Source: Pseudobdellovibrionaceae bacterium
Lineage (GTDB): Bacteria > Bdellovibrionota > Bdellovibrionia > Bdellovibrionales > Bdellovibrionaceae
Assembly (NCBI GenBank): GCA_019637875.1
Contig: JAHBUW010000010.1
Coordinates: 1-64,000, forward strand
Length of the DNA: 64,000 nucleotides
Direction of reading: 5' to 3'
Within the stretch, counting starts at the first letter, position 1. Every line of letters starts with the position of its first letter. The notes under the pieces were generated by a model. It saw nothing but the letters and a program-made list of their open reading frames with translations, was not told the DNA's origin and did not search any database. Made by a program: the position numbers and the translations under genes. Positions 1-64,000 of this stretch are shown one piece after another.

Positions 1-1
1 T

Positions 2-262
2 CCCATCACGCGCGCCTGCATCACCTCGGTCGAAAGCGGAAACAAAAAGATCCCGAACTACGAAAAGGTTTGCCGTTGTATCGGTCGCACCCATCACGAA
101 TTCGCGATGAAAGAGATCGAGGCCCCCGAGGCCCGTGCCCGCCTACTTTGGGCCATCGAGTTCTACGAAGAGAAAGACATGTCGCGCCTGCAGAGGTTGT
201 CTGATGACAACCCCCGCTTCAGCTCGTTCGACGACCAGGTCGTCCTTGACTGCATGAACTAA
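2..262 (+). CDS. C-terminal part of an XRE-like HTH regulator (cut by window edge)
   Basis: An open frame enters from the left edge and runs 86 codons to a TAA. Its first part (ITRACITSVESGNKKIPNY then EKVCRCIG) has the spacing and small/polar pattern of the recognition helix and following helices of a Cro/C1-type HTH, where a motif like SRAYISxxESGxRxPSY is usual. The rest is a charged helical tail ending in LDCMN. The N-terminus is outside the window, so partner, ligand and promoter cannot be seen. The stop overlaps by 4 bp the stop of the convergent downstream gene. The HTH assignment is by motif only; the family is uncertain. Confidence 0.6.
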   Translation, partial: PITRACITSVESGNKKIPNYEKVCRCIGRTHHEFAMKEIEAPEARARLLWAIEFYEEKDMSRLQRLSDDNPRFSSFDDQVVLDCMN

Positions 263-2031
263 CGAACCAGACCTCGCGCCTCTTGTTCGAAGGCGCTCTT
301 TCCGCAATCCACGGGATTCGCGTTCGGGGCGCAACCACGGACCCGGCCCATCAAACGCACCAGCAATTTGTTCGCCGGGGTCATCGATCCCGAAAGCGCG
401 TAGAACTGAACTTTCTCCCGCTCGTAGTGCTGCTCGTACAAAGGATATTGACCGACCATACGTTGGCGGACCGCAACGTTCTGCTTCCGCAAGTCGAGAT
501 ATGACGGCATCGAAACCGTCGGATTCTCGAACAGATAACGGTCACCACCGTCGAAACTGAAAACTCCACGGGAACCGTAGAGGTCCTGGTAGAACTCCAG
601 CTTTTTGCCTTCGTTGATCTCCATACCTTTGCCCTCCCGGGTCGCGAGTCCGCTCGCGCCTTGAAGCCCGTACGAAATCATGTACTGCACACCCATCACT
701 TCGGGGCGCCCGTCGCCGTCCACGTCGTATACGTCAAAATCTTGAGAACGATTTCCAAAGAACATCACCTGACTCATTTTAGAATTTTCCACGGGGAAAA
801 TTTGACGGAACTCCCAAAGGTGGCCCAACGGAAAACGCAAGCATCCGCGTGAGACACCGCCACGTTTGACGGCCCAAAGCGTGTTATGAGCGTCCGGAAT
901 CCCGAGAGCGCTTTTCAAGGATTTCGGGGGCCCCCAGAAGCGCACGGCGGGATTGTGGAAACCGTTGCCGATGGCCTCATAGTCCATCTTCGGAGCGAAA
1001 CCGTAAAAGGGTTCATTGCGGATATTGTCGACCTCGTGTTTTCCAGCCCGCGCCAAGAACTGCCACAGTCCGGGTGTCGAGAAGGCGTTGATTCGGTTGC
1101 CAAACTCGTCACTTGTTTTCGACATCGCCGAACCGGTCGGGTAGATCGCCGTGAACTCGGGATAACGAAGAACGCAATCCCCCACCGCCGCACAATCAAT
1201 CGCCGACGCCCAAGCCCCGTTTCGCAGCACCCGCAGGTTGTATTTCGAACCCGTGGCCTGACGGAAGGCCTCGACGTGGGCCGCGCGAGCGGCCGCTTCG
1301 TCCGTCGACTCGATGGCGAGGGTCAGCGCGCGAGCGAGCGCCTCCATGATTTCCGACGTCGGTTTTTCGGTCATATTGACACGACCGAAAACGAGTCCGT
1401 TGATCGCGAGAATCGTCGCCTTCGGGTCACGTAAGATGGTTGCGGCCTGTCCACCCGAAGCCGCGATGACTTCGGACTGCCAGCGTTTGAATTCCGCGCG
1501 TAAATCGATTTGCAAATGAAAGACACGCCCCGGATTCAATCTCGACAGGACATCCAAACTTTTCGCGTAAATCTGCTCGGGCGAAAACTTCTCCGCGTTC
1601 GCCACAAAGTCGACGATCCCGTAGTCCGGCGAACGCAGGATCTGACTGAAATATTCGAGTTGCGGCAGCAGCTTGGCCGAATTGGGCGCGATCATAAAGG
1701 GCCCCCCGCTCGTTGCCTGCCGATAGAATTTTTCACGGGCGACCAGATCAAAAAGGTAGTCCCGAATCGTCGCCTCATCCAGGATGACGGAAATCCGCGT
1801 TTGGTTTCCACGGCTGGTGCGGACGTGGATTTTCTCGGGCGACTGGCTGCGCATGGCGAAGCCGGTATAGAAGCTGGGATAATATCCATTTTGCGCGTTC
1901 GCGCCCGGGCTCCAACTGACGCCCCAATACGGAAGCTGTTCGTTGTATTGTTCGATTGTGGTCAGAGCGGGCTGGGCGCTGACCGAGAGTGAAATCAAGA
2001 ATCCCGACAAGGACATGAGAAAAGACCGCAC
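259..2031 (-). CDS. Secreted L,D-transpeptidase-like protein
   Basis: A 590-residue protein. GTG at 2031 is preferred because GAGG lies 5 bases upstream and it gives a clean signal peptide ending near SVSAQ. Around residue 397 the motif SRGCLR, with a histidine 15 residues earlier (about 382), matches the YkuD L,D-transpeptidase active-site pattern H...(S/T)xGC(I/V/L)R. Known members cross-link peptidoglycan or attach proteins to it through the catalytic Cys. The Cys-containing motif sits deep inside a much longer protein than a normal YkuD domain. A segment DVYDVDGDGRPEV after it looks like an EF-hand/FG-GAP calcium loop. It is divergent from the TIGR02147 gene and close to two other putative wall enzymes. 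The catalytic call rests on a short motif and is moderate. Confidence 0.6.
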   Translation of the reverse strand: MRSFLMSLSGFLISLSVSAQPALTTIEQYNEQLPYWGVSWSPGANAQNGYYPSFYTGFAMRSQSPEKIHVRTSRGNQTRISVILDEATIRDYLFDLVAREKFYRQATSGGPFMIAPNSAKLLPQLEYFSQILRSPDYGIVDFVANAEKFSPEQIYAKSLDVLSRLNPGRVFHLQIDLRAEFKRWQSEVIAASGGQAATILRDPKATILAINGLVFGRVNMTEKPTSEIMEALARALTLAIESTDEAAARAAHVEAFRQATGSKYNLRVLRNGAWASAIDCAAVGDCVLRYPEFTAIYPTGSAMSKTSDEFGNRINAFSTPGLWQFLARAGKHEVDNIRNEPFYGFAPKMDYEAIGNGFHNPAVRFWGPPKSLKSALGIPDAHNTLWAVKRGGVSRGCLRFPLGHLWEFRQIFPVENSKMSQVMFFGNRSQDFDVYDVDGDGRPEVMGVQYMISYGLQGASGLATREGKGMEINEGKKLEFYQDLYGSRGVFSFDGGDRYLFENPTVSMPSYLDLRKQNVAVRQRMVGQYPLYEQHYEREKVQFYALSGSMTPANKLLVRLMGRVRGCAPNANPVDCGKSAFEQEARGLVR

Positions 2032-2150
2032 TTGAACCTCGCAGTTTAAGATTGAAATCAATGCGCCTGCCGTAACGTACAACTCGAAGCGTTGAAAGAT
2101 AATGACGCGATCCAGAAAAAGCTTTCATTCTCTTTTGTAGGGAAGAAGCA

Positions 2151-2168
2151 TTCCATTTTGCCATGGAA
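2151..2168. promoter_or_regulatory. Putative operator, TTCCA-N8-TGGAA copy 1
   Basis: Inverted repeat TTCCA-N8-TGGAA in the 214-bp divergent region between the L,D-transpeptidase-like gene and the TIGR02147 regulator. Its centre is exactly 30 bp from copy 2, about three helical turns. The extended form is ATTCCA-N8-TGGAAC. Confidence 0.55.
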
Positions 2169-2180
2169 CGAGAGCACCCA

Positions 2181-2198
2181 TTCCAATATCTTTTGGAA
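2181..2198. promoter_or_regulatory. Putative operator, TTCCA-N8-TGGAA copy 2
   Basis: Second copy of the inverted repeat, same arms and same N8 spacing, extended form ATTCCA-N8-TGGAAC. It lies 48 bp before the ATG of the TIGR02147 regulator. TTGACT at 2213 immediately downstream could be a -35 box, so the site is placed for control of that promoter. Confidence 0.6.
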
Positions 2199-2245
2199 CA
2201 TGCCTTAGTTCTTGACTGGTTTCCCTCGGCCTTCAGAATCAGAGC

Positions 2246-2983
2246 ATGATCAATGATTTCCTGCGCGCGCGGATAAAACGAAAATTCGCGATGCTAAAGG
2301 GAGAAGACCCCGCCTATTCTCTCCGCACACACGCGCGAAGTTTAGGCCTCAGTCCTGGAGCCTACTCCGAATTCCTCGCCGGACGTCGACGCTTCTCGGA
2401 TAAAAAAGCGATGGAAATCGCGGCCAAACTTCACCTCGACGACAACGAAAAGAATCTGCTCGCGCTTCTCACGCGCGCAGATCGACACACCATTTCCGAC
2501 GAAAACTTCTCTATGATTAAGGAATGGCACCACTTCGCCATCCTTTCAGTGCTCGAGCTGAATGACTTCGAAACCTCAATTCCGGCCATTGCGCGCGCCC
2601 TGAATCTGTCCGAGTCTACGGTTCAAGATTCCGTCGAAAAGATGACCTCGCAGAACCTACTTCTACGTGATGCGGATGGCACGCTCTCTCCCACGGGACT
2701 GAGTTACTTCACCACCGACGACATCCCTTCCCTCGTGATCCAGGCCGCCCACCGTGATGGGCTCTCACTTTCCGCGCAGGCCTTGGAGGAAGTCCCGACT
2801 CTCGAGCGAGACTTTACCGCACTGACCTTTTCAGGAAGCTCCCGGCAACTGGCGCGCGCGAAAAAAGAAATTCGCCGCTGCTTGGACCGGGTCTCCCAAA
2901 TCATGGCGAGCCCCGACAAAGATCAGGTCTACCGCATGTCCATACAACTCTTTCCCGTCCTGAAAACCAAGGATCCCGCATGA
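2246..2983 (+). CDS. TIGR02147 family regulator-like protein
   Basis: 245 residues. The sequence fits the TIGR02147 family, known mainly from Bdellovibrio-like bacteria and Fibrobacteres and thought to regulate transcription. Visible features are an N-terminal helical part with LRTHARSLGLSPGAYSEFLAGRR (HTH-like), a middle winged-helix-like part (IPAIARALNLSESTVQDSVEKM then NLLLRDADGTLSPT), and a C-terminal half with FSGSSRQLARAKKEIRRCLDRV, the usual family ending. The start at ATG 2246 gives family-typical length. It shares ATGA with the next gene, so the two are translationally coupled. Two inverted repeats lie in its promoter and a third before the 4235 operon, consistent with autoregulation and control of that operon (inference). 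Confidence 0.85.
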   Translation: MINDFLRARIKRKFAMLKGEDPAYSLRTHARSLGLSPGAYSEFLAGRRRFSDKKAMEIAAKLHLDDNEKNLLALLTRADRHTISDENFSMIKEWHHFAILSVLELNDFETSIPAIARALNLSESTVQDSVEKMTSQNLLLRDADGTLSPTGLSYFTTDDIPSLVIQAAHRDGLSLSAQALEEVPTLERDFTALTFSGSSRQLARAKKEIRRCLDRVSQIMASPDKDQVYRMSIQLFPVLKTKDPA

Positions 2984-4017
2984 CCTCGCTCCTGATGGCT
3001 TTCGTTGCGGCGCTCGGCATTGCTTGGAGCGCTCCTCGCGGACATGGCGTGGGCAACGGCGGTGACGGCTACTACTTCCCGGCGACGGGCGACATTTTCG
3101 TCCGCGACCTATTCGAATCCGGCCTTCATCTTTCGAAAATTCCTCCAGGCGAAGTGGACAATCGGTTTCTGCGCTACGACTGGCCCATGTTGCAAACCGA
3201 TCGCGAACGTTTAACCATGGCGATCAAGCTGACCGAGCTCAACCGGGCGCTTCCTGGCTTCGGCGATACGTTGTCCTCCGTCGCGGAGTCCTATACTTGG
3301 CTCTTCATCGACACTCCCCTCGCCATCGTCGAACACGAGGAGGGCCTCATCGACGCCGTCGAAGGAGCCGAAGTCCGTCAACTCGCCATTCGATTGGGAA
3401 CAATCATTCGTATCCACCGAGACAGCTGGAATCGGATGACCGACGAAAACCGCATCGCACTCGTGTTCCATGAACTGATCGAAGCCCTGTTGTCTCCGCA
3501 CCCCCGCGACGACGGCTCCTGGGCGCAATCGAATCTGAAAGCACGGGAACTCACGGGACTGCTTTTTCACCCGCAAATCGTCGACCAGGGACCGCGACTG
3601 ATGAGGCATTCTTTTATGCCGACACTGGAGCTTCCTTGGACGGAACTCCGCAACTACCGCAATCTAGGGCCCCAGCCTTTACGCCTCGGAATTTCCCGCA
3701 ACGGTCACCGCTCAACGACATGGTCGATCGCGCGGATCAATCGTGGCGAGCGCCGACAAGCCACACGCGAGATCTGCGCGCTGACCGAAAAAGATCGCGA
3801 ACGATTCAGCGTCGGCATCGAATTGGAGGGTCGACTGCGCCCTTATTCCGTCGAGATGAAAAGCTATTCAGCGAGTTTCGGCCAGCAGAACTATTCCGTC
3901 GTGCGCGAAAGAGCCTCCGCGACGCTCCTCCAGATGAAGCTGAACGCGAGCCTGCCGGGCTTTCACTGTGAGCGCGACCTCACCGAGGTCCTCTCACAGC
4001 TTTCGTCCGAAATTTAA
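2980..4017 (+). CDS. Exported protein co-translated with the TIGR02147 regulator
   Basis: 345 residues, starting in the ATGA overlap with the regulator stop. The N-terminus MTSLLMAFVAALGIAWSAP is a plausible signal peptide, followed by a glycine-rich GVGNGGDGYY segment. A histidine motif in a helix (LVFHELIEALL, about residue 165) resembles an HExxx metal-binding helix, but no complete HExxH is present, so no protease call is made. TIGR02147 regulators are often paired with an exported partner, which suggests this protein is the immediate regulatory target. No family recognised beyond that. Confidence 0.75.
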   Translation: MTSLLMAFVAALGIAWSAPRGHGVGNGGDGYYFPATGDIFVRDLFESGLHLSKIPPGEVDNRFLRYDWPMLQTDRERLTMAIKLTELNRALPGFGDTLSSVAESYTWLFIDTPLAIVEHEEGLIDAVEGAEVRQLAIRLGTIIRIHRDSWNRMTDENRIALVFHELIEALLSPHPRDDGSWAQSNLKARELTGLLFHPQIVDQGPRLMRHSFMPTLELPWTELRNYRNLGPQPLRLGISRNGHRSTTWSIARINRGERRQATREICALTEKDRERFSVGIELEGRLRPYSVEMKSYSASFGQQNYSVVRERASATLLQMKLNASLPGFHCERDLTEVLSQLSSEI

Positions 4018-4064
4018 CAACTAGAAGCCGCCTCTTTTCTACGCGCTTTTCAGATCCGCGCATG

Positions 4065-4082
4065 TTCCAAAGAAAAATGGAA
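4065..4082. promoter_or_regulatory. Putative operator, TTCCA-N8-TGGAA copy 3
   Basis: Third copy of the repeat (GTTCCA-N8-TGGAAC), 153 bp before the ATG of the NlpC/P60-like gene. The following bases (GCCTAAGTCTTGA) resemble the bases after copy 2 (GCCTTAGTTCTTGA), so the two promoters look alike over about 50 bp. Confidence 0.55.
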
Positions 4083-4234
4083 CACTTTCCTCAGTCTTTT
4101 CCACAGCTTGGCCTAAGTCTTGAACATCTCCCTTTCGACATCGAAAACGATGCGAGCAAGAGCGATCACGGGCCTTTCATCGAGCCCAAGAACGTCTTTT
4201 CGCACAAATGATCGACAACGAAAGGGATTCCAAG

Positions 4235-6049
4235 ATGAAAACTGATCCGCGACCTCAAATGTTCGTCAAGGTGTTCGCAATGCTGCTTGCAAGTTCCCTT
4301 TGCGCCGCGAGCTCCGCCGAAGCGCAAACTCTTTTTGACCTCTTCCGTCCAAGACGCACGGAAACTCAGTCGCGTCCCGTTGAACGCGTAACCCCTCGTC
4401 CCCGTCAGCAAGTGTCGGAGTCAAGTGAAGCCGCCCGAGTCGCGAACTATGGGACCTGGCGACTCACCAAACTTGAATGGTCGGCCGACGACGAGATCGG
4501 CTTTTCCAGATTTGTGACCGCGATCGGTCGCTCGGGCTGCCGGACGGTCGACACTTGCATGCGGAGTCCTGCCAACCCTTTCCGTGACAGCGATCCCCCG
4601 CAAGAGCTTTATAAGTTCTGGTCGGACTGCGCCGATTGGCCTTACTTCTTGCGCTCTTACTATGCATGGAAGAACGGGCTGCCGTTTGTCTTCTCTTCGG
4701 GTATGGTCGCTTTAGGTCTTAACGCCGAACAAAAACAGTCCATCGCCGACGGCACGGCGACGGCCCAATCGGACGTGCGCTACTCTTGGAACGGCAATCG
4801 CCCCGGTCGTCGTACCTTGCTGCCAAATATGGAGAACGGCTTCAGCAACTTCTTTGCGACCCATTCGACCATTCAAAACTCGGTTCACACGGCGACTTTG
4901 CGTGTAGATCCCCGCACGAATCACGGCGACATGTACACGCCCGCAGTCCGCAAAGGCGCGATCCGACCGGGGACGACGGTCTACGATCCGTCGGGCCACG
5001 TCGGCATCGTCTATGACGTCACGGCCGACGGACAGGTCATGGTCTTCGACGCGCTCATCGACCGCAAATCGATTTCCCCCCGTCGTCCCTATTCCATCGA
5101 TTTCTACAAGCGCTCTAAGATCGAACACGGCGGATGGTTCCAAAACTTCCGCCCCGTCGTGGTGGAGGGTGCCTACTACGACTCCCGTCTCGGCGGCTAC
5201 GTCGGCGGCACGGCGCGACTTCTGAAAAATGAAGAGATCCGCGACTACTCCGTGGAGATGTTCGGCAACACCCAAACGCCCGACGGACGATCGGCCTATA
5301 TTCTGCCCGACGGAAAAGTCACGAACTCATTCCAGGAGTTTCTCCGCCGCCGAATGTTCCAAGGGAAATACAAAATCGACGTCATCGCGGAATTCAAAAT
5401 TCGCATGAAGGCCATCTGTGACGACTTCGGATCACGCGTGAGCCTCGTTCAGGACGGAACGATCAAAGGCGTCGCGGCGAAACCGCACGTCGAAAAACTC
5501 CCCAACACGATCTACGGCGGGGATGGCGATTGGGATCTTTATTCCACGCCGGGTGGCGACGTCCGCCGCCGGAACTCGGTGAATTTGGCCTTGAACTACG
5601 CGAAGGATTTGAAAGGCTTGATCGACCGCCGCGACCCCGAATACGTCTACTCGGGCAATAACCTACGTGGCGATATCGTCAAGGCCGCGACGGAGCAATT
5701 GCGTTCCTGCACGATCACTTACCGCAATACGGCGGGTGCGCCCGTCAAATTGACTTTAGAGAGCCTGCTCGCGCGGATGCCGCAAATGTCATTCAGTCCT
5801 TACCACTGCGTGGAACTCCGTTGGGGTGCGACCTCAAACAAAGAACTGGCAAGTTGCCCGGATATCAAAGACGCACGAAAAATGCGCTGGTATCGCGCCC
5901 AACAGACTCTGCGCAACCAGATGAGTCGGGACACCAATATCTTCACCGGCTATACGCTGGAAGAGTTGGAGCGCAAAGCGCCCGAACTTGGCCCCGCAAA
6001 TCCCGAAAACAACAATCTGATTCAACGTCTTGAATCAGAACTTTTCTAA
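4235..6049 (+). CDS. Exported NlpC/P60- or CHAP-like putative cysteine peptidase
   Basis: 604 residues from ATG 4235, chosen over the in-frame ATG at 4208 because AAAGGGA lies just upstream and a signal peptide ending near AEAQ follows. Cys132 in SDCADWPYFLRSYYAWKNGLPF-type context (helix start) and His255 in the segment DPSGHVGIVYDV give the Cys...His arrangement of papain-fold NlpC/P60 and CHAP amidases, which cut peptidoglycan stem peptides. The spacing is longer than in compact NlpC/P60 domains. The 350-residue C-terminal part is not recognised. It is followed after 10 bp by an M23 peptidase gene, which supports a wall-hydrolysis role. The catalytic call is inference from motifs. Confidence 0.6.
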   Translation: MKTDPRPQMFVKVFAMLLASSLCAASSAEAQTLFDLFRPRRTETQSRPVERVTPRPRQQVSESSEAARVANYGTWRLTKLEWSADDEIGFSRFVTAIGRSGCRTVDTCMRSPANPFRDSDPPQELYKFWSDCADWPYFLRSYYAWKNGLPFVFSSGMVALGLNAEQKQSIADGTATAQSDVRYSWNGNRPGRRTLLPNMENGFSNFFATHSTIQNSVHTATLRVDPRTNHGDMYTPAVRKGAIRPGTTVYDPSGHVGIVYDVTADGQVMVFDALIDRKSISPRRPYSIDFYKRSKIEHGGWFQNFRPVVVEGAYYDSRLGGYVGGTARLLKNEEIRDYSVEMFGNTQTPDGRSAYILPDGKVTNSFQEFLRRRMFQGKYKIDVIAEFKIRMKAICDDFGSRVSLVQDGTIKGVAAKPHVEKLPNTIYGGDGDWDLYSTPGGDVRRRNSVNLALNYAKDLKGLIDRRDPEYVYSGNNLRGDIVKAATEQLRSCTITYRNTAGAPVKLTLESLLARMPQMSFSPYHCVELRWGATSNKELASCPDIKDARKMRWYRAQQTLRNQMSRDTNIFTGYTLEELERKAPELGPANPENNNLIQRLESELF

Positions 6050-6059
6050 GGAAAGAAAT

Positions 6060-6752
6060 ATGAAACAATATGCCATTTTCGTCGTAATGAGTATTTTGTT
6101 AAATAGCTTCTCGTGGGCACAAGACACGGGAGTCTTCTACACGATCAAAGAAGAGTCCGTCACATCGTACGGACTCACCGATCCGCGCATGGACGTGATG
6201 ATGTTTGAGCCGATTCCCGTTCTTGAAGAACCGCTAAGCCTCACGATTCCCGAAGGAGCATCCATCGAAGTGATGGAGTCGGGCCAAGACGAGGAAGGGA
6301 ATGACGTTCTGCGAATTCTGATCAACGGTCAGCTTTCAGGCTGGGTTCCGGCTAAAGAACTCGCGGAGATCGAAACGATCGAAGAGACGCAAATTGCAAA
6401 TTCAGGATCCTTTTTCATTCAACCCGTGAAAGGACGTATCACTTCAAAACAAGGAATGCGCCGACACCCGATCCTGAAACGTATGAAATATCACTCAGGA
6501 ACCGATATTGCCGCGCCGAAAGGAACGCCGGTCAAAGCGGCGGCGGCGGGAACGGTGACGAAGTCCGGTTGGTCGGGCGGATACGGCATCCTCGTCCAAC
6601 TTCGCCACGCCGGTGGCGTCGTCACACGTTACGCTCACCTCTCAAAAACACTTGTTCGCAAGGGCCAATCGGTTGGCCAGGGCACCGTTATTGGTCGCGT
6701 AGGCAGCACGGGTCGCAGTACCGGTCCGCATCTGCATTTCGAAAAGCGTTAG
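6060..6752 (+). CDS. Exported M23 family metallopeptidase with SH3b-like domain
   Basis: 230 residues. ATG 6060 has AAGGAAAG upstream and begins a signal peptide ending at WAQ. Residues about 30-110 resemble a bacterial SH3 domain (LSGWVPAKELAEI). Residues about 125-230 are a LytM/M23 domain: His145 and Asp149 in HSGTD, and His224 and His226 in PHLHFE, match the zinc ligands and catalytic histidine of lysostaphin-type endopeptidases that cut peptidoglycan cross-bridges. It stops immediately after HLHFEKR, so it lacks the usual 15-30 residues after that motif. The ligands are complete, so it may still be active. Second gene of a two-gene operon with the NlpC/P60-like gene. Confidence 0.88.
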   Translation: MKQYAIFVVMSILLNSFSWAQDTGVFYTIKEESVTSYGLTDPRMDVMMFEPIPVLEEPLSLTIPEGASIEVMESGQDEEGNDVLRILINGQLSGWVPAKELAEIETIEETQIANSGSFFIQPVKGRITSKQGMRRHPILKRMKYHSGTDIAAPKGTPVKAAAAGTVTKSGWSGGYGILVQLRHAGGVVTRYAHLSKTLVRKGQSVGQGTVIGRVGSTGRSTGPHLHFEKR

Positions 6753-6901
6753 AAACCCACGCCGCGGGCGCGGAAGGACTTGCATCGCGGCGATTTCGTT
6801 AACGCTTCCGTTGATTTAGAAATCTTGATGGCACTTTCCGTCGACAAGTGGGCGCGATGGGTGAAAACTCGCGTTCACTTTCACCGACAAAGGAGGTCCA
6901 A

Positions 6902-7171
6902 GTGAAATTTCTAACAGTGATCGGCATCATGGCCCTGACGGTTTCCGCGAATGCGGCGGCGATCTCGAACAATATGAGCTGCGCCGAAGCGCAAGCCCAT
7001 TACGATCGTCACGGACGGATCTATACGCAGACCGGTAGCGGCGACGTCGTTCCGATCTACGGCGACAAGTCGTGCTCGTACGGCCAGGACAAAGACCCGG
7101 TCTTCGTCCGCACCAAAGACACCAGTATGTGCAAAGTGGCGTTCCGCTGCTCGAACAACTCCCGCAACTAA
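6902..7171 (+). CDS. Small exported cysteine-containing protein
   Basis: 89 residues from GTG 6902, preceded by a strong AAAGGAGG 7 bases upstream. A signal peptide ends near ANAAA. The mature part is about 70 residues with four cysteines (MSCAE, KSCSY, SMCKV, FRCSN), suggesting two disulfides in the periplasm or outside. No family recognised. It is a separate transcription unit with its own terminator. Confidence 0.75.
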   Translation: MKFLTVIGIMALTVSANAAAISNNMSCAEAQAHYDRHGRIYTQTGSGDVVPIYGDKSCSYGQDKDPVFVRTKDTSMCKVAFRCSNNSRN

Positions 7172-7193
7172 AGCGCGGTCAAAAGACTTGTGG

Positions 7194-7227
7194 GACCGGC
7201 GGCCTCGCGCGCGCCGGTCTTTTTATT
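7194..7227 (+). terminator. Rho-independent terminator
   Basis: Stem GACCGGC (7194-7200) and GCCGGTC (7213-7219) followed by TTTTTATT, 23 bp after the small exported protein. The T-run overlaps the end of the convergent lipoprotein gene. Confidence 0.85.
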
Positions 7228-8482
7228 GGCCGGTGTTGTCGTAAAGCACTTCGGCCGAGGTCCAACCCGTCGCGTGGTTCTTCACGTAAGCGGCGCCATT
7301 ATTGAAGACGCCACTTAACTTCTGACACGCCGTCGACGTCACGCACTGGCCCGTGCCCGTTTTACAGCTCGGAACGGTCCCCGAAAGCGCCGTAGGATAA
7401 ACACCCGAGCCCATCGGGTAGTTCACCGGTTGCGCGCAGGCAGCGTCGGCGTAGGCCTGTTGGTCACCATTCGACGTTCCGAAATAAATATGCCGGACTT
7501 TCAACGTCACGTTTCCGTAGCTGATCGTCGCGGGCGTCGAATAGCTCGTCCCCGGCACCTTCGAAAGCGTGCGGCGACAGCTCATGTAGGTGCCCGAGGT
7601 CGTACACGTATAGCCCACGGGAGCTGTCGGTGTGGGGGTCGGCACGGGCGTCGGGGTCGGCGTCGGGTTCGGACGCGGGGTCGGTGTGGGAGTCGGCGTC
7701 GCCGTCGGACGCGGTGTGGGCGTCGGGGTCGGCTGCACATTATCCGGCGTGGGTGTCGGTGTGGGAGCCGGGTTGCTCGGCGCATCCGGCGTCGGTGTCG
7801 GCACCGGCGGCGGAGTGGGTGTGGGATTCGGTTTCGGCGTCGGCGTGGCTTCCGCAAGGACGACGACCAAGTCGTACATCAGAATCGAAGTCGTCCAACC
7901 TAAGTGCAAGTTACGAACGTAGTATTCCGAGTTGGTCCCTTTGACCACTTGGCATTCCAGCGAGTCCACACATTGTCTGGTGTCGCTCTTACAGCGCGGA
8001 ACCGTGATGGGCAGCGCCGTCACGTAAACGTTCGAACCCAAAGCTTCGTCAAGGGGTTGCGAACACTGGGGATCGGCGAAAGACTGCTGATCACCGTTCA
8101 TGGTTCCGTAAGACAAGAATTTGAAGCGCAGATCTTGTCCCGCATACTTCAACACGCGCGGCAGATCGAACTGCTCACCCAAGTTCATGGGGATGCCGTC
8201 GGTGCGCAGGCAGCGGTAATACTCGGTGTCCCCGTTTCTTTGTGTCAGACACTGAAAACCGGCTTCGGCGGGATTGCGGATTTCGCCGCTATTGATGCGT
8301 TCGATCTCAATGCGGAGTTTATCGGAAAGTTCGCCCGAGGACGCTTGCGAAAGGCTCGACTGGATGATCTCAAGATCTTGGATCTTGACGCTGGATCCGG
8401 GCGCGCAGTTTTGGAAGGACAACGCGGTCATCACCGCGAAACCGAAAAAGACGACATGACGCCCGTAACGATTAAGGCTCAT
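7223..8482 (-). CDS. Lipoprotein with two repeated domains joined by a Pro-Thr linker
   Basis: 419 residues. The N-terminus ends in ALSFQNC, a lipobox-like site of the FQNC kind often seen in Bdellovibrio, so it is probably anchored by lipid. Two homologous modules follow. The first (about residues 75-205) contains [19 protein letters not shown]; the second (about 295-415) contains [18 protein letters not shown]. Both share YxTALxxTVPxCK, QCVxSxxCQ and xxGWTSxxxMYD. Between them is a linker of roughly 75 residues made of [11 protein letters not shown] units. The linker suggests two exposed binding heads held apart from the surface. The ligand is unknown. Confidence 0.8.
7625..7855. repeat. 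Low-complexity repeat encoding the Pro-Thr linker
   Basis: Degenerate tandem units of the form GTCGGTGTGGGGGTCGGC on the plus strand (PTPTP on the minus strand). Spacing is irregular and there are no spacers, so it is a coding microsatellite and can vary in length by slippage. Confidence 0.85.
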
Positions 8483-8615
8483 CGTATTCCCCCGAGAACT
8501 CTAGTGTAGAGGATTTTGGCGAGCGGACGCCTCTTTGACAGCGCGATTCTCAATGGGCGACACGAACTTCACGCAAAATGAGGGTTCGCGTGAAAGCGTC
8601 CCGTCCCGAGACGTC

Positions 8616-10718
<2,103 letters not shown>

Positions 10719-10728
10719 GGGGAACGTC

Positions 10729-11559
10729 ATGTCGGCCACTTGTTTGAAAACGCACAAAAGCTTCGGCGGCACGACCCAGTTCTGGGAGCACGAGTCGTCG
10801 TCGACGAAAACGAAAATGAAATTCTCGACCTTCACGCCCTCGGGGCCGGTGAAGGGCGCGATCCTTTGGCTGTCGGGACTCACCTGCACGGACGAAAACT
10901 TCATCACGAAGGCCGGCGCGCAGAAGCGTCTCGAAGAAAAAGGCCTCATGGTCATTTGCCCCGACACCTCCCCGCGCGGTTTGAATCTGCCGGGCGAGCA
11001 TGACTCGTACGATTTCGGTTCGGGCGCGAGCTTCTACGTCGACGCGACGACCGAAGGCTATCGCGATCACTACCGGATGTTCACCTACATCGCGCAGGAG
11101 CTTCCGACGCTCGTGAACTCCCAATTCGGCGTTTCCAAATTGTCGATCATGGGTCACTCCATGGGCGGTCACGGCGCTTTGGTCCTCGCGCTCCGCAATC
11201 CCACGGTCTTCAAATCGGTTTCGGCGTTCTCACCCATCGTAAATCCGACCCAGTGTCCGTGGGGACAGAAGGCCCTGCCCGGCTATCTCGGTGGGGATAC
11301 GGCGGCGCAAGCGAAGTACGATGCGACGGAGCTTGTGAAGTTCGGCGCGCGTTTCCCGGGTACGATTTTGATCGACCAGGGAACGAAGGATGAGTTCTAC
11401 GAGAAGAAGCAACTCCTTCCCGAAAACTTCGAGGCGGCGGCACGCGCGAAGGACCAAGCGGTTCGCGTGAACTACCGCGACGGCTACGACCATTCGTATT
11501 ACTTCATCTCGACGTTCATCGATTCGCACATCGATCACCACGCGGCGGCGCTTAGCTAG
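10729..11559 (+). CDS. fghA: S-formylglutathione hydrolase
   Basis: 276 residues, standard for the family; AAGGGGAACGTC precedes ATG, 10 bp after adhC. An alpha/beta hydrolase with nucleophile Ser144 in GHSMGGHGA, Asp221 (GTKDEFY) and His255 (GYDHSYYF). The segments LSGLTCTDENF and YDFGSGASFYVDAT are family signatures (esterase D/FrmB). It converts S-formylglutathione to formate and glutathione, completing the pathway begun by adhC. Confidence 0.96.
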   Translation: MSATCLKTHKSFGGTTQFWEHESSSTKTKMKFSTFTPSGPVKGAILWLSGLTCTDENFITKAGAQKRLEEKGLMVICPDTSPRGLNLPGEHDSYDFGSGASFYVDATTEGYRDHYRMFTYIAQELPTLVNSQFGVSKLSIMGHSMGGHGALVLALRNPTVFKSVSAFSPIVNPTQCPWGQKALPGYLGGDTAAQAKYDATELVKFGARFPGTILIDQGTKDEFYEKKQLLPENFEAAARAKDQAVRVNYRDGYDHSYYFISTFIDSHIDHHAAALS

Positions 11560-11567
11560 CGCCGCGG

Positions 11568-12533
11568 TTAACGCTTGAGCATCCGGTAGTTCAGCAAAAC
11601 CACCGAGCCCAGAATCAGCGCGATGCCTGCCAGCTGCAGTCCGTTCAAACTCTCTCCGAGAAGCGCGAACGCGATCAGCGCCGCGAAAGGCAGCTCGATG
11701 GATGAGATGATGCTGCCTAGGCCCACCCCCGTGATGGGAAAACCTTTGTTCAGAAGGATCGGCGGCAAGACCGTGCCGAAGGCGGCGAGTAGCATCCCGT
11801 AACCGTAGAAAATCTCGGGACGGAATTCACGGTCGCGAACGAAGCCCTCGCTGACCCAATGCACATCCATGTAGTGGGGCGCAAGTTGGGTCAGAAACGC
11901 GAAGCTGAGGGCCACGATCAAACTTCCGTACAACATATACTGACTGCGTTTCACCGGATGCAGATCCACGCAGACATTGCCGACGGCGGCCAGCATGCAG
12001 GTGTAGCTCACGGCCGCCAGGATCCCGAAGAAGACGCCTTCGGGATCAAGCTTCGCCGTTGTCGCGCTGAGCGCATCCACGGCCATCAAGGTCCCGATCA
12101 AAATCAAAATGACGGCAACGATCTTTTCGGCCGAGGGCCATGTCCTTTGGGCCACGCTTTCGAAGACGACGCCCATCCAAATCGCTTGCATCAAAAGGAC
12201 GACCGCGATCGACGCGTCGATGGACTGAACCGCGACGTAATAAACGACGCTCGTCAGCCCCATCGGCATTCCGACGAGCATGAGTTTCAGTTTGTCCTTC
12301 GAGGTGGGCGCGGCCCCATGACGGGCGACGAGGACCGCCATGATCGTGAGCACTAAGGCCCCGATTCCACTTTGCGCGGCGGTCACTTCGCCCGTGGTGA
12401 ACCCCTCCGCGTAGGCCATCTTCACGAACGTGGACAACATCCCGTAGCTCGCCGAGCCTAAAAACACGAAAATGATTCCCGAGAAAAGACGGCCCGAAGA
12501 GGTCCGCGCCGCTGCGGATGAAGTCGTTTGCAT
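11568..12533 (-). CDS. EamA/DMT family transporter
   Basis: 321 residues with about ten hydrophobic segments in two halves, the arrangement of 10-TM drug/metabolite transporters. The first half begins IIFVFLGSASYGMLSTFVKMAY; the second ends with SIISSIELPFAALIAFALLGE then GIALILGSVVLLNY, the usual EamA repeat ending. Inner membrane, likely efflux of a small metabolite; substrate unknown. It converges on fghA with an 8-bp gap and is not part of that operon. Confidence 0.88.
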   Translation of the reverse strand: MQTTSSAAARTSSGRLFSGIIFVFLGSASYGMLSTFVKMAYAEGFTTGEVTAAQSGIGALVLTIMAVLVARHGAAPTSKDKLKLMLVGMPMGLTSVVYYVAVQSIDASIAVVLLMQAIWMGVVFESVAQRTWPSAEKIVAVILILIGTLMAVDALSATTAKLDPEGVFFGILAAVSYTCMLAAVGNVCVDLHPVKRSQYMLYGSLIVALSFAFLTQLAPHYMDVHWVSEGFVRDREFRPEIFYGYGMLLAAFGTVLPPILLNKGFPITGVGLGSIISSIELPFAALIAFALLGESLNGLQLAGIALILGSVVLLNYRMLKR

Positions 12534-12634
12534 ATCAAAACCACCAAGAACGAGAGTTAAACAAATGCGGCCAACAGATAGTCAACTCTTGGTGGGAGTT
12601 GGTAGAGACGTTCAACCAAATCATGAACTTATAA

Positions 12635-12922
12635 ATGCGGGCGTGTCTTTCGATATATCCCGCTCGGCTCGCCACCGCAAGTTCGAGCGGCGCGATCGAA
12701 CTGAATACAAACAAACGGCTCTCCCTTCATCGCTTTCTGGCGGGCAACAAGGAACTCATCATCGAGCTTTACAAAGACATCCAGGCCGCCTTTGATAAGG
12801 CATTCGAGAAATCACAGCAACAGAAGGCCAGCAACGATGCGATCTTCAAAGTCACTTTCACCGCAGTCGATGTCTTGCAAACCCAACGACCCGAAGCTGG
12901 GAACGGAAAGGGTGTAAAATGA
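12635..12922 (+). CDS. Possible short protein or remnant before the island
   Basis: 95 codons from ATG 12635 to a TGA that overlaps the next ATG (ATGA). The C-terminal 65 residues (LHRFLAGNKELIIELYKDIQ, then a Gln/Lys-rich helix) look like real amphipathic protein, while the first 25 residues look like non-coding frame. No good ribosome site is visible. It may start later, or be the tail of a longer gene whose front was lost. The coupling with the next gene is the main support. Confidence 0.35.
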   Translation: MRACLSIYPARLATASSSGAIELNTNKRLSLHRFLAGNKELIIELYKDIQAAFDKAFEKSQQQKASNDAIFKVTFTAVDVLQTQRPEAGNGKGVK

Positions 12923-13227
12923 AGAGCTTGAACGTTTTTGCTCTCGTACTTTTCGTTTCATCGTTCGCAAAAGCCGGCGGCGGCGGCGGTGGCGGAGTTC
13001 TGCTCAATTTTGTCAATGCGCAGAGCTTTTCTAGTGAGATGATCTTCCACATTAAGGAAGAAAAAGAATTTACGAGCATTGCTCACGCACAGCTCGTAGA
13101 TGGAGAATGGCAAGTTCAGAAAGTCGAACTACCCAAGTCGCTGCAGCAGTTCGATCCTGAGGCATCAGAAGCAATTGAAAAGTCCCGCGAAATCGGACAA
13201 TGGGTTCCGCTCTATAGAGATGAATAG
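12919..13227 (+). CDS. Small exported protein with a glycine run
   Basis: 102 residues. A signal peptide (LNVFALVLFVSSFAKA) is followed by seven glycines and then about 70 mostly charged residues ending WVPLYRDE. No family recognised. It begins in the ATGA overlap with the preceding frame and ends 8 bp inside the next gene. It is the last gene of host-like character before the A+T-rich island, so the left edge of the island lies at or near its 3' end. Confidence 0.6.
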   Translation: MKSLNVFALVLFVSSFAKAGGGGGGGVLLNFVNAQSFSSEMIFHIKEEKEFTSIAHAQLVDGEWQVQKVELPKSLQQFDPEASEAIEKSREIGQWVPLYRDE

Positions 13228-14272
13228 CGCGATCTTTGACGGCACAGGCGCCTGCCCATTTTGCAAACTTGAGTCTAAGTTCAAAAATGATTCGCGACGA
13301 CAGGTCTATGAATATACCTGTTCAGCTTGTGGTACGTACGTTTTATCATATGCCTCATATCTCTATCTGCAAGACAACGCGGATAAAATCAATTTAGCGA
13401 ATTGCATCGCCGAAAATATTGAATCGAACATTGAGTATGAAGACATCCGCTGCGCTTGGCTGATGGATGGCGACCCCAAGCCTAATTTTGCGCACAAAGG
13501 ACTCATCATAAAATCAATTAGGGATATTCAATCGAAGCCCATTAACCACGCAGAGAAGCTCCTCGGAATCTTACGCCTAATCGCACTTAAAGCACGAGAG
13601 AACAGCAACCCCTTTGACGACGTAGAGCTCTACACCATTGATTTATTCAGGCTCAGAATTCTTCATTCTTCTGAGTTATACTCATGGCTTTCACAAATGG
13701 CATTTGATGGGCTCCTGACTTATACCCAGCCAGAAGCGCATGAGGTTATCTATAACACAGAAATGCCTCAAACCAGCATTGAAGCGCGCGCAAAGCTTAC
13801 CCCAAGAGGATGGGCGCACCTTAGTGGCGTTAAAGCTACGGACTCCCGAAAGGTCTTTGTAGCAATGAAGTTTAACTGGACAGATACTGAGAGAGAAATC
13901 CAGATCAAGTTTCTTGAAACAGTAAAATCCGCATGTCGAAATTGTGGCTATCAAGCTGATATTGTGACGGAAGATCATGAGGGCCCAATTTTAGATAAGA
14001 TTATTGCCAGCATCAAAGAAGCAAGATTTGTGATAGCCGACTTTACGTACAATAACCGCGGCGTCTATTTTGAAGCTGGTTATGCCCGAGCCCTCGGAAT
14101 TCCCGTGATTCACACGGTAATGTATGGCGACACCGAGGACCCCAAGGACGACAACAAACACCTGCATTTTGATGTTAGACAAATCAACTATCTAGAGTGG
14201 GACTCATCGACTCGACTTAGAGAGCGTCTAGAAAGTCGGATTCGAGCCATCGTAGGTCCCGTGGCCGGATAA
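13220..14272 (+). CDS. Zinc-ribbon protein with nucleoside 2-deoxyribosyltransferase-like domain
   Basis: 350 residues from ATG 13220. Cys12-Pro-Phe-Cys15 and Cys34-Ser-Ala-Cys37 form an N-terminal zinc ribbon. Residues about 209-340 read RKVFVAMKFNW, later EARFVIADFTYNN and GVYFEAGYARALGIPVI, the pattern of the nucleoside 2-deoxyribosyltransferase-like/TIR-related Rossmann family (glycosidic-bond chemistry on nucleosides or NAD-like nucleotides). The Glu in YFEAGYA is at the position of the conserved acidic residue. It sits directly before a type III-like restriction system. A role as a nucleotide-acting defence effector is inference; the zinc ribbon might sense nucleic acid. Ribosome site is weak. 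Confidence 0.7.
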   Translation: MNSAIFDGTGACPFCKLESKFKNDSRRQVYEYTCSACGTYVLSYASYLYLQDNADKINLANCIAENIESNIEYEDIRCAWLMDGDPKPNFAHKGLIIKSIRDIQSKPINHAEKLLGILRLIALKARENSNPFDDVELYTIDLFRLRILHSSELYSWLSQMAFDGLLTYTQPEAHEVIYNTEMPQTSIEARAKLTPRGWAHLSGVKATDSRKVFVAMKFNWTDTEREIQIKFLETVKSACRNCGYQADIVTEDHEGPILDKIIASIKEARFVIADFTYNNRGVYFEAGYARALGIPVIHTVMYGDTEDPKDDNKHLHFDVRQINYLEWDSSTRLRERLESRIRAIVGPVAG

Positions 14273-14477
14273 AGGTCCATTCCTTGCCAAGTGCAGGATT
14301 GGCGCAGAAGAAATTTTTGAGACGATCCCCGGAATACTTCACAAGCTAAATAGATCTTAACTCAGTTCTGGTTTGGGCCAAGGTCCGATTATGGCCCGGC
14401 AAGCCTCTGTAATCATTATTGAATGACCGACGAGACCTCACCCCACATTTACATCTCGGGTTGTGATCGGAGGTCAC

Positions 14478-16808
14478 TTGTCACGTTCAAAAAAGAAAGT
14501 TCAGAAAATCGACTCTCGAAAGAGTGATGATATTCTCGATTTTCTGAATTTCATTTCTCGTAGAGCGAAGAGCAGTAACATAGACCAATATCTCCGGAAT
14601 GGCCAAATTGATGAGAATGACCTGTTTGAATGCGGAAAATACTTTCTCACCCACGGCATGGGGTGTGATGACAACGACTTCATTCCAAATTTGAAATTCA
14701 AAGAATTTGCATGCTACGTTCCCGTGAGCGAGAACTATTATCCTTGGGCGTTCTTTGCTGTCCCAAGCAAAATTAATGATCTCGGCGAATTCTTTGATCA
14801 GCATGGTCGAAACTATCTTCTGTCTGCGGATGCCGGGAAAAAGGATTTCGCCGTCGTCACGAATTTCAAAAAAGTTTTGGTTTTCGATCTGAATCACCAT
14901 CTTGACAAGTACGAAACAACGTTCGCTGGCCTGTACGACGCCCTAAATGGAACTGATGAAGATGGTTCCTTGAGAAAGTGGCAGTCGCTTCTCAATGACT
15001 TTGGGCCGGGACGAGCTGAAGAAAAGAAGAAGTCTAGGAGGAAGGAAGTCGTCGAGCACACTCATCCTAAGGAGTCGTCACCTGAGCTGCAGTATGTTAA
15101 ACGCTTCGGTCACATGCCTAGCTTCGAAACCCCAATCGGATATGACGGCAAGAACTTCCAAGAAACGTTTAAAACCAAAGAGCTTCCTTTTCTTACGACT
15201 GAGACGATTGACTGGGATGGCACTACGAAAGGCACAACAAACCGGATTGTTTGGGGTGATAATTTAGCCGTCATGAGGTCCTTGCCAGACGAATGTCTGG
15301 ACTTGATATATATTGATCCTCCATTTTTTTCTGGTCGTAACTACAACTGTATTTTTGGTGACGATGATGAGGTGAGATCCTTTAAAGATATTTGGGATGG
15401 CGGCCTCCCCACCTATCTTGCGTGGCTGAACGCTCGTTTGTGGGAAATGAAGAGGCTTCTTAAGTCAGACGGCTCCATTTTTGTTCATCTAGACTGGCAC
15501 GCCTGCCATTACGTTAAAGTTGAGCTGGACAAGATTTTTGGGTACGACAATCTAGTCGACGACATTGCATGGTGCTACTCCGGGAGCAACAACACCAAAA
15601 AGACTCTCCCTAAGAAACACGACACAATTCTCCATTATGCGAAGTCGTCGAACTACAAATTCAACTACAAAGAAATTCTGGTCGAGCCTCGCTCGACGGC
15701 CCGTTACTATGTCGATGAGAATGGCCGTAAATATACAAAAAAAGATGGGAAAATATATTACTGCAAAAATGATGGGAAGATTCCTGAAGACTACTGGGTA
15801 GATATCCAGCGCCTACATCACATATCAAACGAGCGAATTGGGTATCCAACTCAAAAACCCGAGGAACTAATCGAGCGGATCATAAAAATGGCTTCAAACT
15901 CCGGCGATGTCGTCGCTGACTTCTTTTCCGGGGGCGGGACAACTCTGGCGGTCGCCGAAAAGTTAGGTAGGAAATGGATAGGCTGCGATATCTCAAGAAT
16001 AGCTGTATCGGTAGCTAGAGATCGCCTGCAAACGGCATATTCGAAGCCATCGGGTATTACTCCATTGAGGCCGGGCCCATCAGTTGGTTTTGAAGTTCAA
16101 TACCACGGTGTATATGAACGAGACTTGGTCAGGGATATGGACGAAGTAGAGTATCGCACGTTTATTCTGAAATGCTATCAGGCTATTCCTAAATCCAAAG
16201 GCGACCTAATTCACGGCTTCCGAGAAGAACGAGCAGTCTTTGTCGCGCCATCCAATAAAAACTTGCGAAAAGACCACATAGAAGAATTCCACTCGGAACT
16301 CGCTCATTTCAAAATTCAAAACGGCGTCATTCTCTCCTGGAATATCTCAAAGGACGTCGAAAAGTATGTCGACGACCTTCGAAAAGGGTCTAATGGTCCC
16401 GATATTCAACTCGTTCAAGTTCGACTTGTCGACATTGACAGCAACGAATTCAAAGGGGACAACATTCGCTTCCTTAACAAGCCTGCCGCAATCATCAAGA
16501 TGAATCAAAAGTCAGGTCTCACGTGGACATTTGATGCAACTGCGTCGTGCGGAACGAATGGTGCCGACATCCACTACTACCAATGGGACTTCAATTATAA
16601 GAACAGGTTTGCTCCATCGACAAAACCAAATTTCAAGTCCGATCAAGATGGAGACGGTAATCCACTAAACGATCACAAGCGTATCGAGTACACTTTCCCG
16701 GCTGAGGGTGATTACAAAGTAGCTCTTCGAGTATTCGATAAATCTGGTGCGGAGGCCACCCAGTATGTGGCCATTTCTGTTAGTCAGAAATCGAAGAGAG
16801 CATCCTAA
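14478..16808 (+). CDS. Type III-like DNA adenine methyltransferase (Mod) with C-terminal PKD-like domain
   Basis: 776 residues from TTG 14478, chosen for GGAGG 4 bases upstream. Motif IV is Asp280-Pro-Pro-Phe (LIYIDPPFFSGRNY) and motif I is Asp481 in DFFSGGGTT. Motif IV before motif I is the beta-class order of type III Mod subunits, and DPPF implies N6-adenine methylation. About 200 residues between them would hold target recognition. The first 240 residues are extra compared with a normal Mod. Residues about 685-770 (YYQWDF ... YTFPAEGDYKVALRVFDKSGAEA) look like a PKD/Ig-like beta-sandwich, unexpected inside a cytoplasmic methylase. The helicase gene begins 4 bp after the stop. Confidence 0.88.
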   Translation: MSRSKKKVQKIDSRKSDDILDFLNFISRRAKSSNIDQYLRNGQIDENDLFECGKYFLTHGMGCDDNDFIPNLKFKEFACYVPVSENYYPWAFFAVPSKINDLGEFFDQHGRNYLLSADAGKKDFAVVTNFKKVLVFDLNHHLDKYETTFAGLYDALNGTDEDGSLRKWQSLLNDFGPGRAEEKKKSRRKEVVEHTHPKESSPELQYVKRFGHMPSFETPIGYDGKNFQETFKTKELPFLTTETIDWDGTTKGTTNRIVWGDNLAVMRSLPDECLDLIYIDPPFFSGRNYNCIFGDDDEVRSFKDIWDGGLPTYLAWLNARLWEMKRLLKSDGSIFVHLDWHACHYVKVELDKIFGYDNLVDDIAWCYSGSNNTKKTLPKKHDTILHYAKSSNYKFNYKEILVEPRSTARYYVDENGRKYTKKDGKIYYCKNDGKIPEDYWVDIQRLHHISNERIGYPTQKPEELIERIIKMASNSGDVVADFFSGGGTTLAVAEKLGRKWIGCDISRIAVSVARDRLQTAYSKPSGITPLRPGPSVGFEVQYHGVYERDLVRDMDEVEYRTFILKCYQAIPKSKGDLIHGFREERAVFVAPSNKNLRKDHIEEFHSELAHFKIQNGVILSWNISKDVEKYVDDLRKGSNGPDIQLVQVRLVDIDSNEFKGDNIRFLNKPAAIIKMNQKSGLTWTFDATASCGTNGADIHYYQWDFNYKNRFAPSTKPNFKSDQDGDGNPLNDHKRIEYTFPAEGDYKVALRVFDKSGAEATQYVAISVSQKSKRAS

Positions 16809-16811
16809 CCT

Positions 16812-18887
16812 ATGGCTGACTTTCTCACCTTCAGAAAATGGGAGGCTATTCACGGCGAGAAGTACGAAAGGTGGCGCTCAGGGAGATGGATTGAGTCTAG
16901 CAAGGAGACTCAAGTCTTCTTGAACCATCTTTTGCCACTAGGCATAGTTGAGGGCGAGAAGCGCCTTCTGCCCCATCAAGCAGAGACTCTGCAGCGGGTT
17001 ATATACAGTCACGAAATTCTGAAAGTTAATCCCGTACTTGCGACACTCGCGACAGGTACCGGTAAGACCCTGGTTATGGCATCAGTTATGGCTTGGCTTC
17101 TCTGCACAAAGAAGTCGGACACATTTCTAGTTTTTTGCCCAAATACGATCGTGCGTGATCGCCTGAAGCGTGATTTCGAAACGGGTTCAGTATTCGACGA
17201 GTTTAACCTAATTCCGCCCGAGTACGCTGCAATTCGAAAATCGATTCGTCCTTCGATCATTGACGGTTTTCAGAACCTTGCCAACTTGCGTGGCTTCAAT
17301 TTGATTGTTGCGAATCGACACCAGTTCCAGCAAGGGTACTCTGGAGGTCAAGACCACCTCAAGTTCTTACTCGACAATGGTGGCTCTATCGCGATTTTTA
17401 ACGACGAAGCTCACAATACCCGAGGCCCGGAATACAAGCGAACCTTGGATATCCTTAAATCAAGATCAGCATTTAGGTTTGATGTCACCGCGACACCGGA
17501 TCGAGCCGACAATCTTCGGCCAGAATCCCATGAGATCTATTCTCTATCCGTAGTCGAGGCAATAACAGGCAGCTATAAAAACAACTCCCATATTGATCGA
17601 AGATACAGCCGTTATCCTCGCCTCATTAAAGACGTTGTTGTTCAGCGACCCTCCATAAAACGGTATGGTGCGATTAGCCTCGGCGATGTGACCTTCAAAG
17701 ATCAGTCTTCAGGTCAGATTCTTCGGGTTCGAGAAATTGACTGGGATGATCTTCCAAGAAAGAAAAATCTCCAACTTGTGATGGATCCGGGTTGCATGAA
17801 AATGCAACTTCATCTAGCGGTCGAAGCGTGGAAGCGAAAAATTGAAGTAGCAACCGATCGTTATAAGCCTCTCCTCTTCGTGATTACACCTAGCATAGCC
17901 GGAGCCAAGCAAGCTGTCGATATGATGAAGAAGGAGTTCAAGCTGAACCCACTTCTTGTGGTCGACGATGAGACTGAGTATGAAAAATCTGAATTGCGGG
18001 AGGCTGCCGCCAAATTGGGAAGCGTGGAATCCCCATATGATAGCGTCGTATCGGTCTATATGCTCCGTGAAGGCTGGGATGTTCCTGAAGTTTCCGTAAT
18101 ATGTTTATTGAGAGGATTCGGCTCACCACTCTTTGCCCACCAAGTGCTTGGTCGTGGACTTCGGCTTATTCGTCGTAATGGGTGCGAAGGAGACCGGAAC
18201 GTTCAAGAACTCACAATCATTGATCATGAGGCGCTCGGCCTAGATTACCTTTGGGCCGAAATCGATGCACTTGTCTTAGAAGGCGATACAGTCATTCGCG
18301 AACGAGAAATTGAGCGAGACGAGGATGCAAAAGCGGGCGACAGCCAAGAGAAAGTCTATAGGGAGCAAACGGTTACAAGAGAAGATCTGCTCAAACTTTT
18401 AGAGGTGCCTGAGCCACAGCCAATAGAGATGCTCTCCTTTGAACGCTCCCTTGAGCTTCTGGATCAAGCCCTTGATTGCATCGCTGACTACCGACCGGAG
18501 AATCTCATCTTTGTCGAAGTTGAAATCGAAGGAATAAAGCGATTCCGCCCACAACGCCCTGAGGAGTCATCCACTCGCGGACTCAAGCTGACGGCGATCC
18601 CGACTCATGCTGAATCGCGGGAGCTTTTCGAGCAAACAAAAGGAATGATTTTGGAGTGGGCACGAGATCTTTCCCAACGATATGACCCGTTCGCAACCAA
18701 GACAAATTATCTGTATGCGATCATTCTCGAAAAAATTGAAGATATCCTTGGTGGCAAGACGACGCTCCCAGATATGGACTCTCATATTTTGTACGCTATT
18801 TCTTTGAGTATCCCGCAAATTAAAGAGTCCGTGGCGTATGAGCTGAATCAACGTATTTATGCGGAGGAGCTCCTCTATAATGGCTGA
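16812..18887 (+). CDS. Type III-like restriction helicase (Res) without nuclease domain
   Basis: 691 residues. Superfamily 2 helicase motifs: Walker A ATGTGKT near residue 80, DEAH at Asp198 (FNDEAHNT), TATP (FDVTATPDR), and the second RecA domain with VSVYMLREGWDVPEV and HQVLGRGLRL. This is the Res/type III restriction motor pattern, which tracks on DNA after Mod recognises an unmethylated site. The C-terminus ends in a helical region and shows no PD...ExK site; Res proteins normally end with one. The nuclease appears as the next, overlapping gene. Start ATG 16812 lies 4 bp after mod. Confidence 0.9.
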   Translation: MADFLTFRKWEAIHGEKYERWRSGRWIESSKETQVFLNHLLPLGIVEGEKRLLPHQAETLQRVIYSHEILKVNPVLATLATGTGKTLVMASVMAWLLCTKKSDTFLVFCPNTIVRDRLKRDFETGSVFDEFNLIPPEYAAIRKSIRPSIIDGFQNLANLRGFNLIVANRHQFQQGYSGGQDHLKFLLDNGGSIAIFNDEAHNTRGPEYKRTLDILKSRSAFRFDVTATPDRADNLRPESHEIYSLSVVEAITGSYKNNSHIDRRYSRYPRLIKDVVVQRPSIKRYGAISLGDVTFKDQSSGQILRVREIDWDDLPRKKNLQLVMDPGCMKMQLHLAVEAWKRKIEVATDRYKPLLFVITPSIAGAKQAVDMMKKEFKLNPLLVVDDETEYEKSELREAAAKLGSVESPYDSVVSVYMLREGWDVPEVSVICLLRGFGSPLFAHQVLGRGLRLIRRNGCEGDRNVQELTIIDHEALGLDYLWAEIDALVLEGDTVIREREIERDEDAKAGDSQEKVYREQTVTREDLLKLLEVPEPQPIEMLSFERSLELLDQALDCIADYRPENLIFVEVEIEGIKRFRPQRPEESSTRGLKLTAIPTHAESRELFEQTKGMILEWARDLSQRYDPFATKTNYLYAIILEKIEDILGGKTTLPDMDSHILYAISLSIPQIKESVAYELNQRIYAEELLYNG

Positions 18888-19221
18888 AAAAATCTATATC
18901 GAGGGCAAGAAGAGTCCTTATAACTTTGAAGTTTGCGACTCGAATGATGAAAAACGATATGCAGAGGCGCTAGATGCGGATGACAACGTTCTGGCATGGA
19001 CCAAATCTCACAAGATAGTAATTCGATATCGAAATAAGAAAGGAACGATTGGCCGTTACTATCCAGATTTCTTAGTTCGCCGTAAAAATCAAAATGAACT
19101 CGAGCTTGTTGAGATTAAAGGGGCTCACCTAAACAATGATCCAAATGTTGAGATGAAGAGAAAAGCCGCAGAAGACTGGTGTATTCAGCGCGGTATGAAA
19201 TACATAAAGATCGTCAAGTAG
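18880..19221 (+). CDS. Small PD-(D/E)xK nuclease, separate subunit of the type III-like system
   Basis: 113 residues. ATG 18880 overlaps the helicase stop by 8 bp and has GGAGGAG about 10 bases upstream, so it is translated with it. Residues Glu24, Pro62-Asp63 (YYPDFLVRR), Glu78 and Lys80 (LVEIKG) make a PD-(D/E)xK active site like that of TnsA/VRR-type nucleases or the C-terminal domain of Res. Lys95 and the helix KRKAAEDWC complete the usual fold. It most likely supplies cleavage to the nuclease-less helicase. It could instead act alone, but position and overlap argue for a complex. Confidence 0.85.
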   Translation: MAEKIYIEGKKSPYNFEVCDSNDEKRYAEALDADDNVLAWTKSHKIVIRYRNKKGTIGRYYPDFLVRRKNQNELELVEIKGAHLNNDPNVEMKRKAAEDWCIQRGMKYIKIVK

Positions 19222-19630
19222 AAGGCGTCGTCGGGACCGAGACCGATCTCGTAAATTTAATACCTCGTCGCGGCGGCGGCGTAATTTCAGACTCAAATCG
19301 GACAACAGCGAGGATCGGCCACCCCCACTTGGGCTTCTGTGCTTCCCATCTCCAAGGGGATTCCTTAGTTACCCGATGACGCAAAGAATCCTTGTAAAAA
19401 TCCTTCTCACTGTCGTAGGGAAAGCTTTCACCGAATATGACAGTACCGACAACACGAGACTTAAAACTACCTTCTTTACCCGGCGTCTCAATGATCGCCA
19501 TCTCTTGGCCTATATATTCCGCCGGAATAGGATAGGTCCGTGTTTCAATGGTCTTGCTGCCATCGAGAATCAGACGCGAGATCGGATACTGAATATTGAT
19601 TCCAGGAAGCCTCCGCTTCGATGATTTCAC
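19214..19630 (-). CDS. ASCH domain protein
   Basis: 138 residues. The sequence INIQYPISRLILDGSKTIETRTYPIPAEYIGQEMAIIET is the opening of an ASCH (PUA-like) domain, with the conserved GxKTxExR motif. VVGTVIFGESFPY follows as the next beta strands. ASCH proteins bind or act on RNA and modified nucleosides. The ATG overlaps the stop of the radical SAM gene by 4 bp (ATGA), so the two are made together. It converges on the nuclease gene with an 8-bp overlap. Specific function unknown. Confidence 0.8.
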   Translation of the reverse strand: MKSSKRRLPGINIQYPISRLILDGSKTIETRTYPIPAEYIGQEMAIIETPGKEGSFKSRVVGTVIFGESFPYDSEKDFYKDSLRHRVTKESPWRWEAQKPKWGWPILAVVRFESEITPPPRRGIKFTRSVSVPTTPST

Positions 19631-21030
19631 AGATTCAATTCCTTGTCAGCGGTTCGCTTAGGCTTCGCCAACTCTCTTGGGATTCCAAGTGGAACGTGAA
19701 GAAGGTCAGCATTGATCGGCTTATAGCAGTCTTTTCCTCCGACCTTAACCCGTTCATTGAAAGGGACTTGGCGCGAATCTGTTTTGAAGGCCTGGACGCG
19801 ATCTTTGATATTGCAGCAATCTTTTTTATTCGACCATAAATCTTGCGTGTTCCAAAACTGGTTCTCACCGTTCCCGATGTAACAAACCGTGAACTCCATC
19901 GCTCTCTTAATAGTGCGCTTTTTTACTTCTTCGTAGTAATAGCGGATTTCTTTGTCGCTATAGTGCCAATCGCGAGAAGACTTGTTCACTTGTCCGCGAT
20001 TGAAGAATTGGCGAAAGTTTATTCCAGTCGCTCGCTCAATATTATTCATTGAGAAGGAGCTGAATCGTCCGAAGCCGCAGATAATGGCTGGGACACCTGC
20101 ATCCGCGATCTCATCGACCATTTCGAACGAACTGTATTCCAGTCTGGGCACTGGTCCATCCCAAGCAAATGACGGATCTGTAAAATATCCGTCGGGATGA
20201 ATTGGGAACATAGGATTGATTCGGACAGCAGTCCAAAGACCCGCTTGATTCAATTTTTCTAAAGCCTTGAGGCGGCGTTTTGCAGAGGGCGCACCCGGCT
20301 CGATCTTTCTATTCAATTCATCATTTGTAGACGCGATGCTGAATTGAACTGAACACAGATCTTTTCGCAAAAGCTTTATATAGTCGTCATGGGCGACAAG
20401 ATCAGAGCGCGTGATAATCGTATATGGGTACTCATAGTGATTCAATATTTTCAGAAATTCCTGGGTGACTTTGTATTTAGCATCCATCCACATGAACGAA
20501 TCGCTCATGCAACCGACTCGAAGTGGAATCTTGCTTTCCATCACGTTACGCCACTTTGACTTTTTGTCTGTCTCAAATACCGTGTAGAAGATCTTCCTCA
20601 CTTCGTTAATGTCGATTGGAACTGGGATTGGATTGTTCCAATACCCATGCACAGTGAGCTCAGCCTTCGCATAGCAGTAGGTACAATTGTGAGAGCACCC
20701 ACGCCCATAGGTATCGACTTCGAATGCATAGAGGCATTGCTGGCAAGTCGAATGAGAGTTGACTAGCTTAAATGGATTGCTTTTTGTAATCCCACCGCGA
20801 ATCGGTCGGTCTTTATATCTCAGCTCAAGGTCTCGATAGATTGAATAGTCGAAGGTCGACGGGTATTTCGAAAGCTTGTCGAGCCGCTGAGCATCCTTGA
20901 TAAGCTTGTTGAATGTCGGAGTGAGAAGCGACATGTCCTCTTCAATAGCGAGTGACGGCGCCATGGGGCCAACCGGAAACTGAAGGATCCGTGCAGCTTG
21001 GTCTGTTTGATCAACCAACTGGTCTGACAT
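19627..21030 (-). CDS. Radical SAM protein, spore photoproduct lyase-like
   Basis: 467 residues from ATG 21030 (AGGG upstream). The radical SAM [4Fe-4S] motif CxxxCxxC is Cys112, Cys116, Cys119 in GRGCSHNCTYCYA; a further CxxC (Cys96, Cys99) precedes it and may bind a second metal. After it come SIASTNDELNRKIEPGAPS and RRLKALEKLNQAGL, typical of SPL/DNA-repair-photolyase-like radical SAM enzymes (the RxxEPxxPS segment). Such enzymes use S-adenosylmethionine to make radicals, often on nucleic acid. It is the middle gene of an RHH/radical SAM/ASCH operon with 20-bp and 4-bp overlaps. The actual substrate is unknown. Confidence 0.82.
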   Translation of the reverse strand: MSDQLVDQTDQAARILQFPVGPMAPSLAIEEDMSLLTPTFNKLIKDAQRLDKLSKYPSTFDYSIYRDLELRYKDRPIRGGITKSNPFKLVNSHSTCQQCLYAFEVDTYGRGCSHNCTYCYAKAELTVHGYWNNPIPVPIDINEVRKIFYTVFETDKKSKWRNVMESKIPLRVGCMSDSFMWMDAKYKVTQEFLKILNHYEYPYTIITRSDLVAHDDYIKLLRKDLCSVQFSIASTNDELNRKIEPGAPSAKRRLKALEKLNQAGLWTAVRINPMFPIHPDGYFTDPSFAWDGPVPRLEYSSFEMVDEIADAGVPAIICGFGRFSSFSMNNIERATGINFRQFFNRGQVNKSSRDWHYSDKEIRYYYEEVKKRTIKRAMEFTVCYIGNGENQFWNTQDLWSNKKDCCNIKDRVQAFKTDSRQVPFNERVKVGGKDCYKPINADLLHVPLGIPRELAKPKRTADKELNL

Positions 21031-21211
21031 TTCGCCCTGCTTTCTTGGTCTGCTTGCCAACCGCGTGAAGATTGATTTGCGGCTTTTTGATAAATTCGAG
21101 GATCGAAATTTTCGCGAGAGTCGTAAAGTCGATGAGCGGGTTAGAGGCTAAGAACTCCTCAACCAGCGCATCTTCTTTGGCGTTAAATCGAATTCCTCTG
21201 ACTTTGCTCAT
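21011..21211 (-). CDS. Small ribbon-helix-helix (CopG/Arc-like) protein
   Basis: 66 residues. VRGIRFNAKEDALVEEFLA then TTLAKISILEFIKKP fits a ribbon-helix-helix DNA-binding fold: one beta strand followed by two helices. It has a basic C-terminal tail (KQTKKAGRNVR). First gene of the radical SAM/ASCH operon, overlapping it by 20 bp. Probably the autoregulator of the cassette, or an antitoxin-like partner. Fold call is by pattern only. Confidence 0.6.
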   Translation of the reverse strand: MSKVRGIRFNAKEDALVEEFLASNPLIDFTTLAKISILEFIKKPQINLHAVGKQTKKAGRNVRPVG

Positions 21212-21347
21212 TGGGTCCCAGCATTTTTAAGGATGCTGATGTCCTAGAATGCCGTTAAACACTGTGCAACAGTATTAGACATTCCATGAAGGATCTTCAC
21301 CCCATCGAATGCACAGTCAAGCGAACGACATAGCAAGCACCAAAGCC

Positions 21348-22025
21348 TTAGATTAGGCCGGAGTTTTTCATATCCTTATAGGCTAGGTCGTGGATGTGAA
21401 GAACCCACTCCCAGATGATCGATTCCAACAGGCGTACATCATGTTTTTCTTTAAAACCCAGGTATTTCGTTATGCGCTGGAAGTTTTTGTAGACGACTCC
21501 GCTGTTAACGCAGCCTAAGCTGGAGAGCGCCAGTATGTTCCGGTTATTAGTCTGAGACTTCCACTTTCCCTGCCACTGGCTCCCATGCTTGAAGAGGTTT
21601 CCAGCGGATTCGATGACTTCGACCGGGGTCGGTTGCATCTGGGCGCTTTCTGGAGGCGACATTCTCACCAGATCCCCTCGATCTAGTGAGAATGAAAACC
21701 TAAAAGGTTGATTGTTCCTTCGAATATAAGAATCAAGTTTTTTTAGATTGGTGACTACAAGCTCAATCTGGCACTGGGAAACGACCAAAGCGGCCCCAAG
21801 TAGATCTTCTACCAGGCAATCTTCTTCGAAAAAGAGATCGTCGGCTTGGTCGCTAACTTCGTCATTATCGTCGGTGTAGCAAATTTCAATTTCTCGGCAG
21901 CGCCTGTCGGAAGCCTCAATTGCTTGCCCCAAAGGCTCCAGGACTTTCTTGAGTCCCTCAAAACGTGACTCTTCAAGTAGTTCATCCAGGAAGGAGCGGT
22001 ACCAATTTACTTCGCCAATCTTCAT
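21348..22025 (-). CDS. Unknown island protein
   Basis: 225 residues from ATG 22025, preferred over 22079 because GAGG lies 6 bases upstream. Acidic N-terminal half (ICYTDDNDEVSDQADDLFFEED), then a helical part (VSQCQIELVVTNLKKLDSYIRR) and a basic C-terminal half with WQGKWKSQTNNRN. No signal peptide, membrane segment or catalytic motif recognised. It is divergent from abiEi across an A+T-rich promoter region. Its place between known defence genes is the only clue to role. Confidence 0.65.
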   Translation of the reverse strand: MKIGEVNWYRSFLDELLEESRFEGLKKVLEPLGQAIEASDRRCREIEICYTDDNDEVSDQADDLFFEEDCLVEDLLGAALVVSQCQIELVVTNLKKLDSYIRRNNQPFRFSFSLDRGDLVRMSPPESAQMQPTPVEVIESAGNLFKHGSQWQGKWKSQTNNRNILALSSLGCVNSGVVYKNFQRITKYLGFKEKHDVRLLESIIWEWVLHIHDLAYKDMKNSGLI

Positions 22026-22152
22026 TGAATCCTCGTTACCATGCCAATTGATGACTGGACCAGTTTGGAAATAAACCAATACTTACAATATTATAGATGC
22101 TATATATCGCAAATATCTTAAAAATTAAGTAATTTGTGTATTCTGCCGACAA

Positions 22153-22185
22153 TCATATTATACTTAATTTATAAGTATAATATGA
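22153..22185. promoter_or_regulatory. abiE operator: 14-bp-arm inverted repeat over the start codon
   Basis: Perfect arms 22153-22166 and 22172-22185 with a 5-bp spacer (half-site TCATATTATACTTA). The right arm contains TATAAT and the candidate ATG 22182. AbiEi proteins are known to repress their own promoter by binding inverted repeats, so this is the likely autoregulatory site. Confidence 0.7.
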
Positions 22186-22817
22186 AGGAGCTTATGCGGC
22201 AACCCGCTGAACGTAGCAAGGAACTATTTGAGCTCGCAGAGTCTCAACAGGGCTTCTTCACAGCAAAGCAGGCTGAAAGCGTTGGCTACATTAAAACGAA
22301 TCACTCTTATCACGTAAAGTCAGGAAATTGGCTTCGCGAAGCGAGAGGCATTTATCGTCTCGCTCAATTTCCCACAACGCCTGATCAGCAAAAGATCCTC
22401 TACGCCCTCTGGAGCCAAAATCGCCAAGGGCAAGTGCAGGGAGTCTATTCTCACGAGACAGCCCTAGCTCACTATGGAATATCGGATGCCAACCCTTCAA
22501 AGCTCGACATGACTGTTCCAAAGTCATTTCGACGGACTGCTAAAATTCCTAAAGTCATACGACTACATCACGCCGATCTGACCAAAGATATGATTCTGGA
22601 GAGCCGAGGATTCCTGGTTACTAAGCCTAACCGTACAATCAGTGACATCATGACATGCGGTTGGGTGCCATTCGAAATTGTTCGCCAGGCATCCATTGAG
22701 GCGCTTAAACTGGGACTTCTGCAGAAGTGGGAAATTGAAAGCATTGTCGACCACGTCATTGCCCCATCTGAAATGCGGGTGCAGCTACAAACGCTGCTCA
22801 AGGAGATTCGCAAGTGA
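22182..22817 (+). CDS. abiEi: AbiEi-type antitoxin and autorepressor
   Basis: 211 residues from ATG 22182; ATG 22194, after AAGGAG, is an alternative. The N-terminal winged HTH (GFFTAKQAESVGY then YHVKSGNWLREARGIYRLAQFP) is the AbiEi_4-type antitoxin domain. The C-terminal part (VYSHETALAHYGISDANPSKLDMTVP, then IRLHHADL and RTISDIM) is the AbiEi antitoxin/repressor domain. In known type IV systems AbiEi counteracts the nucleotidyltransferase AbiEii and represses the operon. It overlaps abiEii by 4 bp and is preceded by a strong inverted repeat. Confidence 0.9.
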   Translation: MKELMRQPAERSKELFELAESQQGFFTAKQAESVGYIKTNHSYHVKSGNWLREARGIYRLAQFPTTPDQQKILYALWSQNRQGQVQGVYSHETALAHYGISDANPSKLDMTVPKSFRRTAKIPKVIRLHHADLTKDMILESRGFLVTKPNRTISDIMTCGWVPFEIVRQASIEALKLGLLQKWEIESIVDHVIAPSEMRVQLQTLLKEIRK

Positions 22818-23677
22818 ATCCATACAAAACGGCAGTCTCTTTTCGCCGTGCCCTTGAGGATAGAATTGCTCTCAAATCAAAAGAAGCTGGAATAGACATC
22901 CAGCGCCTCCGCCGGGATGTCGCCTTTGATCGTCTGCTAGTCAGGCTATTTTCGATGCCGACTCCTCCGTGGGTTCTCAAGGGTGGCTACGCCATGCAAC
23001 TTCGCACGGATAGCGCGAGGACGACGAAAGATATCGACCTCGCTCTGAAAGACGCAAAATTTCTTTTTGGCGATGAGGATTCCAAGCATCTAGCCATACG
23101 TGATTTGCTACTCAAGTATGCGTCCACGGATCATCAAGACTACTTCGAATTTCGCATCTCAGAGCCCACGCAGGAGCTTGCGAATGCTCCTGAGGGAGGC
23201 ATCCGCTTTAACATTGAAGCGCGACTTGCGGATCGAACGTTCGAGAGATTTCTCCTCGATATTGCAGCAGGAGACGTTTGGACTGAGCCTCTTGACCTGC
23301 TGAAGTCGAATGACTTGCTGGAATTTGCAGGCTTCGCACCTCGAGACTTCCCGGCAATTCCCAAGGAGCAGCAGTTCGCGGAAAAACTCCACGCATATTC
23401 ACTTCCGAGGCCGCCAGATAAGCCAAATTCTCGAGTCAAAGACCTAGTTGATATGGTTCTCCTAATTCAGGAGGGCTTAGAGCCCGAACGGACAGCTTCG
23501 TTTTTAGTGGATACTTACAAGCGACGAGCGACACACGCGCTCGACCTTTTCATACAAGCACCGCCAGATCACTGGGCGAAAATTTATCCGAAGCTAGCAG
23601 ACGAGTGTGGAATCTCCACAGATCTCGCTGAGGCGCTAAAAATCCTATCAGACTTCGCCAAAAAGCTGCGCGTCTGA
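22814..23677 (+). CDS. abiEii: AbiEii-type nucleotidyltransferase toxin
   Basis: 287 residues; GTG 22814 overlaps the antitoxin stop (GTGA) and AAGGAG precedes it. Nucleotidyltransferase motif: Lys56-Gly-Gly58 (VLKGGYAMQLR) followed by Asp73 and Asp75 (TKDIDL). Later EQQFAEKLHAYSLPR with RVKDLVDMVLL is the second AbiEii signature. Known relatives use nucleotides to block growth during phage infection (abortive infection). With abiEi it forms a complete pair; all key motifs are present. Confidence 0.92.
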   Translation: MNPYKTAVSFRRALEDRIALKSKEAGIDIQRLRRDVAFDRLLVRLFSMPTPPWVLKGGYAMQLRTDSARTTKDIDLALKDAKFLFGDEDSKHLAIRDLLLKYASTDHQDYFEFRISEPTQELANAPEGGIRFNIEARLADRTFERFLLDIAAGDVWTEPLDLLKSNDLLEFAGFAPRDFPAIPKEQQFAEKLHAYSLPRPPDKPNSRVKDLVDMVLLIQEGLEPERTASFLVDTYKRRATHALDLFIQAPPDHWAKIYPKLADECGISTDLAEALKILSDFAKKLRV

Positions 23678-23690
23678 AGTAGCTTACTAT

Positions 23691-23834
23691 TCACTTCGTG
23701 CAACTACGTTGGGATATTTCAGCAACGATTTCCAGAATTTTTTCAGATGGCGGTTTCCGGCGAAGAACTGCCAGATTGCGAGCGATCCTGCGCCCTGCAT
23801 TCCTTTTGCCTATCTTGGGCTTCTCCTCGATCAC
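23691..23834 (-). CDS. Possible 47-residue protein
   Basis: GTG 23834 is preceded by GACAGGAGGGAAT, a strong ribosome site, and opens a 47-codon frame rich in Arg and Lys (RNAGRRIARNLAVLRRK, then PPSEKILEIVAEIS). The end lies 13 bp after the abiEii stop. It may be a small nucleic-acid-binding protein or a gene remnant. The ribosome site and biased composition are the only support. Confidence 0.35.
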   Translation of the reverse strand: MIEEKPKIGKRNAGRRIARNLAVLRRKPPSEKILEIVAEISQRSCTK

Positions 23835-24029
23835 ATTCCCTCCTGTCGGTGAGGACAATATCACAATTCCCGGCCTAATAAACTGTGGATTCGTATAGAG
23901 AATTCAATGCGTGTTGAGCCATTGGCCCATCTACGGAGCTACAAAACCCTACGTCTCAGAATGAATCGCCGGGCGAGACTTTAACTCAATTAGGCCTTAG
24001 CGCTAACCGATAAAGTATCGGAACCTGGG

Positions 24030-24047
24030 CCAGCATTCGCATGCTGG
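24030..24047 (+). other. Small hairpin in the leader of the helicase gene; gap otherwise empty
   Basis: CCAGCAT and ATGCTGG with a TCGC loop, 34 bp before the helicase ATG. Apart from this and the possible 47-residue frame, nothing recognisable was seen between 23678 and 24080; it is presumed to hold the helicase promoter. Confidence 0.4.
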
Positions 24048-24080
24048 ACAGAGGTGACCACTTTCAACAAGTAGGTTCAA

Positions 24081-25460
24081 ATGAGCACCACTCAGTCGCA
24101 AGCTATCAGCGCCATTCTCGAAGGCTTGGGCCGAGACAACATCTTCATGATTCACGGAAAAGCCGGAACAGGAAAGTCGTACTTGATTCGACAGCTTGTA
24201 GAAGAACTAGGAAAGACCTATAGCAAAGATCGAATCAAAGTTGTTTCTCCGACAGGGCTTGCTGCCTCGATTGTCAATGGGGCGACAATTCATCGTTTTT
24301 TCGGCCTTACCAATTTTAAGGAAGGAACCTACAAGACCGTCGGCAGAGCACTCGGAAATCACACCGTCAAAGAGAGAATCAAAAAAACAAGAATCCTCAT
24401 CATCGACGAAGTTTCAATGGTCCACCGAGACGTTTACACAGCTATCGCAACGATTGCAGCTCTTGTAAGTGGCGAACAAGTCAAAGGCGCAAACTGGGGG
24501 GCGATTCCATACCACAAAAAATCCGATCGAATTGCAGAATCAATAAAAAGCACATTCGGTCACATCAAGATCATCCTGGTTGGAGACCTTCACCAGCTTT
24601 CGCCGGTTGATCGTCGCGGATACAAAGATGTCTGGTTTTTTGACTCAAACAGATTTTCGGATGCCAAATGCAGACTCCTTGAACTGACTCAAGTCCATAG
24701 ATCCTCAGATGAAGAGTACCTTGAATTCCTCGAGCAGATTCGTCGTGGGAACAATAGCGATCTAGTTCGTCATTTTTTAGCAGAACGCGTTCAAACTCCA
24801 GACACTGACACCATGAGAATCTATGGAAAAAATGAGCAGGTGAATGAATGGAACTCCAAACAGCTTGACCGGCTGCCAGGTATCGCCGTTTCATTTACGT
24901 CAAACTATGTTGCTGCACTCTATTCGCCTGAGCAGGCAGATCCTATCCGAATCAAAAACTTCTCCTCGGCAGTTTTGGCAGAGTTGCGCAAGAATGCGAG
25001 CTTCCAGCCTGAAATTTCCCTCAAAGTAGGCGCCAGAGTCATGATTCTCGAAAATGACTCGGACAGTAATCGGTATAACAATGGTCACACTGGTTTCATT
25101 GTGCAAATTGCTGCAGATCACGTCTCGATCCAGTTCGACCACACGGGAGAAGTGGTCAACATCTATCCCAGCGAGCGCGAAATTCTTGACCCCGACTACT
25201 CGCTCATCGGATGGGAGCATAACTTGCCTCTGACTCTGGCGTGGGCAACGACAGTGCATAAGGCGCAAGGTCAGACCCTCGACCGAGTTGCCGTGGACCT
25301 AAGAGGTTTTTGGGAGCCTGGACAAGCCTACGTCGCACTTTCTAGATCGCGGAGGAAAGAGGACCTCATCGTGTTGGGATGGGATGAAAAAGCCATTATG
25401 CCTCCCAATCCACACCCAACTGAATGGCTACAGTCGCTCCGAATGAAAAGAGCAGGATAG
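24081..25460 (+). CDS. PIF1/RecD2-like superfamily 1B helicase
   Basis: 459 residues. Motif I GKAGTGKS (26-33), motif Ia VVSPTGLAA, motif II LIIDEVSM, motif III GDLHQLSPV, and near the C-terminus TLAWATTVHKAQGQTLD and AYVALSRSR (motifs V-VI). This is the PIF1/Dda/RecD2 pattern of 5'-to-3' DNA helicases. It acts on DNA in the cytoplasm. It stands alone between abiE and the HEPN gene. PIF1-like helicases occur both in repair and as parts of defence systems; the island location favours the latter, but no partner is clear. Confidence 0.88.
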   Translation: MSTTQSQAISAILEGLGRDNIFMIHGKAGTGKSYLIRQLVEELGKTYSKDRIKVVSPTGLAASIVNGATIHRFFGLTNFKEGTYKTVGRALGNHTVKERIKKTRILIIDEVSMVHRDVYTAIATIAALVSGEQVKGANWGAIPYHKKSDRIAESIKSTFGHIKIILVGDLHQLSPVDRRGYKDVWFFDSNRFSDAKCRLLELTQVHRSSDEEYLEFLEQIRRGNNSDLVRHFLAERVQTPDTDTMRIYGKNEQVNEWNSKQLDRLPGIAVSFTSNYVAALYSPEQADPIRIKNFSSAVLAELRKNASFQPEISLKVGARVMILENDSDSNRYNNGHTGFIVQIAADHVSIQFDHTGEVVNIYPSEREILDPDYSLIGWEHNLPLTLAWATTVHKAQGQTLDRVAVDLRGFWEPGQAYVALSRSRRKEDLIVLGWDEKAIMPPNPHPTEWLQSLRMKRAG

Positions 25461-25487
25461 CCAAGATCACTACAGAAACGTAAAAGC

Positions 25488-26792
25488 CTATTTTCTAAAT
25501 TCCAGAAGACTAAGTTCATTCCGTAGGCCTAATTCAAGCTTTTCAACCCACAAGTTAAATTCTTTTTTATCTTTGAAACGTGCTTTGTCTTGAATGGCGA
25601 AACAAATAAGCTGCCAGCTTATCACTGATAGCTCATTTATCTCCTGCTTAAGAACGGTCCTCTCCCCGTGATGAGAAATTGAGCTTCGGAGACCATAAAG
25701 CTTCTTAACAAGAGTCTTCATTTTTATTCTGTCATCAATTTTGTTGCACAACACAAGAGCGCATCCACTCGCGATAGTCGCGGCGATAGATTTCTGAGAA
25801 GTCTCAAAGAAGGCCTCGATAGCGGTTATTAGACTCAGCAATTTGTCAGCAGGATCAGGTAATTCTCGTGCATGAGAGTGAAAGTGAAGTGCCGTTAAGA
25901 TTGTTCCCTCAAATGTCTTTGTCGCGTCAAATTTTGCTTCTGTCGCCAAATCCGCAAGTGTCGAAATTTTTAGATCGTCTATAAGTTTCAGTGCCTTCTC
26001 GTCGATCACCAGAGGAGCCTTCGGCCCCACCACGGTTTGAGCCCATCGAATAGAATCATTCGCTCGTGTGAGCTCTAGCTGGAGACCCCTGAAGAATTCA
26101 CCTTTTATCCCAACACGAGTCTCAAAAAATCTCGGTGTCAAAGCGTCAGCCAGAAAATTTAGGATCGCAACGGTTAGGCGTAGTTCTTCACGCGCAATTT
26201 CCTGAGCCCGGGTACTTTCAGCAACCACAGTGCGTTCGGCGCAAACAGTATTGCTGAACTGGTTGATCATTTCATTTGTGCGATCGAGGCTCTCTTTTTT
26301 GGATACGGTGTCCATGTCTGCGTCTGCCATTTCTGAGATGGCAGCAGCGTCGGCACGCATTTTTGAGAGGTATTCATCTGTCACAGTAAAAAGTCGAATT
26401 TTCCCGAGCTTCAATTCAGGCGTTTTTAGCGCTATGCCGTCAAGAGGGATAAGGACTGTGGTCTCTGAGGCAAACTGACTGTACTTGTCACAAAGGTCAG
26501 AAAACATTGTCGCAATGCCTGAATTATCAGGGGTGCCGACATTCTTCGATACGATATGATCAACTTGCTTCTCTAAGTATTCTTGGGAATACTTCCTTAT
26601 CCATCCGTCCTTCTTCAATAAGTCGGAAATGATAGCCGACCGCTTTTCACACAGACCATCATCTAATGCGAACCCTGATGAGCCGTCAGTCCGCGGCCGC
26701 GGTATTTTGACTTTGGCATTTAGGGTTGAGGTTGCCCCATCGACGATCTCGATGAGGCGGGAAATGTATTTCTCTTTTTTCTTGGGATGCAT
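25488..26792 (-). CDS. ApeA-like HEPN domain protein
   Basis: 434 residues. The C-terminal region (KLLSLITAIEAFFETS, ATIASGCALVL, then KLYGLRSSISHHGE) matches the ApeA-like HEPN pattern; Arg369 and His374 form the RxxxxH motif of HEPN ribonucleases. The N-terminal 230 residues have beta-rich stretches (TTVLIPLDGIALKTPELKLGKIRLF), as in ApeA-type proteins where this part is a sensor. Such proteins cut RNA and stop translation after phage infection. Start ATG 26792. It is the last gene of the A+T-rich island. The HEPN call is by motif; activity is inferred. Confidence 0.75.
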   Translation of the reverse strand: MHPKKKEKYISRLIEIVDGATSTLNAKVKIPRPRTDGSSGFALDDGLCEKRSAIISDLLKKDGWIRKYSQEYLEKQVDHIVSKNVGTPDNSGIATMFSDLCDKYSQFASETTVLIPLDGIALKTPELKLGKIRLFTVTDEYLSKMRADAAAISEMADADMDTVSKKESLDRTNEMINQFSNTVCAERTVVAESTRAQEIAREELRLTVAILNFLADALTPRFFETRVGIKGEFFRGLQLELTRANDSIRWAQTVVGPKAPLVIDEKALKLIDDLKISTLADLATEAKFDATKTFEGTILTALHFHSHARELPDPADKLLSLITAIEAFFETSQKSIAATIASGCALVLCNKIDDRIKMKTLVKKLYGLRSSISHHGERTVLKQEINELSVISWQLICFAIQDKARFKDKKEFNLWVEKLELGLRNELSLLEFRK

Positions 26793-26884
26793 GTCTCAAT
26801 ATATTCTCGGCAGCCTTGCAAACGAACAGAAAACGCTCGCTTGTAGATTTGCCGCAAGGCAGTCGAACGCGGTGCAAATCAGGA

Positions 26885-28216
26885 TTACGATTGGGGTGCA
26901 GTCGGCGCAACATCCACCAAATACCCCCGCGCCTCCGGATACTTCTTCACGCAAACACAGGTACCAACTCTCAGTTTCTTAACCAAATTCGGATGTATGA
27001 CGAAGCCCTCGACAGTCTTCACGGACTTCATACCCGTCGGCCAATCGACCATGAGGCGTCGTTCGTACTGCTCCGTGGACTCCCGAACCGTCCGGGTGCC
27101 AGCCATGCCCGCGATGATCTCCGCACTCTCGGGTCGCTTCTGAAGAAACGCGTACAGCGTGGACATATTGCCCATGAGACGTCCCGCGAACTCACGACTG
27201 ATCCGCTCCAAGTCGCAAATCTCCTGGTGGGCGACGACAATGCTCATTTTCGAACTGCGAGCCCGATCCAAAAAGGCGATGAAATCCTCCGACGCCATAT
27301 CAGCGAACTCGTCGATGATGACTGTAAACGGAATCCTTTCCGCCTCGGGCACCTCGGCGTCGATCCGGGCGGAAACGGCCTTCAGATCCTGAAGGATAAA
27401 TCGACCGATCGCTTTGGCGGTTTCGCCGTACCGGCGGGAATCCAGGAACACATAGTTGATATGACCCTTCCGTACGGATTCGAAAAGATCGATCCCAGGT
27501 CCATCGTCAACGATCAGCTCTCCGAAGTCCGACAAGCAGATGCTCTCAAGTTGCGTTCGAAGGCCTTGCAGCGAACCCCACTGGTCGGAACTCTTGGCAA
27601 ATCGGACGCAATCCTCGAATATCCGCTTCTCTCGGGCGGCAGTCTCGGGCAGGCGACAAGCCAAATCCTCAAGAAACCGCGGTTCACTGGCCGCACGCAG
27701 AACAACACCAAGATTCAGCGAATAACCACCGTGATCCCGAAGCCAGCACAAACCGATCAACAACTTCAAAAGAAAACTCGCCGCCTGGTTCTTGTAGAAC
27801 TCTTCGGACCAGTTGAGCGCCATCATGATCCGATCCCGCAGCTGGTTCGCCGTCCCGTTACCCAGCAAATTGTAGCGATGGGACATCTTCAAGTCGGTCA
27901 AAGAAAAGACCCGCAGATCCTCAAGACGGTTCGCTTCCGCCGCGAACTGCGAAAACTTCAGGATCGTGTTCATGTCCGACTTCAGATCTATGAAGAGAAC
28001 CCCGCGGCCTTGCTCGATTCGCTGTCGGATGATGTGGGAGATGAGTACCGTCTTCCCAAAACCGGAAGCTCCGACGATATGGACGTGGTGATTGAGCTGC
28101 CCCTCCGTCAGCCATTCTTGCCGCCACAGGCTGCCTTTTACCTTTCCAAGTAAAACTGAATTCGGAGGCCGGCGGAAGTCTTTGGCCGCACCGACGATTT
28201 CTTTCGCCAGACTCAC
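26885..28216 (-). CDS. VirD4/TraD-like type IV coupling ATPase
   Basis: 443 residues. Walker A GASGFGKT (49-56) and Walker B TVIIDEFADM near residue 300, then SIVVAHQEICDL, match the TraD/TraG/VirD4 family of hexameric ATPases that feed DNA to conjugation machinery. There is no N-terminal membrane segment, so it resembles the soluble TraD-like forms. Its ATG overlaps by 4 bp the stop of the replication-relaxation gene. Composition matches the host rather than the adjacent island. No relaxase or pilus gene is in view, so it may be an orphan or a mobilisation remnant. Confidence 0.85.
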   Translation of the reverse strand: MSLAKEIVGAAKDFRRPPNSVLLGKVKGSLWRQEWLTEGQLNHHVHIVGASGFGKTVLISHIIRQRIEQGRGVLFIDLKSDMNTILKFSQFAAEANRLEDLRVFSLTDLKMSHRYNLLGNGTANQLRDRIMMALNWSEEFYKNQAASFLLKLLIGLCWLRDHGGYSLNLGVVLRAASEPRFLEDLACRLPETAAREKRIFEDCVRFAKSSDQWGSLQGLRTQLESICLSDFGELIVDDGPGIDLFESVRKGHINYVFLDSRRYGETAKAIGRFILQDLKAVSARIDAEVPEAERIPFTVIIDEFADMASEDFIAFLDRARSSKMSIVVAHQEICDLERISREFAGRLMGNMSTLYAFLQKRPESAEIIAGMAGTRTVRESTEQYERRLMVDWPTGMKSVKTVEGFVIHPNLVKKLRVGTCVCVKKYPEARGYLVDVAPTAPQS

Positions 28217-29031
28217 AGCACACCTCCGAACCGTGAAGTAAAAGACCGTCTTTCAATCTGGATCAGATCGCCGTACATCCGCGACTCCTCACGAAGCGCT
28301 TTTTCAACGGTCTCCTTGAGGCAGAGAAAGTAAACACGCCGAAACATTCCGGGCTGCCCTCGGCGTTCGCGAATCAACTCGACATAGTTTTCTATCTTGT
28401 CGCGGTACCGGCGCCGCGCTTTCTGGGCGATCTCGAGTTCAAAAGCCACGACCTCACCGCCGGGCAACGTATAGATGCCGTCGGGGACATTCGCCGAGTT
28501 CAAACCGTAGTCGGCGGCCGCTTCGGATTTCAACCGACGATCCGAGATCCAATGAACCTCGCCGAACTGACGCTCGATATTCAGTCGGAACTCGATAACA
28601 ACTCGATCATGCAGCAAAGTGCGATGGTCGAAACCACGTACTGGCTTCGCCAAACTCCTCATGGGGCTCATCGTCGCAAGCGCGTTGAACGCCTTCAGGG
28701 TAGTGGTGAAGTACCTCTCCGAATCCAGATGGGAATACGTGACGCGCAGAAATCGAGCCTGCACCAGTTGGTGCAGGCGTTTCTTGGCCCAGGCCTCGGA
28801 CTTCGCTTCCTCGGCACTGAGGGTTGTCTTGAAGAATTTCTGGAAGACATCCCGCACCCTCGCGAATTTCATTTCCAGGATGAACTCGAGAACCGCAAGA
28901 TCCCTCTCCGTTAACTCGACCCTACGAACCGCACTCTCTTTCTCGATCGGGAATGACTGCTGAACAGCCTCTCCAAACGTCGCCATTGCCCCTAGATTCT
29001 GTTCCATGCCCCCGGTCCCACGGTAAACCAT
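28213..29031 (-). CDS. Replication-relaxation family protein
   Basis: 272 residues from ATG 29031 (AAAGGAAG upstream; the GTG at 29037 is too close to it). An N-terminal winged helix (LTERDLAVLEFILEMKFARVRDV, then KKRLHQLVQARFL) and a restriction-endonuclease-like second half (VPDGIYTLPGGEVVAFELEIAQKARRRYRDKI) match PF13814, named from plasmid DNA relaxation proteins. It is coupled to the VirD4-like ATPase by a 4-bp overlap; such pairs are typical of conjugative or mobilisable elements. A long perfect inverted repeat lies 73 bp upstream. Confidence 0.8.
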   Translation of the reverse strand: MVYRGTGGMEQNLGAMATFGEAVQQSFPIEKESAVRRVELTERDLAVLEFILEMKFARVRDVFQKFFKTTLSAEEAKSEAWAKKRLHQLVQARFLRVTYSHLDSERYFTTTLKAFNALATMSPMRSLAKPVRGFDHRTLLHDRVVIEFRLNIERQFGEVHWISDRRLKSEAAADYGLNSANVPDGIYTLPGGEVVAFELEIAQKARRRYRDKIENYVELIRERRGQPGMFRRVYFLCLKETVEKALREESRMYGDLIQIERRSFTSRFGGVL

Positions 29032-29103
29032 ACCCACTTCCTTTCATTGTTTTGCCGCCCTCCATGTCCTTTTTGAAATGCACCTCAGATCCCTCCCGGC
29101 CGT

Positions 29104-29153
29104 GTCGCTGACCACCTCCTCGGGAACATCGTGGAGAGGGGGTGGTCAGCGAC
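29104..29153. repeat. Long inverted repeat upstream of the mobilisation pair
   Basis: Arms 29104-29121 and 29136-29153 pair over 18 bp with one mismatch; the outer 13 bp (GTCGCTGACCACC) are perfect; loop 14 nt. No T-run follows on either strand, so it is not a simple terminator. Its place before replication-relaxation and coupling genes makes an origin of transfer or an operator possible. The surrounding 29032-29437 region contains no convincing gene. Confidence 0.6.
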
Positions 29154-29282
29154 CGCAGAGGCCGGGAACGGACTGATAAGTCCGCGAATCTTCGACGACT
29201 TGGAGGGCGGCTCCTGTGACGAAAGCATCGCGAACGAGAGATGGTTCGAGGGATGAACGGCTTTGGACCTCAGGAATTCTCT

Positions 29283-29310
29283 GATAGCCAAGTGATAGCC
29301 TCAGATAGCC
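29283..29310. repeat. Three GATAGCC direct repeats
   Basis: GATAGCC at 29283, 29294 and 29304, spaced 11 and 10 bp, about one helical turn each. Located between the inverted repeat and tRNA-His. Could be iteron-like binding sites; too short to be certain. Confidence 0.45.
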
Positions 29311-29437
29311 AAACCAGGTGACGAGTCGTGATTTTCCGTGACGGATGATGCCTCGGAAACGTCACAAACCCTTGAAACCTCTTGGTTCCTGTTTTCGGGG
29401 TCTTGCGCTTGTTTTGGTTTTTCGGGAGCGAGTTAAA

Positions 29438-29514
29438 TGGGGCGACCGACGGGGCTTGAACCCGCGACACTCGGAATCACAATCCGATGCTCTACCAACT
29501 GAGCTACGGCCGCC
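29438..29514 (-). tRNA. tRNA-His (GTG)
   Basis: Read on the minus strand it folds into a full cloverleaf: acceptor GCGGCCG with CGGTCGC, D arm TAGCTCAGTTGGTAGAGC, anticodon loop TTGTGAT giving GTG (His), T loop TTCAAGC, and encoded CCA. An extra 5' G pairs with discriminator C73, the special G-1:C73 feature of histidine tRNA. It lies 407 bp from the mobilisation gene pair, a usual setting for integration of mobile DNA. Confidence 0.97.
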
Positions 29515-29664
29515 ACTGACTCGAGAGGCACTACAGGACTTAGATCAAGTCCCTCGACCCATCAAGCCCAAAAATACCCCCGCCTGCGTTAAGTAGCTAA
29601 GAAGTTAGGCAAAAGTCGTCCAGGAGAGGTTGATAAAGGCCTCCGTTTCCCTTGAAATCAGGGG

Positions 29665-30549
29665 ATGCGGAACCACATCCCACCCCCTGCCGTTCGCGCA
29701 CGCGGCCGAGCGACGGTGACAGCCCTTGTCCTCAGCGGTCTTCTGAGTTTGGCCGCGAACACCGCGCACGCCCAGCGCGTGGAGCAGGTGCGCGGGGACC
29801 GCGTCCTCATTCAAACCGACCAGCTGAAATTCGCCCCCGGCCAGAAGTGGGAAGCCATCGACGGGAGCGGCGATATCGTGGGTACCATCGAGATCAAAAA
29901 CTTACGCGATGAAAAAGCCATCGGCGCGGTCATCGAAGGCGTCGCCGTGAAAGGCGCGAACTTGCGCCTGAAGACTGATCTGAAAACGCTCTCCGAGGAC
30001 GAAAAGTACCGCACCCGCAAATGGTTCATCGGTCTGTCGTCGCTCTCGGCGCAGGTGAAGGTCCGCACGCTCGGCACCGATACCGAAACCGATCTCGTCG
30101 GCGGTCAATGGGGCGTGCAGGCCGGTGCCGATCAGGTCCTGACCGCCCACCAGACGCTGCGCCTGCGCGCGGGTTTCGATCTCGTGCGCGCGCGTTCGGA
30201 CATCAACAACCTCACCGACTGCGGCGGCGACCGCGAGTGCACACTGTGGACCCACTACGCGACCGCGAGCTTAGGTTTCAATTTTCAGCTGATGCCCGAA
30301 GGCCACTCGTGGAATACGGGGGTCTCGACGGCGTTTACGGGTTTTCTGCCGCTCTCGCGCGACAGCGACGTCCTTGACGCTTCGAAGCTCGCGCTGGACG
30401 GCGGTTTCGAGGCGGGACTTTTCGCCAACCTCAAAACGAACCCGATCACCTGGCTTGAGTTTTCGATGCAGCGGATTTTCCTACGCGATACCGATCGCGT
30501 ACGCCCGCAGCTGATTCGCTTCAACCTGACTTGGATTCAGAATTTCTAG
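29665..30549 (+). CDS. Putative outer-membrane beta-barrel protein
   Basis: 294 residues. A signal peptide (ALVLSGLLSLAANTAHA) precedes a first part (about 30-105) with an SH3-like feel (VRGDRVLIQTDQLKFAPGQKWEAIDGSG). The remainder alternates polar and hydrophobic residues (HQTLRLRAGFDLVRARSD, HYATASLGFNF) and ends ...NLTWIQNF with a C-terminal aromatic, typical of outer-membrane barrels. Two cysteines flank a short loop (DCGGDREC). It converges on the next gene with a 6-bp gap. Function unknown. Confidence 0.7.
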   Translation: MRNHIPPPAVRARGRATVTALVLSGLLSLAANTAHAQRVEQVRGDRVLIQTDQLKFAPGQKWEAIDGSGDIVGTIEIKNLRDEKAIGAVIEGVAVKGANLRLKTDLKTLSEDEKYRTRKWFIGLSSLSAQVKVRTLGTDTETDLVGGQWGVQAGADQVLTAHQTLRLRAGFDLVRARSDINNLTDCGGDRECTLWTHYATASLGFNFQLMPEGHSWNTGVSTAFTGFLPLSRDSDVLDASKLALDGGFEAGLFANLKTNPITWLEFSMQRIFLRDTDRVRPQLIRFNLTWIQNF

Positions 30550-30555
30550 AAGCGC

Positions 30556-32064
30556 TTAGAACCCGTTGTCTAAGATCACGTCGTTGTAACGTGTGCGAAC
30601 CTTCTTGAAGAGGTCCGTATGCGGTCCCGTAATGCCGTCAGGCCCCACGGTGTTGGCGACATCACGACGGATCTGCATGCGACCCGGCAAAAACTTTTGG
30701 AGCGAAACCATATTGGGGTTCGCGCCCGCAGCCAGACCGCCGGGTCCGCCGCGACCTCGACCCGCACCGGTGCCGCCATTCATCTCGTCAGGATAACCGT
30801 TCCCACCGCGCGTCCCGGCCGAGCCGTTCCCGCCCTGGGCGCCCTTCAAGACGTCGGGATCGAACCGCGAACGTCCGCCACCACGACGCGCGTTTTGTTT
30901 GCCCGCGCCACCGCCGCCGCCCCCGCCGCCAAGACCGGCCCCACCACCGCCCGCCTGCTGGGCCATGCGACCCAGCTTCGAGCGCTGATAGTTACTCATA
31001 TCCGCCGGCGTATCCCCCAGCATGAGCGGGTCGCCGGATGTGTTGACCTTCGAGTTGAATCCGTCCGTATTTTTGACCGCGCTTCCCATGCTGCTGGCGC
31101 TCGGCGATCCGTAAGTTTCCGGCATCTGATAGCTACCCTGGTTCAGGTCCATGCCTATGGGCGGAATCGCCGGCGGCGGAGTCTGACTTCCCAGCGCCGA
31201 GCCCAAACTCTGCAGGGCATTGCCCAAGGCCTGATTGGTGCTGTCTTGCTTCTTCTGATCCTCTTTGGCCTGTTTGTTGTCCGCGGCTTTTTGCTGAAGC
31301 GCGGCCCGTGCGTTGTTACAAGAATTCTGCAGCGCCTGCACGTTGCTCGTGAAAAGATCGCGAGCGCTTCTGACGTGCCCCGGGATCGAAGACGCCGAGG
31401 CCTCTCCGGCTTGGCGATTGATCTGCACCCAGTTGTCGCTACGACCCGCCACCGGCGCCGCCGCGTCCGCGCGCGCGCAAACGTCGCGGCACGGTCTCAG
31501 GTACTCCTGGCAGGCTTGGTCGGCTCTGTTCGCAAGTTCATTCGACGACGACTGGAAAGAGGGAATCGAGTTGCACGCCTGATTCACCGAGGCCTCGTTC
31601 CCGCCCGTCAATCCGTTGATCCGGCGATAATCCTGATCGGCCTGGTCGCGCGCGTTCGCAAGCGCCCCTCGGCAGTTCGATTCGGATTGGGCGCAGACCA
31701 TCTTGCATTGGTGATACAAATCATTGCGGTCCGTCCCCGCATCACGAATCGCATCCTCGGCGCTTTCAGCAGCCTCCCCGGTCGTTTGCACTTGGCGGGT
31801 GCGATCGATCCAGCGATTCTGCGAGATCCCCAGCTCGGCCAAGGTTTTGCTGTAACCGACGTCACCGTCGGCGCGTTTACAGTGGGCGTTCACGTCGCGT
31901 TGCAACTCTTGAAACGCCTCGGAGTCCTCGTCGTAGTTTTTCATCGTCCGCTCGAGAATCGGACAATAGCGGTTCAAGGTCATCTCGGCCGCGATCGCGA
32001 ACGGAGCCGCGAACAGCGCACTGATTGTCCAAGCCATCAACGAAAGAACGGATTTGTACCCCAT
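30556..32064 (-). CDS. Large secreted protein, GPDGITGPH-tail family (paralogue 1)
   Basis: 502 residues. Signal peptide ends near AIAAE. The mature N-terminus (LNRYCPILERTMKNY) aligns with the neighbour's LGAYCRMLEQMQTRY. The central part is Cys-rich and helical (HQCKMVCAQSESNC, ACQEYLRPCRDVC), then a low-complexity Gly-rich stretch around 380-400 (GGGGAGLGGGGGGGG) and Arg-Gly segments. The C-terminal 50 residues carry KFLPGRMQIRR and GPDGITGPH, shared with the next gene. The conserved tail suggests a sorting or processing signal. No family recognised; exported and probably partly unstructured. Confidence 0.75.
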   Translation of the reverse strand: MGYKSVLSLMAWTISALFAAPFAIAAEMTLNRYCPILERTMKNYDEDSEAFQELQRDVNAHCKRADGDVGYSKTLAELGISQNRWIDRTRQVQTTGEAAESAEDAIRDAGTDRNDLYHQCKMVCAQSESNCRGALANARDQADQDYRRINGLTGGNEASVNQACNSIPSFQSSSNELANRADQACQEYLRPCRDVCARADAAAPVAGRSDNWVQINRQAGEASASSIPGHVRSARDLFTSNVQALQNSCNNARAALQQKAADNKQAKEDQKKQDSTNQALGNALQSLGSALGSQTPPPAIPPIGMDLNQGSYQMPETYGSPSASSMGSAVKNTDGFNSKVNTSGDPLMLGDTPADMSNYQRSKLGRMAQQAGGGGAGLGGGGGGGGAGKQNARRGGGRSRFDPDVLKGAQGGNGSAGTRGGNGYPDEMNGGTGAGRGRGGPGGLAAGANPNMVSLQKFLPGRMQIRRDVANTVGPDGITGPHTDLFKKVRTRYNDVILDNGF

Positions 32065-32163
32065 ACCTTGAGGATACCAGAGAGCCTTGAAGTGACCGGG
32101 CTTTTTCGAGCGGCGTCCCGGTCTGAGACGCCGCGATCGTCAAGATCCTGGACAGCCCCCATC

Positions 32164-33717
32164 TTATTTCGACGGAGCCGGGACCGCGAGCGGGAAAGGA
32201 ATCACCTGATAGCGTTTGGACACCTTCCAGAACAAATTGGAGTGGGGACCGGTGATCCCGTCGGGACCGGTGGGCGTCAGTGCGGTCGGACGACGTCCCG
32301 CCGCCGTCGGCAGGAATTTGCGCAAGCCCTCTTGGAATCGTGCATTCACCTCGGCCACGCTCATGCCCCGAGCCGCCGCGGGCCGAGCACGACCGCGAAG
32401 TTTCCCCGCCTCGGGATACCCACCCGCCGCGAAACCCGTGCGTGAGGGACCCGCTCCGGCCAGGGCGCCGGCGTAAACGTCCGTATCAAAACGTGAGCCC
32501 CGCGCGTTTCCGGCGCGGCGGCGGGCGTCCGCCCCTGCGGCATTCGCCAGCCCGCTGGCCGACGGAGTTCCGGTCACGCCCGAAGCCTGCTGCGGCATCG
32601 AGCCCGACACCGAACGACGACCGGGTGCCGTGAGCGGCTCTTCTTCACCCATCATGATCGGATCGGTCGCGGAACGGCTCAGCGAGCCGTTGTCGAGCCC
32701 ATCGCCTTTCACCGCACCGGGGGAAAGCGAGCCCGGATCGGAAGAATAAAGTGCCGGCTGTTGCGCCACGGTCGTCGGCAGAGTTTCCCCCGTGGCGAGA
32801 TCTGTCGCGGGCTCATTGGCCGCGTTCAAAATCGACAGCGCTTGGGGCAGCATCTGCGCGGCCGTCGACCAGAAGTCACCGCCTTGTCCCGTCGTCGCGG
32901 GTTTTTCCGCCGTCTTCGGCGCTTCGGGGGTGGGGGTTGCGGGCGCCTCGGCCAAGCGGCGACGGGCGTCGTTGCAAGCGCGATCCAGATCCGCGCGGGT
33001 GCGCGAGATATTCAGTCCTTGGTTCAAAGCCGAATCGACCATCACGTTACACGCATTGTACGCCACCGAGCGGGCGACGTTCATCTCGGGCGTGGTGGTT
33101 CCGGTCCCACGCAATTCGCGGAAGGACTCATCCACCGCATTCACCATCGAGCGACACTGCGCCTGCAAGTCCTCGCACTGCCGACGCGCGTTCGACTGCG
33201 CCATCTCGGCGCCCGATTCAAAACCACCGATGCGGCCGCAGCCCGAATTCACGCGGGTCGCATTCGCCTCGCCGGTCAAAAGAGCCATGACGTCCGCCGC
33301 CTCGGCGCGCGGTGCTTCGAACGAACGTGCCGAACGCGCGTGGCACTCGGTCATCAGCTGGGTCGCGCTCTCACGGGCCGCGCGGTACTTTTCGATGATG
33401 GACGACGCCGTTTCGGAGCGCTCAACGAAAGCGCGGATCTCGCCCGCACCGGCGACATTGTCGGGATTGTTCGAAAGGTAGGGATTCACGGTTCCGCTGA
33501 AGTGGGTGTCGGCGTTCGAGTTCCAGTCCAGATCCGCACAGTAGCGCGTATGATCGGCCGCCAGCGACTCGCGTGCGGTGGCGTTTCCCGAGTAGCGGGT
33601 TTGCATCTGTTCGAGCATTCGGCAGTAAGCGCCCAAGGTGTACTGGGCTTGCGCACCGGCAAACACCGGGCTCAAGAGCGCAAGGAGCAGAAGGGATCCA
33701 CGGATTTGATTCCGCAT
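32164..33717 (-). CDS. Large secreted protein, GPDGITGPH-tail family (paralogue 2)
   Basis: 517 residues from ATG 33717, which starts a signal peptide (LLLLALLSPVFAGAQA); the longer in-frame extension to 34437 is non-coding. N-terminal, Cys-containing helical and C-terminal parts align with the gene at 30556. The tail has KFLPTAAGRRPTA then GPDGITGPH and a basic segment ending near RYQVIPF. The middle (360-440) is rich in Pro, Thr, Ala and Gly. The two are tandem, separated by 99 bp containing a hairpin (8-bp arms GCGGCGTC/GACGCCGC), so they arose by duplication. Function unknown. Confidence 0.75.
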   Translation of the reverse strand: MRNQIRGSLLLLALLSPVFAGAQAQYTLGAYCRMLEQMQTRYSGNATARESLAADHTRYCADLDWNSNADTHFSGTVNPYLSNNPDNVAGAGEIRAFVERSETASSIIEKYRAARESATQLMTECHARSARSFEAPRAEAADVMALLTGEANATRVNSGCGRIGGFESGAEMAQSNARRQCEDLQAQCRSMVNAVDESFRELRGTGTTTPEMNVARSVAYNACNVMVDSALNQGLNISRTRADLDRACNDARRRLAEAPATPTPEAPKTAEKPATTGQGGDFWSTAAQMLPQALSILNAANEPATDLATGETLPTTVAQQPALYSSDPGSLSPGAVKGDGLDNGSLSRSATDPIMMGEEEPLTAPGRRSVSGSMPQQASGVTGTPSASGLANAAGADARRRAGNARGSRFDTDVYAGALAGAGPSRTGFAAGGYPEAGKLRGRARPAAARGMSVAEVNARFQEGLRKFLPTAAGRRPTALTPTGPDGITGPHSNLFWKVSKRYQVIPFPLAVPAPSK

Positions 33718-33999
33718 AGGAACTGCCTTTCTACCCCCCGGTAGGCTTACAGGATAACTCCCAAACCCCTCATTTTCAGAGGGAAAATCCCAACTTGAGA
33801 CGCCCGGAACCGCAAATTTCGTAACTTCTTTAGACAGTAGAAAATGCCATGAAGGTCCGCGCGGTCGGATCTTGGTTGTCGAATGGAACCACTGCTCCTG
33901 TAAAAACCTCCGAGTCTTTACTCTGCCTTCACGATTGCTCGAATTTCGCACCGAGTTGAGGTAATTTCCGGCCTCTAAAAAAGATCGAGGTGCGGGTCG

Positions 34000-35190
34000 A
34001 TGCGTGTGAAACGAGCTCAGACGTCTGCGGTTATGCTTCTGCTGACGTCTATTACGATCAGTTCTTTGACTGCGTCCGCGCAGCCCGACAGCACACCCGT
34101 TGTCGAATCCCTCACTCAACTCGAAAAACAAGAAGAGTCCACGGTTCGCCGCAAGCTCGACTGGAATCTGGAATTCGCCGGTGAATTCGAAGGCCAAGGC
34201 CGCGACGAATCCCTGGCGGTCGTGACCGGTCTGGGCCTCGACATGAACTTTCAGTTCTCGAAAAGCCTGTCGCTGATCCTGGCGCCCACCGCGCGTTTTT
34301 ATTCGGCCCGCAGCCAGCAGCGCTTCGACTCGGATAGCTTTGAAGATCGTATTTATCTGCGCGAAGGCTACATGAATCTGCAGCCGCTCGACGGCGAGCA
34401 TTTCAAGCTCGGACTGCGCGCGGGCTCGATCTCGCAAAAACTCGTCGATCAGCCCCAGCTTTTAAGCTCGAGCCGCAGCTTTCCGGCAGTGGCCCTTGTC
34501 ACGAGCTACACCGGCGGTCCCGTGACCGTGGGCCTCGAAGCCGAAGAGGCGGTCCCGACCTCCTATACATACAACGCCCTTCGCGAAGATAAAGAGCCCC
34601 TTCCGGGTTTGCGCGCGACACGCGCCTCGTTGAGCGCGGAGCTTCTGGGCAACATGAAGCTGTCCCTCGCCGTCGGGCAAATGAGCTGGCGCAACCTGCC
34701 CGCGCGCGTGGCCTTCAACTCGCAAAAGTTGGGGAACACGCCCCAGGGTGAGCTCGCGCCCACCAGTCGTTTCCGCACGGGCTTCAACACGGGCTTCGTC
34801 GGCGCGCAGCTGGATTACTGTCTGGACTGCAAGATCGGCGGAACCCTGCAAGGTCGCCGCGCCCGCAACTCGTCGGCCCCCGACGATTCGGCGGACAGCC
34901 AGATGATCGGCATCGCGGGTCACTACCGCACGCGCTCGCTGATCACCTCGATCGCGATCGACAGCTTCTTTGCCGAGAGCGACGTTTCGCCCGCGGCTTA
35001 TACTCCTTCGTCGATGGGAAATACGAACCGCGCGGGCAACCGTTTGCGCCTGGAGTTCGAAATCCCCTCGATGGAAATGACCGTCATGACTCAGTTCGTG
35101 CAGGCGCGCACTTTGGCGCCGACCCCGTACCAAAGCGATTTCAACAGCCTTTACTTAGGAGTCGAGACCCATGGTCCTTGGATTCAATAA
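34000..35190 (+). CDS. Putative outer-membrane beta-barrel protein
   Basis: 396 residues from ATG 34000 (GAGG 9 bases upstream), with a signal peptide ending near SLTASAQ. The mature protein is amphipathic beta throughout (LDWNLEFAGEFEG, SLSLILAPTARFYS, FKLGLRAGSISQKL, RLRLEFEIPSMEMTVMTQFV) with short turns, as in 16-strand-type porin-like barrels. One CLDC pair lies near residue 268. It is translationally coupled to the giant lipoprotein (20-bp overlap), so the two probably form one complex. Confidence 0.75.
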   Translation: MRVKRAQTSAVMLLLTSITISSLTASAQPDSTPVVESLTQLEKQEESTVRRKLDWNLEFAGEFEGQGRDESLAVVTGLGLDMNFQFSKSLSLILAPTARFYSARSQQRFDSDSFEDRIYLREGYMNLQPLDGEHFKLGLRAGSISQKLVDQPQLLSSSRSFPAVALVTSYTGGPVTVGLEAEEAVPTSYTYNALREDKEPLPGLRATRASLSAELLGNMKLSLAVGQMSWRNLPARVAFNSQKLGNTPQGELAPTSRFRTGFNTGFVGAQLDYCLDCKIGGTLQGRRARNSSAPDDSADSQMIGIAGHYRTRSLITSIAIDSFFAESDVSPAAYTPSSMGNTNRAGNRLRLEFEIPSMEMTVMTQFVQARTLAPTPYQSDFNSLYLGVETHGPWIQ

Positions 35191-38100
35191 GAACGCAGCT
35201 TTGCTCCTGGGGTCCCTCCTTTTCCTCGCGGCCTGTGATAAGGCCGACGAAAAGGCGAACCTCGTTCCGGGCGGCGAATCGCAAGCCACGTTCCTGGTCG
35301 ACAAGGCCTCGGGCGAAGCCGAGCTGATCAATCCCGACACCAAAGACGTCTGGCAGACGCCGATTTCGGCTTCGTTTTCGTTCATGGCGTGTCTGAAGGA
35401 CCGCGCGAACGGCGAAACCCTGCGCGGCCAGCGTTTCGGAATTGAAAAGCAAGAGGACGGCACCCAACTTCCCGTCGAGGAAGCCTCGGACGTGAACGGC
35501 TGTATCAAATGGGTCGAGGAAATCCCCTTCAATTACTTCGCGAAGCGTTCGGCCCGTCTGCCGATCACGCGCTATGTTTTGGGCCAAGGCATCCACGCGG
35601 GCCGCGCCGAAGTGAAGCTCGCGATCAATCCCTGGGCCCTGGGCTCGGGTGCGCGCGACAAGGGCGACTCGGTCGTTTTCTTGCGTGATCAGATCCTGCC
35701 CAAAAACCAAATGGCGCCCATGGGCCAAATGCGCGCGACGCTTTCGGGCGAATCGCACGGTAACGCGGATCTTTGGATCCCGGAAGTGTCGATCAACTCT
35801 TTACGCCGCAAGGACTTCGCCGACGGCCAAGCCATCGACCTGAGCTTCGAAGTGAAGCCGCGCGTGCGCGTGCAGAACATGAACGGCGAGATCGACTACT
35901 TCGACCTCAAGGCCGGCGAATTCGACATCGTCGCGCACTTGATCGCGACCGACACCGGCGCGAATCAGAACGAGCGAGTCCTGCTCACGCCCCAAGAGCT
36001 GCAAGGCTCGGCGAAGCTGATCGACGGCTCGCTCGTCGTGCAGACCCGCACGTCGCTGGAGCGTCGCGTGTCTTCGGGGAACCTGGAGCTCGCGCTGAAA
36101 CTGATTCCGAAATCCATCGGTTCGCTGCGTTCTTTGAATGCGTTCGAAGGCGTTTACGAACTGGGCGCCGCCCATGAGCTGAGCCGCAGCCCCAAAGGGA
36201 TGCTCACTCAAGCTTGCCGCAAAGGCGAGATCACCTGCCGTATGTCGCAGACTCTGGAGGCGACGTCGAACTTCGACAAACTGCGCGCGCAAGGTTACGG
36301 GCTGAAGAACGAGCCCTATATCTTCTCGAACTTGAAGCTCCGTTTCGTCAGCGTTGAGCCCGGAGAGACCGCGACCCAACGTGACGTCGCCTACGCCGCA
36401 TCGACCTGTATTAAGGATCGTTGGACCGGTCAGGACATGGCCGATCAGCCCTTCCAGATCGAATATCTGGACGAAAAAGGCGCGCCCATCGCGGCAAAAA
36501 CGCAAACGCGCATGACCAACGAAGAGGGTTGCCTGAGCTGGGAATCGACCATCTTCCACAAATACTACCAACCCGAACGTTTGATCTGGCATGACCTGCG
36601 GATCACCCGTCCCGGTGGCTACCAGAAGTCGCTGCGTTTCGCCCTGAACCCTTGGGATGACAAGTTCACCTTCGGTTGGGATGAGCGCGAGTTCTCGAAA
36701 GACTTCACGCAAAAGCTGCAAACCCGTAAGAAGATCCCTTCGCGTTTCTTCTTAGCTGACTTCGGTTACCACGCGATCCGTTTCCTTTATAACATCGACC
36801 GGTTCATGGAACTGGAAGTGAAGAAGACGGTCCTGATGGAGCTGAATCCCCGCGTCCTTCGTTACTCGGGGATCGTCAACGCCCGTCGTCAGATCGAGGA
36901 TCTGCGTGACGGTATTTATTTGATGAAGGTCGCGATCGAGAAGAACTACCTCGATCCCGCGGACAAAGGCCGTCATATCAAAAACAAACGGGAGAACATC
37001 CCGTCGGCGGTCATCGAAGAGCTGGGCGGCGAAGTCGCCCGCAAAGAGTACATCACGTCGCAGACGCACCTGGTCCGCGTCGTCGACGGTCGGATCATCC
37101 ATCCCGTCGAGCTGACCATGCGCGATCTGCGTTTGATGCGCGTGCGTTCGAACTTCCTGATCCAGCTCGAAACGGTCGACGAGCGTTTGCTGCAAGGTCA
37201 CCAGGTCCTGCGCGAGCAGTACAAAAAAGATCTCGCGATCTTGGCCGAGCGTCGCGGCGCCATGAAAGACCTGCCCGTCGATCAGCGCGAAGCGGAACTC
37301 CGTAAAGAGGCGGAAGATCGTAAAGCGAAACTGGAATCGGCGTTCTTCCTTTTGAAAGAGCGTCTGGCCAGCGAAGCGCCCTCGCTCGACAATATGAATC
37401 TGGCTTTGGAAGAGAGCGTGATGGCGCCGCTGAAGGCCGCGCTGGACACGAACGATTTCACCGACGTGAAGCTGCCGTCGAACGAAGACTTCGACGTGAA
37501 CAACTTCATCGAAAAGGACTCGGGCCTGGAACGTCGGACGTTCGTGGGTCCCGTCATCTATCTGTCGAACGGCTACTCCGACTCGGTCCGCGCCACCGAC
37601 AACTTGGATGAGGCCCGTTGCCAAGAGCCCTACTCGGAAGACCTCGCGCAGAAAGGCCTCGCGTCCAACGCGGCGATCGCGAAGGAAGCCTACAAGTGGG
37701 AAGAGATGGCGCTGTTCACCTCGAAAGAGAAGGACATCGCGAGCTCGCGTCAGAACAACGCGTACCGCTTCTCCAAATATTATGGATCACTGAAGCACCT
37801 TTGCTACAAGCAAGTCGATGACCTCATCGCGCGCGAAAAGCAGATGGAGGCCTTCTATCACGAGAACATGCCCGTGCTCTCGTCGATCTATAACTACGTC
37901 AGCCTTTATAACTTGGAGTTCCTGAGCTTCGGCCTGGAACAACCCAAGAAGCTGGACGAATCGTGCCAAGGTTCCGTGGAGTCCTGCATGCGCACGACGC
38001 AAGAGCGGATCCTGCAACCCGCGAACGCACTGAAGTACGTGAACCAAGAGTTCGCCGCCCGTCAGCGCGCGCACTCCCGCAATGCGAACGATCAGATCGC

Positions 38101-39289
38101 GAAACTTCCCAAATCGTTCACCATGAACGATCTGGAGCCGCTCTTGTTCTCGAAAATCGGCTCGACCACATCCAATGTGGCGACCTGCGCGCTGCTCTCG
38201 GGCCGCGTCGCCGAGCGTTTGAACTCGGTGAAGGACGACGAGAAGTACTCGAGCTGGTTCAACTCGGTCTGGGGCACGCTCTGGCACTCGGAATCCGAGC
38301 TCGCGGCGATCGTCTTCCGTCACTGCATGCTCGACAACAACGCGGGCTACGGCAACCTCGTTGTCGAAGACAAGCTGCGCGTGAACGAGACCGGCAAGTA
38401 CACCTTCTTGGGTGGTTTGCAGATCAACCTGAACGTGGGCGAAAGCTTCTCGTTGGGTCGTTCGAATTCATGGGGTTACAGCTTTAAACCCACGGACGTC
38501 TTGGACGGTCCGATGATCGTCGGCGGCGCCGCGATCGGCGCGATGATCGGCGGCCCCGCGGGCGCGGTCGTCGGCGCGGGCGTGGGATTTGTCGGCTCGA
38601 AAGTATCGGATATCCTGAAGCCCATCTCGATCAGCTACGGCGGCGGGATGTCGAGCTCGGACGGAACCTCGGTCAGTCAATCGACCTATCTGGTCGCCCA
38701 GATCGCGCGCTTCTCGCTGGAGCTCACGAACTACGAACAGTGCCGTGTCGCGCGCTTCGATCCCGAATGGGCTTTGAAGATCACGACCGATAACTTGGGA
38801 CTGAACTCGCGTTTGGCGGAACTCGTCGCGCGCGGGGTCTTCATCTGCTCGGGTCGTCAGAACCAAGCGCCGCGGAATGTGGAAGAGTCTTACTTCTACT
38901 TCACGCAGCACTTTACCGAGGGTGACATGCTCGACCAAGCCGACCTGTACAACCACCCCTGGTTGCTGGGCCTGCGTGGCGTGCGTGAGTTCTCGACGTT
39001 CGTGAACTACACGAACTCTCAGGAAGTGCTGAACCTCGCGAACTTCACGAAGGGGATCTTCACCCCCGAAAAACGTCGTATCGCTTGGCCGCTCGCGCAC
39101 ATGGAGAACACCTACCGGAAGATGCTCCCGACCTATCCGGGGCTCTACACGATCGTCGACAACGGCGAGAAGACCAGCAACTACCCGCTGGCCGAGCGCC
39201 TGACGACGACCGACAACGACCTCAACTCCGAGGTTCGCTGTAAGATGAACGCCCAGGGCGTCTGCGCCGAGAAGCTGCAAACGAAGTAA
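35171..39289 (+). CDS. Giant lipoprotein, 1372 residues
   Basis: The lipobox LAAC puts the lipidated Cys at residue 22. ATG 35171 lies inside the preceding gene with AGGAG upstream. Two related modules are visible: residues about 67-160 (CLKDRANGETLRGQRFGIE ... GCIKW ... NPW) and about 405-500 (CIKDRWTGQDMADQPFQIE ... GCLSW ... NPW). A helical, charged segment follows (620-760). A glycine-zipper-like hydrophobic stretch lies near 1115-1150 (GGAAIGAMIGGPAGAVVGAG), which can insert in membrane. It is last in its operon and ends at a clear terminator. Function unknown; likely part of an envelope complex with the barrel protein. Confidence 0.8.
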   Translation: MVLGFNKNAALLLGSLLFLAACDKADEKANLVPGGESQATFLVDKASGEAELINPDTKDVWQTPISASFSFMACLKDRANGETLRGQRFGIEKQEDGTQLPVEEASDVNGCIKWVEEIPFNYFAKRSARLPITRYVLGQGIHAGRAEVKLAINPWALGSGARDKGDSVVFLRDQILPKNQMAPMGQMRATLSGESHGNADLWIPEVSINSLRRKDFADGQAIDLSFEVKPRVRVQNMNGEIDYFDLKAGEFDIVAHLIATDTGANQNERVLLTPQELQGSAKLIDGSLVVQTRTSLERRVSSGNLELALKLIPKSIGSLRSLNAFEGVYELGAAHELSRSPKGMLTQACRKGEITCRMSQTLEATSNFDKLRAQGYGLKNEPYIFSNLKLRFVSVEPGETATQRDVAYAASTCIKDRWTGQDMADQPFQIEYLDEKGAPIAAKTQTRMTNEEGCLSWESTIFHKYYQPERLIWHDLRITRPGGYQKSLRFALNPWDDKFTFGWDEREFSKDFTQKLQTRKKIPSRFFLADFGYHAIRFLYNIDRFMELEVKKTVLMELNPRVLRYSGIVNARRQIEDLRDGIYLMKVAIEKNYLDPADKGRHIKNKRENIPSAVIEELGGEVARKEYITSQTHLVRVVDGRIIHPVELTMRDLRLMRVRSNFLIQLETVDERLLQGHQVLREQYKKDLAILAERRGAMKDLPVDQREAELRKEAEDRKAKLESAFFLLKERLASEAPSLDNMNLALEESVMAPLKAALDTNDFTDVKLPSNEDFDVNNFIEKDSGLERRTFVGPVIYLSNGYSDSVRATDNLDEARCQEPYSEDLAQKGLASNAAIAKEAYKWEEMALFTSKEKDIASSRQNNAYRFSKYYGSLKHLCYKQVDDLIAREKQMEAFYHENMPVLSSIYNYVSLYNLEFLSFGLEQPKKLDESCQGSVESCMRTTQERILQPANALKYVNQEFAARQRAHSRNANDQIAKLPKSFTMNDLEPLLFSKIGSTTSNVATCALLSGRVAERLNSVKDDEKYSSWFNSVWGTLWHSESELAAIVFRHCMLDNNAGYGNLVVEDKLRVNETGKYTFLGGLQINLNVGESFSLGRSNSWGYSFKPTDVLDGPMIVGGAAIGAMIGGPAGAVVGAGVGFVGSKVSDILKPISISYGGGMSSSDGTSVSQSTYLVAQIARFSLELTNYEQCRVARFDPEWALKITTDNLGLNSRLAELVARGVFICSGRQNQAPRNVEESYFYFTQHFTEGDMLDQADLYNHPWLLGLRGVREFSTFVNYTNSQEVLNLANFTKGIFTPEKRRIAWPLAHMENTYRKMLPTYPGLYTIVDNGEKTSNYPLAERLTTTDNDLNSEVRCKMNAQGVCAEKLQTK

Positions 39290-39321
39290 GTCCTCGGTTC
39301 ATTTGTTAGATGAACGCAAAA

Positions 39322-39345
39322 GGCTCCCCGACGGGAGCCTTTTTT
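39322..39345 (+). terminator. Rho-independent terminator
   Basis: GGCTCCC (39322-39328), CGAC loop, GGGAGCC (39333-39339), then TTTTTT. It ends the barrel/giant lipoprotein operon. Confidence 0.93.
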
Positions 39346-39376
39346 CGTTTCGGCGATGGCTGTTTACGGACGCGGG

Positions 39377-39784
39377 TCAGTAGCGCACTTTCGCGCGGTT
39401 CTTTTTGATGTCGGACTTGAGTTTCTTCCCCTCGACCCGTTTACGCTGCGAGGATTTGGTCGGCTTCGTTTTTCGACGGGGTGGATCGCGGTGGTACGCG
39501 CGCTCCAGATGGGCATCGAGTTTCGCGATGCAGTTCTTGCGGTTCATCTCTTGATCGCGGGACTCTTCGGAGCGGATCAGCAGATCCCCTTCGGTCGTCA
39601 GCTTATTCCCGATCTTTTCGAGGATGCGGGCGCGCTCTTGCTCGGTGAAGGCCTGCGAGTTCGGCACATTGAAGCGCAACTGCACCGCGGAATTCGTGCG
39701 GTTCACGTTCTGGCCCCCGGGTCCCCGACTGCGGGCCACGCTGAAATCCAGTTCGCTCCAAGGAATTTTCGCAACCCATCTCAC
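39377..39784 (-). CDS. arfB: Alternative ribosome-rescue factor ArfB
   Basis: 135 residues. The GGQ motif (23-25, in SRGPGGQNVNRTNSAVQLRF) is that of class I release factors, and the protein lacks the codon-recognition domains. The C-terminal tail is long and basic (RRKTKPTKSSQRKRVEGKKLKSDIKKNR), which in ArfB/YaeJ enters the empty mRNA channel of stalled ribosomes. It hydrolyses peptidyl-tRNA on non-stop complexes. Single gene, convergent with the operon terminator. Confidence 0.95.
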   Translation of the reverse strand: MRWVAKIPWSELDFSVARSRGPGGQNVNRTNSAVQLRFNVPNSQAFTEQERARILEKIGNKLTTEGDLLIRSEESRDQEMNRKNCIAKLDAHLERAYHRDPPRRKTKPTKSSQRKRVEGKKLKSDIKKNRAKVRY

Positions 39785-40026
39785 CGACGGCCTCCTGAAC
39801 CCTATCTTGAGGTGCCCTTACGAAAAAGGCCAAAGAAATCGCCCCCGGCCTGCGAAAGCGGTGACGATTTTGGTCGCCGCTCATTGCCCCTTCTTCTCTA
39901 CGGAAAACCTGAACGGGCGACGTGCGCAGAGATCGACTAAGATTCGGCCTCAACAACGTACGCATCCCGTCCGACCTCTTTGAACTTCCAAATAGCTGAT
40001 GGATTTAGCTCTCCTTGGAGGAACCG

Positions 40027-41115
40027 ATGACGTACCAAAGCGCAGTCTTGGCGATCCTTTTCGCGGCGGCCCCGGCCCTCGCGAATCTGCCCGCCTTTCC
40101 TGAAACCATCGACTTCACGCCCAGCGACCGTCCGGAATATCAAGGCGGCGTCGACTTCCGCACTCCCGTCCCCAATCCCGATTTCAACGAAATCATCGGC
40201 GGCGGGATGACCGTGCCCACGATCTACTTCCTGCCCATCATCAATACCGAAACCGAACAGTGTGACGAACCGAAGTTGGACTTGCTACTGACCTCGGGCG
40301 CCGTGGCCGCGAACCTTTGCGCGCGCAGCCTGTCGTTTTGTTCGGAGCAAGGGACCTGCATCTTGAAGGCAGACGGTGAATGGCGCACCTATAACGTCAT
40401 CCGCCGTGTTCAAGGCGTCGACCGGTTTCAAGACGTGCGCGGCGCCTGCCGTTTCGGCTTCGGCGTGCGCTCGATCTGTTTGGATCCATTTTATTCGGTG
40501 GCGGCGGACCTTTCACTTTATGCTCCGGGCGACGTCCTTTATATCCCCGCCTTGCGTGACGTGCTTTTGCCGAACGGTGAACTACATGACGGCTACGTGA
40601 TCGTGCGCGATCAAGGGCGCGGCGTGAAAGGCTCGGGTCGCTTCGACTTTTTCACCGGCGGGATGGGCTGGAAGGACAAGAAAAACCCCTTCGTGAAGCT
40701 GCGCTTCAACGCGAAGGGCACGGGACTGCCCTTTCACCGCGTGGTCGGCCAGGTGGCCGATCTTGTGCGCATGAAACGCGCCTTCCCCGTTTTACCTTGG
40801 CCCAATGAAGGTCTGGTCGACGCGAACCTCGCGCAAGAAAACACCGCGGGCACACCGACCTCGGCCCTTCCCAGCGGGATGCGCGCGGCCGCCCCCGTCG
40901 TCGCCACTAGTCCCAAAATCGACTGGCAGGCGCACAGCCGATCGCTACCGGATCTGCGTCGCGAATCGATCGCGGACATGCGCGCATATATCGAAGAGGC
41001 CACCCGCCAGGGCGCGCTCCTGATTCGCGAGCGAAACTCCGCACTGCCCGAAGCGCTGATTCGTTCGGCCCTGCCCGATGCCCGCATTCAAGGCGCCCCC
41101 GCGACTCATCAATAG
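40027..41115 (+). CDS. Exported protein with 3D (MltA-like) domain
   Basis: 362 residues; GGAGG precedes ATG 40027. Signal peptide ends near PALA. Residues about 150-225 contain ICLDPFYSVAADLSLYAPGDVLYIPAL then DGYVIVRDQGRGVKGSGRFDFFTG, the double-psi-barrel 3D domain named for its three aspartates, found in lytic transglycosylases such as MltA and in Rpf-like wall enzymes. It should act on peptidoglycan in the periplasm. The C-terminal 100 residues are helical and Ala/Arg-rich without a known domain. Confidence 0.8.
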   Translation: MTYQSAVLAILFAAAPALANLPAFPETIDFTPSDRPEYQGGVDFRTPVPNPDFNEIIGGGMTVPTIYFLPIINTETEQCDEPKLDLLLTSGAVAANLCARSLSFCSEQGTCILKADGEWRTYNVIRRVQGVDRFQDVRGACRFGFGVRSICLDPFYSVAADLSLYAPGDVLYIPALRDVLLPNGELHDGYVIVRDQGRGVKGSGRFDFFTGGMGWKDKKNPFVKLRFNAKGTGLPFHRVVGQVADLVRMKRAFPVLPWPNEGLVDANLAQENTAGTPTSALPSGMRAAAPVVATSPKIDWQAHSRSLPDLRRESIADMRAYIEEATRQGALLIRERNSALPEALIRSALPDARIQGAPATHQ

Positions 41116-41154
41116 AATCTAGCCATCCCCGCGCGTCCGTGACAGACTGCGGGG

Positions 41155-41850
41155 ATGACAATGGAACCCAGCCCCGGCCCCCATCCCGAAACTCGTAACG
41201 GCCCCCGCGGCGCCCTGATCGGCGCGACGGGCCTCGTCGGCCGCCAACTGCTCCAGGCCCTGCTCGCAGACCCGCGACTGGGTGAACTCGCGACGATCGC
41301 GCGCCGACCCATCGAAAATCAAGAGCATCCCGCGTGGACGCAGATGATGATCGAAGACTTCGGCCAGATTTCGTCGCTGAAGCTTCCGCCGGATCTCGAT
41401 TTCGCGATCAGCTGTTTAGGCTCAACGTTGAAACAAGCCGGCTCGCGCGAAAATTTCCGCCGCATCGACTTCGACTACAACCTCGCCTTCGCGAAGCTCG
41501 CGCGCGCGTCGGGCGTGAAACACTACATCCTGCTGAGTGCGGCGGGCGTCTCGGCGGACTCACGGATCTTCTACAACAAAGTGAAGGGCGAACTCGAAGA
41601 CGCGGTGGCGGCACTCGACTTCCCGGCACTGACGATCGTGCGCCCGGGCCTCCTGATGGGCGAACGCACAGAAAACCGCCCCATGGAGAAACTCTTCATC
41701 CGCGTCACCAACTGGCTGACCGGCGTCGTCGGCTCCTCCCGACTCAAAGCCTTCGCGACCCCCGTCCCGGAGCTCGTCACCTGCCTCAAAGCCAACGCCT
41801 TCGCCAACGTCGACCACGACGTCCACATCATCAACCCCAGCGAAATCTAA
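41155..41850 (+). CDS. NAD(P)-binding Rossmann protein, HTATIP2/YwnB-like
   Basis: 231 residues. The N-terminal GATGLVGRQLLQALL is a dinucleotide-binding glycine motif (GxTGxxG). SCLGSTLKQAGSRENFRRIDF and the later FYNKVKGELEDAV give the Tyr/Lys-like region of atypical short-chain dehydrogenases such as HTATIP2 (TIP30) and bacterial oxidoreductases of unknown substrate. The first dozen residues before GALIGATG are poorly conserved; ATG 41161 is an alternative start. Cytoplasmic; substrate unknown. Confidence 0.8.
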   Translation: MTMEPSPGPHPETRNGPRGALIGATGLVGRQLLQALLADPRLGELATIARRPIENQEHPAWTQMMIEDFGQISSLKLPPDLDFAISCLGSTLKQAGSRENFRRIDFDYNLAFAKLARASGVKHYILLSAAGVSADSRIFYNKVKGELEDAVAALDFPALTIVRPGLLMGERTENRPMEKLFIRVTNWLTGVVGSSRLKAFATPVPELVTCLKANAFANVDHDVHIINPSEI

Positions 41851-41896
41851 AGGTCAGCAAAGCGCCACCTCAAGGCCCAACGGAAGCGAGCGGCGC

Positions 41897-42007
41897 GCGG
41901 GATTTGGTGGAGGGCGAGGCGCGAAGGGGTCCCCGACCGGAGGCGTGCTACGTGCACGTCGGAGGGAGGCGGGCCCCGAAGCAACGAAGCCCTCCGCCAA
42001 ATCCCGC
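41897..42007. repeat. Long nested inverted repeat (possible structured RNA or dispersed repeat)
   Basis: Outer arms 41897-41915 and 41989-42007 pair over 19 bp with one G-U. Inside, GGGGTCC (41926-41932) pairs with GGGCCCC (41971-41977), and CGTGC/GCACG (41944-41948, 41954-41958) form the tip. It lies between two convergent genes, and nothing else is seen in 41851-42066. The structure is too elaborate for a simple terminator and has no T-run. Confidence 0.6.
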
Positions 42008-42066
42008 CGCCGCGCCAGTCCGGCGAAAGCCGGCCACGCAAACCAACGGGACCACCACTCACAAAG

Positions 42067-44322
42067 CTAAAAAGAATATTTCAACCCAGCCATGAAGGAC
42101 TGGGGCTTCCCGGGCCGCGCCCCAAAGGGCCTCTCGGCGACGAGATACTTCCGCCCCAAAACGTTATCCGCTTTGGCGAACACCTGAAAGCTTTCGGACC
42201 AAGTATAAAGCCCGTTCCAGTCGACGATCCCGTAAGACGGAATGGACTGCCGACCGGCCTCGACGCTTTGATCGAACATCTCGCCCTGGTAGGTGAAGTT
42301 GAGCGCTTGTTTGAAGCGTCCCTGCTCGTGACCGACGATGAAGGTGTACTGCATCTCGGGCACGTACGGGAGCGGATCGCCCGAACGCACGGTCCCCACG
42401 CCCCACTCGGCGTTCGCCGAAGTGAATTCGTTTGCGAAACGACCTTGGATGTAGGTGACGTTCAACTGCACCGGGAACCAAGCGCCCCACGCGCGCAGAT
42501 TGTGACCCACGCGGGCCTCGATCCCACGAATGATCGCGGCCCCACCATTGAACTGCGTATCGAGTTGCCCCGCCGCGCAGCCGGTGGAAGCGGTACAGGT
42601 GCCGGTGATGTTCGAGTAGTTGTTCTGGAAGTAAACAAGATCCGCCTCGGTCGTGCGCGACTCGGAGAGGTACTTCACGCCCGCTTCGAGGTTCACGCTC
42701 TCTTCGCGCGCTTCCGCGCCGTTCGGATCCAGCCCCGATGCCGTCACCGCCGAATTCAAAGAGGCCTTCAACGACAACGTCGGCCCGATCTTACGCAGAA
42801 GACCCACGCCCGGCACGAAGTACGAATCCCCGCGACGACGATCCGTACCCGCGACTTTGTCGCGCGCATTGAAGATGATCGACTCGTAACGCCCCATCAC
42901 CGAGAAGACCCAGTCGTCCCAGCTGATGTCGTCTTGGAAACCCAACGAAGACGCGAGCGCCCAATCTTGATTAAGCTTGTCGATGTTCCCTGCGGTCACG
43001 CGATTCAAACGCCCGCCAACCATATCGAACGTATCGTAGGTGTGATTGCGATCGATCTGATCCTGGTGCACGCGCGCGATGGTTTTGAACGAGTGGTTCG
43101 GCCCGTAACCGACGAGATCCCCGGTCCAGATCGCCTGCACGCCCTGGCTGACGAATTTACGATCGTTGTTCGCGTAAATCACTTGGCCTTGCGTGCCGCC
43201 GACGGAGCTTGAGTCTTCCGTTCCGCGCAGAATCCCCGCGAACAAAGCATCGGCGCCCGTCGGGTTTTGCAGAACCGATTTCAAATTTTTCGTGGCATCA
43301 CCGAAGCGATCAATGCGGTACCAATCGCGGGCGTAATCGTGACGATAGGCCGCGACTTTCAAAAGCCCCGCCTCGCCGATCTGCCGGTTGTATTCGAGCT
43401 GGACGAGGTAGTGATTCCAATTCATTTCGTCCAGCGCGGACGAAGCGTAGCGCCGGTAAGGGCTCGCGTCGAAGTCGTCATCGGTCAAGCCGAGGTAGGT
43501 TTCGTGCGAACGCTCGTAGCCGTAACCCAAACGCAGTTCCACGAACTGCACGCGGTCGTCCACCGTCGGCAGATCGAAACGGAACTTCCCTTGCACGTCG
43601 CCGCGCTGAAAGCCCGTGGGTCCACCGCCGTCGATCTCTTTGAAGCCATTCGAGCCCATATGCGAGGCCTCGACCAGGTAGCCGCCCCACGAGGTGCCGC
43701 CGCCGGTATAGAGCTTCGTATTGCTGGTGCCGAACGAGCCGTAACCGAAATCGATGCTCGACTTCGGCGTCACCGGAATCGCACGCGTATTGTAATTGAT
43801 CGCGCCGCCGATGGAGTTCGGTCCGTACAGCATCGCCGAGTAGCCTTTGAAGATCTGCAGCTCTTCGGCCAGGTTCAAAGACGGCGTGTAGTAAGCGGCC
43901 GGTGCCGAGTACGGCGCGGGACCGATCAGGATCTCGTCCTGCATGATGACGATTTTTTTCGAACGGTCGGGATTCGTCCCGCGCAGGCCGATATTGGGGC
44001 GAAGCCCCTGGCCTTCCTCATCGCGGACGTAAACGCCCGGTGCTTGGCGCAGGGCCCGTCCCACGTCGGTCAAACGCGCTTCTTCCAGAGTCTCTTTGGA
44101 AATGCGTTTGGGCGCCGCGGGCTGCGAAAGCTCTTCGGCCTGCATGCCGGTCACCCGGATCGTCGACAGCTGCGTTTCCGCGCTGGCCTCTTCAACGGGC
44201 GTCGGGTTGGGAGTCGGAGTCGCGGAAAGTTCGGGGGCCACGTCCTGCGCCAGCGCCATCAAAGGCGCGGCCAAGGGGGCGGCCAGCGCCACCCACAGGC
44301 TCAGAAAGAGCGATTTAGTCAT
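42067..44322 (-). CDS. FecA-like TonB-dependent outer-membrane receptor
   Basis: 751 residues. Signal peptide, then a Pro-Thr segment and a TonB box (STIRVTG, about residue 53). The plug has VGRALRQAPGVYVRDEEGQG and RPNIGLRGTNPDRSKKIVIMQDEI, then FKGYSAMLYGPNSIGGAINY, the standard TonB-dependent plug. About 500 residues of barrel follow and the C-terminus is AGLKYSF with terminal Phe. Best fits the FecA/iron-chelate group. It overlaps imelysin by 8 bp and closes an operon that also encodes TonB and a Fe-binding protein, so iron uptake is the likely role. Confidence 0.92.
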   Translation of the reverse strand: MTKSLFLSLWVALAAPLAAPLMALAQDVAPELSATPTPNPTPVEEASAETQLSTIRVTGMQAEELSQPAAPKRISKETLEEARLTDVGRALRQAPGVYVRDEEGQGLRPNIGLRGTNPDRSKKIVIMQDEILIGPAPYSAPAAYYTPSLNLAEELQIFKGYSAMLYGPNSIGGAINYNTRAIPVTPKSSIDFGYGSFGTSNTKLYTGGGTSWGGYLVEASHMGSNGFKEIDGGGPTGFQRGDVQGKFRFDLPTVDDRVQFVELRLGYGYERSHETYLGLTDDDFDASPYRRYASSALDEMNWNHYLVQLEYNRQIGEAGLLKVAAYRHDYARDWYRIDRFGDATKNLKSVLQNPTGADALFAGILRGTEDSSSVGGTQGQVIYANNDRKFVSQGVQAIWTGDLVGYGPNHSFKTIARVHQDQIDRNHTYDTFDMVGGRLNRVTAGNIDKLNQDWALASSLGFQDDISWDDWVFSVMGRYESIIFNARDKVAGTDRRRGDSYFVPGVGLLRKIGPTLSLKASLNSAVTASGLDPNGAEAREESVNLEAGVKYLSESRTTEADLVYFQNNYSNITGTCTASTGCAAGQLDTQFNGGAAIIRGIEARVGHNLRAWGAWFPVQLNVTYIQGRFANEFTSANAEWGVGTVRSGDPLPYVPEMQYTFIVGHEQGRFKQALNFTYQGEMFDQSVEAGRQSIPSYGIVDWNGLYTWSESFQVFAKADNVLGRKYLVAERPFGARPGKPQSFMAGLKYSF

Positions 44323-45619
44323 TGTCGCCTTGGTATCCGGGAGGCGCGCGCAGCGACAACATCGTCAGGACATCGGTCTTAAACAAAGTCGTGATCACGC
44401 GCAGGTCTTGAAACATCGCGCAGACGGGAACACGGCGATCGGTGACGGTCGTCGCGCGGCAGTCTTCCGCCAGCATATTGTCGATCTGCTCTTGCAGGGT
44501 CGTGCCTTCGGCCTCCACCGCCGCGAGCGAAACGTCCAAACGTTCCATCGCCACGCGCAGCTCGTCGACCGCACCCGGATAACCGCGGCTGATCAACAGA
44601 TCGTCGATACCGAATGCTTTTTCGGCGGGATTGCGCGAGCCCCAGAATATCTCTTTGAAGTTGTCGAACTGCATGCGGATGCCTTCGAACGCCAAACCGC
44701 TGTAGGGGTGCTCGGCGTTTTCGGGGCATTTCCAAGAGTCGCTCGTGCAAAGCTTATGCAAACCCAAGGGGCGTCCCAGGCGTTCGTCTTTCAGTTTTTC
44801 GAAAGCGAACATGCCGTGCACGACCGCGGTGACCGCTTCCTTCATGTCGGGATAGACGCTGCCGTCGATCATCGATTTGGAGTAGTTCCCCTCTTCGACG
44901 TCCCAACGCTTTTCCAAGTACACGGCCGCATCCATCACGTCTTGCGAAAGGCGTTCCGCCAAAGCGCAGCGGTCGACGGTCTTTTCAACGGCGGGCTTTT
45001 CGGTCCACGCCTTGACCAGCGGGAAGGCCCGCGCATTACAAGCCGATTTCAGATTCGGTTCGAAAAGCAGATACTCGATGGCACCCAGGCCACGCAGATT
45101 CACGCCCAAGGCAGAAACGGGTTTCGCCGCCTCACGGGTCAAGGCCTCGACCTCTTGGTCGATGCCGCAGGTATTGATGAAGGGCCAAGCGTAAATGCGC
45201 GACTGCAACGCGCCTTTGTCTTCCGCCAGCGGACCGAAGGTCACCACGGCCAGACCGTGAAAGGCCAGCATCGCGTCGCGGAAGGCGTTCTTCGCCGAAG
45301 TTTGCGCCGAGGGCGTCATCTTCGATTCGCACGAAGCCTGAAGTGTCGCGCGCAGAACCTCCGCCTTCAGACGGAAGTTGCGGACGTCCTTGACGACCAG
45401 ATTGGTGCCCAGATTCACGAGCATTTTCGCGTCGGTGAACTCACCTTCGTTGGGCTTTTCAAAACCGGGAGGGAACGGATTTTTACCGACGGGTCCTTGG
45501 GGCGCGGGACCACTGTCCCCTTGGCGGCGCGGCGTATTGCCGAAGTCCGAGCAGCTCACGACGACAAAAATAAGTGCGGTCAGAGAAGCGACTCCGCGCA
45601 CGAGTTGGGGCATTTTCAT
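44315..45619 (-). CDS. Imelysin family lipoprotein
   Basis: 434 residues with lipobox VVSC at Cys23. The helical-bundle repeats of the imelysin family are visible, including AMLAFHGLAVVTFGPLAED in the first half and a second bundle later (GIDDLLISRGYPGAVDELRVAMERL). The usual GxHxxE metal motif is replaced: here it reads RGLGAIEYLLFE, with the Glu kept and the His lost. Imelysin proteins (IrpA, EfeO-like) take part in iron acquisition. It lies between tonB and the receptor in the operon. Confidence 0.85.
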   Translation of the reverse strand: MKMPQLVRGVASLTALIFVVVSCSDFGNTPRRQGDSGPAPQGPVGKNPFPPGFEKPNEGEFTDAKMLVNLGTNLVVKDVRNFRLKAEVLRATLQASCESKMTPSAQTSAKNAFRDAMLAFHGLAVVTFGPLAEDKGALQSRIYAWPFINTCGIDQEVEALTREAAKPVSALGVNLRGLGAIEYLLFEPNLKSACNARAFPLVKAWTEKPAVEKTVDRCALAERLSQDVMDAAVYLEKRWDVEEGNYSKSMIDGSVYPDMKEAVTAVVHGMFAFEKLKDERLGRPLGLHKLCTSDSWKCPENAEHPYSGLAFEGIRMQFDNFKEIFWGSRNPAEKAFGIDDLLISRGYPGAVDELRVAMERLDVSLAAVEAEGTTLQEQIDNMLAEDCRATTVTDRRVPVCAMFQDLRVITTLFKTDVLTMLSLRAPPGYQGDND

Positions 45620-45626
45620 GGGAACC

Positions 45627-46217
45627 TCACATTCGGTATTCGACGGGGAGCACGAAGACCCATTGCTGCTTCTTCACCTCATCGGGGAAGGGCTTGAGTC
45701 CACTGATCTGAGAGATCAACTCCCGCGCGGCTTTATTCAAAGTTTCAAATTCACTGGTCGAAACCAACTCGGCGGCGGCGACGCTACCGTCCCGACGCAA
45801 GGTGAATTTCACCAGCACTTTCCCCTGCTGGCGAAGACGTTTCGCGAGCAAGGGATACTGCTTCTTTTTCTCGAGCATGGCCTGAAGTTCGATGCGGTAA
45901 CGTTCTTGCGCCGAAACTTCGATGCCATTTGCGGTGCCGTAAACCTCGGAAGCCCCCGCCGACCCCGAAGGACCGGATTCTTCCGACGTTTGCGCAACCG
46001 TGTCGATCGCTCGGTCTTCCTTCGGCAAAGCCGGGGCCGTCTCATCCGAGACGACCGGCTTCGCTTTCGGAACCGCGGGCTTCATTACCCGCGGAATCTC
46101 CGCCCGTTGGACAGAGACTTGGTCGGAATTGCCTTTCACTTCAAACAACACGACCTCGACGACTTCATTCGGAGTCGTGGAAGCGTGGCCGATCCATAAG
46201 TAACCGGCCACATGCAT
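45627..46217 (-). CDS. tonB: TonB family energy-transducing protein
   Basis: At least 196 residues. The C-terminal domain (YPLLAKRLRQQGKVLVKFTL, then VEYR at the end) is the TonB/TolA C-terminal fold; the middle is Pro/Lys-rich. From ATG 46217 the inner-membrane anchor is incomplete and no ribosome site exists. The frame is open further upstream and encodes INKPLWGGIALSLT in front of that Met, which completes a transmembrane helix. The codon at 46259 is ATA, preceded by AGAGG. Start from ATA is possible and would overlap the preceding gene by 8 bp. It delivers proton-motive energy to the receptor at 42067. Confidence 0.88.
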   Translation of the reverse strand: MHVAGYLWIGHASTTPNEVVEVVLFEVKGNSDQVSVQRAEIPRVMKPAVPKAKPVVSDETAPALPKEDRAIDTVAQTSEESGPSGSAGASEVYGTANGIEVSAQERYRIELQAMLEKKKQYPLLAKRLRQQGKVLVKFTLRRDGSVAAAELVSTSEFETLNKAARELISQISGLKPFPDEVKKQQWVFVLPVEYRM

Positions 46218-46251
46218 TGTCAGAGAGAGGGCAATTCCACCCCAAAGAGGC

Positions 46252-47238
46252 TTATTTATAGCTGACCTCTTGGAAGAGCTTGCGAGCTTCCGGTGCGCGA
46301 TCGCCGACGACGGTCCAGTTCCCCATGTCGAGTTTCGGCGTGCCCCAGTCTTTGATGAAAGTGTTGGGCAACAGGCCTTTCAAAGCCGGGAAATCAAGGT
46401 GCTCCGAAGACATTTGCAGTTGGAACTTCTCTTCGAGCATCAGACCGATGAACTGCTCGGCCAGTTTCGCTTGCTTCGAAGTCGCGGCGATACCGATCCC
46501 CGAACCGTTCGCGTGCGCGCCGGTGGTGTTTTGGTTCAACCACTTGATCTTCACGGGGAAGTTCGCGTTGGTCGCGTAGTATCCCGCCAGGTAGTACGAG
46601 TTCACGAGACCGACCGCGCACTGACCGAGAGCGATGGCTTCGATGACCGCGTTGTCGTTCCGAGTGGGATCGATCGCCAGGTTCTGAACCCAACCATCAA
46701 CAACTGTTTTCGCCGCATCGTAACCCAGATTGTGGATCAGGTTCGAAACGAGCGCTTCGTTGTAGCCACCGTTCGAAGTGCGCAGGCAAAGACGGCCCGC
46801 CCATTTCGCGTCCGCGAGGTCTTCGTAAGTGTTGATCTCGTCGGGATTCACTTGCGCGGGATCGTAAACCAGGGTGCGAACACGGTAAGTGACGGCGTTC
46901 CACAGTTTACCCGGGTCTTGCATTTGCGCGTCGACCAGGCCGGTCACGGCCGGAGTCACCATCGGCTGGAAGAATCCACCCTTGGAGAGTTCCGCCAAAT
47001 AAACCATGTCTTTCACGAAGATCAAATCGACGGGCGAGCTTTCGCCTTCGGCTTTCAGACGCTCCAGCAGCTTGCCGTAGGGCATTTCGACGATTTGCAC
47101 TTTTTGACCCGTGCGGGCTTCGAATTCATTCGCGGCGGGTTGGATGCGCGAAGTGGGACGGTCCGTGTACAAAACAACATCGGCCATCGCGTTTGCAGAG
47201 ACAAACAGTGCGGCCATCAGAACGCTGATCTTCATCAT
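46252..47238 (-). CDS. Iron(III) ABC-type substrate-binding protein (FbpA/FutA-like)
   Basis: 328 residues; AAGGAAG precedes ATG 47238. Signal peptide ends near SANAMA. LYTDRPTSRIQPAANEFEARTG opens the type II periplasmic-binding fold, and NSYYLAGYYAT carries the paired tyrosines that bind Fe3+ in FbpA and FutA. The Cys pair LCLRTS and GQCAVGL is also in place. It should carry iron across the periplasm. No permease or ATPase gene is in this window, although all neighbours concern iron uptake. Confidence 0.9.
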   Translation of the reverse strand: MMKISVLMAALFVSANAMADVVLYTDRPTSRIQPAANEFEARTGQKVQIVEMPYGKLLERLKAEGESSPVDLIFVKDMVYLAELSKGGFFQPMVTPAVTGLVDAQMQDPGKLWNAVTYRVRTLVYDPAQVNPDEINTYEDLADAKWAGRLCLRTSNGGYNEALVSNLIHNLGYDAAKTVVDGWVQNLAIDPTRNDNAVIEAIALGQCAVGLVNSYYLAGYYATNANFPVKIKWLNQNTTGAHANGSGIGIAATSKQAKLAEQFIGLMLEEKFQLQMSSEHLDFPALKGLLPNTFIKDWGTPKLDMGNWTVVGDRAPEARKLFQEVSYK

Positions 47239-47241
47239 GGG

Positions 47242-48315
47242 TCAGGCTTCCTTCCGGGTTTCCGGAGTTAGATCGGTTGTTGAAACAACGGCCGGTTTAG
47301 TGGTGCTGATATCGAGAGGCAAAATCATTCTCGATGACGGTTTCAACTGAGAAAGACTTGAAGATGAAAACAACTTGAGAAACGGCGCCGCCAGATGCCG
47401 CCAGAGCGCGCGGTGATGGACCTCATCCAAGCCCACGCTACGGACGTCGCCCGTCTCTTTCGAGAGCATCCGTGCGCCCACAAGCCGATCCCAGATCGAC
47501 AGCGAGACGCCGTAATTATGGTCCCAGTGCTCGGGCTTCCGCGAGTGGTGGATCTGATGCATTTTCGGGCTGATGAAAATGTGCTCCAAGGGGCCGAAGG
47601 CGAGCGGGATGTGGCTATGCCGCAAATTCGAGCCCAGGAAGTTGAACACGAAGCCGAACACGTTCACCCCGAACAGGGTCATCAGCGACATCTCGGCCTC
47701 GAAGAAAAAGATGAAGGCTCCCGCGGCCACGCCCAAGCTGAGCGAGTTGCGGAGCGTGGCGATCGCGCTCTCCAGCGGATGCGTGCGGTAGAGCGTGATG
47801 GGAGTCAGGACGCGCGCCGAGTGATGGGTCTTGTGCAGCTCCCACATCCACGGGATCTTGTGCATCAGGAAGTGGTGGAAGAAGCGCAGGAAGTCGTCCC
47901 ACAAAAACGCCAGCACCGTGAAGCCCGCAAGGTACAGCGTACCCGACGGCACCCCGCCGAAATCGCCGTTCACGTACAAAAGCCCCTTCACCGTCCAACG
48001 CGAGAACCAGAAACTTAGATCCAGGAATGGGATGAACAGCAGAACCTTCAAAACCGAGTTCAGCGCGTAGACCTGATAGTCGATGCGGGTCGAAGCGTTC
48101 CACCAGTAGCGTTTGCGGAAAAGGGCTTTCTTCAGAAAGGCGGCGATGTCGCGACGATCGTAAAAGGCGAAGGCGGCGATCAACGCGATCGAAGCCAGAA
48201 TGTTCATGTGAAACAGACGCGACCCGGGGTCGTCGACGGGGACCCAGAAGCGGTCCACCCACTCGCGCAAGGTCGGCGAGCTCGTCAGCTGAGAAATCAG
48301 TTCTTGGGGCGTCAC
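47242..48315 (-). CDS. Fatty acid hydroxylase / sterol desaturase family membrane protein
   Basis: 357 residues with several hydrophobic segments and the diiron histidine clusters of the family: HHFLMHK, HKTHHSA and QIHHSRKPEHWDHNYG. These enzymes use a non-haem diiron centre to hydroxylate or desaturate lipids in the membrane. The final ~25 residues (STTKPAVVSTTDLTPETRKEA) look disordered. The gene ends 3 bp before the iron-binding protein gene and is probably the first of the five-gene iron operon; a link between lipid oxidation and iron supply is inference. Confidence 0.88.
   Translation of the reverse strand: MTPQELISQLTSSPTLREWVDRFWVPVDDPGSRLFHMNILASIALIAAFAFYDRRDIAAFLKKALFRKRYWWNASTRIDYQVYALNSVLKVLLFIPFLDLSFWFSRWTVKGLLYVNGDFGGVPSGTLYLAGFTVLAFLWDDFLRFFHHFLMHKIPWMWELHKTHHSARVLTPITLYRTHPLESAIATLRNSLSLGVAAGAFIFFFEAEMSLMTLFGVNVFGFVFNFLGSNLRHSHIPLAFGPLEHIFISPKMHQIHHSRKPEHWDHNYGVSLSIWDRLVGARMLSKETGDVRSVGLDEVHHRALWRHLAAPFLKLFSSSSLSQLKPSSRMILPLDISTTKPAVVSTTDLTPETRKEA
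47311..47335. promoter_or_regulatory. Possible operator within the sterol desaturase 3' end
   Basis: Arms ATCGAGA (47311-47317) and TCTCGAT (47329-47335) with an 11-bp spacer, 73 bp before the Fe-binding protein ATG. Read on the minus strand the spacer region (GAGAATGATTTTG) partly resembles a Fur box. Could be an internal iron-controlled promoter. Confidence 0.3.
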
Positions 48316-48388
48316 GGCATGGGTTTGCTCCCGGAGGCCGGACCTGTCAATTTTTGCGGCAGATGCAAGCGAGGTGAAAGTAGAATTT

Positions 48389-49108
48389 CTAGCGCGTGCC
48401 CGAGTCCGCCTCCGGAGCGGCCGACGCCGGCGCGGACGTGGAGCTTCCCACGGACGAGGGGTCGATGAAACCCAGCTTCAGGACGCTCTTCGAGCCCAGC
48501 GCCAGATCAAAAGGCTCGGTCGTTTTCGGGTCAAGCCCCAGGTTCTCGAAGAAGGCCCGCGTGTCCGCGTTCATCTTCATCGGGTTCGCGCCGACGTCCG
48601 GATCGGTGCAGGTCTCATCGAAACGTGGAAGTTTATCCATGGAGCCCAACTTGTCCGCGCCGATCTTCCCCTTCTTCGCCCCGGCCTGCGCGCGGGAACG
48701 GAGGGACAGCTCGCCCAGGGAGTGGCAGGTGTAGCTCACCTTGGCCTTGCATTTGTCGCCGCCGCCAACGCACATGATCTTCGTGAGCTTCGCGATCGCG
48801 GCGGAATCCATGGGCGCGCCGTTCATCAGCACGTTCAGCTTGATCTGCTTCACGTTCACGGTCGCTTCGTTCTGGGTCCATTCGCCGCCTTCGGCTTCAC
48901 GAATCCCCACGCAGCCCGCCCCCGCCTTTTCATTTTTCATGTACCAGGCGGCGCGCTCCACATACGGCAAACGGGGTGAGCCGAAGCCCGAGTACGCGGC
49001 GCCATTCACTTGGACTTCGTGGAGGCAGACCTTCTTCGCCCACAGCGGCAGCGGCAGGACCAACAGCGCGAGGATCCGGATCAGCATCTGGGTCGTCGTC
49101 TTTTCCAT
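48389..49108 (-). CDS. Exported cysteine-containing protein of unknown function
   Basis: 239 residues. Signal peptide MLIRILALLVLPLPLWAKK. The mature part has six or more cysteines (KVCLHEV, GAGCVGI, IMCVGG, DKCKAK, SYTCHS, DETCTDP), suggesting disulfides. The C-terminal 25 residues are Ser/Ala/Pro-rich (SSVGSSTSAPASAAPEADSG) and probably flexible. No family recognised. It ends 73 bp before the iron operon, in the same direction. Confidence 0.7.
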   Translation of the reverse strand: MEKTTTQMLIRILALLVLPLPLWAKKVCLHEVQVNGAAYSGFGSPRLPYVERAAWYMKNEKAGAGCVGIREAEGGEWTQNEATVNVKQIKLNVLMNGAPMDSAAIAKLTKIMCVGGGDKCKAKVSYTCHSLGELSLRSRAQAGAKKGKIGADKLGSMDKLPRFDETCTDPDVGANPMKMNADTRAFFENLGLDPKTTEPFDLALGSKSVLKLGFIDPSSVGSSTSAPASAAPEADSGTR

Positions 49109-49150
49109 ACGTCAATTGTGGCATAGGGATCGCGCGCAACGCGAGTGAAT

Positions 49151-50293
49151 TCAGACGCCGGGCGCTTCCCGAACCAGACTCGACCGGAACTCGCGCGTTA
49201 AAAAACGCACCAACTCTTTGAATCGTCCAGGCTCATCGAAGCTGCGCTCGAATTGACGGCGTTGACGTTCGGCTCCGGACTCGCCGTTCAGGAGAAGGGC
49301 GAGGGATTCGCGCTCACGACCGTAACCGAACTCCGTGAAGAGCGGGTCCAGGAGCGCCAGCAGCTCGTTCATCTCTTCGCGAAAGGGGCGCGAAACGCCG
49401 GTCGGATTCTGGATCAGCTCCGCATGCACGCCGTAGCGGGCCGCGCGCCATTTGTTTTCACGCACGAGCCAGTCGGGCGGAAGCTCGGCCTCCGCCGGAA
49501 GGACTCCCCGTTCGATCGCGTGGCAAAGAACCTGGATCAGCGCGGTCAACGCGAGGACTTCCCCCAGCGTCGCCATCCCGTCCAGGATGCGGATTTCGAG
49601 CGTCCCGAAGCCGGGGCTCGGGCGGACGTCCCACCAGATGTCCTTCACCGAGGTGATCGCCTTCGCCTGCGTGAGGGTCGCGACCAGCTCCTCGAACTCC
49701 CGCCAGTCACGGACCAGGCACGGATGCCCGCCCGTGGGAATGCTCTCGAAGATCGTCACGCGGCTCGACGCGAGTCCCGAGTCGAGTCCCTCCCAATACG
49801 GCGAACTCGCCGACAGACACAAAAGATGCGGCAAGTATTTCAGGAGCTGGTTGTTCATGCGGAAGCAGTGATCGCCGCTGGTCATGCCGACATGCACATG
49901 CACGCCGAAGATGACGAGACGGCGCGAGATGATCTGGTTGCGATCGATCAGAGCTTGGTAACGTTCCGAGGGGTAGAGCGTGCGCTCGGTGTAATGCGCG
50001 AAGGGATGGGTCCCGTTCATCGCGAAGTTCACGCCGAGCTCGTCGCCGATGCGGGCGAGCTCGTTCAGGGACTCGAGCAGATCGGCACGGACTTCGTGAA
50101 CCGTGCGGCAAGGTTTGGTATTCACCTCGATCATGCTCTGAAAAATTTCAGGGCTGACGCGCTGGGGGTCGCCCCGCCAGCGCGACAAAATCTCGGGGGA
50201 CTTCCCGGTCAGATCGCAAGTGTCCGGATCCACGATTTGCAGCTCAAGCTCAACACCTAAGGTGAATCGTTCGGAAGGGGCGAAAGCGATCAT
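49151..50293 (-). CDS. ybdK: Carboxylate-amine ligase, YbdK / glutamate-cysteine ligase family 2
   Basis: 380 residues, normal family length. FTLGVELELQIVD opens the GCS2 family; then EVNTKPCRTVHEV, GVHVHVGMT and WDVRPSPGFGTLEIRILDG, each a conserved segment with ATP/metal-binding acidic residues (VELELQ, TLEIRILD). Known members join glutamate and cysteine weakly; the true substrate is often unknown. Given the glutathione-dependent genes at 9.6-11.5 kb, a part in glutathione supply is possible but not shown. Cytoplasmic. Confidence 0.92.
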   Translation of the reverse strand: MIAFAPSERFTLGVELELQIVDPDTCDLTGKSPEILSRWRGDPQRVSPEIFQSMIEVNTKPCRTVHEVRADLLESLNELARIGDELGVNFAMNGTHPFAHYTERTLYPSERYQALIDRNQIISRRLVIFGVHVHVGMTSGDHCFRMNNQLLKYLPHLLCLSASSPYWEGLDSGLASSRVTIFESIPTGGHPCLVRDWREFEELVATLTQAKAITSVKDIWWDVRPSPGFGTLEIRILDGMATLGEVLALTALIQVLCHAIERGVLPAEAELPPDWLVRENKWRAARYGVHAELIQNPTGVSRPFREEMNELLALLDPLFTEFGYGRERESLALLLNGESGAERQRRQFERSFDEPGRFKELVRFLTREFRSSLVREAPGV

Positions 50294-50308
50294 CGGGCTC
50301 CTGAGAAG

Positions 50309-50926
50309 TTAGGCTTTCATCAATGCCGTCATGTTCGGCATCTCTTTGTTGGTCAGATTCTGCTCCACGAACTTCCAGTTCACGTGCTTCCAGAAGGTCT
50401 CCATGTATTTGGGACGGAGGTTCCGGTAGTCGATGTAGTAGGCGTGCTCCCAAACGTCCGAGGTCAGAAGCGGCTTATCCCCCTTGGTCATGGGGTTCTC
50501 GGCGTTGGAAGTCCCGACGATGTCGAGTTTGCCGTCCGCTTTTTGCACGAGCCAGCCCCAACCCGAACCGAAGACCGCGACGGTCTTATCGGTGAACTTC
50601 TTTTTGAACTCCTCCATGGAACCGAAGTCGCGCTTGATCGCGTCGAACAAGGGACCCGAAGTGGGCTCGGTGGATTGCGGAGCCAGGCCGTACCAGTAGA
50701 ACGTGTGGTTCCACGACTGAGCGGCGTTGTTGAAGAGCGGACCCGAGGTCTTTTTGACGAGCTCTTCGAGAGTGAGGTTCTCGAACTCGCTGCCCGGAAG
50801 CGCGTCGTTCATTTTGTCGATGTAGGTTTTGTGGTGTTTTCCGTAATGGAATTCCAGCGTCTCGGCCGACAGGAAAGGGGCCAGGCCATTTTGCGGATAA
50901 GGAAGTTCCGGCAGCTTGAATTTCAT
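50309..50926 (-). CDS. sodB: Fe superoxide dismutase
   Basis: 205 residues. Metal ligands: His27 (EFHYGKHHKTY), His in AAQSWNHTFYW (near 74), and Asp/His in DVWEHAYYIDYRN. AQSWNHTFYW and FGSGWGWLVQ are typical of iron-type enzymes (manganese enzymes usually have GGHxNH and a different residue in the Trp region). It removes superoxide; no signal peptide, so cytoplasmic. Own transcription unit in the same direction as ybdK, 15 bp upstream of it. Confidence 0.95.
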   Translation of the reverse strand: MKFKLPELPYPQNGLAPFLSAETLEFHYGKHHKTYIDKMNDALPGSEFENLTLEELVKKTSGPLFNNAAQSWNHTFYWYGLAPQSTEPTSGPLFDAIKRDFGSMEEFKKKFTDKTVAVFGSGWGWLVQKADGKLDIVGTSNAENPMTKGDKPLLTSDVWEHAYYIDYRNLRPKYMETFWKHVNWKFVEQNLTNKEMPNMTALMKA

Positions 50927-51000
50927 GATGTTCTCCGTGTCTGAAAAGGGTCAATCCCGCGGTCATTTTGCGGGAGCGCGGAGTGTCGATTCAAGCGAAC

Positions 51001-51522
51001 TCAACTGTTGATTTTCACTCTCATTTCCGAGCGCGAATCGCGCGCGGGAGAGGACAATCTCCACAGCCTCACGGCGTAAAAAATTCCACCGCCGAGCGAC
51101 AGCGCGAGCAGCAGAAAACAAAGCGACGAGAGAAGCGTCACGACCCGGGTTTCACCGAGCAACTGGTAACCATGCGCCGCCGGCACCGCCATTTGCCAAG
51201 TTTGCGTGAGGATCGAGTCGCGGACCTGGCAGGCACCGCCGGGTTCGCCCGCCGCGAGCACGAGTTGGCCCCGGTGACACAGGCTGAGCCGCGTATAACC
51301 GGACTCGGAACGCAGGCTTTCGAGCGCCGTTTTCAGAGGAAGTGCCTGACGTTCACGCACGAAAAAGCTCACCGTTTCAAGCACGTGGTTTTCCGAAAGC
51401 AGCCGCGTGCGGCGTTCGTGAACATCGAGATTTAAGGTGACGAGAAGCCCCAGGCTCCAAAGCGCGATCAGCGGAATGAGGACGAGCGCCCGGAAGGACG
51501 GCCCTGGAGGGAGAGTCGGCAT
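51001..51522 (-). CDS. Membrane protein with sensor-like periplasmic part
   Basis: 173 residues with two transmembrane helices: LVLIPLIALWSLGLLVTLNL near the start and TLLSSLCFLLLALSLGGGIFYAV near the end. The 90 residues between them face the periplasm. This resembles the front part of a sensor kinase or chemoreceptor, but there is no kinase or HAMP domain after the second helix. It could be a stand-alone sensor or a degenerate one. No family recognised. Confidence 0.65.
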   Translation of the reverse strand: MPTLPPGPSFRALVLIPLIALWSLGLLVTLNLDVHERRTRLLSENHVLETVSFFVRERQALPLKTALESLRSESGYTRLSLCHRGQLVLAAGEPGGACQVRDSILTQTWQMAVPAAHGYQLLGETRVVTLLSSLCFLLLALSLGGGIFYAVRLWRLSSPARDSRSEMRVKINS

Positions 51523-51563
51523 GCCCCCGTCTTAGGCGAGAGAGTGCGGCGTGTCAATACGCC

Positions 51564-52559
51564 TCAGAACTGATCCCAGCTGAAGCCGATGGTGACCACG
51601 AAGATCTTGGCGTCAAAGCCCGTGCGGGGGTTCTTGGCTTTACGAAAAGTCTCCTGATATCGCTGGTTTTCCGGATCAAGCTGAAGGGCCAGTTCGAGTT
51701 CCCGCAGGGTGTTCGCCCGGTCTTTCTGGCGCCAGTGGTAGGACGCCAGATGGTAATGCGGAAGCCCCTGCTCGGGGTGGGCCTTCGCGTATTGGCTCAA
51801 GCGACTGAGCGCCTCCTCACTCCGGGCCTCGCCGAAGAGCTTCATCTCCAACAGCTGGGGCTCCGTGGGGGCGAGCTCCAAGCCCCGATCGACCCAATCC
51901 CACAGCGGGCTCTCGGGACCGAAGGGATCTTCGCCGGCGTCGTTGAGGTAGGTCATGACGTGGGCTTTGATGGCTTCCGGATTGTTCGGCAGCCGGCGGG
52001 TCAGCGCCTCGGTCATCTTGCGCCACTCTTCGACCTCGGCGGGTTTCAGCGCGCCTTGTTTCGTGAGCTGCGCGACGATCTTGTTCACCAAAACGCCGAT
52101 CTCCATCGAGTCGTAGTGATCCCAGTCCGCCGTGAGTGCGTCCATCACGCGGGCGCGCGCCATCATCAGAAAACTCTGACAGCCCTGGCGCTGGGTTTCG
52201 TCGTCGGGACTTTCCGCGAAGCTCGCGCAGGTGCCGGTGTCCAGACCGATCACCGGCGGCGTGCACTCCGAGCGCAGCGTGAGCGCCCGGCGCGCGATCA
52301 TGTCCACCAGCTGATCGACGGAGTTCGCGAACAGCACGCGACGCTCTTCTTCACAGTTCACGGTGGCCGCGACGGTTCCCGTCGTCGCGCTGACCGGTAG
52401 GTCCATTTCGATCGGCGCCATGGCCTGCACGGAAAGTTTGCGGGCGCCGCTCATGTCGGGCTGGATGATTCGGCCGTCGGGCGTCTCGTTCGCCCGAAGA
52501 TTCCATCCGAGGTAAATCGCGAATCCGAGAGCCACGGCGACGAGCAGGCGTTTGATCAT
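51564..52559 (-). CDS. Membrane-anchored TPR-like protein
   Basis: 331 residues. An N-terminal anchor (RLLVAVALGFAIYLGWNL) is followed by a region with three cysteines and then TPR-like helix pairs: ALSRLSQYAKAHPEQGLPHYHLASYHW and NTLRELELALQLDPENQRY. TPRs mediate protein contacts, probably in the periplasm. It lies 5 bp before the stop of the lipoprotein gene next to it (same strand), so the two may be cotranscribed. Confidence 0.7.
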   Translation of the reverse strand: MIKRLLVAVALGFAIYLGWNLRANETPDGRIIQPDMSGARKLSVQAMAPIEMDLPVSATTGTVAATVNCEEERRVLFANSVDQLVDMIARRALTLRSECTPPVIGLDTGTCASFAESPDDETQRQGCQSFLMMARARVMDALTADWDHYDSMEIGVLVNKIVAQLTKQGALKPAEVEEWRKMTEALTRRLPNNPEAIKAHVMTYLNDAGEDPFGPESPLWDWVDRGLELAPTEPQLLEMKLFGEARSEEALSRLSQYAKAHPEQGLPHYHLASYHWRQKDRANTLRELELALQLDPENQRYQETFRKAKNPRTGFDAKIFVVTIGFSWDQF

Positions 52560-52564
52560 GGGGG

Positions 52565-53494
52565 TCAGCGGCTCCCCGCCCAGTAGGCGGCGTTGGTCAG
52601 ATTGTAGGCGAGAATCAACTGTCGATCCGGCGATAAAAGGAAGGTGCCCTCAAGCCCGTGACTTGCGGTCGGCGTTCCGTCCCCCGGAGTCGCGTCGAAA
52701 CCCAAAACGAAAATCCCGCTTTCGCTATCGACGAGCTGGAATTCACCCTCTTGGCGCGAGCCTTCGGGCGTTGTCATGCGGAAGGGCTCGTAGCCCGTGC
52801 CCCCGCCTCCGTTGATGCTCGAAAAACTCCACAGATCGCGGAAGTTGAGCGTGCCCGAAGCGTTGACGCCAAACTCGATCAAGGTGAAGGGTTGCGCCAG
52901 ATCGGTGCTTGCCGCGCGCGGGATGGAGGTCGCCTTCTGCGCGATGAAGAAAAACGAACCGTTGTTGCCGCCCGCGATGGTGCGGAAGTCGTCCGCCACC
53001 ACGATCCCCGCGCTGGCGATATTGCGTAGGTAGGTGTTCGCCCCGAAGTTCAAATCGAACTTCGCCGTGCGCACCGCCGCGTCCACCAACGCCAGATGAT
53101 TCGTCGCCGGATTATGCCCCGACGGAACGCTGATGGTCGTCGGGCTTGAGATCAGCGGGAGCGCGTTCATGAATCCGTTCAGCAGCACCAAACGCAGCAC
53201 TTGAAAATTGGAGAAGTAGGCCGACAGATTGCTTTCTTTATTCAGCGTGAACCGAAACGTCATGCCGTAAAGATCCGCGCCGTTTTTCACCAACGCGCGA
53301 CCGTAGTAGGTCTGCTGGGTCGACAGAGTTCCCGCGGCTGTGGTCGCGCCGGCAACCAAAGCGTCGATCGTGAGCGGTGCACCGAGGCGCGTGAAAGCGT
53401 TCATCATTTTCGAAGCGCCGCCCGCCCCCACGCTTCCGCAACCGGCGAGCGTGAGCGAGATCGTGCAACTCAGAAGGACCGCGAAGAGTCTCAT
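52565..53494 (-). CDS. Lipoprotein of unknown function
   Basis: 309 residues. Lipobox LAGC puts the lipidated Cys at residue 19. The rest is beta-rich with no recognised domain; it includes GHNPATNHLALVDAAVRTAKFDLNFG and a repeated-looking FRDLWSFSSINGGGGTGYEPF segment, and ends LILAYNLTNAAYWAG. It is divergent from the exported protein at 53594 and upstream of the TPR-like gene. Confidence 0.7.
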   Translation of the reverse strand: MRLFAVLLSCTISLTLAGCGSVGAGGASKMMNAFTRLGAPLTIDALVAGATTAAGTLSTQQTYYGRALVKNGADLYGMTFRFTLNKESNLSAYFSNFQVLRLVLLNGFMNALPLISSPTTISVPSGHNPATNHLALVDAAVRTAKFDLNFGANTYLRNIASAGIVVADDFRTIAGGNNGSFFFIAQKATSIPRAASTDLAQPFTLIEFGVNASGTLNFRDLWSFSSINGGGGTGYEPFRMTTPEGSRQEGEFQLVDSESGIFVLGFDATPGDGTPTASHGLEGTFLLSPDRQLILAYNLTNAAYWAGSR

Positions 53495-53593
53495 GCGGTC
53501 ATCCTAGCCAATGGGCCGGTTCGTTGTCGAGATATTCGGTTGCCGCTGCCGCGCACTTGCGCTGAACTGAAAGCCCCATTCCCGAGGTGAATC

Positions 53594-54427
53594 ATGCTGA
53601 AACGTGCCACGCTCCTGCTGACTTTTCTCGCCGCCGGTTCCGTTCACGCCGAACCTTGCAACGAGGCGATCCAAAAGCTGAAAACGCCCGAGTTCCTGGG
53701 CAAACACTTCAAATGGAAAGAACCGGCGAAGCCCGACACCGATCCCGAACCCGAACTCGACTGCAAAGCGAGCGGTCCCCTTTCGGTGAACGGCGCGGCG
53801 GCTCCCGTTTTTCAAGTGGGCCTGAAGGGACAGAAAAAACGGATCGCGGTACTGACGCCCGAGGGCGCGGACGCCGTCGTTCTGATTGGCGAACCCAAGG
53901 CGCTTGAGACCGCGAACCACAAGGTCTTCGGCAAGGCTTTACCGCTCGCCAATGAACTGACGACCTGGCGCAAAGTCACCGTCACCGACTTCGAAGTGGC
54001 CGACGGCAACCTCTGCGCGAAAACTTCGGGCGTGAAGGACATCGTGAACGGTCTCGTGGTCACCTGCGCGAAATCGCCCACGAAAAACGACGTGCGGACG
54101 CCGATCTCGCTCGGCGCGGCGATCATGCCGCCGGCGAAGGCCCAGCAGGTCGCGCTGAAGGAATTCGCGCGCGTCGAAAAAGAAGAAGAGCCGCCCGACG
54201 TGAAAGAGATCTTCGGCGACAAAGATACGGTCTGGAAGCTGTCGCTGGGCGCCGACGCCAAATCCTCGTACTACGTTTTCTGGATGGGCCAATTCAGCGC
54301 GAGCGGCATCATCGTCATGATGACCTCCATGGACGGCACCGCCCAATCCGAAGTCGTCACCGGCGCCTTCGAATACGACCCCAAGATCGTCGCCGCCAAA
54401 GTGGCAAAGTGGCAGAAGGCCAAATAG
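53594..54427 (+). CDS. Exported protein of unknown function
   Basis: 277 residues. Signal peptide LLLTFLAAGSVHA ends before EPC. Three cysteines (EPCNEA, ELDCKA, NLCAKT) and one in VVTCAKS suggest disulfides. Mostly beta-rich; ends in a basic helix (VAAKVAKWQKAK). A short ribosome site (CGAGGTGAATC) precedes the ATG. The stop is directly followed by the 51-bp palindrome at 54428. No family recognised. Confidence 0.7.
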   Translation: MLKRATLLLTFLAAGSVHAEPCNEAIQKLKTPEFLGKHFKWKEPAKPDTDPEPELDCKASGPLSVNGAAAPVFQVGLKGQKKRIAVLTPEGADAVVLIGEPKALETANHKVFGKALPLANELTTWRKVTVTDFEVADGNLCAKTSGVKDIVNGLVVTCAKSPTKNDVRTPISLGAAIMPPAKAQQVALKEFARVEKEEEPPDVKEIFGDKDTVWKLSLGADAKSSYYVFWMGQFSASGIIVMMTSMDGTAQSEVVTGAFEYDPKIVAAKVAKWQKAK

Positions 54428-54478
54428 GGTACCACGTACCGCGTGCGGTACATGGTACCGCACGCGGTACGTGGTACC
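54428..54478. repeat. 24-bp-arm perfect palindrome filling a convergent intergenic gap
   Basis: Arms 54428-54451 and 54455-54478 are exact reverse complements, loop ATG. Both ends are GGTACC. It starts at the base after one stop codon and ends at the base before the other, so it is the whole intergenic region. No T-run follows on either strand. Confidence 0.95.
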
Positions 54479-55075
54479 TTACGCGGCGGTTTTCGTTTCG
54501 GGTGTCGGCAGCGATTCTTGCGCCGAGATTTGGGTGGCCAGCAGGAGTTTCAAGAGCTCCTTGATGTTGATGCCGCCTCCGGGTCCGTGGACTTCGATGA
54601 TCTCCACGCCGCAACGTTTTTGGCGGGTGGTTTCGTTCGTTTTCGTCCATTGGATGCGGCCAAAGAGCGTGAACTCACGCAGCTCAGGAATGCGTAAAGA
54701 GAAAACCAATCGCAGTCCGGGGCGAAAGAGCGCGCCCATGATGCGATCCACTTCGAACGAGAAGCCTTTCTCGCTCATGTCGACGAGGTCGATGCTTTGC
54801 CAATCGCCGTCAACCAAGACCCGCGCCGGCAGATCCTGCAGCACAAGTTTACGTTGCGTGCTGCGCTCGTCTTGCGTGAGCGGAGCCTTGGCCGTTTCGG
54901 TTTTGGCGCGTTTTTTCAGTTCGACCTCTTGAAAGGTCGTTCCCAATTGAATCAGGTTCCCCATGGAATCATCCCCCTCGGATAACTTCCCCATTTGAAC
55001 TGTTTCGTGCTGGATCAGTTTCTCATAAGCGGACGAAGGTCGGGGGCGAAAACCGATTTGGGGCTGCATTTTCAT
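54479..55075 (-). CDS. PilZ-like domain protein
   Basis: 198 residues from ATG 55075; GTG 55120 and ATG 54964 are possible alternatives. Residues about 90-170 resemble a PilZ domain: an Arg-containing start (RKLVLQDLPARVLVDGDW), the DMSEKGFSF segment corresponding to the D/NxSxxG motif, and beta strands to RCGVEIIEV. PilZ domains bind c-di-GMP; the RxxxR half is imperfect here, so binding is uncertain. Cytoplasmic. Its 5' end faces a divergent gene across an inverted repeat. Confidence 0.6.
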   Translation of the reverse strand: MKMQPQIGFRPRPSSAYEKLIQHETVQMGKLSEGDDSMGNLIQLGTTFQEVELKKRAKTETAKAPLTQDERSTQRKLVLQDLPARVLVDGDWQSIDLVDMSEKGFSFEVDRIMGALFRPGLRLVFSLRIPELREFTLFGRIQWTKTNETTRQKRCGVEIIEVHGPGGGINIKELLKLLLATQISAQESLPTPETKTAA

Positions 55076-55101
55076 TCCGAGACGCCCTAAAATCGATCTG
55101 G

Positions 55102-55120
55102 GTGTCTCATGCCGAGACAC
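55102..55120. promoter_or_regulatory. Inverted repeat between divergent genes
   Basis: GTGTCTC (55102-55108) and GAGACAC (55114-55120) with a 5-bp spacer, 21 bp before the start of the rightward gene and 27 bp before the leftward one. Likely operator for one or both. Confidence 0.45.
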
Positions 55121-55140
55121 GACTATCCCGGAGGCCGCCC

Positions 55141-55641
55141 GTGTTCGAAGGACTCAAAAACATCAACCGCGAGAATCTGAAGATGACGGCCTACGTGAAC
55201 GTGGCCTCGCTACTGAAACTGCCGCTGCTCGCGTTCTGCACGCCGCAAGTGGTCCGTATCGACGACGAGCGCAGCGAAATCAAGGTGCGTCTCGACTGGC
55301 GCACGCGCAATCATCTGAACGTCATGTACTTCGGCGCGCTCGCGATGGGCGCGGAACTTTCCATCGCGCTGAAGGCGATCCAAGAGATCCAACGCGCGAA
55401 GCAGCGGATCGACTTTATTTTTCAAGATTTCGACGCGCAGTTTTTGAAACGCGCCGACGGTCACGTGCACTTCATCTGCGACGAGGCGGCGGGCGTGCGC
55501 GAGCTGATCGAAAAGGCCGCGGCCTCAACTGAGCGATTCCACCACAAGTTCGAAGGCTACGCGGTCGTCGAGGGCTCCACCGAGCCCGTGATGAAGTACC
55601 ACCTGACGCTGTCCGTGAAAAACCGCTCGAAGAAGTCCTAA
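55141..55641 (+). CDS. DUF4442 / hotdog-fold thioesterase-like protein
   Basis: 166 residues from GTG 55141, with GGAGG 6 bases upstream; the GTG at 55102 would add residues with no support. The segment RTRNHLNVMYFGALAMGAELSIALKAIQ fits the conserved helix of DUF4442/PaaI-like hotdog thioesterases, in which an Asn/His and a small-residue helix line the active site. The substrate would be an acyl-CoA or acyl-ACP. It overlaps by 4 bp the convergent nitronate monooxygenase gene (55638-55641). Confidence 0.65.
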   Translation: MFEGLKNINRENLKMTAYVNVASLLKLPLLAFCTPQVVRIDDERSEIKVRLDWRTRNHLNVMYFGALAMGAELSIALKAIQEIQRAKQRIDFIFQDFDAQFLKRADGHVHFICDEAAGVRELIEKAAASTERFHHKFEGYAVVEGSTEPVMKYHLTLSVKNRSKKS

Positions 55642-56621
55642 AGCCGCGGAAGGCCGCCCGCGGCGTCCAGATACTCGCGGGTGAGTTTCTCCATGATCTC
55701 GCGGCAGCTCAGGATCTCGTGCACCAGGCCCACGCTCTGTCCCGCCGACCACACCGTCTTCCAGGTGGGTTTCGTCGCCGCGGCCTCGAGCGCTTTCGAG
55801 CCCGCCAGATGGATCAAGGGCACGATGTACTTTTTGGTGTGTTTGTTCTCTTTCAAAATCTTCAGCGCGAGCGGCAAGTCGGTGCCGATCTTGTCGATGT
55901 AGGGCGTGCGGATGACCGCCGCCGGCGTTCCCGACACCCGCGTCGTCATCACGATATCTTCGGGCGAGGAGTTCACGATGGCGTCCTTGTAAGCGGGGTC
56001 GATCTGCGCCTCTTTGCAGGCGATGAAACGTGTGCCCACGCTGACCGCGGACGCGCCGAGGGCGAGCGCCGCCGCGATCTGCGAACCGTGCGAAATCCCG
56101 CCTGCCGCGATGATCGGGATCGTGAGCTTCTCTTTCAGCCATGGGATCAGCACCAGCGGACTGATGGGCCCCGCATGGCCGCCCGCCCCCGCGCCGACGG
56201 CGATCACGCCGTCCGCGCCCTGATCCTGCACCTTCTGCGCGTGCTCGAGATTGGTGACGTCGCAGACGACCTTCGCGCCGTTTTTGTGAGCCTCGGCGAT
56301 CACGTTTTTGGGATTGCCGAGCGAGGTGATGAACAGATTCACGCCGTGATCGAGCGCGACCTTCAGGTCTTCTTTTTGCCTCGTGTTCGACTGGTTCACG
56401 ATGATGTTCACGCCGATGGGTTTTGGCGTGCGCGCGCGGATGTTTTTCAACGCGGCCGCGTAGGCCTCGATGGGTCGATAGTTCAAAGCGGGGAAAGTCC
56501 CGATGCCGCCGGCTTCGGAGGCCTCGACGACCATGTCCTCATTGGACACCAGGAACATCGGCGCTTGGATGATGGGAAGATCGATCTGCATCAGCTCGGT
56601 GAACGGAGTTTTCAGCTTCAT
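55638..56621 (-). CDS. Nitronate monooxygenase
   Basis: 327 residues. A TIM-barrel FMN enzyme: PIIQAPMFLVSNEDMVVEASEAGGIGTFPALNY opens the family, then GADGVIAVGAGAGGHAG and IIAAGGISHGSQIAAALALGASAVSVGTRF with the phosphate-binding loop GGI and GTRF. The His-Ala-Gly motif in GAGGHAG is the catalytic region of 2-nitropropane dioxygenases, which oxidise toxic alkyl nitronates. Cytoplasmic. Convergent overlap with the thioesterase-like gene. Confidence 0.92.
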   Translation of the reverse strand: MKLKTPFTELMQIDLPIIQAPMFLVSNEDMVVEASEAGGIGTFPALNYRPIEAYAAALKNIRARTPKPIGVNIIVNQSNTRQKEDLKVALDHGVNLFITSLGNPKNVIAEAHKNGAKVVCDVTNLEHAQKVQDQGADGVIAVGAGAGGHAGPISPLVLIPWLKEKLTIPIIAAGGISHGSQIAAALALGASAVSVGTRFIACKEAQIDPAYKDAIVNSSPEDIVMTTRVSGTPAAVIRTPYIDKIGTDLPLALKILKENKHTKKYIVPLIHLAGSKALEAAATKPTWKTVWSAGQSVGLVHEILSCREIMEKLTREYLDAAGGLPRL

Positions 56622-56662
56622 GAGGAAAGTTTATGCCCGCGCGGGCGGGGGCACAAAGAAAA

Positions 56663-57520
56663 TCAGGCGTCGGTTTTACGACGCTCGATCACTTCGAATA
56701 TCGCGCGCTGGCTATCGAAGGTGCGCATGCGCTTCGTCTTCAAAAGCTTGACCATCACGAAGGTCTCGCGGCCGGGCTCGAAAACGAAAAGCAGTTCACT
56801 CGCCCAGCGGAAGACCATAAAAAGGCCGATCCCCGCTCCGCCGACGCCTTCGCGCACAACGAGCTGGTCGCGCGATGCGCAAGCCATCAAATGATCGAGG
56901 AGTTTATCCCGACTGAAGGTGCCGAAGGGATCGCCGACACGGATCCAGACGTGCGTTCCATCGTCGCCGTAGCTGAAATCAACAAAACGCGGGGGCGTAA
57001 ACGCAACCTGATCGGCGCGATTCGGCTGGATCGCCCGTCCGGACGAATCTTGGGGCGCATTGTAGAAAGCGTTCGTCAGAAGTTCCGAGGCGATGGTCTT
57101 CGCCATATCCGGAAAGGTCTCAAAGACCGGCTTCGTCCGCACGTAATCCCCCAATTGTTCGATCAGCTTCCAGCGGTCCTCGCTCTTCGCGATTTGAAAC
57201 TGGAAATGCTCGAACCCCTCGTTGTGGTTATTGAGGACCACGCTGGGTTTTTCGGGGGAGAGTCTCTCTATATATTTGATGGTGCGCTCGATGTCGCCTT
57301 CGATCTCTTCATCACGGATCGGCAAGAGGGCGAGGATCGATTGGTTGTGGCGAAGCAGACCCAGGTTATTCATGTCGGCTTCACGGGTCACCAAGACGCC
57401 GACCCGAGACGGATCCGCGATCGCGGTTCCCGCCTCAATGAGTTCGTGTCCGGCGCTTTGCGCCCACGAGAGAAGTCTTGGTTGGGACTGAATCCAGTCC
57501 AACTTCGTGAAAATCACCAT
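56663..57520 (-). CDS. GHKL-type ATPase protein (anti-sigma/kinase-like)
   Basis: 285 residues from ATG 57520; upstream Met codons at 57565 give a non-conserved extension. N-terminal half resembles a receiver-type regulatory fold (VGVLVTREADMNNLGLL) without a clear phospho-Asp pocket. C-terminal half has an ATP-binding N box (TIASELLTNAFYNAPQD) and a G box (GVGGAGIGLFMVFRWAS), the HATPase_c pattern of serine kinase/anti-sigma proteins and histidine kinases. No H box, so it probably acts as an RsbW-like switch or modulator rather than a sensor kinase. Target unknown. Confidence 0.7.
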   Translation of the reverse strand: MVIFTKLDWIQSQPRLLSWAQSAGHELIEAGTAIADPSRVGVLVTREADMNNLGLLRHNQSILALLPIRDEEIEGDIERTIKYIERLSPEKPSVVLNNHNEGFEHFQFQIAKSEDRWKLIEQLGDYVRTKPVFETFPDMAKTIASELLTNAFYNAPQDSSGRAIQPNRADQVAFTPPRFVDFSYGDDGTHVWIRVGDPFGTFSRDKLLDHLMACASRDQLVVREGVGGAGIGLFMVFRWASELLFVFEPGRETFVMVKLLKTKRMRTFDSQRAIFEVIERRKTDA

Positions 57521-57722
57521 GCTTATGTACTTATCGGCGGTTTTAACGAGACCTAAACTCAACACGTGGAAACAGTGTGGATTCGCCTCGATTTGGAACG
57601 TTTTCCGTCACTGTCTTACGAGTCGACAGAGAGCTAGCCCGCCGGATCGTCGGTAATGCTTGCGGTGCCAAAATGGACCCCGCGTGGCTTTTGCACAATG
57701 GTCCGCCGACGCGGAGGAATTT

Positions 57723-58574
57723 ATGCGCAAGGCGCTTGGAATCGTACTTGGAGTCCATCTTTTGGCAACCGGCATGGCGAAGGCGGAGTCAGATCACCGC
57801 TATGAAGACGCCAGCACCGGACGCACGATCGTCGCCGGCGCCGGAGTGACCTTGATGACGGGCGGAGCCCTCATGTCCCGACTCAATGTCGAGAACATGC
57901 TGTCGGTTTACCAACGCCACGCCGTGAAGGCCTTCGAAACCACGCAAACCCGCGGCGTCCGTTTGGATATGAACGACATCGACCGCGTCGCGCGGGGCCT
58001 CGAAGCGGGCGACGAAGTGCGCATCACTTACCGCACCTCCGACGCGGAAGAGCGCAAGATCCGCATCTCGCAGATCGAAAAGCGCAAAGGCGAAATCAAC
58101 GCCGAGCTGGGCCGTCTGCGCACCCGTCTATTGAATCTGACCAAATCCAACGCGGCTATGCAGTTGAATGGGATCTCGATGCAGATCCGCGACAACATGA
58201 TCATTTTGTCGGACCTCGATAAGCAGATCGTCGATCTGCGTTCGGGCGCGACCGTGATCGATATGCGCAGCGCGACTCGCGTGGTCGACATGAATCAACA
58301 CTCGGTCCGCCAACTCGAGATGTTCCTGCTCGAAAAATCGCGCGCCGGTAAAAACGTACTCGCGATCGAGCGCGTGCCCCGCGCCGCCCGTATGGAGATC
58401 GCGCAGATGAAACGTATGATGCGCGGAAACATCATCGTCGCCGTCGTCGGCGGCGCGATTATCGCCGAAGAGCTCGTCTCGGGCTTCCTTGGCGACAGCG
58501 TGGATTCGATGATCGATTCGTCGGTGTACGTCCCCGTTCTCGAGGACGCGACCAGCGCGGAACAGGCTCAGTAA
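57723..58574 (+). CDS. Exported coiled-coil protein of unknown function
   Basis: 283 residues. The ribosome site GGAGGAATTT before ATG 57723 is excellent. A signal peptide ends near GMAKAE. Residues about 45-250 are almost entirely helical and charged (ISQIEKRKGEINAELGRLRTRL and following), a long coiled coil. A hydrophobic stretch near the C-terminus (NIIVAVVGGAIIAEELV) may be a membrane segment. Together this suggests an envelope-spanning or tethering protein. Upstream of the glycine-zipper gene by 34 bp, probably same operon. Confidence 0.75.
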   Translation: MRKALGIVLGVHLLATGMAKAESDHRYEDASTGRTIVAGAGVTLMTGGALMSRLNVENMLSVYQRHAVKAFETTQTRGVRLDMNDIDRVARGLEAGDEVRITYRTSDAEERKIRISQIEKRKGEINAELGRLRTRLLNLTKSNAAMQLNGISMQIRDNMIILSDLDKQIVDLRSGATVIDMRSATRVVDMNQHSVRQLEMFLLEKSRAGKNVLAIERVPRAARMEIAQMKRMMRGNIIVAVVGGAIIAEELVSGFLGDSVDSMIDSSVYVPVLEDATSAEQAQ

Positions 58575-58608
58575 TCTTCTTTATTGACGTGGAATCACGG
58601 AGGATACG

Positions 58609-59586
58609 ATGAAAAAAGGAATTTTGACCGTACTCGCTTTGAACGCCGCACTGCTGACCCCGAATTCGGGATACGCTCAATCCACCGAGGAGCTCCTCGG
58701 CGCGATCTTGGGCGGAGTCGGCGGCGCCGCCGTCTGCAGCCAATTCGGCAAGGGCGACGGTCGCGTCGTCCTGACCGCGGCCTGCGCCATCGGTGGGGCC
58801 CTGCTCGGCTCCGAGATCGGCCGCAGCCTTTCGCGCCAAGATCAAGAGGCCTACCGCCGCTCGATGAACGAGTCCATGGGTGACCCCGTCGGCCGTCGCC
58901 GTGACTGGCGCGGCGACAAACACTCGGGCCACTGCGAAGTCGTGCGCACGGGTTACTTACGCCAACGCACGACGGTGCAGTGCCGCGAGATCCGCTCGGT
59001 CGTGACCGACGCCTTCGGCCGCGTGATCGCGACGCAAGTCGAAACCTCCTGCTACAGTGAATCGCGCTGGGTGCGTGTGGAAGACCGCGAAGTGATCTTC
59101 GCGTCAAATGATCGTCGTGATGACCGTCGCGAGGATCGCAGAGACGATCGTCGGGATGACGGCTACGACCGTCGCGATGACCGTGGTGGCTATGATCGTC
59201 GCGGCGAAGACCGTCGTGACGACCGTGGCGGTTACGACCGCCGTGGCGAAGATCGCCGTGATGATCGTGGTGGCTACGACCGCCGCGATGACGACCGTTA
59301 CGGTCGCCGTGACGACGATCGCTACGGACGTCGCGATCAAGATCGCGGCGGCTACCAACAGCAAGGCGCACAGATCTCAAACTACGATCTGAACAACTAC
59401 GTTCAAGCGATGCAAAACCATTACGCGGACGCCGCTCGTCTGGGCGTGGTCTACGATCTACGCGATTATCTACGCGCCAACCGCATGACGCTGAACGATC
59501 GCCAACTCAACCGCATCCTCAACCAACTCGAGACCCGCTCCGGCCGCCAAGAGGCCCTGAGCCTGCTCTCCGACCGCCTCCGCTAA
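58609..59586 (+). CDS. Envelope protein with glycine zipper and Asp/Arg repeat
   Basis: 325 residues. Signal peptide ends near SGYAQ. Residues about 30-70 (LLGAILGGVGGAAVCSQFG, GGALLGSEIG) are a glycine-zipper pair as in 17-kDa surface antigens. A middle part has paired cysteines (HCEVVRTGYL, QCREIR, SCYSESR). Residues about 165-255 are a low-complexity repeat of DRRDD/RGGYDRR units, strongly charged. The C-terminal 60 residues (LNDRQLNRILNQLE) resemble DUF4476. The glycine zipper suggests membrane insertion; the repeat length may vary. Confidence 0.72.
   Translation: MKKGILTVLALNAALLTPNSGYAQSTEELLGAILGGVGGAAVCSQFGKGDGRVVLTAACAIGGALLGSEIGRSLSRQDQEAYRRSMNESMGDPVGRRRDWRGDKHSGHCEVVRTGYLRQRTTVQCREIRSVVTDAFGRVIATQVETSCYSESRWVRVEDREVIFASNDRRDDRREDRRDDRRDDGYDRRDDRGGYDRRGEDRRDDRGGYDRRGEDRRDDRGGYDRRDDDRYGRRDDDRYGRRDQDRGGYQQQGAQISNYDLNNYVQAMQNHYADAARLGVVYDLRDYLRANRMTLNDRQLNRILNQLETRSGRQEALSLLSDRLR
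59108..59345. repeat. Coding tandem repeat of about 24 bp
   Basis: Degenerate tandem copies encoding DRRDDRGGYDRRGE-type units. In-frame, so slippage would change length without a frameshift. Confidence 0.8.
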
Positions 59587-59610
59587 GGGGTAGCATCTAC
59601 CTTCCAGAAA

Positions 59611-59642
59611 GTACCTGCTACTTTCCGGAAGGTAGCAGGTAC
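59611..59642. repeat. GTACC-based palindrome at a convergent gene end
   Basis: Arms 59611-59626 and 59627-59642 meet with no loop and pair over 16 bp with one G-T. A smaller hairpin (GGTAG-CAT-CTACC, 59589-59601) stands next to it. Same GTACC/GGTAC theme as the palindrome at 54428. Confidence 0.85.
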
Positions 59643-59652
59643 CTTTCCCATG

Positions 59653-59686
59653 ACGCCGATCCGTTGAGGGTCGGCGTTTTTGTTTT
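59653..59686 (+). terminator. Rho-independent terminator
   Basis: ACGCCGA (59653-59659) and TCGGCGT (59671-59677), then TTTTTGTTTTT. Ends the rightward operon before the convergent argS. Confidence 0.9.
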
Positions 59687-61425
59687 TACATCTTGTTGGG
59701 CGTGGGGATGCCGATCAGCTGCAGGCCCTGCTTCAGGACCGCGAGCACGGATTCGCACAGCGCGAGGCGCGTGTTTTTCAAAGCCGGAGTCTCGGCCGTG
59801 CCGATCGGGCAATCGTGGTAGAAGGCGTTGTACTTCTTCGCGAGTTCGAAAAGGTAGGTCGCGAGCAGAGAGGGTTTGTAGTTCTCGGCCGCCAGAATCA
59901 CGATATGATGGAAGTGCAGAAGCTGCTGCAAGACCCGGTGTTCCGCCGGGTGGGTCAGCAACGACCAATCCACCCGCCCCTCGGCCTGCCCCACTTTGCG
60001 CAGGATACTTTGAATCCGCGCCGCCGAGTACTGGATGAACGGGCCCGAGTCGCCGTCGAGCTGCAACCACTCATCCATGTCGAAGACGATCTTTTTGTTC
60101 GGATCCATCTTCACCATGCCGTACTTGATCGCGCCTTGCGCGACCTCGGAGGCGATGGTGTTCGTCTCGTCCGCCGTCCACTCGCCCGCGAAACGCGCGA
60201 GGTACTTCGTCTTGATCATGTCTTCCATGCCGTTCACGAGCTTCATCAAAGGCACGATATTGCCTTTGCGCGAACTCATCGCGCCGTCGGGAAGTTCGAC
60301 GTAGTTGTACTGCAGATGATAGCAGTCCTTCGCTTGCTCGAAGCCGAGCTTTTCCAAAGTCTTGAAGACCTGCTGGAAGTGCAGGGCCTGGCGCATGTCC
60401 ACGACGTAGAGGTTTTTCTCGATGTGGTAGTCCTGGAATTTTCGGCGCGCGAGCTCGATGTCCTTCGTCGCGTAAAGTCCCGTGCCGTCCGACTTCAACA
60501 GCAGACAGAAACCGAGCTTGTCCTCGTTCAGATCCATGCCGATCGCGCCCTCGGACAAGACGACCTTGCCTTCGGCGTACAGCTCTTTCACGTACTTCAC
60601 CGAGGGCGAGTCCATCTCGGATTCCCAGTACCACTGGTCGAACTCCACGCCCGCCCAGTCGTAGACCTGCTCCATGAGTTCGATGGACCACTGGCGCGTC
60701 TTCAGCCACAGGTCGTAGAACTCGCCCGATTTCGCTTCGAGCTGTTTCAGGATTTCGGTGAGCTGTTCGCGGTTCTTCGCCTCGTTCGGCGTACCGAGCT
60801 CGTCTTCAAGCTTGAGGTTCCCCTTCGAGTACATCCGCCCCAACCACTCGCCTTTTTGCGTCGCGGGTTCGGGCTCGGTGTTATGGAACTTCAAATACCA
60901 AAGGCACTTCGCCACATGCGTGCCGACGTCCCCCGGAAAAGTGGACGAGACCACCGAGTAACCCGCGTAACGCATCAGCCGCACCAAGGAGTCGCCCAGG
61001 CAGGCGTTCCGCATATGGCCCACGTGGAGCTCTTTGTGCGTGTTCGGCTGACAGAACTCGATCATGGTCTTCGGCGTTTTTTCCAGAAGCGTCGTCTTGA
61101 AGTACGAACCGTCGCGCATGCCATCCAGGATCAAGGGACCCACGGCGGCCGCGTTCAATTTGAAATTCACGTAAGGGCCGGCCGCTTCGACCTTCGCCAC
61201 CAGCGGATCGGCCGCGAGTTTCGCGACAACCTCTTTCGCGATAACCGGCGGGCCTTTTTTCAGAACCTTCGCGAGCTGGAACACGCCAAAGGCCAGATCC
61301 CCCATCTCACTGTTCGGAGGTTCCACCAGCAGGTCGAAGACCTGTCGCACGTCCATCGTTCCTTCAAGGGCGGGAACGAGAATTTCGGCAAGACGAGTGC
61401 GGACGGGGTCAAAAAGCGTTTTCAA
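59686..61425 (-). CDS. argS: Arginyl-tRNA synthetase
   Basis: 579 residues, usual length. Class I signature HVGH at 134-137 (THKELHVGHMRNACLGDSLVRL) and the alternative KMSKS loop MSSRKGN further on, which is normal for ArgS. The C-terminal DALR anticodon-binding domain is present (ARIQSILRK onward). It charges tRNA-Arg with arginine; cytoplasmic and essential. Its end lies close to the terminator at 59653-59686, convergent with the envelope operon. Confidence 0.98.
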   Translation of the reverse strand: MKTLFDPVRTRLAEILVPALEGTMDVRQVFDLLVEPPNSEMGDLAFGVFQLAKVLKKGPPVIAKEVVAKLAADPLVAKVEAAGPYVNFKLNAAAVGPLILDGMRDGSYFKTTLLEKTPKTMIEFCQPNTHKELHVGHMRNACLGDSLVRLMRYAGYSVVSSTFPGDVGTHVAKCLWYLKFHNTEPEPATQKGEWLGRMYSKGNLKLEDELGTPNEAKNREQLTEILKQLEAKSGEFYDLWLKTRQWSIELMEQVYDWAGVEFDQWYWESEMDSPSVKYVKELYAEGKVVLSEGAIGMDLNEDKLGFCLLLKSDGTGLYATKDIELARRKFQDYHIEKNLYVVDMRQALHFQQVFKTLEKLGFEQAKDCYHLQYNYVELPDGAMSSRKGNIVPLMKLVNGMEDMIKTKYLARFAGEWTADETNTIASEVAQGAIKYGMVKMDPNKKIVFDMDEWLQLDGDSGPFIQYSAARIQSILRKVGQAEGRVDWSLLTHPAEHRVLQQLLHFHHIVILAAENYKPSLLATYLFELAKKYNAFYHDCPIGTAETPALKNTRLALCESVLAVLKQGLQLIGIPTPNKM

Positions 61426-61532
61426 GAACGGGCCTCCGGTTGAAGCCCCTAAGATAGCAACGATTCGCCAATATTTTTACCTGGAATCAGGCAATTCCGC
61501 CGCGATTTGACGAAAAAGCGTGTTTCCAAACG

Positions 61533-61560
61533 AAAAAAGGGAGCCCAGAGGCTCCCTTTT
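61533..61560 (-). terminator. Rho-independent terminator of the subtilisin gene
   Basis: GGGAGCC (61539-61545) and GGCTCCC (61550-61556); on the minus strand the stem is followed by TTTTTT (61538-61533). The opposite strand has TTTT, so weak termination both ways is possible. Confidence 0.88.
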
Positions 61561-61584
61561 CAAGCGAGTGATTAAAACTCAGGC

Positions 61585-63234
61585 TTATTTGCCGAGAGCT
61601 TTGTTCACGGCTGCTTCGGCGTCGACCAGACCTGCGCCGTACTCGCCGACGGGGCCGATGGCTTTCGCCGAAGTTTTGAAGAGCTCACGCACTTCCGCCG
61701 GAGTCAGCGCCTTGTTCGCCGCCTTCACCAGAGCCGCAACACCCGCCACGTGGGGAGTCGCCATCGAAGTTCCGTCGAACGCCGAGTAGTCCGTACGCAG
61801 GGTCTGGATCGTTGCCGAAGCCACACCACCGGTCGCCAGGACCGACTTCATCTCTTCACCCACGGTTTGCTCGATCATCATCGCGGGAATCGCCACGGTC
61901 GAACCGTCTTGAGTCAGCGCGCCTTGGATCAGGCCGGGAGCGTTGTTGTAGATGACCGCGCCCGCAGCACCCGCCGCGATCGCGTTTTTCACTTTATCGA
62001 CGAACGCGATCTCACCGCGAGAGATCAGGGCGAACTTGCCCTTCACTGCCGCTGTGAAGTCCTCGGGCTTACCCAGACCGCAATCAACCAACTCATTGGT
62101 CAAAGGCTGAGTCACTTCGGGCGAACCGGCGAAACCAGCAGAGACAACGTCACGGGATTGAGCGCCCACCGAAACTTGAACTTTCGATTCGCGGCCCGAA
62201 CCCACAGGAACCGCCGAGATGACCGCCACGCCAGGAGCGGTGATGTCGAGCTCAGGTCCATATTGCGAGAACGACGCACGAGTCGAAGTCGAATCCACCG
62301 CACCCACCGCAATCACGGTCGGGAAAGCTGCGGGATAGCTCACGCGCGGAGTGCCTTCGTTACCCGAAGCCGCGATGACGGTGATACCGGCTGCATCGGC
62401 CGCTTCAACCGCACGTTTTTCCGAGAGCGAACCCAAAGGACCGCCGAGCGACATGGTGATGACGTCGACTTTCTCTTCGATCCCCCAGTTGATCCCGCGA
62501 GAAACCGCGATGTTCGAGCAGCCTTGTTCTCCGCAAACGCGACCCATCAGGATCTTCGCTTCGGGAGCAACACCGCTGAAGCCGTCCGCGAACAAAACGC
62601 CCGCGACCGTACCGGCCACGTGAGTTCCGTGTCCGACGACATCAGTCACGTCCGACGAATCGGCCATGGAGTTGAAGTCTTTTCCTTTTTCGTAGTTCGC
62701 CGCCAGTGCGGGATGGTTCACATCCATACCGGTGTCCAGAACCAGAACGCGGGCGCCAGCGCCTTTGCCGTTCACGGCCCAAGCTTCGTGCGACTTCACG
62801 AGCGTGATTCCATAAGGAGTCTTCGCGCCTGCGGGCGAAGCCGCGAGGATTTGGTTCATGTCGACGTTCCAGGGCTTCCAGGGTTGGAAACCTTGGATCG
62901 GGAGCGGAGCGGGGTGGAAGGTCTCGGGCTCAATCGCCGCGACCAGTCCCGACGCTTGCAGCTCGGCGATCTGTGCATCGTCCATATCGACGACGACCGT
63001 GTTCAGGTGCTTCAAGGAATCTTCGACTTGGGCAGCAGGGCCCAGATCGGCGAAGAAGCTGACATCACCCAATGCCAGGTTTTGCTGCAGCATAAACTGA
63101 GCATGCACCTGATTGAATGCGGCCTTGTTCTTGAAGTTGACCAGGTATTTTGCGGCGTCGGCGTTTTGAGTTGTGCCCAAAACAGTTGCAGACAGCAGCG
63201 CGAGAACGGCAAATCTTCCATTGATTTTGTTCAT
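61585..63234 (-). CDS. Secreted subtilisin-like serine protease (S8) with PA domain
   Basis: 549 residues. Signal peptide ends near NADA. An inhibitor I9-like propeptide (residues about 28-105; KYLVNFKNKAAFNQVHAQF) precedes the peptidase. Catalytic triad: Asp167 (VLDTGMDVNHP), His202 (GHGTHVAGT) and Ser490 (GTSMATPHVAG); oxyanion Asn is in IAASGNEG. A protease-associated (PA) domain is inserted before the Ser (VKGKFALISRGEIAF then VKNAIAAGAAGAVIYN). The PA domain often guides substrate choice. Exported and autoprocessed. Well placed for degradation of external protein. Confidence 0.96.
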   Translation of the reverse strand: MNKINGRFAVLALLSATVLGTTQNADAAKYLVNFKNKAAFNQVHAQFMLQQNLALGDVSFFADLGPAAQVEDSLKHLNTVVVDMDDAQIAELQASGLVAAIEPETFHPAPLPIQGFQPWKPWNVDMNQILAASPAGAKTPYGITLVKSHEAWAVNGKGAGARVLVLDTGMDVNHPALAANYEKGKDFNSMADSSDVTDVVGHGTHVAGTVAGVLFADGFSGVAPEAKILMGRVCGEQGCSNIAVSRGINWGIEEKVDVITMSLGGPLGSLSEKRAVEAADAAGITVIAASGNEGTPRVSYPAAFPTVIAVGAVDSTSTRASFSQYGPELDITAPGVAVISAVPVGSGRESKVQVSVGAQSRDVVSAGFAGSPEVTQPLTNELVDCGLGKPEDFTAAVKGKFALISRGEIAFVDKVKNAIAAGAAGAVIYNNAPGLIQGALTQDGSTVAIPAMMIEQTVGEEMKSVLATGGVASATIQTLRTDYSAFDGTSMATPHVAGVAALVKAANKALTPAEVRELFKTSAKAIGPVGEYGAGLVDAEAAVNKALGK

Positions 63235-63377
63235 CGTGTTCCCCCCTCAGAGAATCTTGAATCAACGAGTCCAATTGTTGCTGGGTCGAATCATCAACAC
63301 TCGCGAAGTTTCAATTCAAGAAATCTTTTCCAGTTTCCTTCAAATAATATTTATGGAAGGCAAAAGCCCGTCAGAAC

Positions 63378-64000
63378 TCAGGAATTCTGTGAGGTTCTGT
63401 TTTTTTCTGTGAGGGCTATCTTGCTTGAAATGATTTGAGTTTTCACTCGATCTGTCATGGACGTCGGATCGAAGCGCCCGTTTTTAAGGCGCTCGCTTCG
63501 CGGCCCCCTAATGCTCTGCTTCAAACGAATCTTCAGGATCTCTTGAGCCATTTGCAGGCCATCTTTCACCGGGTGGACGCGGCTTTCATCGACATGATGC
63601 CACTCCACCGGATGCTCGATGCACTCCAACCCCAGGCCCAAAGCGTTCAGCACCACCTCGGCATCCCAAGCGAAACGGTTCACGGTCCACAGCTGCAGAA
63701 TCGCCCGCAAATCCTCGCCCGTGGCGAAAAGTTTGAAACCGCACTGCGTATCCTTAAAAGGGACACCGGTCACCAGACGCAGGAGTTGATTGAAAATGCG
63801 GCCCATCTTTTCGCGCCACCACACCTGACGGGTCAGGATCTGGCTTTCGGGATGACGACGGGAACCGAAAATCAAAAAGGCCTGCGGAAAGCGCGCGCGG
63901 GCAGCGGAAAGCCCCCACAACTCTTTCCAAGGCGTGGCCTCATCCGCATCGGCGACAAGCACCGCGTCCGCGAAGCCGTCGAAATAAGTTTCCATTTCGA
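63378..64000 (-). CDS. GT2 family glycosyltransferase, C-terminal part (cut by window edge)
   Basis: The frame runs off the right edge; at least 207 residues remain. ADAVLVADADEATPWKEL is the DxD-type donor-binding region (compare DADLSTP in dolichyl-phosphate glucosyltransferases). FGSRRHPESQ, then GRIFNQLLRLVTGVPFKDTQCGFKLF, match the GtrB/DPG synthase-like family that makes polyprenyl-phosphate-linked sugars. FAWDAEVVLNALGLGLE is the acceptor region. The C-terminal ~45 residues are basic. No membrane helices are seen in this part, as expected for the soluble members. The Met at 63995 is internal. Confidence 0.85.
   Translation of the reverse strand, partial: EMETYFDGFADAVLVADADEATPWKELWGLSAARARFPQAFLIFGSRRHPESQILTRQVWWREKMGRIFNQLLRLVTGVPFKDTQCGFKLFATGEDLRAILQLWTVNRFAWDAEVVLNALGLGLECIEHPVEWHHVDESRVHPVKDGLQMAQEILKIRLKQSIRGPRSERLKNGRFDPTSMTDRVKTQIISSKIALTEKNRTSQNS

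Follow-up and report, generated by a model that had tools for sequence, protein, structure and literature searches.

The window analyzed here (the whole stretch of 64,000 nucleotides) comes from a genome of the Bdellovibrionota whose close relatives are Bdellovibrionales MAGs. Within positions 19214 to 21211, three genes form one minus-strand operon encoding an RHH-type regulator, a radical SAM enzyme (rSAM), and an ASCH-domain protein (Table 1). An earlier reading of this DNA, made from the sequence only, had described three genes with overlaps of 20 and 4 bp; their coordinates and overlaps were borne out. The rSAM and ASCH genes share 4 bp (19627-19630). The RHH and rSAM genes share 20 bp when the rSAM gene begins at the ATG at 21030, which is the position where most homologues align, and 50 bp when the upstream TTG at 21060 is taken.

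Table 1. Features of the RHH-rSAM-ASCH locus and its flanks (positions in the window).
Feature	Position	Strand	Remarks
N6/N4 amino-DNA-methyltransferase (type III MOD-like)	14463..16808	+	C-terminal PKD domain; PF01555, E 2e-49
ResIII-type helicase (type III RES-like)	16812..18887	+	691 aa; PF04851, E 1e-16
TnsA-like/RE_endonuc nuclease, split from RES protein	18859..19221	+	PF08722, E 9e-11; PF19778, E 3e-7
ASCH-domain protein	19214..19630	-	138 aa; GxKxxExR pocket motif (G24, K26, E29, R31)
Radical SAM enzyme	19627..21030	-	467 aa from ATG at 21030; 477 aa from TTG at 21060
RHH-type regulator	21011..21211	-	66 aa; first gene of the operon; 5/11 homologues match DUF6290 (best E 5e-4)
Candidate RHH operator, GTTGCACAGTGTTTAAC	21254..21270	-	Consensus GTtaAACAaTGTTtaAC: two GTTnAAC palindromes, 10 bp apart
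Orphan gene	21348..22079
AbiEi/AbiEii pair	22134..23677

On the ASCH side, and convergent with the trio, lies a type III-like set of methyltransferase, helicase, and nuclease genes (14463-19221), the last of which overlaps the stop end of the ASCH gene by 8 bp. The set combines a DNA methyltransferase with nuclease and translocase functions (PF01555, PF04851, PF08722/PF19778) and so qualifies as a restriction-modification (RM) system. Homologues adjoin the trio at two further loci, L039 and L026. The methyltransferase copies are 88% identical in L039 (at a contig edge) and 65-66% in L026, the helicases 90% and 78%, respectively, and the nuclease is likewise split from the RES protein in both. 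The other flank of the trio holds an orphan gene followed by the AbiE pair. The orphan gene was considered as a fourth member of the operon and rejected, being not conserved with the trio. Taken as a whole, the window forms an island that holds AbiE along with other mobile genes.

The rSAM protein matched PF04055 in a profile search (E 4e-12). Its AF2 model (pLDDT 88.1, pTM 0.86) found spore photoproduct lyase (SPL; 4fhf), an enzyme that acts on DNA by splitting 5-thyminyl-5,6-dihydrothymine, as the best Foldseek match in the PDB (E 7.5e-9, TM by target 0.59); other matches include rSAMs acting on proteins or peptides, e.g. the PFL-activating enzyme and SuiB. The earlier label 'SPL-like' therefore holds for the fold but not for the family, since the protein scored 15.3 bits against a cut-off of 400 for TIGR04070 and 13.2 against 27 for PF20903. 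The worry raised with that label, that the enzyme might be a standard spore photoproduct lyase with scattered neighbours, can be set aside as far as the enzyme is concerned: SPL has neither its extra cysteines (C109, C393, C415, and C416) nor its setting in Bdellovibrionota beside RM and ASCH genes. Within the rSAM core, the closest curated sequence families were PA0069/Rv2578c and rSAM mobile pair B (NF033668, NF038135, and TIGR04470), for which 94.7, 77.9, and 50 bits were obtained against cut-offs of 360, 430, and 410 bits; membership in PA0069/Rv2578c was accordingly rejected. A PA0069-like paralogue exists in the same genomes as a separate gene that is not near RM genes. Prokaryotic viperin was also rejected as a family (NF038283, 17.3 bits against a cut-off of 180). 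Apart from the Radical_SAM superfamily, no curated sequence family was found for which the protein exceeds the cut-off.

In the numbering of the 477-aa form, the CxxxCxxC cluster motif consists of C122-x3-C126-x2-C129. An additional CxxC ahead of it, pointed out in the sequence-only reading, is present as C106-x2-C109, but the conserved extras also comprise C393, C415, and C416, and C106 is a feature of the trio family not common to phage relatives. C109 has no exception in 38 sequences, among them 280-aa phage relatives, and C393, C415, and C416 are each kept in at least 90% of them. Judging from this conservation, the four or, with C106, five extra cysteines could bind a second Fe-S cluster.

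For the ASCH protein of the window no Pfam match was obtained, while 14 of 26 relatives match PF04266 weakly (best E 0.0018). The AF2 model (pLDDT 93.4) matches the ASCH structures of TTHA0113 (E 8e-6), EOLA1, and ZmASCH; weaker matches are to TRIP4 with double-stranded DNA, an N-terminal domain of McrB, and YqfB. Identity to the EOLA1, TTHA0113, ZmASCH, and YqfB proteins is low (13-20%), and the trio protein differs from these further in being missed by the Pfam ASCH model and in adjoining rSAM and RM genes. With EOLA1-type proteins it shares the GxKxxExR motif, whose residues line the base pocket proposed for EOLA1 (PMC6803910); K26, E29, and R31 are invariant in 26 sequences, and G24 is replaced in a few. 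The ASCH/PUA-like beta-barrel and this motif place the protein in the ASCH superfamily, in agreement with the base-binding fold proposed earlier.

Members of the same ASCH family occur on their own in about 40 large contigs of uncultured phages; no rSAM was found in 20 ASCH-carrying phage records, which may be fragments, and no match to ASCH was found in cultured phages or plasmids. Such phage proteins would suit an explanation after the manner of viperin, a radical SAM enzyme known from a defence setting. The rSAM would make an altered nucleotide that harms phage replication, the ASCH protein, as hydrolase or binder, would protect the host, and the ASCH proteins of large phages would serve counter-defence. 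YqfB of E. coli, which is likewise of the ASCH type, is an N4-acetylcytidine amidohydrolase by the name given in its PDB entries, and weak matches to viperin were seen, both for pVip (17 bits) and in Foldseek (E 4e-4). SPL is, however, a far better fold match than viperin, the trio has no accompanying nucleotide kinase, and its association with RM genes would be left unexplained, namely that the neighbour is almost constantly an RM methyltransferase and not just any defence gene (see below). We regard this explanation as unlikely.

Neither a direct family match nor a PDB match was found for the RHH protein of the window; besides the DUF6290 matches of its homologues, 2 of 11 match VapB weakly. 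Its proposed role as regulator is supported by the tandem operator upstream of the RHH gene, which has the form used by RHH dimers. The RHH gene precedes rSAM in 24 of 33 loci and was not detected in the other nine, which keep rSAM and ASCH. Hence rSAM-ASCH is the core and RHH is dispensable. Since the operator matrix had been trained on these same sites, the search was repeated leaving each locus out; the best site of the entire locus then lay in the 110-nt interval predicted for it in 16 of 33 loci, compared with 0.27 expected. Above-threshold operators occur in 22/24 loci with RHH and in 1/9 without. A search of the RM promoters found no such operator and no sign of shared regulation. Because the operator occurs where the RHH gene occurs and is absent from RM promoters, the RHH protein most likely represses its own operon and not the RM genes.

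An operon that starts with RHH and carries an autoregulatory operator, together with weak matches of RHH homologues to antitoxin families, might also indicate that the rSAM acts on a protein or on RM regulation, either by radical modification of the restriction enzyme or as part of an addiction module with an antitoxin-like RHH. The resemblance of the rSAM model to the PFL-activating enzyme and SuiB fits the first variant. Unlike an antitoxin, however, RHH goes undetected in 9/33 loci while rSAM-ASCH and RM stay, which also led us to reject a type II toxin-antitoxin module. ASCH is moreover a nucleic-acid or nucleoside fold, and the only domain common to the RM partners is the methyltransferase. 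We thus consider a protein or regulatory target rather improbable.

A gene-neighbourhood search, the check suggested with the sequence-only reading, recovered the trio from many genomes, so that its possible restriction to a single genome can be dismissed. After duplicate removal, 38 distinct loci were counted, nearly all in Bdellovibrionota, the phylum of predatory bacteria to which Bdellovibrio belongs, and this recurrence supports the view that the trio works as one functional unit. A search of 148 relatives recovered the rSAM, besides that of the window, from 12 genomes at E < 1e-75, and the ASCH family from 12 genomes (that of the window included), each with the trio rSAM; in one genome (G145) a partial rSAM was detected but no ASCH. 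When the phylum was searched, 30 of 369 Bdellovibrionota genomes contained ASCH. When 84,980 species genomes were scanned, 35 loci were obtained, of which the named ones are nearly all from Bdellovibrionota, with some titles being broad. Outside this phylum, one contig of a Cyclobacteriaceae MAG (L062) and one more distant Bacteroidales locus were detected. As the trio was not found in any other of 194 genomes of the same order, the Cyclobacteriaceae contig may be mis-binned. A separate case is a DUF4357-rSAM fusion of the wider family, which is located beside type I RM genes on a contig from Bacteroidales and had no second occurrence among 295 genomes.

The trio rSAM was not found in phages or plasmids, where the matches listed comprised only distant rSAMs of 24-33% identity. 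A phage- or plasmid-borne trio was likewise rejected, given that the phage rSAM relatives are 27-40% identical and lack ASCH. Three distant rSAM loci (L067, L068, and L072) are located within apparent sugar or surface-polymer clusters and are likewise without ASCH. Pairwise identities of rSAM and ASCH correlate with r = 0.70, a value in which shared ancestry is left in.

The link of the trio to RM genes is strong. About 34 of the 36 loci with any useful 3' flank encode a whole or fragmentary DNA amino-methyltransferase no more than about four genes from the trio on its ASCH side, a minority of these assignments resting on an NPPY-type motif or on partial ORFs at contig ends. Pfam searches with 29 candidate methyltransferases gave 22 matches to Eco57I, 18 to N6_Mtase (these two overlap), and five to N6_N4_Mtase. 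Only a 298-aa IIG fragment is left in L025, and in L062 the downstream ORF is cut by the contig end and was judged by eye to be the beginning of an N6 methyltransferase. The contig ends of L051 leave its RM neighbour unassigned. No methyltransferase lies downstream of the trio in L037; a 1995-aa helicase is encoded in this genome on the opposite side of the rSAM, on another contig. The control, loci of the housekeeping PA0069-like rSAM paralogue, showed such a methyltransferase in none of 13 cases (about 9 kb each way, in 19-kb regions). PF07669 and PF01555 together gave 31 matches in all across 12 trio genomes (about 41 Mb), and 9 of 14 trio loci have one of them at most 8 kb away on the ASCH side versus about 0.08 expected by our own estimate; clustering in defence islands would raise this expectation, in our opinion not to the observed level.

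The partners themselves are diverse, comprising (i) type III-like sets (the window, L039, and L026); (ii) MOD/RES genes (L031); (iii) type IIG enzymes alone; (iv) type IIG enzymes with a 2000-aa helicase (DEAD and MZB domains); and (v) methyltransferases with McrB/McrC-like genes. In most IIG partners, a PD...(E/D)AK-like motif precedes the NPP motif, which gives them the appearance of complete RM enzymes. Mapped onto a tree built from 33 rSAM proteins, the RM class requires no fewer than 13 changes (least possible 4; shuffled mean 15.5), which is close to random. RM genes of the window's own family converge on the trio in the window and L039 and run in the same direction as the trio in L026, so an inversion has not broken the linkage. 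That an RM system is nearly always kept despite class swaps and inversion is the strongest sign of a functional tie.

These observations also bear on the possibility of hitch-hiking, i.e. of an independent defence or maintenance operon that resides in defence islands and is functionally unconnected to RM. The island setting of the window is in keeping with it, and RM genes are common in islands. Yet RM methyltransferases are rare in these genomes and nearly always the neighbour on one side, this neighbour persists across about five RM classes, inversions, and the partner changes counted above, and no conservation of other island genes beside the trio was found. We consider mere hitch-hiking very unlikely. 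Nor is the trio a free-standing system: the sequence-only reading had overlooked the RM genes, which adjoin nearly every copy, and the trio is best read as a partner module of RM, probably an undescribed one acting on DNA marked by the adjoining RM systems.

Because the partners differ in specificity and have only the amino-methyltransferase in common, a substrate shared by all of them would most simply be the methylated base (N6-methyladenine or N4-methylcytosine) or else the methyltransferase itself. For this reason we favour, tentatively and at somewhat less than even confidence, that rSAM-ASCH recognizes bases already marked by the partner methyltransferase and modifies them further, whereby host DNA would receive a second mark. 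The RHH protein would bind the tandem GTTnAAC sites before its own gene and keep the operon repressed. The GxKxxExR pocket of ASCH would bind the modified base, probably flipped out, and the rSAM, with its SPL fold and a likely second Fe-S cluster at C109, C393, C415, and C416, would carry out radical chemistry on the bound base. The outcome would be an extra modification at methyltransferase-marked sites and thus a host mark that phage cannot easily copy. The occurrence of the same ASCH family in large phage contigs without rSAM counts against this mechanism. Alternatively, rSAM-ASCH could act on RNA, free nucleotides, or protein. The more specific proposal, an undescribed DNA base modification in which the rSAM, equipped with a second Fe-S cluster and guided by ASCH, installs a hypermodification on methylated bases of RM sites as a general add-on for unrelated RM classes of this phylum, is doubtful at present. 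The cassette is not essential to restriction, as many RM classes work without one. The earlier view that a role in nucleic-acid modification is plausible remains a supported reading.

The activity of the partner methyltransferase might instead call for repair: like SPL, the rSAM could reverse a lesion or an off-target alkyl adduct left by that enzyme, with ASCH locating the damage. The closest solved fold is that of a DNA-repair enzyme, SPL, and however variable the partners are, an amino-methyltransferase is almost always among them. A precedent is AlkB-type repair, which accompanies certain DNA methyltransferases of eukaryotes. Against repair, most RM methyltransferases do without such a partner, the SPL family cut-offs are far from reached, and we know of no rSAM that performs radical demethylation of this kind. 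Repair appears to us a rather unlikely function, though it stays in contention together with a protein target and a viperin-like product, and further modification of the marked base is the preferred reading.

Several known systems resemble the trio in part. EVE/ASCH proteins near type I RM are already known (PMC7641849), where, as in the trio, RM genes adjoin a protein with a base-reader fold (PUA/ASCH group); no rSAM-RHH-ASCH trio was found in that work, however, and the trio partners are mainly type IIG, type III-like, and McrBC-associated methyltransferases. In Dnd phosphorothioation and Dpd deazaguanine systems, DNA modification is likewise tied to restriction, but the enzymes differ from those of the trio; DndC is not a member of the radical SAM superfamily (PMC10853773). 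Among the PADLOC 2.0 defence models, only the pVip match mentioned above was obtained for rSAM, whereas ASCH and RHH matched none. The model libraries and open-access literature searched contained no account of the trio, consistent with the sequence-only reading, which knew of no named system of this composition. What we regard as new is thus an RM system with an undescribed partner module, whose chemistry we infer.

The partner gene set keeps its place beside RM systems while the RM class changes, which suggests an undescribed step in the RM of this phylum. Should that step consist in radical modification of methylated DNA, a new kind of DNA base chemistry would be at hand, and radical hypermodification of DNA, if true, would be categorically new. 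Such a modification would also provide a new answer to the problem of telling methylated host DNA from escaped phage DNA that carries the same methylation.

Relatives of the radical SAM protein (rSAM) of the operon were encoded in phage contigs (L073-L152), which, going by their sample codes, we read as mostly of rumen origin. These proteins have a length of 280 aa and display the same pattern of extra cysteines beyond CxxxCxxC as the operon's rSAM (C109, C393, C415, and C416 in the 477-aa numbering). Many of these contigs carry near the phage rSAM a gene of about 187 aa that is homologous between contigs, and in 26 of them it lies immediately 3′ of the rSAM gene. By eye, its product looks ParB-like; comparison with Pfam gave no match. 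A member of the PAPS-reductase family was found close to the phage rSAM in a few contigs.

Members of the operon's ASCH family (identity about 40-45%) were detected as lone ASCH genes, situated within runs of small genes, in large uncultured phage contigs (L167-L206). No rSAM was detected in 20 ASCH-bearing records searched from this set.

Distant rSAM relatives also occur in bacterial genomes. These include (i) a DUF4357-rSAM fusion on a Bacteroidales contig (L071:541-6745), followed by HsdR and HsdM-type genes, in which the C-terminus of the rSAM seems to be cut or shifted; and (ii) Halobacteriovorax proteins with 33-41% identity (L067:7503-12234 and L072:6468-13551), whose gene clusters comprise QueC-like, aminotransferase class V, GDSL, and carbamoyltransferase genes and lack ASCH. 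The fusion was not found in 295 further Bacteroidales genomes.

Within the window, the partner methyltransferase ends in a PKD domain (E 3e-8), which is unusual for a DNA methyltransferase. The split restriction subunit is also present in L039 and L026, two operon loci with the same restriction-modification family.

Genes around the operon in the window
Feature	Coordinates	Remarks
390-aa protein	13100-14272	upstream of methyltransferase; weak Lar-like zinc ribbon
Type III-like methyltransferase	14463-16808	C-terminal PKD domain
Restriction subunit	16812-19221	helicase and separate TnsA-like nuclease genes, overlapping by 29 bp
Orphan gene, 243 aa	21348-22079	operon's strand, upstream of operon
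AbiEi/AbiEii pair	22134-23677	
PIF1-like helicase	24081-25460	
TraD/TraG-like coupling protein	26885-28216	

The orphan protein gave no match in family searches, and its gene shows no conserved linkage to the operon at other loci. The 390-aa protein, whose C-terminus weakly resembles TIR or nucleoside deoxyribosyltransferase, is a possible effector. Finally, the PIF1-like helicase and the coupling protein (24081-28216) suggest a mobile element surrounding the island.
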